Source of the DNA: Telopea speciosissima
Taxonomy: Eukaryota > Streptophyta > Magnoliopsida > Proteales > Proteaceae
Assembly (NCBI RefSeq): GCF_018873765.1
Contig: NC_057919.1
Span: 20,996,698 to 21,060,697, forward strand
Direction of reading: 5' to 3'
DNA length: 64,000 bases
In this document: piece by piece, positions 1 to 64,000 of the stretch
Numbering within the stretch: the stretch's first letter is position 1
How the letters are laid out: every line of letters starts with the position of its first letter
Notes under the pieces: generated by a model
Database searches by the model: none
Told to the model about the DNA's origin: nothing
The model's input: the letters and a program-made list of their open reading frames with translations, nothing else
Program-made: the position numbers and the translations under genes

Positions 1-1389
1 GTCTATTTCGGTCATTCAGGTGGCGGGTCGGTCATTTTGCCCACTTCCATGTGTCTGGATGCATCCTGTTCTATTGCGCTCCCAGTGCAAAAAACATTTT
101 TCATTTATTTAAGGGATCGAAAATGTTCCTTTGGGAGGGCGTAGATAATGCCAGACACATGGGGGCGAAATGATTATCCCACCCCCCATGAAAGGTGAAA
201 ATTCCACTCTAGATGCCAAAGCGTGCGTAGCTCCGATGCTCCGACGCAAAAAATGCTTTCTCTTTATTTAATTTCAAATGAGCTATCATTTATGGGAAAC
301 TTTGATACATAAGTTTTTGAAGAAAATTTGACCTAACAGTATGAAGTACTATGAACCTCTGCGTGACCATTAGACAATTTGAATAGTGACATTTCCATGA
401 CCATGCCTCAATCCTTTGCTTGAGACTTAAAAAAGAAGAAAGTATTAGTTGGAAGTGCTAGTCCCACAAGTAAACATGTTCCCACTATTTGAAAAAGTAG
501 CTTTACAAATTTCTTTGACACTTTTATTTAGTGGAAGCATTAGTCCAACCGTAATGATAATTTAGAGGAAAAAGTTATACACATTTTCATAAAGATAGCT
601 TTTACTTTGGATTTAAGAAAACCATGATGTAAACTTAGAAAAAAATATTGCAATCAAGATTCTATGAGAACTCAAAACTATGGATCATGGTTTAAAGGAT
701 TGGAATCTGATTCATGGAATCCCCCCAAATCGGTCGGTCCCAATTCCAATTCATATTGACATTCCGCATTTTGTATCAAACACTTTGATCAAAAGCGATC
801 CGAATCGTCCAATTTGAGCTATCCCTCCAATTGGCGTTTGTGTTGAGAAGGAAACTCATGCCATCAATTAAATGTTGACTGTTTTCTCCAACCCATTCAT
901 TTGTCTCTACCATAGTAATGCCCACCTCTGCTTTTGAGACATCTACAACAATCACTTACCTATAGACACCTCATTTTATCACTCATGAAGCATTCATAAC
1001 GATGATGAATGGGTGTTTGAGGATTGTGAGAAGGTTTTATTTTATGGTTTGAGATATTCTTTATAATCTTGAAGATGTTATGAATCATTCTAGTAAAATG
1101 ACAAAAATATCCTAATAGGATCTGATTGGAAACACATTCAAATCTAATTAATTTGATGTACCTAACATGGGAATGAGTAGGTTGAGTACTTTGATGAAAG
1201 GTTTGATACTTTTGTAATAGCAAGGGTTATTTTTATTTTTATTTTTACATCAAAGATTTAACCGAAAAATCCATAAGAATAAACTTACAACTATGTAAGT
1301 GTTTTCCAAAGGAATTGTATTTTATAGTATGAAATGCAAAAGACTTTTTTACTTAACAAAGAGGATTAATAACCCTAAATAAATAAATA
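1..1389. other. Intergenic, no gene seen
   Basis: AT-rich sequence without a convincing coding region on either strand. Around 30-215 there are scraps (a 'catgtgtctgg' stretch, 'gccagacacatggggg', 'gcgaaatgattatcccacc') that resemble the inner part of the small TIR elements described at 6.3 and 8.1 kb, so this is probably a decayed copy; its ends cannot be placed. Confidence 0.5.
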
Positions 1390-1735
1390 AAACCCTAAAT
1401 AAGTTTGCAAGTGGCGAAGAAAGGTTTTTCTAGGATTTTAGTGGAATCAGATTGTGCTATTTTGATAAACCAAATCAACTCCTCTTGCTTGTATATTGAG
1501 ATTGCGGCTATCGTTCATGATATTTTACATCTTCAAAAATTCTTTATTTCCTGTTGTTTTTCCTTTGTTCCTAGGTCTGCTAATTCTGTAGCAAATTCCT
1601 TGGCCATGAAGGCCCTTTCGGACCAGTCACCGACTGTTTGGCTTATATCCTCTCTATGGCTTCTGCAATTATGTAACGCAGATGCCACTGCTTGTATTGA
1701 CTCTTCTTTTCAATGAAATTCCCTTCTAACAAAAA
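1390..1735 (+). mobile_element. L1-type LINE 3' remnant (RNase H C-terminal part)
   Basis: An open stretch at 1405-1716 reads like the C-terminal half of the RNase H domain that plant L1-clade LINEs carry: 'VESDCAILINQIN' corresponds to the (S/E)D..L(V/A).. strand and helix, followed by 'FVPRSANSVANSLAMKAL', the usual R.AN..A..LA ending. Just after the stop comes a short A-rich tail (1726-1735). The endonuclease, RT and first half of RNase H are absent, so this is a 5'-truncated fossil. A host RNase H-like gene fragment of LINE origin is possible but there is no sign of a gene around it. Confidence 0.6.
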
Positions 1736-3931
1736 AACTCCTCTAAAATGAAAATTTGTAAATCTATTAAGTAATATGATGGTGAAATAAAGCAACTATG
1801 GTATTATGTCTTTGTTTGACATAAGTAAGTGTATTCACTCCAAACATGTAACCCTATATGAGAACACAAATTAAGCATGATAATCAACATAAGCAAACAT
1901 AGTAGATGATATTAGGTATTCATTAGAGGAAATGACCATACTTAGAGTTTTCTTGTCATGGGATGATTGCTGGTGTACTCTAGTTGAGAATAGATAAAGA
2001 GAGAATCTTGACGAAAAAAGTATAAATTCAAAATGACAAAAAAGAGGCAATCAGATAGAGTCAGCAATAGTCAAGTAAAGGAAAGTGCTAACTTCTAGAT
2101 CTAGTTAATTAATGAGATAAATTAATAAGAGTCCCTCCTCTTAATAGTATTTTCATTTTCTTCCACTGAAAAAAAAAAACTTGCTTATCCCATTGGTAAT
2201 ATAAGAATCATTCCTCCACTACAACTTGATAGTTATTTGGTTGATGTTAAAATTTTATCAATATATTGACATCTTATTCGCATCATCTTCTATTTTAAAT
2301 ATCAAATTTCAACTAAATAGATTTTGCCTTATGTAAGAATAGAGCTTGAAAAAGGACTAAATTATTCATTGATTATATACACCATAAGTACAAGAAAAAT
2401 AGTTTTTTTTTTCCCTTTATTGATAAACATCAATTCATGGTGTCCCATGCAGTTGATAACTATTGACTTTGAAGCATGTGGTCAATTAATGAATACTCTA
2501 TTAGTCCAATAGGAAACCAATACAATTCTCACATTGTGGACAAAAAAAACATGATGTAAGAGTCACCCCACCATGCAAAAATAAACAAAGGCTTTAGTAT
2601 CAATAAAGTTTTACTTAAAAATAGGGATTGTCCATATAAGAAAAATACAAGCAAGTGATTAAAGATTAATAAAATATGAAAAAAAAACTCATTTGAGTGA
2701 TGGGCCTTGATAAGTTTATCAAAACAATCGTGAAGGTGACGACAGAAGCGCAATGATATAATATCTATTACAAAAATTTACATTGAGTTAGGATCTCAAT
2801 GAACACATGCAATAATAATATGAATTGAGTTCGTCGATCACTTAGAACACACAAATGACGTGCTCCTCCAAAAGAATACAACACAAAGTCACAATCTACG
2901 TCGACTATACCACCTCCAATTGCCAAAATCCTTACTTGAAGATAAAGAAAACTCTCTTTTTTTCTCTCTCTCTCTCTCTCTCTTTTTGTTTTTGTATTGT
3001 TGTGCAATTATGCTTCTAGGTATTAGGCGAAACTTCTCTTAAATTGAAAAAACTAAGTTAGGAGATTACAATAAAATGGACTAAATCACATAAAGTGGTG
3101 TGATCCTAAAGGATAGGAAGTTATTACACATTAGTTGTCCTTATTTGCCCTAAAAAACGATGCTACAAAATACATAACATGAAAACCTATAGTGTTAGGA
3201 AGTTATTACACTTTCTCCCCTACATCACTAACACCCACATTGGATATAACAAAACATGGAATAAAATCACCACCATGTAATATATCTATTGTACATAAAT
3301 TTGACAATGTCATGACTAGCCAGTGGCTGGACACAAAAACATCTGCAAATATTTTTTGAATACAATTTATTAGGAATGTCTAAATAACACCTCTATAGGT
3401 GTATTTAGAGCTTAACACCTTCATTTAATTGCTCATTCAAAAATTGTTTAAGATAGGAGTATAAAAGTATTTTCAAAAATAAATTGAAAGTGATATATCA
3501 TTATGTCATTATCAAAACATGTCAGTGTCACGTGCATTTTTTTAATATACATGTGAAATGACACTAATATCCTCTTTGGGAAAAAATGTATTTCATACTA
3601 AAAAGACAAAAGAGTAGGTTACAAATTATTTGACACCTTGAGGCGTGTCAATAAGAAAATCTCTAATTTATTTAATACAAATAATAAAATAAACATTTTT
3701 TTACAAATTTTTTTCAAAACAATTGCTAAACCCTGGATTTCGATCAATCATAATCCGAAAACTATCTAATTTTAATGCTCTCTCTAAACAGGCAATAGAA
3801 ATCTTATTGAGTGTCACCCCATCATCATTTATATATATTGTATACACCAATCGGTCAATGTGTAGTTAGTCTTGGCTGTAAACATCAACCATTGGCTCAT
3901 TATAGACGTAGAAAATAAAAAAGTGCAACGA
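1736..3931. other. Intergenic, no gene seen
   Basis: AT-rich, no supported gene on either strand. Holds a (TC)n run near 2962-2984 and several A/T homopolymers. The short open frames here lack any recognisable domain. Confidence 0.5.
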
Positions 3932-3936
3932 TAAGT

Positions 3937-4850
3937 TGTTAGATTTAAAAGGTTAAGAACCTTTATTTTTTTTAAGTTTCAAAAAGGTTTTGATTGTTTT
4001 GTTATGGTGTGTGATCCATGGGATCAAGATAGTATTTGATCAAAGTTATGACTGAGTTTCAAAGGGTTTATAATATCCTATGGGTACCTTAAAGTCCATT
4101 CATGACTACTATTATGAGTGAAAAGGTGGGTCAAGAATATTGATTGAGATTAATTCCATTTATGAAATTAATTCTCAATTCATTGTCATAGGTTATGTTA
4201 CTTCTTTCATGGGTTTTAAGGCCTTTCATGGTCTTTAATGATGAATGAATGGATTTTGAGGCATTTCATGGTCTTTAGTTTCAATTCATGTCCATAAAAA
4301 TTTTATTCTCCAATTAAATTGGACATTTGTGGGTGATTATTCTTGGAGATTTCAAGGGTATGTAAAGGTTGATTTTGAGTCTATATAAACCCAACCAAAT
4401 ACATTGTAAAATACACATTTTTGATATATATCTATGCCTACACATTACAATCAAGGTTTATCTTTTTTCATTCCCCTTTTTTTTTTCTAAGTCTGTGTAA
4501 AGTTAGACGTTTGTTGTGCTGAAGTTTTTGATCCCTTCAAGGGACTAGGAAAACTGCTTTGTCTTCTAGTTGGAAGTTGTTTTATCTTAGAGGTAGTAAT
4601 GCAGATAATATCCTTGGTAGTGGGGGGCATCAATTACCTTAAAGGCAGCAGCACCACAACAAGTGTGACTCAACCTCAAAGTTTGTTCAAGTTGCTACAA
4701 GTGTGATTCAACATCGAATTCAAGACTTGTTCTTCTCTTTTCAGCCAAAGGTCAAAATAACAACAGCCTAGTTTTTACTGCTTAAACCATTGTATTGGAA
4801 TTTGTTTTATTTCAATTGATTGTAAGAAATTGTAATGCAATTACCCAACA
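3937..4850 (+). mobile_element. Solo LTR (probably copia-like), 914 bp
   Basis: Starts TGTTAG and ends CCAACA, the TG...CA termini of an LTR, and is flanked by a perfect 5-bp direct repeat TAAGT (3932-3936 and 4851-4855). Inside, 'tctatataaaccc' near 4380 is a TATA box, followed by a U/R-type region. No internal retrotransposon sequence, primer-binding site or second LTR lies beside it, so it looks like a solo LTR left by recombination between two LTRs. The exact target duplication shows the ends are whole. The family (copia versus gypsy) is a guess from length and layout. Confidence 0.8.
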
Positions 4851-4855
4851 TAAGT

Positions 4856-5684
4856 GCATATAAAGTACATGCAAAAGTAACTACTAGAAATTCATGTTGC
4901 CAAACATAACTGGCAGTGAACCATTCAAGAATTTTATAGATCAGTGTCCAACATATTAAAGCGTCCGTATTTATATTTTCAACCAATTCCTATTGGAAAA
5001 TTATACAATACGACAACCCTAGAATAAAGTGCTCAAGTCGATCCATAGTTGAGAACAAATAACTATACTTAATGGATAGTTGTACAACATATAACAATTA
5101 TAACAAACTCAAAATAAAAATATAATTAATTAATTTAATTCAATTCAATTATTTTTTATGAACACACATCAAATGTCAAAATATCCAATAAACCCATCTC
5201 ATTTGCCATGTGGAATTATGTATAATATAGAAATTTCGACCATTGGATAGATAATACATAATTTGGATTACCCTTATGTCAAATTTAATAGTCTAATTTA
5301 ATCAAATACCTCCAATTTTTTGCTAGCATCACCGTACGTTCATGCAAATTTATTTGCTGAATATTTACATGTTAATCCACCGCATTAGGATCTAGAAATC
5401 ACCCAAGCCTTTACCAAAAAAAAAAAAAATTTGCCCAAGTATTTTAAAATTGATAGTGCTTTCATTGGTACCATATTACCACCTTCACCATCCTTATCAT
5501 GACAAAATGGCTTGATAAGTTCAAACTTTTCCCCTTGATTCTTTTATAAGAAAAAGAAAATAAATTTACATTGAAAAAAAAAAAAAAGTGTCCATGTAGT
5601 AAATATATGGTTATAGTCTCTCATATATGAGTTTTTCTATTATTTTCTCTTTTCTCAAGTAGGCTTCATATGAATGATACCATT
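4856..5684. other. Intergenic, no gene seen
   Basis: AT-rich sequence with A runs (5420-5430, 5574-5586). No gene or recognised element. Confidence 0.5.
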
Positions 5685-5693
5685 TGAGACTTA

Positions 5694-5853
5694 GCGTTGG
5701 GCTCCTCTGTAGCATGACAAGGAGTGTAGTGCACATCCAACGGCCCATGATGCTTGGGCACGCAACCCAACCCCAGTCTATGTGTTGGGCTACGAGCCCA
5801 AACACTGTGATGGTATGCTACACTACCTGTTGCACCATAAAGAACGCAAATCC
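5694..5853. mobile_element. MULE-type MITE, 160 bp, 9-bp TSD
   Basis: Flanked by a perfect 9-bp direct repeat TGAGACTTA (5685-5693 and 5854-5862). The two ends are decayed inverted repeats (GCGTTGGGCTCCTCTG on the left; the reverse strand of the right end has GCGTTCTTTATGGTG), and 'gtagtg/gtgtag' motifs recur inside. Termini and 9-bp duplication are those of a Mutator-like non-autonomous element, related to the copies at 6.3 and 8.1 kb. Confidence 0.65.
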
Positions 5854-5862
5854 TGAGACTTA

Positions 5863-6290
5863 CCATTAATGTTACATGAAAGATTTCCCCACACTCAGCA
5901 ACATGGAAAACCTTCTCCCATTTTCATTAATTAAACAAAATTAATGTTGTATAGAAAATCTTTCTTTACACATCTATTAATCTTTTTTTTTTTTTTTAAA
6001 TAAACAAAATTTATTAACAAAAATTGTGAAAAGAACAAATGTTCCAATGAAGGAAAGACAAGCTGGAGGGTTTGATCACCAAATTCTAACAAGCTAGAAA
6101 ATAAATAATATGGAAAGAAATAATCAAAGCTTTGGGTATTTCCATACAAATATACATTAAGCTTTTGTCTTCCTTGGTAGTTGAAAAACACAAAGCTCTT
6201 CAGATTTCAGCTTGTAATAGGGTAAGAACTCCATGATATGATATACAATATGGGAAATTTTACCACAAAAAAAAAAAAGATATATAACAT
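5863..6290. other. Intergenic, no gene seen
   Basis: AT-rich with T and A runs (5982-5997, 6267-6278); no gene recognised. Confidence 0.45.
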
Positions 6291-6478
6291 GGGAAAGAGC
6301 ATACTACTTGGGCGCGTGTAGTGCATTGCCCCTGGCCAGACACAGAGGTGCACGAAATAATCGTTGCACCCTTAAAAAATTCTGCCTTTCCATGGGGTGT
6401 GGCTTTCATTTCACGGGCCTCTATGTCTGGGCGCAGGGGCAATGCACCGCACGTGCCTAGGTAACATTTCTTTCTCCC
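6291..6478. mobile_element. MITE of the GGGAAA...TTTCTCCC family, 188 bp
   Basis: Left end GGGAAAGAGCATACTACTTG and right end ...CTAGGTAACATTTCTTTCTCCC are inverted repeats that continue inward for about 60 bp (GTGCATTGCCCCTGGCC against GGGGCAATGCACCGCACG), including 'cagacacagagg' against 'cctctatgtctgg'. The body has the family core 'gaaataatcgttgcaccc...tttccatgggg'. No clear 9-bp target duplication is visible, unlike the 8.1-kb copy. Non-coding; the long inverted repeat would fold into a hairpin if transcribed. Confidence 0.75.
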
Positions 6479-6763
6479 TAAAAGGCTAAAACCTTTGCTT
6501 ACGTGTAGAGAGAAGAGTTTGATATTCACTGGTCGAGGAAGAAAGCTATGATTCTTGCCTTCCTACCCGGAATAGAATGTTTTGACTACTTTGACCCCCT
6601 CCACGAGACAAGTCGGTTTCCTTGGTCATTCAAGCTCTTCTTTTCATCTTCCTTTTCAGTATGAGAGGAAGATTGCGGTGATATCGTGAGACCACCAAAA
6701 AAAACCTTTTTTTTTTTTTTATTAAACGTTGATTGACCAAAGTTTGCCTTTCCATTGACTGAA

Positions 6764-6935
6764 GGGAAAAAGAACGCTGCTTAGATGCATGCGGTATACT
6801 GCCCTTGAGCCTAAACACAGAAATGGATGAAATGACCACCGCACCCCTATAGAAAGATGAAATTTCCTGGGATATTAAAGAGAAAGAGGGTGCGTGCGGT
6901 GTGTCTGGATGGAGGGGCAGTGCACAGATAGTGTT
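6764..6935. mobile_element. Decayed MITE, same family
   Basis: Begins GGGAAAAAGAACGCTGCTTAG, carries 'cctaaacacagaaatggatgaaatgaccaccgcacccc'-type core and an inverted 'gtctggatggaggggcagtgcac' on the right, but the right terminus has lost the CTCCC end. A diverged copy of the element at 6291-6478. Confidence 0.6.
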
Positions 6936-7015
6936 TTATATTTATATGAAACATCAAAAACATATTTTTTGGTCCCACAGTACATCTTCGAAGTCGAATC
7001 CTTATTTATTCTACA

Positions 7016-7183
7016 GGAGAAAGTTCTCTGTCCGGGAGTGTGGCCTATGCCAACACTCCCATGAGTCTATCTCTTTCCTCTCCATATGAAAAGACACATT
7101 TGCCCCCTTGTTTTGAAGAGGAGAGAGATAGACACATGGGAATGCTGGCGTAGACCACACTCCTGGACAGAGAACTACTTCCC
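7016..7183. mobile_element. MULE-type MITE (second subfamily), 168 bp
   Basis: Long inverted repeats: left 'gagaaagttctctgtccggg' then 'agtgtggcctatgcc'; right, on the reverse strand, 'gggaagtagttctctgtcc' then 'agtgtggtctacgcc', continuing into '(t)gtctatctct'. Flanked by the exact direct repeat TTATTCTACA (7006-7015 and 7184-7193), a 9-10 bp duplication as left by Mutator-like transposases. Relatives lie at 8964, 27241 and 49214. Confidence 0.85.
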
Positions 7184-7391
7184 TTATTCTACAGACTTTG
7201 GTCATCATGTTCTTACCTTTCTCAGGTATAAAAAGGAATGCAACACAGAAAGCCCAGAAGTTCTTCAATCATGTACGAATAGGGGAGGAAAAGATGGCTC
7301 AATCACGTGGTTGCCAAACTATGTAACGATGGCAAATCCTCTGTTAGATTTTATCAAAATAAAGCAAATTCTATGCTAGATAGTCTTTAAA

Positions 7392-7513
7392 GTTTTTTTT
7401 TTTTTTTTTTTTTTTTGGGGCCATCGGCCCAAAAAACTGCTTTTCGTGTTTGTCTTTGTCATGTCATTGAAATATAATTGTTACCCAAAAAAAATTGAAA
7501 TATAATTGTTACC
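7392..7513. repeat. Poly-T tract and 20-bp direct duplication around an A run
   Basis: A T run of more than 20 bases (7395-7416) is followed by 'ggggccatcggccc', possibly the edge of a retroposed sequence. At 7466-7485 and 7494-7513 the 20-mer ATTGAAATATAATTGTTACC occurs twice, separated only by 'caaaaaaa'. This looks like a target duplication flanking little more than a poly-A tail, or a slippage duplication. Confidence 0.5.
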
Positions 7514-7629
7514 ACTAAGACTCTATAAAGATTAACTACGATCATTTACTTGACAATAAAAATATTGTTGACTAATTTTAATGGCAGGCTAAGGATTACA
7601 ATGGAAATAAAATCAGAGTTTAGGAGAGG

Positions 7630-7830
7630 CTGATAAGTATTGGTATTGCCGGATATGGCAATGATACAACAACAATATCGATCGATGGTATCGGTTGATA
7701 CATAGGTTTTTTTTTTTTTAATTATTTTTTATTTCATCTAATCGAGATTGATATGGCCTGATTCCAAATCAATACGGACCTACCGATTTCGTCGGAGACC
7801 AATACGGTCTTCGAAATTGATACCTATAAT
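7630..7830. repeat. Dispersed degenerate 'GATCGGTATCGG' repeat
   Basis: Repeated GAT(C/A)GGTAT-like words in both orientations ('tatcgatcgatggtatcggttgatac', 'gatttcgtcggagaccaatacggtc') around a T/A-rich centre. The same kind of block recurs at 13.75, 18.05, 20.5, 37.75 and 38.0 kb. Non-coding, probably an old inverted-repeat transposon family. Confidence 0.55.
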
Positions 7831-8089
7831 GTTAGCATCTTATGCATCATTGATTTCAAAGATGTTTTCCTTCTCGTACATGGTTTTTAGTACCATTAGG
7901 ATAGGGTTCTATTGTATAGTTTAGGATTTTGTTTTGATTGCATGGCTTTATCTTCAAACCTATGATTCCTGTTTTCACATCATTTTCTTCGTCGATTTAT
8001 CTATCAAAGGCTTTCCCTGTTTTTAGGGATTATCCTACATCTATTTTTATCCTAAGGTCGTTTTCATAATTTTTGCCTAATTTTATCAT

Positions 8090-8269
8090 GGGAGAAAAAA
8101 TGCAACCTAGTCATGTGATGTAGCGTGTAGTTGTGCCCAGACACAGTCGAGTGCGAAATGACAGCCCCTCCCCCCATGAAAAGGCAATGGTGTGCCGTCA
8201 TTTCACTTCCGGCTGTGTTTGGGCATATGTATATGCCATAGCACACAATCGGGTGGCGTTCTTTTTCCC
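8090..8269. mobile_element. MULE-type MITE, 180 bp, perfect 9-bp TSD
   Basis: Begins GGGAGAAAAAATGCAACCTAG and ends GGGTGGCGTTCTTTTTCCC, an inverted pair; the core has 'gcgaaatgacagcccctccccccatgaaaagg'. Flanked by an exact TTTTATCAT on both sides (8081-8089, 8270-8278). This is the reference copy for the superfamily: termini GGGAGAAA...TTTCTCCC and a 9-bp target duplication. Confidence 0.9.
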
Positions 8270-8278
8270 TTTTATCAT

Positions 8279-8960
8279 ACACGATTTTTATCTATTTTTT
8301 ATTCAATTTTCATCTCATCATGTGTGTTTTCTGCATTTCACTTCTCTTTTCTCGTAGCTTTGGGATTTTCTCGTATATTCATGCATTCAAGATTGCACAT
8401 TAACTTTCTGTATGATGTGTACATTACATTTATTTACATTCTATATACTAACCTCAACTTTGTACATAGTTAATCACTTTAGGTATGTCTGTTCGAAACC
8501 CTACATTACGCTTTTTTGAATTCTATATTTTGCCCTTTTGCATTTTATTTACATTTTGTATATTAACCTCAACTCTTTAGACCCTACATATCCAACTATG
8601 AGAATAACCCAATCATCCTTCCATATGGCACAATTAGATGTGCTTGTGCACCTATTTTCTTAGATGTTCCTTTGGATAGAAACTTTTTCATACTACATTT
8701 GAGTTTCTTTTTACTACTACTTGATGTCTCTTTGATTCCTATGTACATTTACCATCGTAATCTCATAAAATTTCTTTTCTCATAAAAAAAAAAAATGTTA
8801 ACTCTTTTAATGAAAGGCCATAAGACGAGGAGAGGTGGTGTAGCCTCCACCACCAGCTCAGAGATACTTTTCCACATTCTTTTATGGAAGACACAAATTT
8901 GGTTGAAACTTTAAACCCATAAAAAAGTGACAAAATTTTTCACGAAGTGAATATTTATCA
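8279..8960. other. Intergenic, no gene seen
   Basis: AT-rich sequence without recognisable coding potential or repeats of known type. Confidence 0.45.
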
Positions 8961-8963
8961 TTA

Positions 8964-9030
8964 AGGAAAAAGAACTCTATCCGGGAGTATGGTCTACGCC
9001 AACACTTCCATGAGTCTATCTCTTTCCTCT
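8964..9030. mobile_element. Left half of a MITE (7016 subfamily), cut by a LINE
   Basis: GGAAAAAGAACTCTATCCGGG, then 'agtatggtctacgccaacacttccatgagtctatctctttcctc' matches the left arm of the 7016-7183 element. It stops where the poly-T end of the neighbouring L1 fragment starts. A short piece resembling the other arm ('ggagagatagacacat') survives at 12912-12927 beyond the LINEs, suggesting the MITE was split by LINE insertion (inference). Confidence 0.6.
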
Positions 9031-9720
9031 TTTTTTTGATAAGTAAATTATATTAAAAAAAATTAAATATACTAAAAAATAAGCAGCCACCTAGAAGTAG
9101 AACCCCTTTAAAACAAGCTTAAAGAGGGAAATGGGAGGCCCCGCATCAACAAAAGTGCCAAAAATAAGAAAGTTACAACTGATAGTAGATACAAAAATCA
9201 GGATCCCCTTTAACCAAATTACAAAGTTCCTTTGAAAAGTCAACCGGTTGGAGAATAGTCTCCACATCACATGTAGGTAAGAAGGTAATATAATTTACTG
9301 GTTGATTCACCTCCCTCCACACATGCTTATATTCCACCGAAGAAAGAGAGGCACTCAAATGGTGGATTTTGCTCTTCAACCATTGTAATGCCCAATGACC
9401 TTTAATCTTTCCATTTAACATGTCCATAGCTAATTTGGAATCTGACCGAATGTACACTTCCTAGAAATCTTTTTCAATACATAAAGTCATACCCCAAAAA
9501 ATAGCGTACAACTCCATAGAAAAACTGATCTATCTACACCCACACCTGCAAAAGCAATAATGGGGGAACCCATAGCATCATGAATCAAACCATCATAAGT
9601 TGCCTTTTCTTGGGAAAGAAAACCATCGCAGTACAAAGCAAACATAGACTGAGGAGATCGAAACCATGAACATGCCTTTGGAACAATAGAAATCTCTAAT
9701 ATACATTAATTCTCCAAATG
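9031..9720 (-). mobile_element. L1-type LINE 3' fragment with RNase H
   Basis: Read on the minus strand, the sequence gives an RNase H domain: 'YCDGFLS' (first catalytic Asp), 'ELYAIFWGM' after a frame change (catalytic Glu), and 'IRSDSKLAMDML' (catalytic Asp; open frame 9173-9457), then the 'HVWREVNQPVNYI' end. The 3' tail '...ttacttatcaaaaaaaa' (plus-strand T run at 9031-9039) is the usual plant L1 end. 5'-truncated and frame-broken. It abuts a half MITE on its 3' side. Confidence 0.7.
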
Positions 9721-9779
9721 TCAACAAAAAACTAATTCTCCATACTCTTATACTAGTGCGTCAGGTAGGCAGCCGGCAC

Positions 9780-12700
9780 TATATTCTATACAGCCAATCC
9801 CTTTTGCATGGATCCCATTATCTTTTAATTATCCCTTATCTTGTTTTATATCATGTCTTCAAGTACTAATCATGTTCATAAGCGTAGGATTAGATTTGCA
9901 TCCTGGAACATCAGATCTTTGACGGGTAAGAGTATGGAGTTGATTGATGCTATGCGAAGAAGAAGAATTAATGTGGCATGCATTCAAGAAACTAGATGGA
10001 AGGGTCACAAAGCGAAGGCATTAGATGATTTCAAACTATGGTACTTAGGAGATGAAAGTGGGAGAGGTAGAGTGGGCATAGTTGTGGACAAAGACCTTAA
10101 GAACGAAGTAGTGGATGTTAAAAGATTAGGGGATAGGATCATATCTATCAAGCTGGTGCTAGACAACGAGGTTATCAACATTGCTAGCGCATACGCACCC
10201 CAAGCAGGTTTGGATGAGAGTGTTAAAATACAATTCTGGGAGCACATGGATGGATTAGTACAGGGTTTTGGTTCGGGAGAGAAAATTATTATTGGAGGGG
10301 ATCTTAACGGACATGTGGGCAGGGATCGTAGAGGCTTTGAAGAGGTTCACGGAGGATACGGAGTTGGAAAGAGGAATGAAGAGGGGATATCAGTGTTAGA
10401 CTTTGCGATAGCGTTTGACCTGTGCATTGCAAATACCTTTTTTAAAAAGAGAGATGAACATTTAATTACCTACAAGAGTGGGCACCATGCAAGCCAAATA
10501 GATTTTTTCCTAACAAGAAGGTCTGACAGACCTTGATGTAGGGACTGTAAAATTATACCAGGAGAGAGCTTAACCGCCCAACATAGACTGATGGTCTTAG
10601 ATATGTACCTCAGTACGGGACAACGTAAGAAGGCAAAACAAGTTTGCCCTAAGATAAGATGGGGGCGACTCCAAGGAGTTCTCTTAGAGTTATTTTTCGA
10701 TAAAGTAGCTCTACAAGGAAAGTGGGATTCTGAAGGAAATACCAATGAGATGTGGACTGAGATGAAGACTTGTATTAAGAAGGTGGCTAAAGAACTCCTA
10801 AGGATTTCAAAAGGTATGTGTGTGGCCCCTAAAGAGACTTGGTGGTGGGATGACGAAGTTCAAGTAGCCATTAAGACTAAGAAAGCTCATTTTAAGACTT
10901 GGCAAAGGACTAACGAGGCAGATGATAAGATGAGATATTATGCAGCCAAAAAAGAAGCTCGAAAACTGTGGGGGAAGCAAGAGCGAAAAAACATGATGAC
11001 CTCTATAAAAAACTTAATACAAAGGAAGGGAAAAATATAAGTTATCGGATAGCCAAAGTAAGAGAAAGGAAGAGCAGAGATTTGGATCATGTTAGATGGA
11101 TTAAGAGTGAGGAAGGTCGAGTATTAATACGAGATGAGGACATTATGGAGAGATGGGGTGAATATTTTTACAACCTACTTAATGGAGCTATCTTGACCTA
11201 TAGGATGGATTTAGAAGTGGAGAGGAATAGTCTTGAAGCCAACACACATCATGAACATTTACAACGAGTTGGTGAGGCTGAAGTTAAAGAGGCCCTGCGG
11301 AAGATAAAGGTTGAAAAATCACCGGGACCGGATGAGATCCCAATTGAAGTGTGGAAGAGCTTAGGAGCACGGGGGATATCTTGGCTAACCAAGTTGTTTA
11401 ACAAGATTTTGAGTACAAAGAAAATGCCAGATGAGTGGAGGAGAAGCATTGTAGTCCCAATTTATAAAAATAAAGGTGATATCCATAACTGCAATAACTA
11501 TAGGGGCATAAAACTAATGAGTCATACCATGAAACTTTGGGAAAAAATCATTAAAGTTCACTTAAGAAGAGAAACTGTTATATCGGAGAACCAATTTGGT
11601 TTTATGCCAGGGAGATCCACGACAGAAGCTATTTACCTTTTAAGGAGACTTATGGAAATATTTAGAGCTTACAAAAGGAACCTCCATATGATCTTTATTG
11701 ACTTAGAAAAGGCCTATGATAGAGTCCCTAGAGAGCTCATTTGGCATGTCCTAGAGAAGAGAAGGAGCTCAAGTAACTATGTGGACATAATCAAGGACAT
11801 GTATGAGGGCGTGGTGACGAGTGTCAAAACTGCAGAGGGCCAAAGTAGTGAATTCCGTATAACAATTGGGTTACATCAAGGATCAGCTCTAAGCCCCTAT
11901 TTGTTTGCACTCATAATGGATGATTTAACCAAGCACATTCAAGATGAGGTCCCTAGGTGTATGATTTTTGCTGATGATATTGTTTTGATGGATAAGACAG
12001 TGGAAGGGATTAATGTAAAGCTAGAGTTATGGAGATCAAACTTGGAATCGCGAGGCTTTAAGTTAAGCAGAACAAAGACAGAGTATTTGATGTGTAACTT
12101 CAGTCAAATCAGGAGAGGTGATGAAGTGGTGAAACTTGAGGAGCAAGCGCTACCACAAAGTGAATGCTTTAGATACTTGGGGTCAACCATTAACAAAGAG
12201 GGTGATATAGAAGATGATGTTTCCCACAGAATTAAAGTAAGATGGATGAAGTGGAGAGGTGCATCGGGAGTGTTATGTGACAAACGTATGCCTATTAAGC
12301 TTAAAGGAAAATTCTATAGGACAGTTATAAGACCAGCCATGACTTATGGAGCGGAATGTTGGGCAGTTAGGAAGAGTAATATAGATAAGATGAGTGTAGC
12401 AGAGATGAGGATGTTGAGGAGGATGTGTAGCAAGAACAGGAGAGATAGAGTAATGAATGATTGTATTAGAAACAAATTGGGAGTTGCACCAATCCAGGAC
12501 AAGCTTCTTGAGAGCTGCTTGAGGTGGTATGGTCATGTCCAACGGAGACCTATGGATGCACCCGGTAAGGAAGAGTGACCAGATTCAGTTTGACGGAGCT
12601 AAAAGAGGTAGGGGCAGGCCTAAGATGACTATTGGAGAAGTGGTAAGAAAGGATATGCATGCGGTAGGGCTCAATCCTAGTATGACCGTAGATAGAGTTG

Positions 12701-12892
12701 TTTGGAGGACTAGGACCCGTGTGGCCGACCCCTAGTAGGGGAATGTTCCTGGGATGTTGTTTTGACCTTTTTTTTTTTTTTTTTTTTCTTGTACTTCTGT
12801 TTACTTCTCTTATTTCTTTTACTATCATAGCCTCTTCGGATCCATGTAGCCAACCCCATTTAGTTGGGATAAGGTTATTGTCGTTGTTTAGG
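9780..12892 (+). mobile_element. RTE-clade non-LTR retrotransposon, nearly full length
   Basis: About 3.1 kb with the order of an RTE LINE: short leader, AP endonuclease, reverse transcriptase, C-terminal domain, then a short 3' end 'gggataaggttattgtcgttg' (12864-12890) of the type that ends plant RTEs in a TTG-rich micro-repeat. A T run of about 20 bases at 12769-12788 lies in the 3' UTR. The 5' boundary is uncertain. No target duplication was found with confidence. The element ends about 220 bp upstream of the LCAT-like start codon. Confidence 0.85.
9841..12735 (+). pseudogene. RTE endonuclease-reverse transcriptase polyprotein, lightly broken
   Basis: Residues from 9841 give the AP-endonuclease: 'RFASWNIRSLTGK' (N of the catalytic set), 'ACIQETRWKG' (catalytic Glu), 'ASAYAPQAG', 'IIIGGDLNGHVG' (D.N) and 'GHHASQIDFFL' (SQIDF motif). 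The RT follows from about 11000: 'KSPGPDEIPIEVWK', 'QFGFMPGRSTTEAI', 'FIDLEKAYDRVPRE' (motif A), 'GLHQGSALSPYLFAL' and 'MIFADDIVLM' (FADD, the RTE form of YxDD), then 'RYLGSTINKEGDI' and the basic 'KRGRGRPKMT' tail. Three lesions are visible: an in-frame TGA at 10534-10536 between endonuclease and RT, a one-base loss in the G run near 10970, and a frame change near 12564. Few lesions and intact motifs suggest a fairly recent, now inactive, copy. Not a host gene. Confidence 0.85.
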
Positions 12893-12950
12893 TGTAAGTC
12901 CAGTAAAAGAAATGGAGAGATAGACACATCGGAGTTCTTAAGTTTATTGA

Positions 12951-12956
12951 CACGTG
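12951..12956 (+). promoter_or_regulatory. G-box (CACGTG) upstream of LCAT-like1
   Basis: GACACGTGTG holds a palindromic CACGTG core 155 bp upstream of the LCAT-like1 start codon and about 60 bp downstream of the RTE 3' end. G-boxes bind bZIP and bHLH factors; use in this promoter is inference from position. Confidence 0.4.
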
Positions 12957-13111
12957 TGAAAACACTGGTTTGGAGTTTGGACTATTCAAGGCCAAAGCCC
13001 AGCCCACAGCCCACACAGTCCACAAGTTGTTATCCAAAGGAAAGTTGAAAACCTATCACAAATGTCAATTGGTGGAAGAGAAGAAGCTCAAGGAAAACAA
13101 AGGAAGTGGAA

Positions 13112-13488
13112 ATGAAAGGAATGGTGGTGGTGGGGTTTGTTTTGATGGCTTTGGTTATGTTCTCTTCTTGTAGTAAACTCCATCCAATAATTCTGGTTCC
13201 TGGGAGCGGAGGGAACCAGCTAGAAGCAAGGTTAAACGAGGCTTACAAACCCTCGAGCTTGGTCTGCAACCGTTGGTTACCGATTCCAAAAGAAGAAGGA
13301 GGATGGTTTAGACTATGGTTCGACCCTTCCGTCCTCTTATCTCCCTTCACCAAATGCTTCGCTCAACGAATGATTCTCTATTACGATCTCCACAAAGATG
13401 ACTACTTTAACTGTCCCGGTGTTGAAACCAGAGTCCCTGACTTCGGCTCTACTCAGTCGCTTCTCTGCCTCGATCCCAAACTCAAGTA

Positions 13489-13519
<31 letters not shown>

Positions 13520-16500
13520 GATATATCTGCTAAACCTAATTTCCGTATGAAATTTTGGGAATTTGTTCAAAATTTTATGATCTTTTTTGTATTGTTGTGA
13601 AATTTCTTGCTTCCTGAATCTCGATAAAATGCAAACCTAGAAAACCCAAAACGAAAATCAAATTTGCAATCTCTCTCTCACACACACACACACACATATG
13701 GAGAAGACTCCTAAGAGTGGTTTGTATGTTGCCACGTGAGCAAAGTTTTAGTAATCGATAATCGGGAATCGGATTGGGATTAGTATCGGCGATACCATGG
13801 ATCGGATGGATTTGCCTCTGCTTTTTAATAAAAAAACGATTTTTTAAAAAAAATTATTTTTTACCCTTGGGTTGCACCAGTGGATCGGTATCAGATTGGC
13901 CAAGAATTGGGATCGCTCTCAGCCGATACGGATACAATCCGGGCGATTCGGATTGTGGTGGTTGTTGTTAAAGAGAGGTGTCTCTTACTTATGCTATTGC
14001 TTGAATTAATTAGGGCATTTTTGTAATATTAAGTCACTTGGTTTATCCATTTTGGGCTAAAGTTTTACCAAGGAGATGGGCATGGTCCTTTTGCACATGG
14101 ACATACCAATAAACATCATGAATTAAAGCAAATGAAGTTTTGTTTTTCCTACTTGCCAGCCCAAGAGGCCAAGACCAGTTATTTTTATGGGCCTGAATTT
14201 CCTAACCCAACTAGATCTAACTGTGCCATTACGATTCTTACATTACAACTTTTGGATTTATATGTATGCCAAACCCAATTTAAAGTGTTTAAATGGTTTT
14301 TTTTTACATTTTATTTTATAGGTGATAGAATGTCCTAAGGTTAGACCTTAAATTGTTCGCAAATAAGCATTGAATTGGATTTTTTGCTCATAAGGTTGTA
14401 ACATTGTATGTTTTAGGAATGTGATTCCAAAATATAAACGTGAGTATTCATATTGTTTTTTTTTTTTTTTTCTGGTGCAATTCAAGGGCCCACCGGCCAT
14501 CAACCTCAACAGGACCCCACATGGAGGCAATGAGGGGACCCACAAGGGGTCAAATATGGTACCCAAAGGCTCCACTTCTTGGAAAGCAATTAAATGTGGA
14601 CTAGGTGTCGCTAAGGAGACTTGAACCACCGATCAAGCACCTGACGTAGTTCTCCCAAGGGAGTAGCGAACCACCAGGGCAAGCCCTGGAGCGACAGTAT
14701 TCATATTGTGAGTGTATTGAATTAGATCATTTGAGAGCCTAGTATGGATTGTCGTTAGTTGTTTAAGAAACAAGACTACTTGTTATAGTTATTTTGTTCC
14801 CCAGACATGAGAGTCTTTACCTTTGCAGTTGGACTTTGTGCATTTTCATATGCTAAAGTTTGATGTTTCCACTGGCTATATATTAGTGCAATGGATTCAC
14901 AATGTGAAATTGTGAATGGAAAAGATGTTCAACGTGAAATCTACTTTTCGAATATGAATATTTTGAGAGAAATATCCAATTGTGAATAGATGAAATTTCG
15001 AGCTCGGTGGTAGTAACATTTAAAATATAATTATTAATTTAATAATTATATTTTAGAAGTGTTTTCCAAAAATTTTATGTCTAATCAGTGGTTGAAATTC
15101 TCTAATTAAACTGTTTAGACGGAGTAGTATTGTGATGGTAACGTATTCTATGCCTACAAACTCGTTATGTGATATTGTCAAGTAAAGAGACTAAAATGTA
15201 ATTAATTACATCACTTTAGGGGTTAATTAGTTATATTCAACCTAGAGTGCACTTACGAGTTAATAGTTTTGTTTACTATTAGACTCATTTGTAAATAATT
15301 CTATTTCCAGTAGGATCCCACCACTTGGCTTGTAGAATGCTATAAGGAGAGAGAGTCCAATGATTTGGACTGTCTCCTTCTCTCCTCTACTGATTGTGTG
15401 TTGGAGATTTTGAACCTTAGAAGAGCATAAAGGGATAGTTCTCTGCTATTCTTCTCATGCAATCGTTGTTCGAGGAATACTCGTGTCTTCCCTGTGTACA
15501 TCTCAAGTTTAAGCGATGTATTCCTTTAGAGGTACCGCGCTTATAGTACAAAGAGTTAACACTGATATGTTACCCAGAGTCAGTCTTGCTCAATTAATAT
15601 GTTTTTACTGTTTTTCTTTTCCATCTGTATTTATTTATGTTACTTAGATGATCATGAACTCATGAATCTTGCTCCATTTCTAATTTCCTTAGGCACATCA
15701 CAACATATATGGCAGACTTGGTGGACTCTCTTGAACAAGAAGGCTACAAGGAAGGAGAAACACTCTTTGGAGCACCATATGACTTCCGATATGGTCTAGC
15801 AGCTGCTGGTCACCCATCTTCTACAGGTTCCAAATTCCTTGAAGACCTTAAAGGATTGATAGAGATGGCAAGCACATCCAATGAAGGAAACCCAGTAATA
15901 ATCCTTTCCCACAGCTTAGGCGGTCTCTTCGCCCTTCACCTTCTCAATAGAAATCACTTATCTTGGCGTCGCAAGTATGTTAAACACTTCATCTCCTTAT
16001 CAGCTCCATGGGGTGGTACTGTTCAAGAGATGATCACATTTGCTTCTGGTTACTCCTTAGGTGTTCCCTTAGTTGATCCATTACTTGTAAGAGAAGAGCA
16101 AAGGAGCTCAGAAAGCAACCTTTGGCTATTACCCTCTCCTAAACTATTCCCGTCAAACAAACCTCTTGTAATTACAGAAAACAGAAACTACTCTGCCAGT
16201 GAAATCCCACAGTTTCTTGAGGACATAGGCTTTTCCCAAGGTGTACATCCTTATAGAACAAGAATTTTGCCACTAATTAACAAGTTTACTGCACCAGAGG
16301 TTCCTGTGACTTGCATTGTTGGGAGTGAGGTTAAGACACCTGAGACTTTGTTTTATGGGAGAGATGGAGGGTTTGATGAACAGCCTGAGGTTCTGTATGG
16401 GGATGGAGATGGGACTGTGAACATGATGAGTTTGTTAGCACTTGAATCAGAGTGGGCTGGGATGGAAGCCAAACAGACTCTTAAGGTAACAAGAATTCCT

Positions 16501-16605
16501 CATGTCTCTCATACTTCCATTCTAAAGGACAGTGTCTCTGTTGCAGAAATAGTAAGAGAAATTTCTACTATAAATTCAGTACAAGTTCTGAGATCAGTTG
16601 TGTAG
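13112..16605 (+). CDS. LCAT1: Lecithin-cholesterol acyltransferase-like 1 (LCAT/PSAT-type lipase), two exons
   Basis: Two exons, 13112-13485 and 15693-16605, join in phase across a GT-AG intron of 2207 bp to give a 428-residue protein, the length of plant LCAT-like 1. A hydrophobic N-terminus (about residues 4-22) is a signal peptide or anchor. Then come 'HPIILVPGSGGNQLEARL' (oxyanion-loop region), 'GGWFRLWFD', 'PGVETRVPDFGST', and after the intron 'LFGAPYDFRYG', the nucleophile elbow 'SHSLGG' (Ser199), 'SAPWGGT', 'GIGFSQG'-like 'DIGFSQG', the acid at 'YGDGDGTV' (Asp362 or Asp364) and the catalytic His398 in 'SHTSIL'. All triad elements are present, so it should be an active acyltransferase or phospholipase on phospholipid/sterol substrates in a membrane or secretory compartment. 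The start was set at ATG 13112; a further in-frame ATG at 13121 is possible. The intron holds an LTR-like repeat with a nested SINE, and an RTE LINE ends just upstream. Confidence 0.93.
13489..13700. repeat. Microsatellites at the start of the LCAT intron
   Basis: A (CT)n run of about 12 units followed by (AT)n begins directly after the 5' splice site (13489-13523), and a (CA)n run lies at 13679-13696. Confidence 0.8.
13745..13970. repeat. Dispersed degenerate 'GATCGG' repeat in the LCAT intron
   Basis: 'aatcgataatcgggaatcgg', 'tatcggcgataccatggatcgg' on the left and 'tggatcggtatcagattgg', 'cagccgatacggatac' on the right of an A/T-rich centre: the same family as at 7.6, 18.05 and 20.5 kb. 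Confidence 0.6.
14250..15590 (+). repeat. LTR-like repeat, copy A (in the LCAT intron)
   Basis: Shares long colinear similarity with copies B (16651) and C (18340): 'ggatttatatg...ccaaacccaattta', 'gtgattccaaa', 'attcatattgtgagtgtattgaa', 'gagagtctttacc', 'gtgcattttc', a TATA-like 'gctataaggagagag' near 15340, and an ending near '...gaggtacc...'. Length without the nested SINE is about 1.1 kb. The layout (TATA near the last quarter, pyrimidine-rich leader) is that of an LTR. No internal region is attached. Ends are approximate. Confidence 0.55.
14456..14695 (-). mobile_element. tRNA-derived SINE, 240 bp, 13-bp TSD
   Basis: Flanked by an exact 13-bp duplication AGTATTCATATTG (14443-14455, 14696-14708). 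On the minus strand it starts 'GTCGCTCCAGGGCTTGCCC', has a box-A-like 'TGGTTCGCTACTCC' and a box-B-like 'GGTGGTTCAAGTCTCC', and ends in a poly-A tail (plus-strand T run 14456-14471). This is a complete tRNA-type SINE inserted into LTR-like copy A; copies B and C have the empty site. Confidence 0.88.
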
Positions 16606-16650
16606 GAAACTGAAATCTAAATTAGAGGTTTTAAATTTTAGTTCTTCAAT

Positions 16651-17840
16651 TGTTGGATTTATATGTCCATCAAACCCAATTTAAACAGTTTAAAAATATA
16701 TTAATTTGCTTTGATTTAATTGGACTATTGGTTATCTAATATTAGACTTTAAAATGCTCGTAACTAGGGATAGAACTGGGCATTGTGTTCATATGGTTAT
16801 CACATTTATGTATTTTAGTGTTGTGATTCCAAAGTACAATGTAAGCATTCATATTGTGTGTATTGAACAAGATCAATTGAGAATCTTTAATGGATTACTG
16901 TCAAATGTCTGAAAAACAAGATCCTTTGTAGTGTTACGTTTTGCTCCTCAAACCGGAGAGGTTCTTACCATTGTAGTGAAATAGTGTGCATTTTGGTGTA
17001 ACAATGGCTAATGTCTCCTTGGCTATGTATCAGTGCATTGGATTTATAATGTTTGTCAATGGATGAGATGCTCAATAAGGAATCCACGACTCGAATAGGA
17101 ATAATTATTTGAGAGATGTCCGATTATGGCCAAACAGAAATTCTAAGCTCGGTAGTATGTTTAATGATATTTTAGAAGGTTTTTTTTTTTTTTTTTTAAT
17201 TGGATATTTCTCCAATCACTAATCAAGATTCTCTAAATAAGCTGTTTTGATGGGCTAGGGTGGAGACAATAATTAATTACATACCCATAGGTTTGTTATG
17301 CGAGATTGTTGAGTGAAAGGGCTAAAACAAAATTATATTATTACTTTGAAGGTTTATATGTTATATCCAACTTAAGGTGTATTTATGAGTAAATATTTAT
17401 ATTTACTAGATAGAGTTTGACTCCCAGCAAAATGTCTTAGACGGTCACCCAGTAGAATCTTACCACTTGAGATGAAGATTGTTATAGAGATTAGGTTCAC
17501 TAGTTCTATAAATATGCAATAAAAGACAAAGAGGTCTAGTCGTCGGTTTTTAGCACAAGAAGACCCCTCTCTTCCTTCATGCAGTTTCTTCTACCCCCAT
17601 CATATCTCTCCTCCATTCAACAATATCTCTTTCTCCTGCTTCTTTCCTTGGTTTAAGTGCTAGGGTTTTGAATTCTAGAGAGAGAAAGAGTGTTCCTACT
17701 ACAATAATCTTGTTCAAGCATTGATCCAGGGGATACCTTTTGAATCTTTCTGAGGAATCTCCTATTCAAGTGTATATTTCATTTCGAGGTACTACTCTTG
17801 TGGTATAAAAGGCAACCTAAATAACCTTCCCTAATGACTT
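16651..17840 (+). repeat. LTR-like repeat, copy B
   Basis: Starts TGTTGGATTTATATG 46 bp downstream of the LCAT stop codon and follows copy A through 'gcattcatattgtgtgtattgaa', 'gagaggttcttaccattg', 'cagtgcattggattt', a TATA-like 'ctataaatatgcaat' near 17505, and 'gaggtactactcttgtgg'. Without the SINE insert. Fossil LTR-type sequence with no coding part attached; the right end is approximate. Confidence 0.55.
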
Positions 17841-18044
17841 TGAATCCCCTAACGTGCATGAGTAACGATCTAAATTTAAAATTTTGATTTTTGGCACCTT
17901 TCCCACCAACAAAATTGTACTCATAAAAGCTCCACTTTCATTCATGAAGGAATCAGCTCTGCAAAACTTCTTTTAAGCCAACAATCTAGAAAAATTCTAG
18001 AGTTATTTCTTGTGTTCGCCTTCAAGAGCTTATCACACCAACGG

Positions 18045-18240
18045 TTTTAGGAATCAATATCAGATCAGCTATATTGGCTGATTCATATTGGTCATATTGA
18101 TACCTGACTGATACGGATCGGCTGTTACGGTATGGACATGTTTTTTTTTAGGAAAAAAAATGGTGTTTTGAACTGGACTGGGCTGATATGGCTGATATGT
18201 ATCGGTATCAGCAGTGACTGATACCATCCCCAATACCATG
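18045..18240. repeat. Dispersed degenerate 'GATCGG' repeat
   Basis: 'aatatcagatcagctatattggctgattc', 'gatacggatcggctg' and 'gtatcggtatcagcagtgactgatacc' around a T/A-rich centre; same family as at 13.75 kb. Confidence 0.55.
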
Positions 18241-18339
18241 AGCTAAATCCATGATCACAACCTCCCCAATACTTTTGAAGATTGGAAGAGCCCATTACTG
18301 TAGTAGGAGACTATACTTAACATATAAATGGTTTATATT

Positions 18340-19340
18340 TTGGTTTATTTTGCAAGACATTAATGGGATTTGGTTCTTCATGGGTTTAGACCTAAAAGTT
18401 GTTCACAACTAAGGACACATTGGATATTAAGTAACAAGGTTCTCTAGAATAGTTGATGGTCCCAATATATGAGAGGTCCTTACCGTTGCAGTTGCACATT
18501 GTGCATTTTGGTCTACCAAAGGTTGATGTCTATACTGACAATAAATCGATGCGTTGGATTCACAATGTTTATCTGTGAATGGAAGAGATACTCAACAGAG
18601 GATCCACTTCCCAAATATGGTGAATATCCTAAGAGAATTATATGATTGTGATTGGATTGAAATTCCGAGCTTGGTAGCAATTCTGTAAAGAGTTTACAAA
18701 TGTATTTAAATTATTATTATTTATTTAATAATTATATTTTGAAAGTATTCCAATAGTTTTATGTCGAATCAATGGTTGCTAGGGTCAGTGTTTATATTCC
18801 ATCTTGTAAACCCATTACATGATATTGTTAAATTGATGGACTTTAACGTAATTATTTCTATCACTTTAATGGGGTTTTGGTTATTACCATTTAAGGCTTT
18901 ATTTATTGGTAAATAATTTCATAATTACTTAAAGGTGAGACTCTTAGGTAATTATTTTTACTTACATGTATTGAGTTTGACTCATATAAGGAAACCTTAA
19001 TTAGGTAATTACGTTTATTTATATATATTGAGTTTGACTCATATAAGGAAATCTTAATTGTTCACCTTATAGGATCTTGCTATTTGGCATATGATCCCTC
19101 TATAAGATTAGGGTTCCCATTCTATAAATAGAGAGCTTGGGTAAGCGGAAAGTTATGCTTGTATTAGCCGCTCTCTCTATCTGTCTGTCTCCCATCCTAA
19201 ACTTTGACTTCTTTATGAGATTAAGGTTTTGAACTCTACTATTTGAGGATCAATTCTACTACTTGAGTTCTCTCTCAATTGTTAAATGTGCTACAAAAAG
19301 GTAACCCTAAAACCCTAGTAGTTGTTTATGTTTGACTTCC
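18340..19340 (+). repeat. LTR-like repeat, copy C
   Basis: Shares with copies A and B the blocks 'gagaggtccttaccgttgcagttg', 'gtgcattttggt', 'gcgttggattcacaatg', 'gagatactcaac', and a TATA-like 'ttctataaatagagagc' near 19120. A short internal duplication of 'attgagtttgactcatataagg' occurs near 18978 and 19028. Its left end is not clear. Copies B and C lie in the same orientation with only about 0.5 kb between them and no retrotransposon coding sequence. Confidence 0.5.
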
Positions 19341-19441
19341 CTAATGTTGTGAATAATAATGATAATGACTTACGAGAGAATAAAAACTTATCTGTTTTGC
19401 CTTCCAAATAATCACTCCAAAGCTTTGTCGTAAATACAAAT

Positions 19442-20299
19442 TTGGTGGTGCTACAAGGATGTGAGTTGAGTCACGTTACTTGATGTTGTCCTAAAGACCA
19501 CAGACACCCACATTGATGCAATCGGGAGAAATGCCAATTGAGCTTTCAAGATAAAACAGTCATTGGCTTCTGCGAGTAGAAGTGCACTTTCCTACTATGC
19601 TCTTTCAAGTTCTACAAGGTTGTGGTCAGACTCAAAGAAGACTTTCAAAGAATAGCCAGTAAAATAGAGGAAAAACAAAGGTGTGATCTATGAACAACAC
19701 TTAGACTGATGCTGTAAAGTGTTAGGGACATCCTCTATTTATATGGGAGATGTCTATTGGAAATACATTTCCAAAAGAACCCAAAGGATGTGTCTCTTTA
19801 AGAGATAAGACAGAGAAAACTAGTTGCTGACGACATTCAAAGCATTTTGAACGACATGCAACGCAAGATCGTTGATGCGTCGGACAACGCTCATCCAACT
19901 TCAGGAAGACCTCGTTCAACGACGGACGAAGAATGCAATATATTGGTATGGTCTTGATAAATCCCGAATCAGAATGTATTCTGTCCAATATCCAACAAAA
20001 AAAATTTGACGTCGGAAAAATGACGATCAACATTGAAAAAACCTTTTCCAACACTGACAAAAGGAAATCTAGAAACAAATCCGGTCTGGTTGCTAACAAA
20101 AAAAACACACACACACAAAAGGTCTTAGCTTGGCTCACGTATGAAAATAACCCTACCCCAAACCCCCAAAGACAAGAGAGCAATTTACCACAAAAAAAAA
20201 AGGACAAGAGAGCATAGTAAACCTTTCTTTCATGGAACATTACCCTTCAGTTCCCATTTATCTCTTTCATTTCCAATGTGGGACTAAAGTTCTCCTACA
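19442..20299 (-). repeat. LTR-like repeat of a second family (minus strand)
   Basis: On the minus strand it begins TGTAGGAGAACTTTAG and 'TCCCACATTGGAAATGAAAG', a start common to plant LTRs, has a TATA-like box ('catataaatagagg', plus strand near 19734) and ends near 19442. 'CAAAT' occurs on both sides (19437-19441, 20300-20304), a possible 5-bp target duplication. A relative lies at 24640-25652. No internal region adjoins it; probably a solo LTR fossil. Confidence 0.55.
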
Positions 20300-20489
20300 C
20301 AAATGTTTTGCTTAAAATCAACTTCGTATAAGTCATGGGTTCAAATCATATAGGAGACACGACGGCCAAAACCTTTTTTCAAAGAGGAAAAGAGAGGTAT
20401 TTTTTTTTTGTTGCTAAAGAAATTGTTGGTTCACTTTGGATGAAGAAAACAGTGTCATGTATTTTAACCTCTCAAACTACAGATCATGG

Positions 20490-20990
20490 TTCGTAATCTC
20501 GGGATTGGATCAGTTGATTACCTTGGATCAGATTGGTATGGAGCATGACCGATCCTGAGATGAACATTCCTTGAATGAATCGCTGGATCTAACACTAGAT
20601 CGGAGGATCAGTCGGATCGCTCAATCTGATCCAATAAGCGTACAAGGGTTAAACTTTTTTTTTTAAAGGTTTTTTTTTACTTATTTCTTTTTGAAAAACA
20701 TTCTCATTTATATTCATGATTTGTGTTTCGATTTAGGGATCCCAAAGTTTCAGACAAAGATGTTGTTGAGTATGTGGCTTGATTGACTCCAAGGTGACTC
20801 AAGTCTCGATTGAGCAGTCATTTTTCATAATCAAGGTTCCGGCTAAAATATGTGTCTATTTTAACTTTAGACTAATTGTATAATAAATTCATTTTTTTTT
20901 TTACCACTTTTGACTGATATGATCGATTTTGACCAATCCGAATCAGTATTGGATCGATATCGGCCTCAATCGATCCCAAGATTACAAACC
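20490..20990. repeat. Dispersed 'GATCGG' repeat, long copy
   Basis: Inverted halves: 'tcatggttcgtaatctcgggattggatc' at 20487 against 'gatcccaagattacaaaccatgatt' at 20969-20996, with 'gatcggaggatcagtcggatcg' and 'gatcgatatcggcc' inside. The paired ends show this copy is a TIR-type element of about 0.5 kb (20484-20998), the clearest full copy of the family in the window. Confidence 0.65.
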
Positions 20991-20999
20991 ATGATTCAG

Positions 21000-21541
21000 A
21001 TACACTGGATGGTCCTTAGATTATTTTTGTTTAGGGATTAAAAGAATATAGGATCCAACTCTCTATGAATTAGGAGAAATGTCTCTTTCCGAGTTTGTAG
21101 AAACATCTATATAATTGTTCTGATGGGAACTTGTTGATGGGAAAAGGATTATTCGTCCTTGGCTAGCTTGTCCAGTTCTCCAGTCAATAATTGCCAATGA
21201 AAGAATTGTATAATTTGTTGTTATCTCGATGATATTATCAATCAAAGGAACTGTTAATTGGAGGGTGGGGTCCATTACTTGTTAGCTACCTTTAGAATAG
21301 CCAGATATTCTTTATACACAGTTGAGAATCTAATAAATTAATGAAAGAGGTTTTTTTTCACATTTTTCTCTTTTCGAAGGTCACATGACTCGACTCCATG
21401 GGGGACCCCAATCAATGCCCCACCGAGTTCAGCAAGTGGAGTGAACAGTGTTCCCGTGACCCGAATGAGATGTCTTTGGCTACTTGTCCAACAAACTTTG
21501 GTTCCCTCCCACAAATCATATGCCCTGTCACGAGGCATACA

Positions 21542-21609
<68 letters not shown>

Positions 21610-21890
21610 TGTGGATGCACAAAATTCGGTTCCCACCTACAAACCATCGGTGCTGTCACAAGTCATGGAACGCATCGTGGATGAAGTTTCTTCCACGGGT
21701 CGAGCTCTCAAGACCGCACTGCAGTGCACTGTCAAATGCCCACACTGTAGAGGATTTTAAATGTGAATGTGTGAGAAAGAGAGATACTACCATTCCAATT
21801 GGCAAACTTTGGATCCATCCATGTCATAGAGTATTCCAAACTCACTTCATAGTGAAGTTTCACCTCAAAATTTACTTAAAAATTGAATTT
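21000..21890. other. Intergenic, no gene seen
   Basis: No supported gene. Contains a GC-richer block (21380-21760: 'ggtcacatgactcgactccatgggggaccccaa...') of unknown origin interrupted by a (TG)n(GA)n microsatellite. Confidence 0.4.
21544..21609. repeat. Compound microsatellite (TG)n(GA)n
   Basis: About 20 uninterrupted TG units followed directly by about 13 GA units. Likely length-polymorphic and able to adopt Z-DNA or H-DNA. Confidence 0.95.
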
Positions 21891-21891
21891 A

Positions 21892-22080
21892 GGAAAGAGA
21901 ACACTATCTAGTCGCATCCAGTGCACGACCCCTATTCCCCAAACACAGGGTTGTACGAAAGGATAGTCGCACCTCTAAGGATTTCCGCCTTTCCATGGGG
22001 GTGCGGTACTCATTTGCATGGCTCTGTGTTTGGGCACTGGGGCCACACACCGCACACGACTAGATAGCATTTTTTCTCCC
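21892..22080. mobile_element. MITE of the GGGAAA family, 189 bp
   Basis: Left GGAAAGAGAACACTATCTAG and right '...CTAGATAGCATTTTTTCTCCC' are inverted repeats extending through 'ccaaacacagg' against 'ctgtgtttggg'; the core has 'cgcctttccatggggg' as in the 6.3-kb copy. The target duplication is not clear. Confidence 0.75.
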
Positions 22081-22097
22081 TTACACAAATTACATGT

Positions 22098-22300
22098 GAG
22101 AAAGAGAATTTTGCTTGGTCACGTGGCTCCTACATCAACATGAGGACCAATGGGACAACGCGCCCAAGAATCAAACATGGGATGAGGTGGTATTTCGCAA
22201 CCCCTGTTCTTTTTCCCATTACAGGAAAAGGAACGTTGCTTGGTCACGTGACTCCTACACCTAGACACAGGAACGTACATGAATTATCGTCCAGCCCTTA
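22098..22300. repeat. Two partial MITE ends in direct orientation
   Basis: 'gagaaagagaattttgcttggtcacgtggctcctac' (22098) and 'ggaaaaggaacgttgcttggtcacgtgactcctac' (22225) are two copies of one MITE end about 127 bp apart in the same orientation; the second goes on into 'ctagacacaggaac'. Matching right ends are missing or decayed. Confidence 0.5.
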
Positions 22301-22505
22301 GTGAAATAAAAAAAAAAAAAATTCACATCTGTATTGATGTCCCTATGCACTTTCATTAGCCCCTACATTAATGCAAGGGCTATGCGACCTCACAATGATC
22401 TCTGACCTTAATTTTATAATATTTTAAAACTATAACCCATATGTGTTTAATCGAAATATAAGTTTTTTTTTTCAGGGTAAAAATCCAAACTTATATTAAA
22501 TATAT

Positions 22506-22649
22506 GGGAGAAAGAAAGCCACCTGGTCGTCCAGCGCACGCCACACGTGTGCCCTAGCATAGGGGTGTGCAAAATACCACGACACGCACCCCCTATGTTA
22601 GAACGTAAGAGTGGCGTATGTGACACGACCGGGTGGCGTTGTTCCTCCC
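22506..22649. mobile_element. MITE of the GGGAAA family, 144 bp
   Basis: GGGAGAAAGAAAGCCACCTG and, inverted, GGGAGGAACAACGCCACCCG form TIRs of about 40 bp (both reach 'acgccac'). Flanks TAAATATAT and TAAATTCAT agree at 7 of 9 positions, in line with a decayed 9-bp target duplication. Confidence 0.75.
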
Positions 22650-23370
22650 TAAATTCATATTTGCAACCTAGTTGAGTCAAAGAGGATGACGAAATAGTTG
22701 AGTCACTTGATTAAGCAAAAAAACCACTTGATTAATCACTAAAATAAGATCGATAAATTGGAATTTAGATCGCATGTGGAGAGTTCAAGCACGGTTCTTA
22801 TCCAATTCCAATCTCTGAAATAGGAAGAATCGGCCATAAATTATTAAGAATTGAGAAAAAAGAGAAAAACTACCTGATTTGAAATCTGAATAACCAAAAA
22901 TGGTGTTACAAAACAAAAAACACCAAAAAATGGGGATCCACTGCGACCGATGACCATGATTGCAACTTGCAAGTGGGATCTGAATTCTGAAAGGCTTCGT
23001 AAGCCCGTCAGCCCGTGACCGACCACAGCTCGTGCTCACGAAGCGGACAAATTTTAGCGACAACACGTCCCTCTCCCACGGGTTCACGAGCGTATTGTAG
23101 CATTAACCCATTTAATCCCGTGTTTGACAATTATACCCTTAGGATGTATAGTTTTTTCTAATGTGACACCGTCGTTTGCTCTAAACTATCCAAGTAGTCG
23201 AAAAAAATCCTCTATAATCATCTATTTAATGGTGGGGATGATTTGGACACGTATCCAACAGTGGGTAGGACTTGAAAAGAATCCGGATCCTAAGTAATTA
23301 AACCGAGTACATTCAACTCATTTTACCATGTTGTACCAATAAACTTATGATAACTTCTAGTCCAAAGAAA
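22650..23370. other. Intergenic, no gene seen
   Basis: No supported gene. The stretch 22900-23100 is GC-richer but has no recognised domain in any frame. Confidence 0.4.
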
Positions 23371-24290
23371 TAGGTTAACTTCCTAAGCTTAAACATGTTT
23401 TATGGAATTGTTGTTCAAATACCTTAACCATTACATTGTTACTTGTAAATCAGTGTGTTGCATCTGATGCTTCTTGTCCTCTTTGTGTTTCTTTAAAGAA
23501 AACTGTTTTGCATGCCTTATTTCATTGTTCTTTTATTTCTTGTTATTGGCTTGTTTTATCTTATAGGATTGTTATCCAAAGTTTGCTAGGTAATATTTGG
23601 AGGTGTTTTTTCTGTTTTCGAATCAATCTTCAATTTTTCTTGGCAAATCTGATGCAATTATTCAATGGGTTTCTTAGTTTGACAAATTTGAAAATCTAGG
23701 AATTTGTTTCTATTTTAACAGTCTAACCTTTCCTTTATTGGCACTATTCTTCTCATTTTAATATCTATACAGATGGAACTTGGAAGGCTGAATCATTCCT
23801 TGGTGGCAAGGGAGTCATTATTCGAAACCACAATGGGTCTTTCATTGTAGCTAAATATTATAAGCACGGTCAGAGTCATTCTGCCGTAACGATGGGAGCA
23901 GAAGTAGAAGCAGTTAGGGATGGGCCGCTATTAGTATCAAGTTAGATTGAGTAAAAAAAAAATTTCTTGATTGTAAGCCATTAGTGGCCTTTCTGAATAG
24001 TTCTTTTGTTTTTTTAGATTGGATTGCATCTATGGCGGCATTTGATATATGTTGTCCCTCAGGCAATTCTTATCTTTTGTTGTATTTTTGTTTATTCCTA
24101 GGTTGTTGAACAAGGAAGCCCATATTATGTCTAAGGGGACCTCTTTGTTGAAGTTGTCCTCTGTGTGGTGGCTCAATCCACCAAGTTTCATTGTAAACCC
24201 TGTTATTCTTAAGAGCAGGAACTTCTCTTCTTTGTTTCAATAAATTTGGGTCGAAAGGCTTTTTTCTTACTAAAAAAATCAAATTCAATG
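23371..24290 (+). mobile_element. L1-type LINE 3' fragment (zinc knuckle and RNase H)
   Basis: 'CPLCVSLKKTVLHALFHCSF' (C..C...H...C) is the zf-RVT zinc-binding domain that follows the RT of plant L1 elements; 23770-23950 reads 'TDGTWKAESFLGGKGVIIRN' and 'GAEVEAVRDG' of RNase H; 24049-24243 gives the RNase H end. The 3' tail (near 24240-24285) is '...aataaatttgggtcgaaagg...actaaaaaaa'. 5'-truncated, several frame changes; inactive. Confidence 0.75.
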
Positions 24291-24639
24291 AGTAACGGGA
24301 TATGTTGTAGTATCTGTCCTTTGTCTTATTTCCAAAAGTTATTTACTGTATAGATAAAATAAAATTTTAAAATAATTTAAATGTGATTTATTATTATCAT
24401 TATTAAAACTTGAACATTTATTATAAAAAAGTGTAAAAAGTAATGTTTCAACTTTTTTCACCAGCCTTGGTTTACAACAAGATTTTTTCTTAAATCTTTG
24501 AGTAGGATTACTTACTCTTTTTATTCCTTAACAATCATTGGCTATGGGGGTGGCTATTTTCACCTCTAATTTTGCTAGCTTGAAGCTTGAGATGACATTT
24601 CATTAGATGAACTATTTAATTTGTAAGTGGGATATATCG
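24291..24639. other. Intergenic, no gene seen
   Basis: AT-rich sequence, nothing recognised. Confidence 0.4.
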
Positions 24640-25652
24640 TTGGAATTAACACCAAATAAATGAAAGTATAGAACTTATCTCAGCGACTTATCACTTGAAA
24701 CAAAACAACCACATACTCGAGAGGAGCTTTAATCAGAAACAATAACTACGTCTCTTGGTGGATCTGAATCTTGCCACTAGTCACTTTTTTTTCAAGATCA
24801 TAGTTGCATCCAATGGTGCAATTCGGGTTCTTGCAAATCGACCTCCGAGATGAAACAACCCCTTAGGCCTACCAATAGTTGTTGTACTCACTTACTAGGT
24901 TACGTTGGGACATACTTAGGATGTGCTCAATCAACCAAAAGAATGAAATTTAGAAAATTTTCAAAACAATCAATAAACAACAACAACACACACACACACA
25001 TAGATGAGTATCAGAGATAGAATAGAAGTGTCCACGACGTCCTCTATTTATAAAGGAGAGATACCCTTTGGAAACACTTGTTTAAGAAGGCCCATAAAAT
25101 GTGTACCTCAAAGAGAGAAGACACAGAAAACTATCCATTGTCGATGTCCAACACATTTTGGATGACATACAATAAAACATCGTTGACGTTGGTGAGGCAT
25201 CGGACGACTCTCATCTGATGGCGGAGAAATCTCATTGCATGTCTATCGGAATTTAAAATACGTTGGAAAGGTCCTGACAAACCCCAACGCATAATATGCT
25301 TGTCTTATGTGTAACAAGCAAAAACTGGCATCTAGAGGAAGAAATCTGACATCAGAAAAACCATATATATGTCGGCAAAAAGGAAATTTGGATACAAGTC
25401 CAGTTTGGCTGCCAACAAAAAAAAAATCATACACATATAAATCCTCACGTCACCATGCCATGCCACGATCTGACCAAACACAACTTGACTCAGCTTAGTG
25501 CGCAAGTGAAAATAAACCCCAAACCCCCTCAGGACAAGAGAGCATAGTGAGTCTTTCTTCCAATGAATCTTACTCTCGTAGTTCTTATTATAGAATTTGA
25601 ATCACACTCTAGTTTCTTCCATAAGCAATGTAGGATAAAAGATTTTTCTTTA
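24640..25652 (-). repeat. LTR-like repeat, second family, copy 2
   Basis: Colinear with 19442-20299 over 'cctctatttata(t/a)', 'ggagat...ttggaaa', 'gacagagaaaact', 'gacgatgt', 'ggacgac(g)ctcat', 'aataaaccccaaaccccc', 'gacaagagagcata' and 'caatgt(a/g)gga'. The minus-strand TATA-like box is near 25045. More diverged than copy 1. Left end approximate. A fossil LTR-type sequence without a coding part. Confidence 0.5.
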
Positions 25653-25783
25653 CTTTGTTTTATAAAAAGCAACATCAAGGAGATCTTGGGTTCTTGTGGG
25701 AGACCCAAAAAACAAAAAAACAAAACACGAAAAACTAAAAGAGATATTTTTAAACTTCTTTTTTCCTTTTGTAAATTAATTTA

Positions 25784-25934
25784 GAGAGAGGGATGGGTAT
25801 GCTAGCACCCCATGTGTCTATCTCTCTCTTCCCCACTTTGAAATGAGTCACTAACCCCTCAAAGGGAGGAAGAGAGAGATAGACGAATAGGGTGCTAGCC
25901 TATGGTATACCGTTACCATACCCAGTCTTTTTTC
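25784..25934. mobile_element. MITE (third subfamily), 151 bp, perfect 9-bp TSD
   Basis: Flanked by an exact ATTAATTTA (25775-25783, 25935-25943). Arms: 'gggtatgctagcacccc', 'atgtgtctatctctctcttcc' on the left and its inverse 'ggaagagagagatagacgaat', 'agggtgctagcc...ggtatacc' on the right. The inner arm motif 'gtctatctctctc' is shared with the 7016 subfamily. Confidence 0.85.
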
Positions 25935-25943
25935 ATTAATTTA

Positions 25944-27240
25944 ATACAACAATTCGTCTCACAAGTTAAAAATTTTGGTTAAACAAAACAAAGTAATTGA
26001 GTACATAAAAACACTAGGACACCTCGTTTTAGATGTCTTTTGAACTTGAATCTACACTAGGTTTAAAAAGGCATCCTACAGAGTTGTTTGACTCTTTTTT
26101 GGTCGCTTGAACAATCGGTCAACCGTGAAAAATGATGTATAATAAAGAGCGCAGGCGTGTTAGAGTATGAATGACTCAATCTTTAACGAAGATTGTGCTT
26201 CTAACTTCTATCAAGAGATGTGAGTCCTCCTCTTGCCTCGATTGCTCCAAGGATTTTAGATTATAAAGACCAAATTGCAATGTGTAAAGAAAAGAACAAT
26301 CGCAAGACCAAATGATAGGCTTGAAGGAAAACCAAAGATTTCTATTGATTTCAACACAAGTACATAAAAAGAACATACTATTGAAAGAGAATCAAAAGAA
26401 GAACTTGATAGATAGAATTACCGTGATAGTCAAAGAGAAAATTATACTATGAAAATAAAATACGCGCTAAAGAAAAAAAAAAGTTAAATAAAATAACAGG
26501 TTTTTGTTTGATCGAGAGATCCCTCTCGTTCATTGATTCTGATTTTTATACTTGTGATGCAGTATATCTATTGGGAATTCCTTAACCGCCCCTCTTTGGC
26601 AGTTACAAAACTGCTTAATCCCATGTATCCCTTGATTAATTCCTACTCCAGTGGTAGTGTTAGTGTTGGGTTCTTCGCAATTACAAACCGTTTTGACCCC
26701 ACTAACTTTCCTCGTGGGAAATTTGCTTGTTGACCGATCTTTTTGCAACTTGAATTCAATCGATCTATTATTATTGATTAATCAGTAATTTTAGGGTGTA
26801 AACAAGAGTATGTGTGAAGTTATACTTCTTATTTTGAGAAAAAAAAAATATACATCTTGAATTTCTCTTCATTAGTGTAAATTAGATTTTCTTTCTAATT
26901 TTCTTGGGAAAAAGGTTCCGCACACAGAGTATATGCAAAACCAAATTGCAGGACATCACTCAAAATTATTGTTTTCCTTAAACAATGAATTGACTTAAAT
27001 AGTCCCCTATTTACCTTGATACGCCTGAATTAGTACTTGGGCATAGGAGGGAACCCTCTCCCTTCTTATTTGATTTCTTCGAAACATGTATAGTCTTTGA
27101 CCATAAGACTATCACTCTCACACAAACACACACACAAAGGTGACTAAACCTCTCACTATCAGCTCCTTTTAATATTTTTTTGACTGCATCCACTTTTCTG
27201 GAATGTCATTTTCCTTTTGTCCGTTCCTGATTTACCATTT
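25944..27240. other. Intergenic, no gene seen
   Basis: No supported gene. 26500-26770 has LTR-like features (a 'tttttatacttgtgatgc' block, pyrimidine-rich flanks) but no ends could be set. Confidence 0.4.
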
Positions 27241-27376
27241 GGGAGAAAATTCTCTATCAGGGAGTGTGGCCTATGCCAGTACTTCCCGACTCTATCTCTC
27301 TCCTCCCATTTGATATCTCTACCCCAGAAGAACAATAGACACATAAGCCACACTCCCAGACAGAAAACTACTTCTC
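27241..27376. mobile_element. MITE (7016 subfamily), 136 bp
   Basis: GGGAGAAAATTCTCTATCAGG, then 'gagtgtggcctatgcc' on the left and 'agccacactcccagacagaaaactacttctc' on the right are inverted arms. The flanks TTTACCATTT and TTTACATTT fit a 9-bp duplication with one indel. It lies about 430 bp upstream of the aspartyl protease start. Confidence 0.75.
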
Positions 27377-27704
27377 TTTTACATTTTTAACCTGATCCTT
27401 ATATTTAAAAGGGTCTAAAGTCACTGACTTCCGGTTGCAGTATAGGACGACCATACGAAGCTATAGAAACCCTTGATCATCGAAGTGGCATTTTCATCGT
27501 TCACTTAGAAAGGCAGGGATAAAAACGTACATTCAGCTTCTGGCTTCCCGCAGTTGTTCACAAGAAAAAACCAAGAAGGAAGAAAGAAGAAACGCATCTC
27601 CAGCTTTTTCTGTATTTGTCTTATTCTTCTTATTATTCCATTTCACTCCCTCGCTCTCCACCATTCTTGAGGTGTTTGTGGTCATTTCATCCATCCAAAG
27701 TTCC

Positions 27705-27713
27705 TTATATAAA
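27705..27713 (+). promoter_or_regulatory. TATA box of the AED3-like gene
   Basis: TTATATAAA 90 bp upstream of the start codon, in a pyrimidine-rich context ('ccatccaaag ttcc...'), at the expected distance for a leader of roughly 60 nt. Confidence 0.65.
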
Positions 27714-27802
27714 CACTGATTTCATCCATCAAGTTATCCCATAACACATAACTCTTATCGACTCGGGCCTGTCCGAGTTACACCCAACTCCTCCCCCGAG
27801 TG

Positions 27803-29128
27803 ATGGCTTTATATACTACTGCTACTACTACTGCATTCCTCCTCCTTTCTCTCCTTATCTCAACAGCCCAAGCTGATGGCCCTTGTCCACTCACCTCCTC
27901 CGGCGACTCTGAGCTTCCTCTCCTCCACATCTACGGCAAATGCTCCCCCTTCCATCCACCCAAGACCGAGTCATGGACTGACACAGTCATTCACATGGCC
28001 GCCAAGGACTCAGCTAGACTCACCTACCTATCCAGCCTTGTCGCCAAGAAACCAACCTCAGTCCCCATCGCATCGGGCCAACAAGCATTGAACATCGGCA
28101 ACTACGTCGTCCGAGTCAAACTCGGTACCCCGGGTCAACTCATGTTCATGGTCTTAGACACCAGCAACGACGAAGCCTGGGTTCCTTGCAGTGGCTGCTC
28201 CGGTTGCTCTTCCACCGTCTTCTCACCCAACGTGTCTTCCACTTATGCATCCTTGGACTGCAGCATGGCTGAATGCGGCCAAATTCGCGGCCTCTCCTGC
28301 CCAGCCACAGGAACGAGTCCGTGTCTCTTCAACCAGTCCTACGGCGGCGATTCCTCCTTCTCCGCCACCTTATCTCATGACTCACTGAGTTTAGCCCCTG
28401 ATGTTCTATCAAATTTCGCTTTTGGTTGCATCAATTCCATCTCCGGTGGATCTGTCCCACCTCAGGGCTTACTGGGCCTGGGCCGAGGGCCCATGTCCTT
28501 GATCTCTCAATCTGGTTCACTCTACAATGGTGTGTTCTCCTACTGCTTACCTAGCTTCAAATCTTACTACTTTTCCGGGTCAATGAAACTCGGACTCACG
28601 GGTCAACCCAAGAACATCAGGACTACTCCTCTCCTACGTAACCCTCACCGGCCGTCGTTGTACTATGTGAACCTCACCGGTATCAGCGTCGGTCGTGTTC
28701 TGGTCCCTATAGCACCGGAGCTTCTCGCATTCAATCCAAACACCGGTGCAGGGACCATAATTGATTCGGGTACGGTGATAACCCGGTTTGTGCAACTAGT
28801 GTACACCGGGATCCGAGATGAATTCCGGAAGCAGATCGGAGGGTCCATATCTTCATTGGGTGCATTTGATACCTGTTTTACGGCCACGAATGACGCTTCG
28901 GCACCGGCAGTGACCCTACACTTTACCGGCATGGATTTAAGGTTGCCAATGGAGAACACATTGATACATAGTAGCTCAGGTTCAGTAGCATGTTTGGCAA
29001 TGGCTGCAGCTCCAAGTAATGTGAATTCAGTGTTGAACGTCATAGCTAATCTGCAACAACAGAACCTCAGGATACTCTTTGATCTCCCTAATTCTCGTTT
29101 AGGAATTGCTCGTGAACTCTGTAACTAA
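27803..29128 (+). CDS. AED3: AED3-like apoplastic aspartyl protease, single exon
   Basis: A 441-residue A1-family (pepsin-like, nepenthesin-group) protease. Residues about 1-25 (hydrophobic, 'AFLLLSLLISTAQA') are a secretion signal; a propeptide follows to about residue 95, and 'IGNYVVRVKLGTPGQLMF' opens the mature enzyme. The first catalytic site is 'VLDTSNDEAW' (Asp119), with DTSN in place of the usual DTG/DSG; the second is 'IIDSGTVITR' (Asp321). Cysteine-rich 'PCSGCSGCSS' marks the nepenthesin-type insert, and 'FGCINSISGGSVPPQGLLGLGRGPMSL' and the C-terminal 'LQQQNLRILFDLPNSRLGIARELC' are typical of the Arabidopsis AED3 group, whose known members act in the apoplast and in systemic immunity; DTSN is also found there, so the site is not degenerate. 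No intron, as is common in the group. The first ATG is 27803. A tRNA-Glu follows on the other strand 65 bp past the stop. Confidence 0.93.
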   Translation: MALYTTATTTAFLLLSLLISTAQADGPCPLTSSGDSELPLLHIYGKCSPFHPPKTESWTDTVIHMAAKDSARLTYLSSLVAKKPTSVPIASGQQALNIGNYVVRVKLGTPGQLMFMVLDTSNDEAWVPCSGCSGCSSTVFSPNVSSTYASLDCSMAECGQIRGLSCPATGTSPCLFNQSYGGDSSFSATLSHDSLSLAPDVLSNFAFGCINSISGGSVPPQGLLGLGRGPMSLISQSGSLYNGVFSYCLPSFKSYYFSGSMKLGLTGQPKNIRTTPLLRNPHRPSLYYVNLTGISVGRVLVPIAPELLAFNPNTGAGTIIDSGTVITRFVQLVYTGIRDEFRKQIGGSISSLGAFDTCFTATNDASAPAVTLHFTGMDLRLPMENTLIHSSSGSVACLAMAAAPSNVNSVLNVIANLQQQNLRILFDLPNSRLGIARELCN

Positions 29129-29193
29129 TCGTAGCCGTTGATTAGGTGGAGTGAAGTTAAAAGATCATCTATATAAAATTTTAAAAACCAAAA

Positions 29194-29265
29194 TTCCGTT
29201 GCCGGGAATCGAACCCGGGTCTCCTGGGTGAAAGCCAGATATCCTAACCGCTGGACGACAACGGA
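29194..29265 (-). tRNA. tRNA-Glu (anticodon TTC)
   Basis: The minus strand folds as a 72-nt tRNA: acceptor TCCGTTG pairs with CAACGGA with discriminator A, box A 'TCGTCCAGCGGTTAGG', anticodon loop 'GGCTTTCACC' with TTC, and box B 'GGGTTCGATTCCC'. This is the standard plant nuclear tRNA-Glu sequence; no intron and no encoded CCA. On its downstream (left) side the plus strand has an A-run 'aaaacc aaaa', giving a T-rich termination signal on the tRNA strand. It sits convergently behind the protease gene. Confidence 0.95.
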
Positions 29266-30538
29266 TTTGTTATTTAATAAATGTATTATTTTGATTAAGT
29301 AATTATGATAGTTTCTCTAAATTTCCATCATTCTTGCCTTGATTTTGATAACCCGTGGAAGATGCAAGGATTTCCATGGATCTGTGATTGTTTGGTTATT
29401 TGTTTCAAAAGTCTTGTACCTCTTGCTGCAAGAGATAAGTTTCATTGGTTTCTTATCACTTTAGTGACTAAAAGATGGGAGATGGGAGATGAGAGACATA
29501 AAAAATGAATATCTAAGTGCATTTATGGCCGATTCAAAAGAAAAGTTTGAAAATCAAGCATATTAGAATTTGATGATTCAGATCTAATTCTTTAAACCAT
29601 GATTACAAGTGTTCTCCGTTGAGGTAAAGTTTCAAGAGAATTAATCCCTTCGTTTACTTTGTAATGATGTGGCTCCATTGCACATCTGTATAATCAGCGA
29701 CAAATACATATCCTTTTGCTTCCAAAAATACCCTTTTTGTGTTCTAAATTGTAGTGAATGAGACATATCCATTGCGAAGCTACGTGCAATGAGCACTTAC
29801 GTGTGTTATCAAAAACCAAAAAATGAGCACTTACGAGACTCCCCCAAGCCCAAACACTGAAGACCTTGGATTTTTTTTTTAAATTAAATTTGATGGTTTT
29901 GCTGGATTACATTATGGTGCCAAACTACCAGTTGTCCTTGAAAACCAAGATCTGAGCCCCTAATCTATTTAACATTGCAGCTTTACAAATTTTGGTCTTT
30001 CTTATGGTAAAATGAGACCACAATTGAGCTAAAAGAAAGTTTTCAGCCACAAACCTTAGGTTGATTAACATTTGATTAAGACAATCTATTTTTTTTGGTA
30101 AACAAAAAAAAAATCATTACCATTTAATGATGCAGCTGTAATCATTAACTAAAGCAAGAAAAATAAAGGGAAAAGTATAACTTTTCTTGTTTACCCTTTT
30201 AATATGACATTAAAAAGAAAAAAAAAAAAAAACGTAGATAAATTCTCTCATTTCACACAAAAACTGTGTTAACTAATTTTTAATTTTTAAAAATCTATTT
30301 TTTTACTTTTGCATTAAATAATTTTTGTGAATAAGACAAGGAACAATTAAAAGAAAGTTACAACTTTTTCATTCACCACTTTGGTGACAATAAATTGTTC
30401 TCTTAAATAAAACAACAAATCAAATCAATTAATAAACTTTTCAAAAATTGCAAGACCAATAAAGGGAAAATTACAAGATTACACAAAATTAGAGTGAGAT
30501 ACCATTCAACCATGTTGTAGTTTTCTTCTTCTTTGTGG
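29266..30538. other. Intergenic, no gene seen
   Basis: AT-rich with long A or T runs (29871-29881, 30214-30232). No supported gene. Confidence 0.45.
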
Positions 30539-30601
30539 GGAGAGGGTGGGTATGCTAGCGGTATACCGTATGCTCTCTCTCTCTCTCTCTCTCTCCCTCT
30601 C
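30539..30601. repeat. Collapsed MITE (25784 subfamily) with (CT)n
   Basis: 'ggagagggtgggtatgctagcggtataccgtatgc' followed by a (CT)n tract of about 13 units joins outer-arm motifs of the 25784-25934 element ('gggtatgctagc', 'ggtataccgt') without its centre; a deletion derivative. Confidence 0.45.
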
Positions 30602-32320
30602 TTAATGACTCTCTTATTAACATACAAACATGATAGAAAAGAAGATACCTAGAAAAATTCAGCAGTCAACAAGAAAATCCTTGTCGTAATCAAGCAGAGC
30701 TATCTGTTCATGATCTCATATATCAAACAAATGGAAAATGCAAATCGAAGTAAAGCCAAAAAAAACCTAAAATTAGAACAATCATAAAAAAAGATAAATT
30801 ACACGACACCCCCTAAAAATTGAATGATACTCAACTCACCCCCTATTTTTTTGAAAATACTCACCCATCCCCTTGTATTAGAACCCTATATTATAATTTA
30901 GTCCCTATCATTAATTTTATGCGTAACTTATGAAGTCAACAAGTTAAATATATTTAAATTTCTAAACTACCCTTGACCAGTGTAGAGTTACTATTTTACC
31001 CTTGAATCTAAAATCTCCAAAATCAATCCCCTTCCTCGCTTGACCTGCAACTCAATCTTAAGCAAAAGAGTCCCCTCCGGAGAGAAGAAAGAGAAGAAAT
31101 ACAAAGAAAAACAGCAATAGAAATATGGTTAACCTACAACATGTGCTTGGGTATGAAGATGATACAAATGCGAGACAAGAGGTCGACGGAGCCTACAACA
31201 TGTGCTTGGGCAAGAAGGTGATACAAATGACAAAGAAATCAAAACACATTTGTTTTCTGTTGGATTAAAACAGCAGCGACCTTTTGATTGTTGAAATCTG
31301 CGAAAAGCCTGAAGTAAGATTCTTGATGATTTACCAGTCTATTAGATGAACGAAAAAATTCTGATTGGATTTATATTTCTCCATGTTTTGTAGATGGATT
31401 TTGTCCTGAACAAGCTTGAAATCGGAAGCCATGGGAGGGATATTATCCCACATATGAAGGGGAAGTAGGTCCCATGCCAAACCAGGTCCAGATATCTCAC
31501 GTTCTCCATCGGATTGCTTTGGTGCCGTCTCGCTTTCCATGATCAAACCTAGAAAGACTCAAATAAAGTTTTCATAACCCAGATGAGATTTCTTTCACAA
31601 GCCGTGAAGCAAAGACGCAGACGCTCAGAGAGTAAATCCATGTTAGGCAAACTACGAGCTTGGAGCTTCTTCAAATCGAGGTCGCCATTGAAGCAGAGAT
31701 AGCAATGTCTCCGCTTAAACCGGTTCTGACTTCGTTGGATCAAAACCTGCAATTTTTTTGCAGCTCATGAGTTGGGGTTTCGGTTCGTGTTCTTTGTGCC
31801 TTTATGGGCAGCGGTGGGTGCTTAACATCATTTCTGGTTTTCTTTGTTTCTCTTGTCGTCCCTGGTCTCCCTCTCTCTTGGTCTTGGTTGTACGCCTCAA
31901 CTCTGGAATTTTGAATTGTATGAAACCATGGTCTCAATGAGTACGGTCATGTCCTTCTTTTTGCAAGTCGTCCTGTCTCAGTCTCGTGGGTGGTGGTGGC
32001 TGCGGCAATGAAGGTTGTAGCGGTGGTGGTGATTTGGGATATAATTGAAAATATGATATCCTAAATATAATTTGCAAGTTTTGGATATCTAAAATACATT
32101 TTCTACACATGGGCCTGCCTTTTAAGGGATAGGGCGATTATTTCATTTATCCCATGTGTCTGAGTACAACTTGCACCCCTAACACAAAAAACATTTGATT
32201 GTAACTTTTTTTAATTTTTCTAATAATAAATTAAGAGGGATGGACTAAAAGAATAAAAGAAGAAACACCATATAACAATCAAGTAGCTACACCCACATTC
32301 CAAATAGAAAGAATGAAGAA
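30602..32320. other. Intergenic, one possible TIR end
   Basis: 30790-31010 ('gataaattacacgacaccccctaaaaattg', 'actcaccccctattttt', 'aaactacccttgacc') resembles the end of the TIR element at 32321-33582, but no matching second end was found. 32105-32185 ('cacatgggcctgcctttt...gattatttcatttatcccatgtgtctg') resembles a MITE core. No gene supported. Confidence 0.4.
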
Positions 32321-33582
32321 AAAATTACACAATGACCTCCTAAGGTTTGTCTTAAATACAGTGCGATTTCTTGTATTTTTAAAATATACATCCGATAAAT
32401 GAACGATGTTAAATATAAAATTTAAATGACAATTTTGCCTTTCAATTAAAATAATTTTATTCTATTTTTTTATTTTTCTAACATTAAAAAATAGGATCAA
32501 CTACTATTTCTTTTTCTTCTTCTTCAACCACCGCTCCAACTTTGTTGAGCAAAATAGTCGCATCTCAGGGGATGCAATAGTATCTCTAGGTCCTTGGGGA
32601 AAGAACTAAACAAGCGAAGAAGGCAAAGAGCTGAAAAAAGGGAAATCTCAAGACAAGAAAAATAAACAAGAGACAAATGGTGCAGATCCGCCCACATCTG
32701 AAAATGAAGTTGTGAAATAAAATAATGGAAAGGATGATGCGATGGGGATAAACTAAACTAAAAAACGGGAATCTGACAGTCAAAAGGAGAACATGCTGCC
32801 GATTTCAGTTTCTTCATGGGATTAAAATAAAAAAAGAAGATAAAGGTTGGAGAAATGAAATATGAGATGGGCGGTGCAAGTAGAGTTGTTGCAGAGATGA
32901 GAATAACAGAAGCTGCGCAGAGATCACGCAAGATGAAGAATAAATTTTTTTTTAGTCAAAAGCGGAGTGCCTTGGTTTGAGCAGAGACTTGGGTCTGCAA
33001 TGCCGTTGTACATCGCTCACTGGAATACCGTCAAATCCTGAAAGCATCAGGTAAATTGCAGGCCGGAGTTAATCACCAAGTTTCAGTGGAGGGTCGAACG
33101 CAAGTTGAAGATGGCACTCAGTATTGCCCTAAATCTATAGAATTTTGCTCAAATCTCTGTGATTTGCCATCGCCCACCCCTTCTCTCTCTCCCCTGCTAT
33201 CTCCCACTCTCCTTCCAACCTGTTCGCGGTTCGGTAACTCCGAAGCAGTCAAAGGTTGAAACTGGGTTACATCTATACTCCATTATATCATTAGAAGATT
33301 AAGCAACCTTATATAAATAGCCCTTGTGGTGGGGCGGTGGTTGAAGAAGAAGAAGAGGTGGTCGGAGGTTGCAGACCGTCTTTGGGCTGAAATCTTGAAG
33401 GGTATATTTGTCATTTTAAGGCATCATTGCATCACATGTCAGCAATTAACGGGAATGTTTTAACGAGTGGGGCTGAGTGTAATAAGTATTCTAAATTTAG
33501 GAGGTTAGGATATATATTTTAAAAATATAGGGGGTTGTATTATATTTATGGCAAACCTTAGGGGTCACCGTGTAATTTTCCC
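32321..33582. mobile_element. TIR DNA element, 1262 bp, perfect 9-bp TSD
   Basis: Left end AAAATTACACAATGACCTCC, then 'taaggtttg...aaata...gtatttttaaaatatacatcc' and right end, inverted, GGGAAAATTACACGGTGACCCC, then 'taaggtttgccataaata...tatttttaaaatatatatcc': TIRs of at least 80 bp. Flanked by exact AATGAAGAA (32312-32320, 33583-33591). The 9-bp duplication and long TIRs are those of the Mutator superfamily. The interior has no transposase; it contains unmatched sequence with short open frames only, so it is a non-autonomous element that may carry captured DNA. Confidence 0.88.
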
Positions 33583-33591
33583 AATGAAGAA

Positions 33592-34082
33592 TCTCATTTA
33601 TATATTAGAATTTACAAGAAAAAAGTTACAAGGAAACTGAAGACATCTGAAACACAATTCTTTGGGAGGAGAACAAGAAGTAACAAAATATAAATTAATT
33701 AAGTGACCCAATGTCAGATTAACAACAAACAACAAAAGAGAAAACAAAGGAAAGGGAAGGAGGAAACCTTTCTGTTTGGTTTTTTTGGGGGGTGGGAAGA
33801 AAGAAACCATTTAACAAAAAAAAAAAAAAAATTTTAAGAAAAAAAAAAAAAACAAACTTGAAAGAATATGGTAAACGCTTCACGCACCCCTCCGTGTCAC
33901 ACTCTCGCTCACATTCTGTGTAGGCTACTGCAACCGGCAACCCACACAACCCTCTGAGAAAAGAAAACAAAAAGATAGCTTTCGGCTTTCTTCCCTCTTT
34001 TTTCTCTCTCTTTCCCTCACTCTCTCTCTCACTCTTTTTCTCTCGCTCTCTTTCTCTCTCTCTCTCAAAGTTGAAATCTTTT
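33592..34082. other. 3' flank of the DUF7870-type gene
   Basis: Non-coding stretch directly downstream of the minus-strand gene: A-rich runs at 33818-33852 and a long (CT)n-like tract at 34001-34066 (GA-rich in the transcript), probably within its 3' UTR. No other gene seen. Confidence 0.5.
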
Positions 34083-35306
34083 TCAACCCCACCATTGATG
34101 CACTGCAACTCCTTCGTCCCTCAACCTTCCATAGAGAGCCAAACACTCCCAATACGCCCTCTTGCTCTTGTTCTTCCTCCCTCCCAGCCCCTGGTGTTTG
34201 CATTCCATAAACAACTCATCCACCAAATAGATTGCTCTGTTCTTCACCATCTCTTCCACTATCTCTGCTTCTGCCTTCATCACCACATACTCCTCTTCCT
34301 TCACATTCTTGGTCAACCAATCTGACATGCTCATCTGTGGACCTGACTCCCTTGATACACCTTCGTTCACAGTCTCTATCTTATACATCTCGAAATCTCG
34401 ATTCCTTGTTGGGTAGTTCTGTGCGAACCATCTTGGGCTGCCATTGTCGTCTTTGTCTGGTAAGCCAACATCGATGAAGACACGACGAGGGTACTCTTCT
34501 AGAGAATCACCTATGAGATCAGGAAGGTATTTGGTCCTTTTCAAGTATTTCTTGATCTTCTTCACTGAAGAAGCTCGTGGTGGTTCGAGCAGCACGTCTT
34601 CCAGGCCTTTCAATGCTGCTTTCTTGGCTTCCGATGACAATCCGAAGAGTCTCCTCTTTATCGGTGAATTGGTCTGAGCAGGGCTGATCTTCTTCATCGC
34701 CAAGACCGTGGATTCGAACTCTCTGAGATATACGATTTTGTAGTTCGAGGGCCTGTGGAAAGCATTCGAGGCGTCGTTGCTCATTTGAATGGCAACGATT
34801 CCGCCGGTTTTGAGGATTCGGTCGATGAATTCGGTAGCACCGAATTCAGACGCGAAAACGAAATCAAATGTGCCAGCAGAGATCGAGCTCTGCTGCTCTG
34901 CATCGGATTCAGAGATGAGATCCATCTCGTGATGGGAATTCAGGATCTGTGCCTCATCGACATCGCCTCGGCGACTCAGAAAGAGGGCTTTGTCGCCCGA
35001 TTTGAAGAGGCCCTCGTTGGTTAAGTCCCGAAGGATCACAGGCAACAATGGTTCACCATGAATACGGGCCTCAGAGGTAGCAGCAGTGTAAGAGAAGGAC
35101 GGATCACCAATGACAAGAGATCCAAGCCAGGGGGTAAAGATAATGACCAACGCCAGAAGCACCGATCGAGCGATAATATTGAGAACCCTTAAATTGGGTA
35201 GCTTAATTATGAGCTGCTTATCGAGAATAACAGTGATTCCCTCTCTGTGCAGTTGTTTGAACCTGCTCTGGTTCTTGGGGGATCGAAATCCTGGAGCCAA
35301 CCCCAT
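34083..35306 (-). CDS. Membrane-anchored methyltransferase-like protein (DUF7870 / At3g53400-At5g03190 type)
   Basis: A single-exon 407-residue protein read on the minus strand from ATG 35304-35306. A basic N-terminus precedes one hydrophobic helix (about residues 45-68, 'ARSVLLALVIIFTPWLGSLVI'), giving a type II membrane topology likely in the Golgi/ER. The luminal part has 'FDFVFASEFGATEFIDRILKTGGIVAIQM', a Rossmann methyltransferase-like strand order, then 'RRVFIDVGLPDKDDNGSPRWF', an FkbM-like SAM-binding motif, and a conserved C-terminus with 'YLVDELFMEC...RAYWECLALYGRLRDEGVAVHQWWG'. No experimental function is known to me for the family; methyltransferase activity is inferred from fold motifs. 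From memory, the Arabidopsis homologues are annotated as genes with a conserved peptide uORF (CPuORF46/47), which fits the uORF found upstream here. Confidence 0.88.
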   Translation of the reverse strand: MGLAPGFRSPKNQSRFKQLHREGITVILDKQLIIKLPNLRVLNIIARSVLLALVIIFTPWLGSLVIGDPSFSYTAATSEARIHGEPLLPVILRDLTNEGLFKSGDKALFLSRRGDVDEAQILNSHHEMDLISESDAEQQSSISAGTFDFVFASEFGATEFIDRILKTGGIVAIQMSNDASNAFHRPSNYKIVYLREFESTVLAMKKISPAQTNSPIKRRLFGLSSEAKKAALKGLEDVLLEPPRASSVKKIKKYLKRTKYLPDLIGDSLEEYPRRVFIDVGLPDKDDNGSPRWFAQNYPTRNRDFEMYKIETVNEGVSRESGPQMSMSDWLTKNVKEEEYVVMKAEAEIVEEMVKNRAIYLVDELFMECKHQGLGGRKNKSKRAYWECLALYGRLRDEGVAVHQWWG

Positions 35307-35470
35307 TTCTTCTTCTTCTTCTTTGAATTTCTACTTCAAATGTGGAGGATTTGAGGGAGGGAAGAACAAAAATGTCACAGGCTTGCTAAGTATATGGATT
35401 ATTGGTTTTTTTACAACACACACGATAATCACAGAGAAAGAAAGAAAGAAAAGGGAGAGATGATACAGAC

Positions 35471-35565
35471 GAGAGGAGAGGGAGGGGAAACCAGCGAGTG
35501 CAAAACCTGGCAGCGGTAAGAGGAGAAGGAGGGGAAACTAGCGAGTGCAAAACCTGGCAGCGGTA
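35471..35565. repeat. 47-bp tandem duplication in the leader of the DUF7870-type gene
   Basis: 'aggggaaaccagcgagtgcaaaacctggcagcggta' at 35483-35518 repeats as 'aggggaaactagcgag...cggta' at 35530-35565, offset 47 bp with one clear mismatch in the core (c/t) that turns the uORF stop (TAG on the minus strand) into TGG in the downstream copy. The duplication copies the last codons and stop of the upstream peptide frame. Confidence 0.85.
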
Positions 35566-35648
35566 TGGTTTCCACCCACGAGGGCTACACGGGTGCTTCG
35601 GATTCTTGACCAGAGGAGCATTAACTGCCTAAGCCTCTGCACCTCCAT
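35538..35648 (-). CDS. Upstream ORF peptide, 36 aa, probable conserved-peptide uORF
   Basis: On the minus strand ATG 35646-35648 opens a 36-codon frame ending in TAG at 35538-35540, 231 nt upstream of the main start. It reads MEVQRLRQLMLLWSRIRS through codon 18, continues TRVALVGGNHTAARFCTR, then stops. No other ATG on that strand lies between this stop and the main ATG, and the uORF is in the same frame as the main CDS, separated only by its stop. A short basic peptide with a distinctive C-terminus is what stalling-type conserved uORFs look like. Homologues of the main protein are known as CPuORF genes (recalled, not checked). It probably tunes translation of the downstream gene, perhaps in response to a metabolite; the trigger is unknown. 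Confidence 0.72.
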   Translation of the reverse strand: MEVQRLRQLMLLWSRIRSTRVALVGGNHTAARFCTR

Positions 35649-35649
35649 G

Positions 35650-37719
35650 GTTCCTCACTAAACGGCCCCAGATCGACTGGATTTTTCTAAACACCCATCT
35701 AGTTTTTCTTCCTTTTTCTTTAGCGGATCATTGGAAACCCGTGTGTGGCTTCGATCTGTGAATAGGAAGAAGAACCATGCGAGGCCGATGGGAAGAGAGA
35801 ACGATGAAGGGGGTCAATTTTATAGCCTTTCTTCTTCTCTTTTTGTTGTGAAAAGGTTTGGGACGAGGGGTGATGTGAGAGAGAGGGGGAGAATTATTGA
35901 TTGCTGAACTAAAATTCAGTTGGAATGAGAGGAGAAATGTGAGCTGTTTGGGTTTGGTGTTTTGGGGACGAGCGAAGGAGAGGCACTGCTTCATTAACGG
36001 TTCCACGAGCAATAAGTTTCACCTTTGATTGGGTTTCTTTAGTGGTTACAGCTTCCTACACCACAGAAAGAGAGAGAGAGAGAGAGGTGTGAATCTTGAG
36101 CGGAAGCCAATGATTTGGGCTGTGTTTGACATGCATTGTAGGTCGATTTTAGATAATAAAAATAACTATTTTTATCATTCGCAATGTGAATATTCTCCAA
36201 CAATAAAACAATTATTTTTATCATTCAAGGATGCGAAATCAACTTGGAATACATAACAAACACTATTTTGATCTATCCAACAGCCAGGTAAAACTAGAAA
36301 TGAGGAGAAGATCTCACAATGACCATTGTATATAAGATCTGTGCAAAGGTTATGGTTTTTCTGCCACATTGCAATACAATATTTCGGATACCTACTGTGT
36401 AGGAGCAACTATTTCGGTATTTCCACTTCTAATTTAGCTAGTTTGCCCAGTCTTACCAAATTGGTAGAAATCAAAACCAAATCAAACCGATCGAATCCAC
36501 CAATTGAACCTACAAAAATTTGGGCCTGGACCCATAGTAACCCAATAAGAAATTGAAACCTCCAAAAAATTAGAATTTTCTCATTGATTTCCTTATTTAT
36601 ACATGTCAAAGTGAAATTGGACCAGATCAAACCTGATAGTAGCCCGATAACAAAAATCGATAAGAAACTGAACCAAAACAAAATCGATTGAAACCAAAAC
36701 TTCTTAATGGTTTTGATTTTTATTAAGATGCCAAGTTGACAACAACCTTCACTTTACTTTTAATGTTTAATTAGGTTTTCTCTTGATTCAATTCTTCTTT
36801 GATACATGACTATCTACCTGAATACTTGGGATTGTACAAATTCTTTTAAAATCATAAATATATTAGTAATCCACAGACATCATCTCAATGTTAATCTCAT
36901 CAGTAAACCTAATATAGAATAGTTAGACACTCATACATCAACAAAGTTATGGTAAAGTGTATATCCACCATTCTACGGTCCTAAAAGTCGTTTAACCTTT
37001 TGGGATTGGTGTGTGGTTTGTGTGATTACACTTTCATCAAAAAAAAAATAAAAAAGAAGTTATGGTAAGATTAATCACATGTCATATTTCAAAATCAAGA
37101 TCAGTCATTTTACACTCTTTGATTCTGCATGCAACCATTGACCCTCTTTATAGTTCATATTATCTTAATGTGAATCCATTTAACAATCTTAAAATTTCAA
37201 TGCTTTATTTACCACCTAATTAATATTTAGGAGTAACTCCAATATATGATAAATTGTAAGAAATCGTTTGATGTGACATGAACATATGCAACAAGGCATT
37301 TGAAAGCTATGATATGAAAGAATGATTAGATTTAGATTGAAATGACTAAAATAGCCACACCCAAAATGGTCTATGGTGAAGAAAGAGATGAATAACTTAT
37401 GATTTTAATGTTTTCCATGTAGGTTCTTTTTGTCTTAAAATTTTGAGGCCCTGCAACATACTGCATGGGAGATATTTTGCGCCTCCAACTAAATCTCTAT
37501 ACTTGGGTCCCTTCCTCTGGAATCTGGACTTTTAAAGCATAAGAAAACAAAACGGTTGAAATGACCCTTTTGGTAAAAACAATTGGGAGTTGGGACCGTT
37601 GAGTAAATGATTGAATTATGCAGCTCTAAAATTGACATTTTCTTAAAATGGCCAAATCAGCAACCTTCATGGCAAATTAAACCATCCCCCATGTTTAAAG
37701 CTTTAATAATGGTTTGAGG
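35650..37719. other. Promoter side of the DUF7870-type gene and intergenic DNA
   Basis: The minus-strand gene's leader and promoter must lie in 35650-36100; a (GA)n tract at 36066-36087 (CT-rich on the gene strand) fits a plant core promoter or 5' UTR. No clear TATA box. From 36100 on, AT-rich sequence without a gene. Confidence 0.45.
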
Positions 37720-38100
37720 TATGGGTATCAAATTGCCCGATAAGATTGATATTGTACGGTTTTGAAGGTGACCGATATTGATATATGAACGTTAATGTAT
37801 CGATAAAAGGATACCGACAAGGGTTGAAATAATAATAAAAAAACTAATTTTTTAAGAAAAACCAAGTGTAAATTTGTTCGATACAACCAATCTATGCCGA
37901 TATTGTATTGATATTGTATTAGTTTGGAAGGTGACTAATTTAAGATAGATTACAAAGAAAATTACTAGGAATCGGTCGATTTGGGTCCGATTCTGATTCA
38001 ATTAACAACGATTAGGAACATGAAAATCAGGATCGGTGAGCCGTGTCCGATCTAAATCGGTCGACTCACCGATCCGATTCCCGATTTTAAAACAATCAAT
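37720..38100. repeat. Dispersed 'GATCGG' repeats
   Basis: Two blocks: 'gaccgatattgatatatgaac' to 'atgccgatattgtattg' and 'aatcggtcgatttgggtccgattctg' to 'aaatcggtcgactcaccgatccgattcccgatt'. Same degenerate family as at 7.6, 13.7, 18.0 and 20.5 kb. Confidence 0.5.
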
Positions 38101-39239
38101 ACACACGTGTATTTACAATGCAGATGTCTTTTCTCCAGTGAAATATTCTAATTCCATGACATGATCTATAAAGCCAATCCCACATCTCCATCAATCAATC
38201 AATCTCTTCAAATATAATAAGCCAATTTGAACACTGTAGAGTTGTAAACGGCACTCTATAATTGAGTGGGCCGCCAGGCCCACACTGTTTTCGGGTGTTT
38301 GGGCTTTCTCAATGCGCCTAATTTGGCCTCTCTACTCTGAACAGACACGTGGGTCTCATACTTTCTGGAAGGATTTTCCGTTTCTTTTGTTTTATTTTGT
38401 TTTTGGTTTTGTGGGGTGGGGTGGGGTGGGGGTTTGAAAACAAAATATCATAAAGTAGATTCGTTTTTCTACTTGTGCTAACCATTTTTGGATTGCATTC
38501 TAGGTTGATTTCACATTCTCAAGTTATAAAAAACAATAATTATTATTATTTAAAAATGGAAAATTGATCTATAATACATTCCAAGAATGCATTTCAAACA
38601 CAACTCTAGTTAATTTACAAGCTATTGAGTACTCGATAACATTTCTTTATCATTTTTAATAAAAAATTATTATTTTAAAAGTCTTGAAGAACTGATATAT
38701 ATTATACAAATGACTAGAAAGATCCCAATGCCAATACTGTCGCCCACGCTCCTTAAACCAAGATATTTAAAACCTCACAATCAAACCAAACCTCTACTTC
38801 TTCCCACCCTTGCCCTTTAGGACTTTGAAGTACTTGGTAAAGACCTCGATCTAGCTTCCAACTCTTGTTTGCATTTTGCAATACCATGCTCTATAGAAGC
38901 TGCAAAGAAACATGAATTATGAAATAACAAGGAGGTCCATCCTGCATCTCCTGTGCGTGGGTCCAAACTACCATCACAAATTAATACCGGCTTTTCCCTT
39001 GTTTAAAGTTCTTAATATTCAAATAGAGTCAAACCTCTCTCCTCCATTGAAGGAGAGATCGTCTACGGTAAAGAGCATAATCATAAAACTAACAAAAAAT
39101 TCTAAACATAAAAACATAGGGATCATGTTTAGAACCAGAGAACAGAAGTCTATCTTGGTGCATCCACACAAAGTAAGAAGTAATAGCCAAGATGGAAAAG
39201 ACCATCTTACACTCAAATTTGGAAAAGGTTAAAATTGGA
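38101..39239. other. Intergenic, no gene seen
   Basis: No supported gene. A short G tract 'gtggggtggggtggggtggggg' (38411-38432) could form a G-quadruplex. Confidence 0.4.
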
Positions 39240-39960
39240 GATTAACAATTGAAATAGAGGGAGCCTGAAAGGAACCATCGGTGGCCTTGGCTATATATTA
39301 AAGACCTAATGTATATAAGTGATAGGTCTCTAGATATTATCTTCACTACTTTTAAAGATAACTTATGCTTAGCTGTAGCTCTTAACCTTGCGTCTTATGC
39401 GCAAAACAAACACTATGTATTCTACCAAAGTTTTCAAGTAACTTTCCTTTATGTTTTCATCAAACAAAACAATTGAAATCGAGGGAGCCTGAAATTGTTC
39501 GGTCATCAACCCCAATGGTTCTGCAACATAGAAATGTTTGGTAAAGTCACACGAAAGAAACAAGTGCCAATTTGTTTCAATTCATTTTTACAAAACATAT
39601 AGACTAAAATCATCTTGCAAATCTCGTGGTAACTTCATTTTAGTAGGAATACCTCCAGCAAGCAACCTCCCTAAGAAAGAAAAAAAAATAATAAAATTGG
39701 GATGAATATTAGAAGACCACATCATCCTCCAGGCACAATTAAACTCAAAGTTACCCCATGGAGAAACAAACTTTTTGATAAAACATATTTACACCAACTT
39801 TAGTTGAAAATTTCTCATTTTTTTTTTGTAAAGATGCAAACCTAGAAATCAAAGATAGAGTTTGTACACAACTCTCTTGTTTGATGATCTGAGATGGCAA
39901 TAGGACGATTGGAGTTTCATATGGTGTAAGCTTTGATGTTATCAACTGCAAGAGCGTAGG
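39240..39960 (-). mobile_element. Probable L1-type LINE remnant (zf-RVT region)
   Basis: On the minus strand 39560-39690 reads 'GRLLAGGIPTKMKLPRDL', like the '(G)(K/R)..(P)T...L' lead-in of the L1 zf-RVT domain, and 39730-39770 reads 'WGNFEFNCAWRMMW'. The block 'attgaaat(a/c)gagggagcctgaaa' occurs twice (39247 and 39474), so there is an internal duplication. Strongly decayed. Confidence 0.35.
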
Positions 39961-40358
39961 ACTACATATAGAGAATTGTGTTCCACAATATTACAGAAGG
40001 GTGTGGTATACTCTTTTTTTCCCAAATCTTATATTTATACATTGTTTTGTCACCATCAATCCTACTGAAGTACCAAAGGTGCGTTCTGCCTGGGAAGCAT
40101 CACAAGCGAAGTACTCTTGTAAAGAGAAAGAAAACAGCTAGTATATAAAACTAAAAGCCAGGCGTACAGGCGGATCGAATCATCAAATTCCTATTGAATC
40201 AGTTGGACGATCCCGTGATATGTGAACTGACTTTCACCAAAACTCATTGAACATGCTACTATGTTGGAGGAAGTGATCGAAGAGTAGACTACTGCATAAC
40301 TTAGAGGCAGATAGCAAACTTCAGTGAAAAGGTTTCATTGTCAGGATCATGCCTCCCT

Positions 40359-40546
40359 GCCCCGGGATCCGACTCCTCTATTTTCGCTTGCCGGGACTAT
40401 CATGCACTCCCACACACAAGCATGACAAAAAATACCACCTTACCCCCACCTAAGCGGGGGTAAGGTGGTATATTCCATCTTACTTGTGTGTGAAGTGCAC
40501 ACGACAATAAGAGCAAGCGAAAGTAGAGGAATCGAATTGCCCCGCC
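40359..40546. mobile_element. Foldback/hairpin MITE in the FKBP12 promoter region
   Basis: A palindrome of about 188 bp. The tip is perfect: ATACCACCTTACCCCC (40432-40447), an 8-nt loop, and GGGGGTAAGGTGGTAT (40456-40471). Outward the arms continue with mismatches ('cccacacacaagcatga' against 'cttacttgtgtgtg'; 'gactcctctattttcgcttgc' against 'gcaagcgaaagtagaggaatc'). Lies about 160 bp upstream of the FKBP12 TATA box. No target duplication identified. Confidence 0.8.
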
Positions 40547-40703
40547 ATCCGCTTTTAAGTGATAGGGTTTCAAACCTTAAAGTCAAATGTTGTTCGCAAT
40601 CTAGATTTAAAACTTCAAGACCGATACGGGACGCTGATCGGTATCCGATACCGATTCCTAAAACCCTGCCTCGGCAGCTCCACCCGTGAAGATTATAGCC
40701 AAA

Positions 40704-40713
40704 TATATAAATA
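40704..40713 (+). promoter_or_regulatory. TATA box of FKBP12
   Basis: TATATAAATA 142 bp upstream of the FKBP12 start codon; transcription would start near 40735-40745, giving a leader of about 115 nt. Confidence 0.65.
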
Positions 40714-40854
40714 CGGGGATTAGGGACACAGCGCGAGACAAGAGAAAGATTTGGTGGCTGGATCTGTTTCTTCTGAGAATTCTGATATCGAAGGTCGCGG
40801 GGAAGGGAGCGAAAATACAGTATCAACTATTAAAAGCTGCAGGGAGCCGAGGCT

Positions 40855-43800
40855 ATGGGAGTGGAGAAGCAACTGTTGAGGGCTGGAACTGGTCCCAAAC
40901 CTGTTCCTGGTCAGAACGTCACAGTCCACTGCACGGGATTTGGTTCGCATACCTCTCTCCCCGCCTTTGCATATTCTTCCCTTTTTTCCAGTCGATTTCA
41001 ATTTCCAATTTCGTATTTGTTGTCGCTGTTTAATAGTTTTCTTTCATAAGAAGCTCATTAAATATCCAATTTTTTTTGGGGTACGAACAGTCGGACATTA
41101 CTGCACAACTTAGTTCTTTATCTCTGTAGATCTTTCTTGTTAGAATGGGTAAAATCAGAGGCAGACCACCCATCATTGAATCGGGTTTGGGATTGGGAAT
41201 ACAGGGGATGAGTTGATAGTGTTCATAAGATGACGGTGAAGTAAAATAATGAAAACTTTCTTCATCGTTTCTCAGAAGATCACTGGCTGGAGATACCTAA
41301 CCAGCCAAATAAGACAACTTCATGTCACCTGGCTTTAGATCGTTTAATATTGTGTTCCTTACGACTTAATTTGTTACTAATGGGTCTCATTTCAACCTGT
41401 TCTGGGCTATGCATCCTCATCGGCTGATTTTCTTTAGCTTTTTTTGCTCAATGTAGGTAAAAACGGTGATCTCTCGCAGAAGTTTTGGAGGTTAGGAGTT
41501 TCTCGTCGTCTTCTCATCCAAAAAACAAATTACTTGCTTTCCCTATTCCCTTGGGTTTGTTTCTTATCTTTTTTTTTATTTTTGTATCTTAGCACAAAAG
41601 ATCCTGGGCAGAAGCCTTTCTCGTTTAAAATTGGCCAAGGGTCGGTTATCAAAGGTAACTATAAGAACTCTCTTTCTCCCCTGTGAGTGCCAATCAAAAA
41701 ATTTGATAATCAAAATTTGGTTTTTAGTTATTTTTTATGGGAGTTATGGAATTTTTAGATTTGAGAAAAATCCCAACATTAGAAAGTTGAAAATTTTACA
41801 TACCGCTGAAAATTTGTTCTTGAATGGGAGGGAGGTTGACTCTTTGTCCTTTTGGAATTTGATTTTCTAACTGTTTTTATTGGATTTAAATTTAGATTTG
41901 CTTATTTGTAAATAAAATAGCTTAAGTAAATGAAATAACAAATACAAATACATTTACTTAAATAATATTTGTTATAAATAAGGTGGTTAAAAAAAGGCAT
42001 CTTACACACCAAAAAAAAAAAGGTTTAGGTTGAAACTCCCATGTTTCGTCAAGTTTCGATTGGGATAAGTGAATTTATATAAGTGGTTCAAGTTGAAACT
42101 TGCGAAATTACCGAAAGATGACCGAAACATGTTGAAACTAGGTACAAAGTGGTATCACATTAATGTTTCTTCTCGGTTTCTTGCGAAACCGAGATTTAGA
42201 ACCATGCTCAGGGGACATCTGATTTTTGGTCAGATGTAGGGTACTTTGGCTGTTAGAAGACACAACTGTTTGATCTTGTTGTAAGACCAAATCACCAACC
42301 AAACCTCTCAGGCATAAAGCTTGTTTTACTGCTTTTGTTGTCGCCATGTACTTAGCTTCTGTGGTAGACAAGGCAACCGTAAACTGTAATGTTACATTCT
42401 AGCTAATGGCGCAAGTAGAGAGTGTGAAAACATAGCCCGTCTACACTAAGTAACAAGGAAGCTTGACTGAGCAAAGAAGTCAAGAAACGAAGCTGCTTCT
42501 CTAATAGCCCCGCTGAATAGGAGGGCAAAGGCTTTTTTGCTTTGTAAATCAATATATTAAAAAAAATGGGAGACAGAATGCTAACTGGTCGCGTTTGTTG
42601 CACAGATTCCATGCAACGTTGTTGCTAACCGTTGGATTGGAAATATCTATTACGGACTGTTGATATAATTAATTAAAGAAACAAATCCAAATTGTAATTA
42701 ATACGTATTCTAACCGTATGTGGAGAACTGTTTTAAAGGTAACAAATATCCTAAATTCTCTCTCTAAGACATCATCTTTTCGTATTTATCTCTCATTATC
42801 TCTCTCTTTCTCTCCATTAATTATCTTCTTTTTCTGAAAAAACCTTTGATGCATTAATTCTCTCTCTCTCTCTCTTGATTCTGTTGAGTTTTTTTCTGCA
42901 AAACAAAACTGTTTGTGTTCCATAACCTGAGAAGGATTGAACATCATTTTTATTCTTCCCTTTTCTTTTTTTGAAGGAAAAGGAATGTGGATCAGTTGGA
43001 ACTGTTGCCAAATTGTTTAAACCATCCAGCTAAATTTAAACATGGAACACCTCAATACTGAAAAAGCCAATACAAACCAGAAACTTGAATAGAGTTCACC
43101 GACATTGACCATCTTAGAGCAATCCTTAAAGATCTTCCAAAACCATCAGAATTTGAAGCTTTATTTCCCAAAAATTTACTAAACTTGTATCTTGCCAACT
43201 GCATCCTCATGTGACCATGTCATAGTCTCTGTTTCAGTTGCCACTGAAACACCAATGCTTGCAGTAGACCTTTCCTTCTTTCCTTACTTTACTCTAAATC
43301 ACTCTCTTTGAAGCATGTAAAATAAATAAACCTCAGTTACCTACCTAAGTAATTCTGTTATGATTCCTGTGGAAAACTTAAATAAAACTTGCTTTCATTT
43401 TTTACTTAACTAAATTTATTCCTCATTTGAGTTGGAGTTAATTGTAGCCTTGTGGGTGTTTGACATTCTTTGTACCTCCTCTTTTTCTTGTTCAGTTTTA
43501 GTTGGGTTTAAACAGTCCGGTAGGAGGCCCTTCACCAGATTTTGCAGAAAAAAACTCAACAGGTCTCCACATACGGTTAGAATACACATTGATTGCAATT
43601 GGGATTTGTTTCTTTATTTAATTATATCAATGGTATGTAATAGATATTTCCAATCCAACGGTTAGCAGCTATGCTGCGTGGAATCCGTGCAACAAACGTG
43701 ACCGGTTAGCGTTCTTTCTCCCAAAAAATATTTAGAGAGAGGGGGCTTCAAGTTCTTAGGAAGAGCCGTACGAGGCAGCTCACGTATGGTTCGGGAGCCA

Positions 43801-46800
43801 AACCCCAGCACAGGGGCTTAGGTCAACACTTCATAATAGCCAGTCATCAATTGGAAGAGGGCAAGATGGTGATGAATTGCGATTGGTCCAAACCTTCGAC
43901 CAGTGGCTTCTTGTGGTCCAAATCAACAGCATAATTGGAATTAATGAAACCAACAACAGTTCCCAAACTAAGGAGTCAATTACAACCAGTTGGTTGATGT
44001 TGTAGCTGCCTCAGTGCAACAGTCAAACAAAATTACAAGAAAAAAGAGGGGAAAAAGTACAGAAAATGGCAGAAGTCTGTATATAAATCGTTGCTTGCAT
44101 GGAGCATGACAAAAAGGTAGAGTGCTTACTGATTTCAAGATGGATGTGTTATATTCTTCATTGTTTTTTGTGCCCCTAGTGCCAGAATTGTTTGCCATAG
44201 TTGGAATTAAATGATTGGAGTACCACAGTTGCTGATATTGTTGTAACGTTGTTGTTTCTGTTGCTTCAAGAATTCACGAAGATTTATATGTACGTGCTGA
44301 TACAGCATATGGCATACATAGATAGGTGTTCTTGTTGATTTTGTAAGGTAACACATCAGAGGGTTGAAGCGGATTGACTAATTCAGCCTTTTTTCTGGAT
44401 TTTACTGTGGTTTAGTTTTTATGATTTTTTGGTTACTCTTTTTTATCCCCTCATCTTTCGCTGCAGTTGGTCACTTTTACACTAGTGCAGTAGGTTGCAT
44501 GGATTCCTTTGAAGTGTAAGCAGGACGTCTGAAAAATACACCCAGAGGGTGCTAGTTTTACAGTTATTTGGGAGATTTAGTAATATTTTAATCCATTGGT
44601 GCATAGAAATTCTATCTACAAAGTTGTTTTGAAAAGACAATATATCTTAAACACTGTTATCCCTTGGCTCTCTGGGGTGCTTGAGTTCCTTACCAAGTGG
44701 AAAAGAGGTAGAGAGGTGGGGGATATGGAAGATAACTTGAAAACCAAATTCTTACCTATGTACTCTTTGTTCTCTTCTCATTATATTGATTTTGGGGTTT
44801 AGTATTAACAAGGAAAAGAGAAGATATCAAAATGCACAAAGGTAGTGTTCCAGTTTTCTCGCACTCTACCCACCTTGAAGGCTCATAACACAAGTGAGCC
44901 ACCCATCGATGCCATAGATTGGTCAACCATGTTAATGGGTGTTGCTATCTCCATACCTCTCTTCTTGAACTGAATGATCAGGATGGCATGGATCAGTGCT
45001 TCATTGAGGTCTTTGATTCACCATAGCCGGAAGGCTGGTCCTATCAATTTCATACAATTTAAAATGGGCTGAGTTTCATGGATTTGTCCAAAGGTGATCT
45101 CTGAATTTTTTTTTTAAAGAAATGAAAAATTGTACACCTGGAGTTTGATGTGGTGGTACTAACTGTACCACTTCCCCGTCTATTTTCCATTTTTTCTTGG
45201 ACAGTATTTCTGTAGATTTACTTCTTTCCGGTTTTTCCTTTTCCCCCTTTTTTTGGTAAACATCGAAAATTCATGTCTGCATCACTAGCGTTGTATGTGG
45301 TGTGAGTAAGAACTCAGTGATGGTGTTTTAATTGTTTTTTTTGAGGCATATGCATAACATTATTGTAGTGCAAGTGAAGTCATCACATCATTTCAAGCTA
45401 TCCACATCTCTTCTCTTTCCGAATAAATGTGCTGCGGTAGACTCTTGTTTGAATAGGGTGATACATTCCATGTAATTAGGACCTGGCAAATTGGCAGTGG
45501 TTTCTTTTGCTAGTATTTGAAGGAAGGTCCTGTAGGCGTTAAAGCCTTTCCATTTGTTATTAATTCAATCTGTTCTGCCATATTTTAGGATGGGATGAAG
45601 GTGTGTTGGGGATGCAAGTAGGAGAAAATGCTCGTCTTCAGGTAACATTCATTTCTCTTGATTGGTATTTTTTGGTATTTAACTTATGGGAGGGGATCTA
45701 CACGCCGCTTACATGTGATAGCATATCCCATGCCAAGCCAGTAGGCACATGGGAGGGGGTGCCTCACGATTTGATTACGAGGGTCCCACATGGTCAGGGT
45801 GGAGGGATTGTGAGAGAGCGATGTACTCTCTGCAGCGTGTAGATCCTTTTCCCATTACTTATTGAAACATTAATTTTTTGGTTTGTAAGTTTGTTATTTG
45901 AGAATTTTAATCACGTTCCATAACAGATTTGGCTTTGGAAAATTATGTCAAATAATGCGAATGTTGATTTGGGTATAAGTGTTATGGCTGAAATATGCTC
46001 AGGATTTCAGTAGTGGGGAGTAAATACTTTCAGAAATGAAGCAGAATCTATGCGCACTTATTTATTCGTGTGCAATTTTACTTTTATTGAGGTTCTCTCT
46101 TGTTCTTCTTATACGCCCTCTTACACTTTGATTGGTAAGTCACAATCTCTGTGCGTTGGGGAAAAGGGACTGCCCGGGGGGGGGGGGGGTTATCAACATG
46201 ATGGATTGCTGATTATTTTTTGTAGCAGCTCAATTGGAAGCAAGACACTTGGTCACTATGACACTTTTCTGCAACTCCCCAAAGACCACCCAAACTCAGG
46301 GCTGGGTAGGATGGGGTTGGGATGGGTGAGTAAATAATAGAAGCAGACATGATTGTGAGCTGTTGGTTGTAATTGCTTGACTTATGAACTACAGTCACTA
46401 TAAAACTCTGAAATGTACTTGTTGCAAGGCAGATTCAAATCTTGTAGGTAATGGCCCAAAATTTACTATGGTTCATAAGGGTGAAAACTAGGGTTGGGTT
46501 TGAGGGTGTCAAAAGGGAATCGGAACCGACTGTGTACAGATGAACTGAATGGAACCGAATCCTAACAGTTCAGGTGTGGTTATAACAAATAAGTTATAGT
46601 TCGGTTCGGTTCGGTTAAGAACCGGAAAGTCTGTGGTTTTAAACCGTTACAAAACCAAATTGCCGAATGTAACCGGAACCGAATAAACCGAATCTAAACC
46701 AAACCCTAAACCTTGGTTGGACCATTCAATAATCCAAAACAGCTAAACCCTAACTCATTTCGATCTTCCATTTCCAGAACAGCAAATCCCTGCTCTTCAT

Positions 46801-49800
46801 CTCTTACTCTTCCACTCTTTGTCAGTTTGTCTCTTCAGCTCCGTCAGTCTGCCCTCTTCCTGATGCTTATCTTTGCTTTCTTCTCTTGCTACGTCTAAAG
46901 AATTCCACAAGCCAAGAAGAGATTGAAGCCCTAACATCGTTCAAACTTAATCTCCGCGAAACTCTTGGCGCGTTAAACGGCTAGGATTCACCCACTCCTT
47001 CTCATGGAAACAAATCTAGGTCAAAACTGCGGGTTTCGACCAAGACAACTTGGTTTCACAGCTAACTGGGACGAAACCTTAGGGGAGTTTTAAAAATACC
47101 AAGTTTCGACTGGTTTCGACAATATTTCGGAAATTTCGAAGTTTCGACAAAAAAATATCAAGTTTCGACCAATTTTAACCAATTTCAACTAACCCAGTTT
47201 CGACCACCCCATCACATGTCGAGTTTGACCAAAAAAATACCAGATTTTGACCAAATTTCGGTGTCTGGCTGGTTGAAACCTAGGTCGGCACCTAATTCTT
47301 TATCCTTGGCTTCTACCCCAGTTGCAACTAGAGAATACCTTTGTCCACTTGCCGTTGAAGTCCATGATCTGAAATTGAGAGTGCTCACAGTTCCAAGTAG
47401 ATCTCTTTCCTTTTTTAGCCTAAGGTTAGGACAAAAGTTATCTGAATTGCGGAACGGACTCCCGTGGATCTCAGAGCTCATTTTAGGGGTCAGACAAGGA
47501 GAGTTTGGAAACTGAAGGAAAAAAGGGTTTCTGCTGTTGTGTGTTGAATGTTGTTTGAGAACTTCCCTGAGGTTAGTTTCTTTCAATGCTTCTTTTTTCT
47601 CTCTAGTGTTTAGAATTTTCTGGATAGGGAGAGCTTTATTTTCTTATAATTGCTTTTATTGGGACTTTATTTATTGTCATGACATTTTTTGAATTTCATT
47701 AATCATTCCTTCATTGTGTTGTGCTCGAATGGGAGTGTTTTCTTGAGTGGAGTAATATTTTTCTTTTGAGTTTCACATACAACACATGAACATGGTTGAG
47801 AATGTGACATTGCTCTTCTTGTTGATTTACCATCCTTATTGGGGTTCTTCCAAGTTGATCTACTGTGCACATTCCCCCTACATGTGGTGCAATGAACTTT
47901 AGTTCCTGCCCGGGCTTTTAAGAGTGATGTATTTCTAGATTGGTAGGAGACCAACTAGAAGCCAATAACCAGGACTTGCTATGAACAGGGTAGTTCGGGT
48001 AGGTCAAAAATAGGTGTTTTGGTCAATTTAGGGTCAGGGTTTAATGAAACCTAGGGTTTGATGGTAGGGTTATGCTAAGTTGATGTAGGGAAGTCCTCCG
48101 GTAAAGGTGATGTTAAGTTTTAATGGAGGGAAGTGTGCTGGAATGAATTGGCAGCTAGGTGCAGGTTAGGGTTTCGGGATTTTGGAAAAGAAGAAAGATA
48201 TATTTTTTAGAGTTTATGATGGTCAGATGAGGGAATCACTTGGATCGAGTTTTCCTTCGTGTGAGAGGGGGATTCGATCAAAGCTTGGTGTGATTTGGCT
48301 GGCTGGTTTGGTCTGGGCAGAATTTAGGTGTTGGGAAAAATTGAAAACAAAGGGAGAATTTTAGGGTTTGAGGCTGTAAGAAGATTAGAAGAAGAATTGT
48401 TAGGGATGGGGATGATTCAAACTCTCACTGTTGTTGTAGAAATTCCTTGGCAGAAGCTTGCTTGATTGTAAAGCTTAAATAAAAATCAAAACTTGAACTA
48501 GAACTTGAATGAGAGCTTCAAAGAACAACCCGGGCTTCACACTGTAAAGTGTCGATTGAATCAAACTCCAATCCCACCAGCCTTGATCAAACACAGAATA
48601 AATCTTCAATGGAAGAGAGCAGCAGAAAGCTTTTTCATTATCAAAATTCGTGTTCAGTACTTGCCCCCCTTACAACGTTATAAAAGACTCAAAAATAGAC
48701 TCCTACACTAAAAAGGAAAGGCCTAACCCAATCCTTAACCTATTAGGTAACTTAAACTGACTAGGAAACTGAAATAGACTCAAATAGGAGTCCTAATCCA
48801 GCCCCACTAAACACTTAAAAGGAAAATTACTAAAATCACTTAAATTGAACCATTGGTTGAACCGGTTCAATTTATAAACAAAAACACCAAAATAAAACCA
48901 AGTATAGAACTAAAACAACTAATCCCGTATGCAACCTATTTACCCGTATTTTAGGTCTATAAAGTGGCCTATTACATAGAAACCCATGGGATCAAAGGCC
49001 CACCATGTATATAACCCAATCCTAGACTTATTCCTAAGCAAAGAAGCTCAGTTTGGTGATAAATCTGCATTAAAGAGAGTTAAGAAATGTGAAAGGTTGG
49101 TGCAACATTTTGCTCTAGTTATTTTGCTTTTTGGTCCTAATTTAGTTGCCCATCTTGCTGAATGGATTTAGATTTTAGATGTTCATATCTTCTGAATTTT
49201 GTATTTTTCTTAAGGGAAAAAGAACATGGGAGTGTTGGCATAGGCCATACTACCGGACAGAGAACTACATCCCCTTTTCTTAATTTGTGTAATCAATAAA
49301 TTGGGATAATTTGACTGTTATTTATTATTCAACCATTTAAAGGACTAGTAAATTCTATTTCCACAGGTTGGATTCATTGTTGGTAGTTTATACCTTTCTT
49401 TCCTATCTATACAAGTTCATTGTAGCTGAAACAAATAATTTTGAGGGTGCATCAATATAAGTTTTGTTGATGCATCAATGCAATCTTAAGCTTGCTTTAA
49501 TATGTTTCATTATGTTGTATTTGTAGGTGTTTTAGATATATACTGATAAAATGGAATGGTCTAAAATTGAGATGAAAGAGTCGAATGATGGTACTTTGGT
49601 ACTACAACCCCGTTTGTTAGTTTAACGTTAGAGGGTGAAAGTTGCAATGCTACCCATCTTGAGAAAAAGCCTATGGCTAGGGTAGTAGCTTGTTGGACAA
49701 TTAACTGGTTCAAATCAACAGATCCGACAGATTGTGCGGATAGAAAGCCTCAAGCTCAATATGCCAAGTGTGGATAGTTGTTCATGGCTGACCCCATAAA

Positions 49801-52800
49801 AAATGGGACCTCCAACTTGAGCAATTATAAAAAAAGGTGTCCTAAGCATGAGAACAAGGGCATAGGCTAAGTGTTTATGCAACCATCTATTGGGAAGTTG
49901 GCTTTAAAGGATTTGAAGATTAACACCAATGTTGTTTGTGAGATGTTTTTGACTTTAATTGTAAAAAACGAACTCCCTTTAAAATTTGTGGAGTACGAAG
50001 ATTTTAAGAAGTTGATGCTATATGTGTATGCTGATTACATCTCATTAGCAGAAACACACTTTTGAGTGTTGTTCAAAAAGTATTCAAGAAGTAGAACACT
50101 ATCAGAGAGGCAGTCAAAAGTTCACTGGGAGTGTTTTAGCAACCATTAATTTCTGGACCTTCATCTCTAATGATGGATATATGACACTCACAACCCACTA
50201 TATTGATAGGCCATGGGTTTTACACAGGAAATTGATAAAATTTACTGTCGGACTCCTCCACACTCGAGTGCATATATTTGTGAGATAGTTGACAAGATAT
50301 TGATTGAGTGAGGGATTGAAGGGAGATTGTTTTTTTGTAGCAGTAGACAATGCAAGTGCAAATGATGCATTTGTTCTTTATTTCAAAACAGATCGGAATG
50401 CGAAGAACGCATTGGTGTGTAAGGGGGGGATTCTTTCATGTTCATTGTTGTGCACATGTCTTGAACCCCATAGTGCAAGATGATCAAATTGATTAATAAA
50501 TCAGTTTAGAAGGTTTGAGATAGTGTCAAATTCGTCAAAAGTTCTCAAACTAGGAAGTTGAGGTTTGCAAAAAGTTGTAAGCACATGGGAATGACCACTA
50601 AGAGAGGCTTGCATGGAGATGTGAGCATGAGGTGGAATTTCACCTATCAAATGCTTGATGATGCGTTGTTTTATCGGCAAGCTTTTGACAACTTAGAGAA
50701 GTTAGACACGAACTACACAGATTGCCTAACTTCTGATGAATGGGCAAAAATTTTAAAAATTGTAAAGTTTTTGAGACCTTTTGATGAGATCACGAAGGTG
50801 TTGTCTGGTTTTAAGAATCTAACATTTAACTTGCATTTCCGAAGTGATATACAACTTTAAATGATGGATCTTTGGTTGTGGATGATTTTATAATAAAAAT
50901 CATGAAATAGTTTTGGCTACAAGTTTTGACTGCTGGTTTTAAGACCCAAATGACCAAATTAGGTCTCGAACCTTCTAGGAAACCTTATTTTAGATCCTCT
51001 AAACATAGTGAAACCCTTAGATTGTAAAGAACATACCCAAAATTGTAGTTTGGTTTCAGGCCCTAGGTTGATAGTATATACTATACAACTAAGTATTTAT
51101 TTATTTATTTATTTTTTTTTCGCAAAACTTCATTCCCTGGGGAAGATGATATACCTTCAACTTTCAATCTTGCAAAAAACCTTCACAAATGCAGCAAATC
51201 GTCGTTCTAGATGCGTTCCAATACAGCCCAATATCTTGTTTAACAAAGATATGATGGTATTTGGCAAAAAATCACAAAAATTGAGGTTTTCTTGGATCTT
51301 TCCATTTTTAGAGTCAAAACTAGTGAAATAGATCGAAATTTCGACCCATTTCGATTGAAATCGTGCATTTTATACAAAGGGAATGTATTGTTTCATCCAA
51401 AACGATACCAAAACTCGAAACATGGTCGAATTTTTGACCGAAACTTGGTAATACTCAGGTATCACACTTGTTTTGTTTCGACCTTTGTCAAAACTGAAAG
51501 ATTTTGCGAAATTACAGCCAGAAGTGCTTGGGATTATAGAATTGGTCCTCTACAATATAAAAGAAAACCCAAAAATACTTAGCTCATGGCCATACAACCC
51601 ATTGGGCACTGAAAATTAAGCTAGAATATTCGTTAATTCTTGGTTGAGTTTGACCCAACCAATAGCATGGCTTGCTACCTGCCTTCTTGTTTTTCTGAAC
51701 TGCATCAACCAAAGCCTCAACATTCTTTAGGAGCAATTTATTTTGGCATTAATCAATCACCCTACCCCCAGTACTGAATGCTGACTCAGATGCAACCATG
51801 AACATAGGAATCACCAATATATCACCAGCTAGCCAAGATAAATAAGGAAATTGGGCCTGACCTTCCAATATGTTAGAACATATTACTTGGCATCCTTGGT
51901 CCACAATTTTCTTGGCTCTTTAAGATACTGGTCCAATTCAGGCTTGTCACCGGTGTTGGTCATCTTCTTTTTGCCCAATTAGCGAATGGATTTGAACCCT
52001 CTTCAACAACACTAGTCAAAGATGGTATACACTTGTATTCCCATAAAGTCAGCCTAAAGCTGGTCTCACATGGTCAACAATCTCATCAGTTAGTAAGAGC
52101 TATTAATTGTGTAGCTGTTTATATGCTTACTGAAGAATTTCCAACCTGTAGCGAGTATAAAACACTGCAAATGATAAAACCAATTAATGTTTTCCCCCAT
52201 ATTTATTGAACTTTTCTCTTATGGCACATACCATCTCCATCATAAATCACCTCCAAGCAAGGATCCATCGTTTAAAGTTGAATGAATAAGCACCACATTC
52301 AGAAATACAAGTTGGATGTTGGATACTTGGAACCAAATAACACTTTCATTATTTCATCAAAGTCTCAAACTTTATAATTTTTTCTAATCTTTGCCCATTC
52401 AATAGGGGTAGGGCAATCTGTGTAGTTCTTGTCTAAGCCGATAGAACAAAGCATCATCAAGTATTTGGTAGGTGGAATTCCACCTTACTCACATTTCCAT
52501 GCAAGCCCCTCTTAGTGGTCATTCCCATATGCTCACTACTTTCTGCAAACCTCACCTTTCTAGCTTGAAAACTTTTGACAAACTTGACACTGTGTCGAAC
52601 CTTTATCAATCAATTTGATACTATCTTACACTATGATGTTCATGACATGTACACAAAAACGATGATGAAAGAATTCCTCTTACACACTAATGCATTCTTC
52701 GCTTTAGGTTTGTTCTCAAATAAATAAAAAATACATCATTCGTACTTGCATTGTCTAATGTTACAGAAAACAATCTCTATTCAATCCCCCACTCGGTCAC

Positions 52801-55334
52801 TATCTTGTCAACCGTCTCACAAATATGTGCATCCGAGTGTGGAGGAGTCAAAACAATAAGTTTATCGATTTTTTTGTGTAAAACCCATAATCTGTCAGTA
52901 TAGTGGATTGTGAATATCATTTATCCATTATTGTAAATTTGTAGATTGAGGTCCACAAATTAGGGTTTGCTAAAACACTACCAACATAATTTTTAACTAC
53001 CTCTCTGATAGTGTTGTCCTTAAATACTTTTAGAAAAAAAAAAGGGGCATACCCAGTGCACAAGGCTGTTGCCACTGTGGGGTCTGGGGAGGGTCTTAAT
53101 GTACACAGCCTTACCCCTGCTTTCGCAGAGAGGCTGTTTCCAGTCTTAAATACTTTTGAATATCACTCTTGTTTCTGCTAATAAGTTGTAATTAGAACAC
53201 ACATATAACATCAATTTCCTAAAATCTTTGTATTCCACACATTTAAAAGGAGTTTATTTTTTACAACTAAAGTCCAAACTATCTCACGAACAACATTGAG
53301 GTCAATCTTCGAATCCTTTAAAGTCAACTTCCCACTAGATGGTTGCATAAACATATGACTATGTCGTTGTTGTCATGCTTACACACCTTTTCATGTGATT
53401 GTTCAAGCAAGAAGGTCCCAGGGTCAACCATGTACAATTATCCACGCTTAGTACATTGAGCCCTAGGCTTTCTATCCGCATAGTCTTTCAGATCTGCTGT
53501 TTTTAACCAGTTAATTGTCCAGCAGACTATATTGCCTTAGCCTTGGGCTTTTTCTTAGGATGGATACCAGTGTCACTTTCACCCTCAAACATTAGGGGTT
53601 GTGGAACCAAAATACACCATTATTTGACTCTGTTAAACCATTCCATCTTACCGGTATAGTAGAATATAGAATATCTAAAATACTTACTATATAATATGAT
53701 GAAACATATTAAAGCAAGCTCAAGATTGTACTGATGCACCCTCAAAATTACAACAAACTTGTATAGATAGGAAAGAAAGTATGAAGTACTAACAAGAATC
53801 CAACCTGTGGAAATAAAGAGTTTATTAGTTCTTAAATAGTCGAATACTATATAGCAACCAAATGCTCCCAATTTATTGATTCTATAGATAAAGAAATATA
53901 GAATATTTGGAAAAGATATGACTAACTAAAATTTAAATTCATTCAACAAGATGGACAACTAAATTAGGACGAAAGAGCTAAATTAAATGCAGCAAGATGT
54001 TCACATTTCTTAACACTCTTAAAAGCCAGGGAGGGAACTAAAGCCTGTTACACATTTATGAGGAATACGCACAGGTGATCAACTTGGGAGAACCCCCAAT
54101 AAGGATGGTAAATTAGCAAGTTGAGCTATGTCACATTTTCAACTATGTTCATATGTTGTATGTAAAATTCAAAGCAAAAGATTCCTCCACTCCACAAAAC
54201 TCTTCCATTATAGTGAAGGAATGATTAAAATTCCATGACAGTAAACGAAGTCCCAACTGAAGCAATCAGATGAGAATAAAGCACTCCAGATCCAGAAACG
54301 TCTAAACACTAGAGAGAAACCAAAAACATTGAAAGAAACTAATCTTAGAGAAGCTATCAAACAACATTCAACAAATCCACGTGAGTAGAACCTAAGCAGA
54401 AACCCTCTTTTCCTTTGGTTTCCAAACTCTCACCATCTCTCCCATAAAATGAGCTCCGAGATCCAAGAGAGTCCATTGAAATAACTTTTGTCCAAACTTT
54501 CTGCTACAAGGTTTTGCTGTTTTGGATTGGTGATTGGTCTAAGTGCCTAACCAAGGTTTAGGGTTTGGTTTAGATTCGGTGATTTGGTTTTGCAAACAGT
54601 TTAGAACCACCTGTTTTCTGGTTTTTAACCGAACTGTACCAACCAAAACTGAACTGTTTGGTTGGTTTGGCTGTAAACAGTCGGTTCCGGTTCTGGTTTC
54701 CTTTTTGCACCATTACCATTCCCTTGAGTTAAACTTTGATTGCAGTGGCCTAGGGAACATGCGGGGCTGGGTGGTCACAGATAGAGTCTTTAGGTACAGT
54801 CTGCGAGATGTGGCTGAGATCAAGCCTGTAATTTATGCATTGAATCTCTCATCTACTAGCAGTGAATCCAAATGCCTGCAGAGGGTGACTTGGCATTAGT
54901 TATAGGTTGGTTAGCTTTACAAGGCAGTGCTCATGGGCTTAAGTAATAAATTTGTCATAAAACAGTCAATTAAATTTCAACTTCTAAATTTCTCACCACA
55001 TAATAGAAAGGGCAAGCAAATCCATGTGTTTCCCATTGAACCGACTTAGGTATGGAGAACCCGATGGATTTATTCTCTTTTTTGGTTGTACAGCTGGATT
55101 CCCGTACATCATTACTAGGGATCAAGCATGAGTTTGTATGCTCTTGTGTGCTTACTGTGTTGAATGCATCTCCTCTTAGCATTGAACCAAAGCATTTTTG
55201 ATGTATCTAATCATCTTCGGTTGCTTTTGCAGTGCTCTCCTGACTATGCGTATGGTCCTAATGGATTTCCAGCATGGGGAATACTGCCCAATTCGGTTTT
55301 GGTTTTTGAAATTGAAGTCCTTAGCGTGGAGTGA
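40855..55334 (+). CDS. FKBP12: FKBP12 peptidyl-prolyl cis-trans isomerase, five exons
   Basis: Exons 40855-40942, 41457-41490, 41593-41654, 45589-45641 and 55233-55334 join with GT-AG introns and unbroken phase into 112 residues, the exact length of plant FKBP12. It starts 'MGVEKQLLRAGTGPKPVPGQ', and has 'HCTGFGKNGDLSQKFWSTKD', 'FSFKIGQGSVIKGWDEGVLGM' (active-site V-I-W), 'CSPDYAYGPNGFPAWGILPN' and ends 'VLVFEIEVLSVE'. Cys26 and Cys80, the pair known to form a disulphide in plant FKBP12, are both present. The enzyme catalyses proline isomerisation in the cytosol/nucleus and is the receptor for FK506/rapamycin-type ligands, binding TOR when rapamycin is bound; plant forms often bind the drug weakly. 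Intron 3 is 3.9 kb and intron 4 is 9.6 kb, both swollen by transposons; the coding parts are intact. The start is the only ATG giving the conserved N-terminus. Confidence 0.96.
42020..42215. repeat. Dispersed 'GTTTCGA' repeat, FKBP12 intron 3
   Basis: Recurring GTTTCGA/GTTGAAAC words ('atgtttcgtcaagtttcgattggg', 'ccgaaacatgttgaaac', 'tcggtttcttgcgaaaccgag'). Same family as at 47.0, 51.3 and 60.7 kb. Non-coding. Confidence 0.5.
42225..42400 (-). mobile_element. Ty1/copia RNase H fossil fragment
   Basis: The minus strand encodes a short stretch of copia RNase H ('STTEAKYMATTKAVKQAL', 'LRGLVGDLVLQQDQTVV', 'NSQSTLHLTKNQM'). Only this small part of the polyprotein is present and no LTRs lie beside it; a broken, old fragment in FKBP12 intron 3. 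Confidence 0.75.
42568..43722. mobile_element. TIR DNA element of the GGGAGA family, 1155 bp, FKBP12 intron 3
   Basis: Left GGGAGACAGAATGCTAACTG, then 'gtcgcgtttgttgcacagattccatgcaacgttgttgctaaccgttggattggaaatatctatta' and its inverse at the right end '...AACGTGACCGGTTAGCGTTCTTTCTCCC' form TIRs of about 170 bp. Flanks AAAAAAAAT and AAAAAATAT match at 8 of 9 positions (9-bp TSD). A further inverted pair 'tgttgagtttttttctgcaaaac' (42884) against 'ttttgcagaaaaaaactcaaca' (43538) shows that about 140 bp of CT-rich DNA was added to the left arm. The 0.6-kb core has no transposase. This longer relative links the small MITEs of the window to a MULE-type family. Confidence 0.85.
43763..43792 (+). other. 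Group II intron domain V remnant (organellar DNA insertion)
   Basis: GAGCCGTACGAGGCAGCTCACGTATGGTTC matches the domain V consensus of organellar group II introns: GAGCCG...CGTATGGTTC pairs as a 10-bp stem with G-U wobbles, holding the AGC triad, a two-base CA bulge and a short upper stem. Plant mitochondrial introns have this 'GAGGCAGCTC' variety. With flanks (about 43740-43830) it is probably a nuclear insertion of mitochondrial or plastid DNA; the parent intron was not identified. Confidence 0.6.
43831..45588. other. FKBP12 intron 3, 3' part
   Basis: Intronic sequence with no recognised gene or repeat apart from T-rich tracts. The branch/acceptor region before exon 4 is '...ttctgccatattttag'. 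Confidence 0.4.
45688..45853. mobile_element. MITE in FKBP12 intron 4, 166 bp
   Basis: GGGAGGGGATCTACACGCCG and, inverted from the right end, GGGAAAAGGATCTACACGCTG are the TIRs. Flanks TTAACTTAT and ATTACTTAT agree at 7 of 9 positions, a decayed 9-bp duplication. It lies only 46 bp behind the 5' splice site of intron 4 without touching it. Confidence 0.75.
47030..47280. repeat. Dispersed 'GTTTCGA' repeat inside the hAT left copy
   Basis: 'gcgggtttcgaccaagacaacttgg', 'agtttcgactggtttcgacaatatttcggaaatttcgaagtttcgac' and similar; same family as at 42.0, 51.3 and 60.7 kb. Confidence 0.55.
47930..49078. repeat. Segment of about 1.15 kb present only in the left hAT copy
   Basis: The right hAT copy reads without a break from 'cttttaagagtg' to 'ttaagaaatgtgaa' (reverse of 54003-54030), while the left copy has these at 47918 and 49079 with about 1.15 kb between. 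'aagag' stands at both junctions, as a target duplication would. The content is LTR-like or unclassified; a solo LTR-type insertion is the likeliest reading. Confidence 0.45.
49214..49274. mobile_element. 61-bp MITE deletion derivative with perfect 9-bp TSD
   Basis: GGGAAAAAGAACATGGGAGTG, then 'ttggcataggccatactaccggacagagaactacatcccc' is one arm of the 7016 subfamily plus a dozen bases of the other end. Flanked by exact TTTTCTTAA (49205-49213, 49275-49283), so both termini are original and only the centre was lost. Confidence 0.8.
51280..51520. repeat. Dispersed 'GTTTCGA' repeat between the two hAT copies
   Basis: 'gatcgaaatttcgacccatttcgattgaaatcg', 'ctcgaaacatggtcgaatttttgaccgaaac' and 'tttgtttcgacctttgtcaaaactg'; same family as at 47.0 kb. 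Confidence 0.5.
51650..54720 (-). mobile_element. hAT transposon, right copy of the inverted pair
   Basis: Minus strand. The outer end at 54720 mirrors the left copy (reverse strand 'ggtgcaaaaaggaaaccagaaccggaaccg', then 'accgaatctaaaccaaaccctaaaccttggtt'). Inward it is colinear with the left copy: 54430-54003 with 47470-47930, 53600-53400 with 49590-49800, and 52600-52400 with 50520-50700. It goes further at the 3' side: 51660-51850 gives the hATC dimerisation domain ('SWLAGDILVIPMFMVASESAFSTGGRVID', 'LLKNVEALVDAV'). Many stops and frame changes; inactive. A SINE sits inside (53032-53144). Confidence 0.8.
53032..53144 (-). mobile_element. Au-type SINE, 5'-truncated, 13-bp TSD
   Basis: Flanked by exact CTTAAATACTTTT (53019-53031, 53145-53157). 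The minus strand reads 'ggaaacagcctctctgcgaaagc' to 'gtgcactgggtatgcccc' and ends in a T run, the conserved 3' part of the widespread plant Au SINE. The tRNA-like 5' head with box A/B is missing. Confidence 0.82.
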
Positions 55335-56524
55335 CCACCCTTTTTTTTTTAAGAGTTGGTAACAACCTGGGAAATCATTTGACTACCCTTTACATGTTTT
55401 CATGGACCAGCTGCTCAGTTTCCTGTTCTTTGAACACCTTTGAGTTCTTGATTTAGTGGAATCGATTCTCTGAATTTCATATTTACATCAGTTATGACCT
55501 ACACTTTTTTTTTTTTGTTTTTTGATGGGCATACTACTCTTTCTTCCTATTACTGAAGCATATGATGCTTTAAAAACCCTTATGAATGTAATTCTCTTCA
55601 CCTGCCGCAGTCCTTTATAGTTAAATGTTGGGCTTGGCCATGCAGGTGTGTCATTAAGCCATATTTTTATTAATTTGTAACATCCAACCTTTGGGTTGAA
55701 CTATGACCTCACAATATTCATATATTAAAGTATGCTGGGCAATAGTGTTAGATCTGATCCTAGTGCCCAATGTGTGAAACCTTCATAACTTATTACTCAC
55801 TCTTTGAAGAACACTATTTATTTAATAGGGCTAGGGGAAAGTTGGAGATGATGGTTTTTGGAACAGATTTTGAGCAAGCCCCATTGTCAGACTCTTCCAT
55901 TTAATTTTGGAAATAAGGTGAAGATTCCCCCTCCCTCTCCCTCCATCTCTCATCCAGCACAGCTAAGGAAGGTATGGAAAATGAGAACTATCTTTCACAA
56001 GCCTACTGCTGTTCCTCTTTCCCCCGACAGTTTTGCTTTTCATATTTTGCAGGTTTTGGTTCTTGGAATCCTCCTTTGGTTTTCTTAATTATTTTTGTTC
56101 GGTCTGGGATTGAAAATTGTCTTTTCTAAGTAGGCTTTGAAAGGATAATTATCAGTAAACAGGGTGTAAAAATGGAGTTTGGTTGAACATTTTCTTTTCA
56201 CAAACACCTGTTAAAGCAGAGTCCCTACAGGAAAGTGCTCGTTATGCTGAGGGTGGGCCTGTAGGATTTGCTGAAGTCGCTGGTAAATATGTGCAGAGTT
56301 GAAATAAATCAGTTACGACTTATGAATAGTCACTCATGCTTCATTGGGGAAATGTTTAATCGTTAATACAAGATTAAACACCAACAGTACTGGAAGTTAT
56401 ACACTGACGTGCATTGGATGATGATGATGCACAGTGGGGGAATGGGTGGTGCCTGCTGTGCAGTGGCCACAGGTAATACAGAGGTGGGCACTGATAAAGA
56501 TAATGGATGATGTGTATTTGTACA
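55335..56524. other. 3' flank of FKBP12, no further gene
   Basis: Holds the FKBP12 3' UTR and intergenic DNA; T run at 55341-55350 and 55507-55518. No coding region recognised. Confidence 0.45.
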
Positions 56525-56875
56525 GGATAGTAGTTGCTGGTGGGGGGAAGAGAGAAGGGATTATGGTAGGGATGGAAGGAATTTAAGGGTTGGTCATTTG
56601 AATCGTGGGCAAAGGACTAACGGAGGCAGAACTACCTTTGGAATTGGGGGGGCGAGGTAGGCATTATGGGCAAGGAGGGCTTAGGCAGAGAAGGCATTTG
56701 GTTGCTGGTCAAGGGTGGCAATGTCGTAGGCTTTGGGAGGATGAAGATAGTTGAAAGAAGAACTGGGCTGTTGGCATTTGTGGTACTTCTGGCAATGGAG
56801 TCAGCGTAGCCGGAATTGTTGGTGGTGGCAGCACAGGAGGTGGAGAGCTGCTGCTGTGTACAGAAGATGGTAAGT
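56525..56875 (-). pseudogene. Decayed proline-rich protein gene (fourth family member)
   Basis: On the minus strand it aligns to the proline-rich genes at 57992 and 59234: 'SSPPPVLPPPTIPA', a broken middle, then 'PTIIPSLFPPPATT' at the end. The signal-peptide part is gone and there are several frame changes and stops ('RHCHP*PATKCLLC'). An old tandem copy. Confidence 0.75.
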
Positions 56876-57991
56876 AAGGGATCCTACAGATTGTGCAAAC
56901 GATGAGGTTAGGGAATACGTCTTGATAGTTCCCACTCTGAGTTGCCCGCCGAAGTTAACTTAATGTCACCCTCACGATTTTGAAAGGCCTAACGAGGGAG
57001 TGAGGACTCCAATCCTTGTAAGGATCATCCATGGTCTTTCCATCACTCATCGATTGCCACTTTGAGGCTTGTTTTTACCCACAACAAAGTCAATGCTTAC
57101 ACGGCAGATTTTGGCTAACTGAGTCTTTTCAGTCTGATCGCCCATGCGTCACAATCTATAACTGAAGATGGATTACATATGATATGTCGCCACCTGTTTA
57201 GACATCCTTTTTCAATGAAGAGGATAGGTGTGTTCGGCTCCTTTGGGTTTCCATGAACAGTTCTTACACTTGAAAAGCTCCAAAGCATGCCATTTCTTTT
57301 TGCATTTTTTGCCTTATCTTTGGGATAAATTCAGAAATTGAAAAAATGAAAAAGAAGAAGAAAATGTGATGGGAAAAACCGGTGTTTAAAACACAGTTTA
57401 ACGATGGTCTAGATCAGTATGTTTTGAACTTCAAACCCAAATATAATTCTCTACTTCCAATTTCTCAGCATTTTCCTCTGTTTTTATATAGTCCATTTTT
57501 TTGTGAACATTTGTGATTAGGCAAAATTTGAAGTATGAAAAGGGGTCCTACCTGTCTACAAACTTTGGACCTCATATAACCTGTGATTAGGCAAATACTT
57601 CAAAATAATTGGAGCTTGCAGGTTCAGAAATTTTATTCTGATACAAGATATAACGTTCAAACCAATTCAAACTTGGAATGCAGTCGCGCAAGAGAATTGA
57701 ATTTTCATAAGAATACACAAATAGATACTATATTAATGAAATCATGGGAATCAAGCTCAGATTCCTAAAAATATGGAAACTATTACAAGCCACACAAACT
57801 AGAAACTGAAACAAATTTGAGCCACCTAAGGTGCCAAGAAACCAGCAAAAACAGGTTCGAGCAACCTCAATAATGAAGTAAAAACTCCAGCAAGAAATAT
57901 CCAAATGTATTGATATTTCCCCTTTTTAAATATGGATTCTAGTACATCCCCAATACTATAAAGGGAAATAAATGGATAGTATAGTGGGTTT

Positions 57992-58453
57992 TTAAGGGCT
58001 AGTAGTTGCAGGTGGTGGGGAGAGAAAAGGGATTGTGGTAGGGATGGAAGGAATTGTTGTTGGGATAGTGGGCAATGGAGGCAGAGCAACCTTTGGAATT
58101 GTGGGCATGGTGGGCAGTGTAGGCATTGGTGGCAATGTTAGCTTAGGCAAAGAAGAAGGTATCTGGGTACTTGGCAGAGGAGGCATTGTGGTGGGTATTG
58201 GCATATTGGGAATAGTAGGCAAAGGAGGCACCTGGGTTGTCGGCATTGGTGGCAATGTTGCCTGAGGCAACGACGGCATTGCCGGCAATGGAGGCATTGT
58301 TGCCTGAGGCAAGGTTGGGATGGTGGGGAGAGGCAGCACAGGGGGCGGAGCTGCTGTATCCAATAGACGGCGTGCCGCTGTGCTCGTACTGATGCTTGAC
58401 AATGACAGAGCCACGATCAAATACAGAAGGAAGCAGTGTTTGGAAGCAGCCAT
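57992..58453 (-). CDS. Secreted proline-rich cell-wall protein (PELPK-like), copy 1
   Basis: 153 residues from ATG 58451-58453. Residues 1-28 are a signal peptide ('FLLYLIVALSLSSISTSTA'), followed by 'ARRLLDTAAPPPVLPLPTIP' and then tandem 5-10 residue units of the types LPPLPTIP, LPPMPTxP, LPQATxPP, ending 'PFLSPPPATTSP'. About a third of the mature chain is proline and there is almost no charge: a cell-wall (hydroxy)proline-rich structural protein of the PELPK/PRP kind. The start was chosen because MAAS(K/R)H is conserved in both whole copies; an upstream in-frame ATG at 58486 is not. A minus-strand TATA box lies about 105 bp upstream. No intron. Confidence 0.85.
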   Translation of the reverse strand: MAASKHCFLLYLIVALSLSSISTSTAARRLLDTAAPPPVLPLPTIPTLPQATMPPLPAMPSLPQATLPPMPTTQVPPLPTIPNMPIPTTMPPLPSTQIPSSLPKLTLPPMPTLPTMPTIPKVALPPLPTIPTTIPSIPTTIPFLSPPPATTSP

Positions 58454-58557
58454 GGCAGGAAGATGAGAGTTGCAAATTAAAACCAAGCAAGAAGACTAGT
58501 ATAGAAGATTTGATGATTTTTCTGTGCGATGAGAAGAATGATAACAGGTAATGGGGT

Positions 58558-58563
58558 TTTTAT
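58558..58563 (-). promoter_or_regulatory. TATA box of proline-rich copy 1
   Basis: The minus strand reads TATAAAAACCCC about 105 bp upstream of the ATG; the same box and spacing occur at copy 2. Confidence 0.6.
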
Positions 58564-58689
58564 AGATAACCATAAACATTGAAGGAACCATTGTCCACTC
58601 TCACTCCTCATTGACCATGTAATCCCTTATTAACGAAACTGTTTCCCATGTCATGATTGATGTGATGTGGGAGATTCCTCGCATATTGC

Positions 58690-59233
58690 CGGCATGGGGG
58701 AATCCTCTCCCTTCATATATATTGCATCATCGATAGTTATTGGTGTTGGGTGCCAAAACTTTGGGGCAGCAGGGACTCTGATTTGCCTTCTTGTTCCCGG
58801 ATGTTTATTTAGGGATGCAATACTCTATGCCTTTCTTTTTCTATTGAGACAAGTTTAAGTATTAAAACAATTTGAACTTGCAAGCTCAAAAAGCTTGAGT
58901 TTTGATACAGGATAAAACCATTCAAATTCAATCCAAACTTTAGAATGCAGTCACACATGAAAAGGGAATTTTCAAAGTAATACACAAATAGATGCTACAT
59001 TAATGAAAATACGGGATTGAAGCTCAAACCTAATACAAACCACACAAACTGAAAACTCAATCAAATTTGAGCCACCTAAGGTGCCAAGAAACAAACAAAA
59101 ATAGGTCGTTCCAGCAACCTCAATAATGAAGTAAAAACTCCAGCAAGAAATATCCATTTATACCAATCCCATGCAATCTTCTCTTTTAAAATATGGATTC
59201 TACCAAATCCCCAATACAATAAATGGAGGGTTT
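58690..59233. repeat. Segmental duplication unit (pairs with 63100-63660)
   Basis: The 3' flank of proline-rich copy 2 (minus strand) from 'ggtgttgggtgccaaaactttgg' through 'tgatttgccttcttgttcccgga', 'tttagggatgcaata', 'aagcttgagttttgatacagg' to 'tatggattctaccaaatcccc' recurs at 63130-63650 beside copy 3. The nearer part also matches 57590-57960 beside copy 1. Confidence 0.85.
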
Positions 59234-59695
59234 CTAAGGGCTAGTGGTTGCAGGTGGTGGGGAGAGAAAAGGGATTGTGGTAGGAGGGATGGAAGGAATT
59301 GTTGTTGGGATAGTGGACAATGGAGGCAGAGCAACCTTTGGAATTGTGGGGATGGTGGGCAGTGTAGGCATTGGTGGCAATGTGGGCATAGAAGAAGGCA
59401 TCTGGGTACTTGGCAGGGGTGGCATTGTGGTGGGTATTGGTATGTTGGGAATAGTAGGCAAAGGAGGCACCTGGGTCGTCGGCATTGGTGGTAATGCTGC
59501 CTGAGGCAATGATGGCATTGCCGGCAATGGAGGCAGTGTGGCCTGAGGCAAGGTTGGGATGGTGGGGAGAGGCAGCACAGGGGGTGGAGCTGCTGTATCC
59601 AATAGACGGCGAGCCGCTGTGCTTGTACTAATGCTTGACAATGACAGGGCCACCACGATCAAATACAGAAGGAAGGAGTGCCTTGAAGCAGCCAT
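59234..59695 (-). CDS. Secreted proline-rich cell-wall protein (PELPK-like), copy 2
   Basis: 153 residues from ATG 59693-59695, close to copy 1: signal peptide ('SFLLYLIVVALSLSSISTSTA'), 'ARRLLDTAAPPPVLPLPTIP', then LPPLPAMPSLPQA, LPPMPTTQVPPLPTIP, 'PPLPSTQMPSSMPTL' and the same 'SPPPATTSP' end. Differences from copy 1 are a Val insertion in the signal peptide, a short deletion near the middle and one Pro insertion near the end. Likely secreted and wall-bound, with prolines open to hydroxylation. TATA box at 59798-59803 on the minus strand. One of at least three tandem copies, so recent duplication is clear. Confidence 0.87.
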   Translation of the reverse strand: MAASRHSFLLYLIVVALSLSSISTSTAARRLLDTAAPPPVLPLPTIPTLPQATLPPLPAMPSLPQAALPPMPTTQVPPLPTIPNIPIPTTMPPLPSTQMPSSMPTLPPMPTLPTIPTIPKVALPPLSTIPTTIPSIPPTTIPFLSPPPATTSP

Positions 59696-59797
59696 GGTTG
59701 GAAGATGAGAGATGCAAATTAAAACCAAGCAAGAAGACTGATATAGAAGATTTGATGATTTTCTATGAGATGAAGAATGATAACAGGTGATTGGGTT

Positions 59798-59803
59798 TTT
59801 ATA
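59798..59803 (-). promoter_or_regulatory. TATA box of proline-rich copy 2
   Basis: The minus strand reads CTCTATAAAAACCC about 105 bp upstream of the start codon, as at copy 1. Confidence 0.6.
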
Positions 59804-60536
59804 GAGGGCTATAAACATTGAAGGAACCAATGGGAAGTGGAAGAAACAAGAATGACTTGAGTTTGTTGAGATGTGGTTGAGAGCAGTGGAGAGAAGTACT
59901 TGTTAGTTCACCTTCTCTCTTTACCAAAAAAAAGTTCACCTTCTCTCATACACAGTTTTGGAAAAACAAATGTCAAATACAAACGTTCGGAGTTGGAAAG
60001 CTAACTCTAAACTCAAAAGAGTCGAGAAGTTTAACATACGCACGCTATGGCTTCAACCTACAGCTACGTGGTTAATTGGATGGAAAGTAGTCAATCCTGT
60101 AGATTTGTCTTTTGTATCATGTTTTTCGAATTAGATCTGTGGCCCACGTGTATTATTAATCTATTATTTTTTTCCATTAACAAGACTGCTAGAGAGCTAC
60201 AATTGGGTGGGTGAAACTTGATACCTTGTGTCCTGATCTATATCATGTCGCCGACTTGCTATTTGTAATTTGGTATGAGATGAGGTTTTTTTTTTTTTTT
60301 TTTTGATAAGATGAGATGGACCTTTATCTCCTGAGGTTTGTTGACTGATACGGTTGTGCAGTTCCTTTCATAAGGGGGGGCTGAAATGACCATTCCACAT
60401 CTTAACCAAACATACTGCCCGAGTGAGGTCCACTCCCTTTTATTAGAGGCACTATGAAACCGTACCGGACAGGAGAACCGCAGATGATAAAAATTCAAAT
60501 GAGATGGGCGGTGGAAGGTTTAGAGGCTAGACAATT

Positions 60537-60596
60537 TTTGGGGGGGTTGGGGTTGGGGTTGGGGTTTGGGGGAGGGGGAGGGGGAGGGGGGGGGAT
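60537..60596 (+). repeat. G-rich tract with G-quadruplex potential
   Basis: 'ggggggg' then (TTGGGG)3, 'tttgggggaggggg', (AGGGGG)n ending in a run of nine G. At least eight G runs of four or more in 60 bp. Telomere-like TTGGGG units are present but too few to be telomeric. Confidence 0.8.
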
Positions 60597-60709
60597 GAAA
60601 TAGAAAGAAAACTTTTACTGTTATTTAACGATGGCAAGGGCTTGCATCCATATCTTACCCGTATTTGGGATGCTAAATCAGGGGAGGGGGGAGGGATCTC
60701 AATATCAAA

Positions 60710-60990
60710 GATCAAAAATTCGGGTTTCGACCTGGTTGAAACCGAGTTTTGGTTGAAACCAGTCAAAACCAGAGAATCTTTTCCATTGATGGGGAAACCT
60801 TGGTTGGAGGGGTTTTTGTCGAAACATGGTTGAAACTGTCGAAATGAGGTATTATGTAGGCCTGGTTCAAGGTGGTTCAACCATGTTTCGATTGAAACAT
60901 GATCGAAACCCTACTTTTTTTAAAATCACCTTTCAACTTGTCTTAAAAACCTGCAAAATCGAATTAACTCGATGGTTTCAATATGTTTCG
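60710..60990. repeat. Dispersed 'GTTTCGA' repeat
   Basis: 'cgggtttcgacctggttgaaaccgag', 'tcgaaacatggttgaaactgtcg', 'ccatgtttcgattgaaacatgatcgaaacc': clearest copy of the family at 42.0, 47.0 and 51.3 kb, with imperfect inverted symmetry. Confidence 0.6.
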
Positions 60991-63089
60991 ATCAAGTTCT
61001 TCTTCCATGCTCAATATCATGTTGTTAAGAGACCATGGCTGAAGAGCTACAAGCTCTTCTTGAAAAAAATAAATCATACCTAGGAGTTTTTATTTTGGTT
61101 CCTTTACACGAAGGGTATGCGTTGGTAATCAAAATCTATCTTGATCGGATCTATTGAACGAATCAGGCCACCCATTAGCCTTGAAAGAATTCACAAGTGC
61201 CAACCATGACAGTCCTTTCTCTGACACAAAGTTGAACCATTTTCTTATCAATCAAAACGACATGATAATTCATTTTTACTTGAAAGGATATCTCAACTTA
61301 GGGTTCGCATGGTATAAAGTGAAAATTAGGGGGAGGGGGAGGAGGAGGAGTAGGGCTTGTAGCGGCAGAACAACTGTAAGGGTCGCTTTTCGACTTACAG
61401 ATAGCCGGCAAACCTACAAAATCCATAGGAAAAGCACCAGAGATGATCGGAGCGGACTCCGGGGGACTTGCCGATGCCTAAGTCAGTTTTTAGTAGCAGT
61501 AAAGAATTGTAGGTACATATTTGGGTTTGCTGCCCTCTTTGTGAAGCTAGGGAAGCAGGCATATGCCGAAGTCTTCATTCATCTTTTTGCCCTCAAGAAT
61601 CGTAACTCTGGTTAGGGGTGGTTTTATTTCTCTGGTCAGAATGGGTTAAAGGTGAAAATTTTGATGAACTTACTGACCTCCAACCATAATTGGAAGAGTA
61701 GTTTCTTCTTCACCAAGACCGGCCAATTTTTCCTTCTAAGCTGGTGTGGTCGGAACCAGATACTCGTATTGCCAATGAGAAACCTTATCTGGGCTCTTAG
61801 GGCGTGAAATCTATTGAGATGGCCTTGTCAGCCGAGCCATTTAACTTGAGGGATCTTGGTGAGGAGTTGGTTCTCGTAGGTCTTTGGCTGAACCAAGGAG
61901 CCGAGTCTGGGTGAGTCTTAGCAACCTTTGTTTCCTTTATTTTCTTTCTTTTACAATATTATTGTTCTTTGACCTATGTGTTCTCTCCTTCAGTGAAGTA
62001 GGGATTCGAACAAACAGAAGGCTAGGATGAAGAAGAACAACGAGGTCAAAAGCCGACCTCCGCTCCTTGAAGTCAAGACAGTTCCTTAGGGGACTGACAA
62101 AGAAGGCCTGAATAAGAAGTGGATGTTTTTTCCCGAGGCAGGTCCCGGCTCATTGTGTGATTACTCTTTCGTCAAAAAAATAATTATACTACATTATTTC
62201 AACTTAAATCCCAGAAATATTTTGGTTTTACATCATGGAAATCGAGTTCAAAATTGGAATTGAATTTTATTTAGAAGAAATTTGGAGTACTGTGAGGATA
62301 CTAGACCTATACACAGATTTGGGGTGCCAATGACATTCTACTTCACGTCTAAATCTGAAAACTAAAGCCCTAATCAAGTAATCAAGAGTGTAAGGGATCT
62401 GTTGTTGGATTTGAATGTTCTCAATTTGCCCCCTCAAATGGAGCTTGCTGCTCTACAAGGTCCCTCTCACAAATCTCTTCAGGCTACACCAAACTCTGCC
62501 TGTAGGATTTTTTTCATGTAGTTGTTGATGCATCTTTTCTTCCAAGGAAGAACTTGGCAACAGTATCAACTGTGATTTTAAAATATGATCTAAGCTTCGT
62601 TTATGCAGAAGGAAGGAGAGTGCAAGCTGAGTCAGGTACCATGGAGTGGCTTAAGGATTAGCTATCTGGCATGGTTTACTCACGCCAAGTTTGAGGATGT
62701 TCTGTAATATTATTTTCATAAGTGAATGTACTGAATTGGTTCATGCAATCTCAGGGAAGACAGATCCGTTTAGAGCATCTCTGCTTTGGTTCTGTTTCTT
62801 TCCATGTAGAAAGTTGAAAATAGAAAGTTTTTCTGTAAAATAGGATTTTCATTGTCCGTTTTAAAATAAAAATTAAAAAATAAAAAAAAAAAAACATGGA
62901 AGAAACTTTAAATATAAAATATGAGAAAAAGGACATGGTTTCTGCGTCTAGACACAAGATTGGGTACAACGACCGCCCCACCCCTCATGAGAGGAAGAAA
63001 TCTCGCCCCCGTTGATGCTTCAGCACATGCTCCCATTGGCCCCCATACTGGCTCAGGGCAACACTACTAGATAGAAAACTCCTCCCCAT
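60991..63089. other. Intergenic, possible retroelement scraps
   Basis: No supported gene. 61300-61910 contains open pieces; 'TSNHNWKSSFFFTKTG' (61670) resembles the 'W...FFF' motif in N-terminal ORFs of some plant retroelements, a weak match. 62935-63090 ('gtctagacacaagattgggtacaacgaccgccccacccctcatgagagg') is a decayed MITE core of the 8090 type. Confidence 0.35.
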
Positions 63090-63099
63090 AAAATATGCC

Positions 63100-63660
63100 G
63101 AAGTCTTCGTTCATATATTGTGCATCTTCGACAGTTAATGGTGTTGAGTGCCAAAACTTCGGATGGCAGGGACTCTGATTTGCCTTCTGGTTCCCGGATT
63201 TTTATTTAGGGATGCAATATTCTATTCCTTTCTCTTTCTATTGAGACAAGTTTAAGTATTAAAACAATTCGAGCTTGCAAGCACAAAAAGCTTGAGTTTT
63301 GATACAAGATATAATCATTCAAATTCATCCAAACTTTAGAATGCAGTCACACATGAAAATGGAATTTTCATAGTAATACAAAAATAGATGCTACATTAAT
63401 GAAAATACGGAATTGAAGCTCAAACCTAATACAAACCACACAAACTGGAAACTCAAACAAATTTGAGCCATCGAAGGGTCCAAGAAACAAAAAAAAAAAA
63501 AAAGAAAAAAAAAGAAAAAAAAAGAAGAAGGTCGTTCCAGCAACCTCAATAATGAAGTAAGAACTCCAGCAAGAAATATCCATATATACCAATCCCATGA
63601 TATCTTCTCTTTTAAAATATGGATTCTATCAAGTCCCCCAATACAATAAATGGAGGGTTT
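63100..63660. repeat. Segmental duplication unit (pairs with 58690-59233)
   Basis: Closely similar to 58690-59233, with an added A-rich tract (63487-63527). Together with the coding copies it shows that the duplicated unit covered gene plus at least 0.5 kb of 3' flank. Confidence 0.85.
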
Positions 63661-64000
63661 CTAAGGGCTAGTGGTTGCAGGTGGTGGGGAGAGAAAAGGG
63701 ATTGTGGTAGGGATGGAAGGAATTGTTGTTGGGATAGTGGGTAATGGAGGCAGAGCAACCTTTGGAATTGTGGGGATGATGGGCAATGTAGGCATTGGTG
63801 GTAATGTGGGTTTAGGCAAAGAAGAAGGCATCTGAGTACTTGGCAGGGGTGGCATTGTGGTGGGTATTGGCATGTTGGGGATAGACGGCAATGGAGGCAC
63901 CTGGGTTGTCGGCATTGGTGGCAATGTTGCCTGAGGCAACGACGGCAATGGAGGCATTGTAGCCTGAGGCAAGGTTGGTATGGTGGGGAGAGGCAGCACA
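63661..64000 (-). CDS. Secreted proline-rich cell-wall protein, copy 3 (cut by the window end)
   Basis: The C-terminal 112 codons of a third copy, open to the window edge: 'LPLPTIPTLPQATMPPLPSLPQ', LPPMPTTQVPPLPSIP, 'STQMPSSLPKPTLPPMPTLP' and the common 'PFLSPPPATTSP' end. Compared with copies 1 and 2 a four-residue unit near the start of the repeat domain is missing. The signal peptide and start lie beyond 64000. Confidence 0.85.
   Translation of the reverse strand, partial: VLPLPTIPTLPQATMPPLPSLPQATLPPMPTTQVPPLPSIPNMPIPTTMPPLPSTQMPSSLPKPTLPPMPTLPIIPTIPKVALPPLPTIPTTIPSIPTTIPFLSPPPATTSP

What the first reader, a model, noticed from the sequence alone, without database searches (positions are those of the whole stretch)
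46500..54720. An 8-kb pair of inverted hAT copies sits inside FKBP12 intron 4
Seen: 46500-50870 (+) and 51650-54720 (-) are colinear in opposite orientation, from the matching GGTTCGG-rich ends through the BED and core transposase relics. Both outer ends are the same transposon end, so the unit looks like one giant foldback with about 0.8 kb between the copies, within an intron of an intact 112-aa FKBP12. A transcript through it could form a long imperfect duplex. Inference: either two independent head-to-head insertions or a macrotransposon-like unit; intron silencing (as with IBM2-dependent heterochromatic introns) may be needed for full-length FKBP12 mRNA.
Basis: partly seen in the sequence, partly recalled or inferred. 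Interest (0 to 1): 0.72.

Follow-up and report, generated by a model that had tools for sequence, protein, structure and literature searches.

The report
Old inverted transposon pair in intron
Two decayed copies of one plant hAT jumping gene lie back to back in a large intron of an intact FKBP12 gene; they are sister copies and could fold the pre-mRNA into a roughly 2,000-pair hairpin, but the evidence points to an old local jump rather than a working device.

Summary
Two hAT relics in opposite orientation, A (46501 to about 50900, +) and B (about 51708-54715, -), lie in the 9,591-bp intron 4 of an intact 112-aa FKBP12, colinear, main blocks 74-76% identical (E to 2.5e-170). The outer ends are hAT 5' ends without a common 8-bp target duplication, and the flanks beyond them are not inverted copies: neither one macrotransposon nor a segmental inversion fits. 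The spacer is mostly a dispersed repeat. Among 29 copies compared, A and B are sisters (98.3/100; transversions only 87.9/91). Their differences fall evenly on codon positions (72/80/84, p=0.55), so they decayed without selection after the split. The FKBP12 paralogue's 3,387-bp intron 4 lacks the pair. Best reading: one old element copied itself locally in inverse orientation, and both inner 3' ends were lost. The computed RNA forms about 2,000 A-B pairs with 13 uninterrupted helices of at least 21 pairs (none with B flipped). Expression, small RNA and methylation could not be tested. New member of a known kind.

The parts
40855..40942 (+). FKBP12 exon 1 (CDS part)
41457..41490 (+). FKBP12 exon 2
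41593..41654 (+). FKBP12 exon 3
45589..45641 (+). FKBP12 exon 4
45642..55232 (+). FKBP12 intron 4 (9,591 bp, GTAACA...TTGCAG) holding the pair
46501..50900 (+). hAT copy A: 5' TIR TGAGGGTGTCAAAAGGG at 46501, 5' non-coding part, transposase relic; truncated before the C-terminal part; no 3' end found
   Evidence: by eye similarity to relatives runs on to about 50906
46969..47412 (.). stretch of A not aligned to B, including a TTTCGACC-type repeat (47049-47148 resembles 42193-42092)
47927..49066 (.). 1.14-kb insert in A, absent from B; part (48481-48909) resembles intron 3 of the C5 paralogue (61%)
50909..51520 (.). spacer: dispersed repeat, not part of either copy
   Evidence: 63 matches listed including the window itself, 40 of 942 candidates scored
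51708..54715 (-). hAT copy B: 5' TIR (reverse complement TAATGGTGCAAAAAGG) ends at 54715; transposase relic; open frame continues to 51587; no 3' end found
51752..51919 (-). Dimer_Tnp_hAT (PF05699) relic in B, E=8.1e-8
   Evidence: 1 of 5 pieces of A and B matched a Pfam family
53036..53150 (.). SINE-like insert in B (Au-type by recall), 91-93% like four copies elsewhere, flanked by direct repeat AAAAGTATTTAAG
55233..55334 (+). FKBP12 exon 5 with stop

Best explanation
An hAT element, probably already defective and moved by transposase from elsewhere, inserted in FKBP12 intron 4 after the FKBP12 gene pair had formed, and a second copy was placed a few kilobases away in inverse orientation by local transposition (or both came at once from one source). 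Since then both copies have decayed without selection, lost their facing 3' ends, and gained a SINE-like insert, a 1.1-kb insert and a dispersed repeat between them. Shown: the anatomy, sister relation among the copies compared, even decay, separate ends, absence from the paralogue, computed hairpin. Inferred: local transposition, trans mobilisation, the order of the losses and gains, that the intron is spliced without harm.
For: A+B sister among 29 copies, 98.3/100, 87.9/91 on transversions; shared transversions A+B against g1+g2 11, the two conflicting splits 0 and 0. The 5' non-coding block finds its full length only in the partner arm; other matches are fragments: C5:22.14 Mb (161 bp or less), five matches of 54-60 bp, and 156-214 bp at 69-70% on C1, C11 and C4 (all 10 and all 6 candidates scored). 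Codon-position differences A-B 72/80/84 of 416/415/415, p=0.55, against 87/75/191 between subfamilies g1 and g2. Relatives are complete hAT elements: TIR TAAGGGTGTC with an 8-bp duplication at both ends in 2 of 4 examined (C8 GTAAAAAT twice, 4,502 bp; C2 CCTTCACA/CCTTCACG), one end only legible in the other 2; hAT RNase-H domain E=1e-27 in an open relative. Similarity between A and B stops at the 5' TIRs: outer flanks score 13.4 against shuffled mean 11.6, maximum 19.4. Another pair of the family, about 20 kb apart in opposite orientation on C2, is sister in the full tree (86.1/92). Arm divergence K2P 0.18 against 0.284 for pooled FKBP12 paralogue non-coding blocks; no pair in the paralogue intron.
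Against: No 3' end was found for either copy, so no complete TSD proves either insertion. Only the best 40 of 4,081 and 40 of 919 candidates were scored, so a closer relative could be missed. The C2 pair is not recovered as sisters on transversions only. Linkage of nearest relatives in the family is marginal without A and B: 6 of 27 on the same contig against 2.5 expected, p=0.053; 8 of 29, p=0.019, with them. A dead ancestor rests on weak signs (shared substitutions 10/15/14 by codon position against 19/16/47, p=0.046; two shared lesions that could be parallel).
Confidence: 0.68

Rival explanations
1. Two unrelated chance insertions of the same, once more numerous, subfamily; all other copies have since been lost.
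For: Both ends have their own flanks; intron 4 of the paralogue took its own 710-bp hAT element with TSD CCCTTGAT, so introns of this gene do receive hATs. An even codon pattern is also seen between two g1 copies (38/40/49), so evenness alone does not prove a local event.
Against: No other copy with the full 5' non-coding block was found in the genome; sisters in one intron is unlikely by chance.
Confidence: 0.2
2. One giant foldback or macrotransposon with two 5' ends inserted as a unit.
For: Both outer ends are the same element end; A and B are sisters.
Against: Outer 8-mers do not match (0 of 8 in register), although arms differing by about 16% should leave most of an 8-bp duplication legible.
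Confidence: 0.04
3. Inverted segmental duplication by template switching or breakage, not transposition.
For: No 3' TIR found at the inner ends; sisters; inverse orientation.
Against: Similarity ends at the TIRs on both sides and the flanks are not copied.
Confidence: 0.07
4. The pair is kept as a hairpin that makes small RNA or shapes the intron.
For: Fold -3,453 kcal/mol with 2,004 colinear A-B pairs and 13 helices of 21 or more, against -2,153, 314 A-B pairs and 0 when B is flipped. Transitions that keep G-U pairing exceed the others 130 to 95, p=0.023.
Against: Any inverted pair this similar folds so; the G-U excess also fits strand-biased mutation of a transcribed intron and is 94 to 70 on the polarised counts printed (my sum); frames decay freely and the arms carry inserts.
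Confidence: 0.08

Closest known systems
Plant hAT (Ac-like) DNA transposons
   Same: 5' TIR of the TAAGGGTGTC type; relatives with both TIRs and 8-bp TSD, about 4.5 kb; hAT RNase-H domain in a relative and Dimer_Tnp_hAT in B
   Different: A and B are dead and truncated, without a recognisable 3' end
Closely linked Ac/Ds pairs and alternative transposition in maize (PMC3744419; abstract and passages seen)
   Same: nearby hAT copies; inverted arrangements are within the known repertoire
   Different: no flanking host duplication seen here; the event is ancient and inferred only
TE-bearing heterochromatic introns controlled by IBM2 (rice, PMC7145194; abstract and outline seen)
   Same: long intron filled with TEs inside an intact gene
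   Different: no methylation or RNA data here

Membership tests
hAT transposon | hAT transposase domains | tested here: met
   Dimer_Tnp_hAT in B, E=8.1e-8, 1 of 5 pieces scanned; hAT-like RNase-H in an open relative, E=1e-27. A gave no Pfam match and is filed by its similarity to B and to relatives.
hAT transposon | terminal inverted repeats at both ends | tested here: not met
   5' TIRs at 46501 and 54715; between the arms nothing fits a 3' TIR better than 3 mismatches of 13, inside the spacer repeat. They are therefore truncated relics descended from hAT elements, not complete elements; complete relatives have both ends.
hAT transposon | 8-bp target site duplication | tested here: inconclusive
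   cannot be seen without 3' ends; met in 2 of 4 relatives examined, C8 (GTAAAAAT) and C2 (CCTTCACA/CCTTCACG), only one end legible in the others
macrotransposon / foldback unit | one TSD around the whole unit | tested here: not met
   GTTGGGTT against CCATTCCC
IBM2-dependent heterochromatic intron | heterochromatin marks and altered polyadenylation on loss of IBM2 | not testable with these tools
   no methylation or RNA data
hairpin small-RNA locus | small RNA of set sizes from the stem | not testable with these tools
   structure alone computed

The most novel reading that the evidence does not exclude
The intron hairpin is read with FKBP12, diced into small RNA, and serves as a standing silencer of the younger hAT copies (about 75-78% like A and B over the transposase part) or of its own intron, with pairing partly kept by selection as the G-U excess hints.
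Probability: 0.07. Interest if true: 0.62.

Novelty: new member of a known kind. Interest (0 to 1): 0.33.

Why it matters
It is a datable case of an apparently local inverted hAT pair inside an intron of an intact gene, with a paralogous intron as reference, and it leaves a roughly 2,000-pair predicted duplex in a pre-mRNA. That makes it a usable test case for whether plants dice or silence old intronic inverted TE pairs.

Tried and rejected
Rejected: one-unit insertion (no common TSD); segmental inversion (flanks not copied); chance similarity. The hAT pair in the paralogous intron: absent; a separate 710-bp hAT element with its own TSD lies there. Looking for the lost 3' ends: the B tail does not resemble one relative's 3' UTR (13.6 against shuffled mean 13.4); the 3' TIR pattern finds between the arms only a 3-mismatch match inside the spacer repeat at 51007 for A and nothing under 5 mismatches for B; one-mismatch 8-mers at 51048, 51130 and 51643 look like chance. 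A first Pfam scan of A read through stops in one frame found nothing. Linked nearest relatives as proof of local jumping: p=0.053 without A and B. Literature: all 10 searches used; no paper on this locus appeared in their capped listings, which is no proof of absence. Local preference of Ac/Ds is recalled; the passage found in PMC3260210 speaks of low-copy targets, not of nearby ones.

Full report
Setting. The window is C4:20996698-21060697 of a genome of 822,943,500 bases in 1,287 contigs. A table in PMC13080361 (passages seen) gives 823 Mb for Telopea speciosissima; the identification as that species is mine, from size, and not proven. FKBP12 is intact: five exons, 112 aa, GT-AG introns; intron 4 is 9,591 bp.

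Observation. The inverted pair is real: 16 inverted seeds and five colinear blocks, four of them 74-76% identical with E down to 2.5e-170, the 5' end block 67%. Without gaps the arms differ at 15.8% of 2,305 positions (K2P 0.18); in the trimmed family alignment they are 81.1% identical over 1,304 positions. The figures differ because the methods treat gaps differently. A carries a 1.14-kb insert and a further stretch not aligned to B; B carries a SINE-like insert with a 13-base direct repeat.

What the copies are. B keeps a hAT dimerisation relic (E=8.1e-8, 1 of 5 pieces scanned). Among four close relatives examined, two show TIRs and 8-bp duplications at both ends (GTAAAAAT twice; CCTTCACA/CCTTCACG; about 4.5 kb), the others one end only. 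The outer ends of A (46501) and B (54715) are the 5' end of such an element; no 3' end was found for either. The spacer 50909-51520 is a dispersed repeat. The 187 bases between it and the end of alignable B (51521-51707) remain unassigned; an open frame covers part of them.

How the pair arose. I compared A and B with 27 of 28 merged family copies. A and B are sisters with support 98.3/100. Because methylated transposons can share C-to-T changes by chance, I repeated this with transversions only: 87.9/91; shared transversions A+B 11 against 0 and 0 for the two conflicting splits with g2, 14 against 4 and 2 with g3, 12 against 2 and 0 with g4. The 5' non-coding block is found at full length only in A and B, with fragments elsewhere. 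A-B differences are even over codon positions, 72/80/84, while subfamilies g1 and g2 differ mostly at third positions, 87/75/191: both arms have been free of selection since they split. Two copies of the young g1 burst also show no bias (38/40/49), so this does not by itself prove a local event. Shared A+B changes are 10/15/14 against 19/16/47 on the g1 side (p=0.046). Both arms have a stop at the same codon of what I take, from recall, for the BED-type finger (TAG, TAA; no Pfam match), and an Asp-to-Asn change at a motif that I recall as catalytic (read by eye). Both hint that the parent was already dead, but parallel change is possible. The outer 8-mers do not match and the flanks are not copied, which speaks for two insertion junctions and against a single unit or a segmental inversion. 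Two g1 copies on C2, about 20 kb apart in opposite orientation, are each other's nearest relatives in the full tree (86.1/92), but not on transversions only; the linkage test is marginal (6 of 27 against 2.5, p=0.053 without A and B; 8 of 29, p=0.019 with them). Local transposition is therefore the likeliest reading, not a proven one.

Dating. The FKBP12 paralogue on C5 has an intron 4 of 3,387 bp without either arm, but with its own 710-bp hAT element and TSD CCCTTGAT. Paralogue non-coding divergence, pooled over four alignable blocks, is 0.284 (intron 2, 0.403 over 93 positions, not pooled) against 0.18 for the arms, so the arms split at about six tenths of the age of the gene pair, if rates were equal and the alignable parts are comparable.

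What it may do. RNA folding of 46501-54715 gives -3,453 kcal/mol, with 2,004 of 2,991 pairs in the colinear A-B stem and 13 uninterrupted helices of at least 21 pairs, the longest 37. With copy B flipped the energy is -2,153, 314 of 2,612 pairs join A and B, and no helix reaches 21. This was one control, not a set of shuffles. Transitions that keep G-U pairs exceed the others, 130 to 95, p=0.023; the counts polarised by g1 sum to 94 against 70. This is weak and fits strand-biased mutation in a transcribed intron as well. Whether the intron is methylated, diced or affects FKBP12 mRNA could not be tested, and a second FKBP12 gene exists.

Verdict. A real, old, probably local inverted hAT pair, of a known kind; good as a test case, with no evidence of function.

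Noticed in passing
window 42567-43723: FKBP12 intron 3 holds an element with 166-nt terminal inverted arms (87%) around 825 bp.
   Followed up: no
C5:61057048-61057757 (L067/L078): A 710-bp hAT-type element with perfect TSD CCCTTGAT in intron 4 of the FKBP12 paralogue.
   Followed up: partly
C2:26414900-26419389 and from C2:26439201: Second inverted pair of the same hAT family, about 20 kb apart, sisters in the full tree (86.1/92) but not on transversions only.
   Followed up: partly
C5:22138168-22138260 and 22147069-22147229 (L075, L076): Two fragments 82-86% like the arms' 5' non-coding block, split by about 9 kb; origin unclear.
   Followed up: partly
window 57992-58486 and 59234-59830 (-): Two similar proline-rich ORFs in tandem downstream of FKBP12.
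   Followed up: no
window 46176-46189: Run of 14 G in FKBP12 intron 4, upstream of copy A.
   Followed up: no
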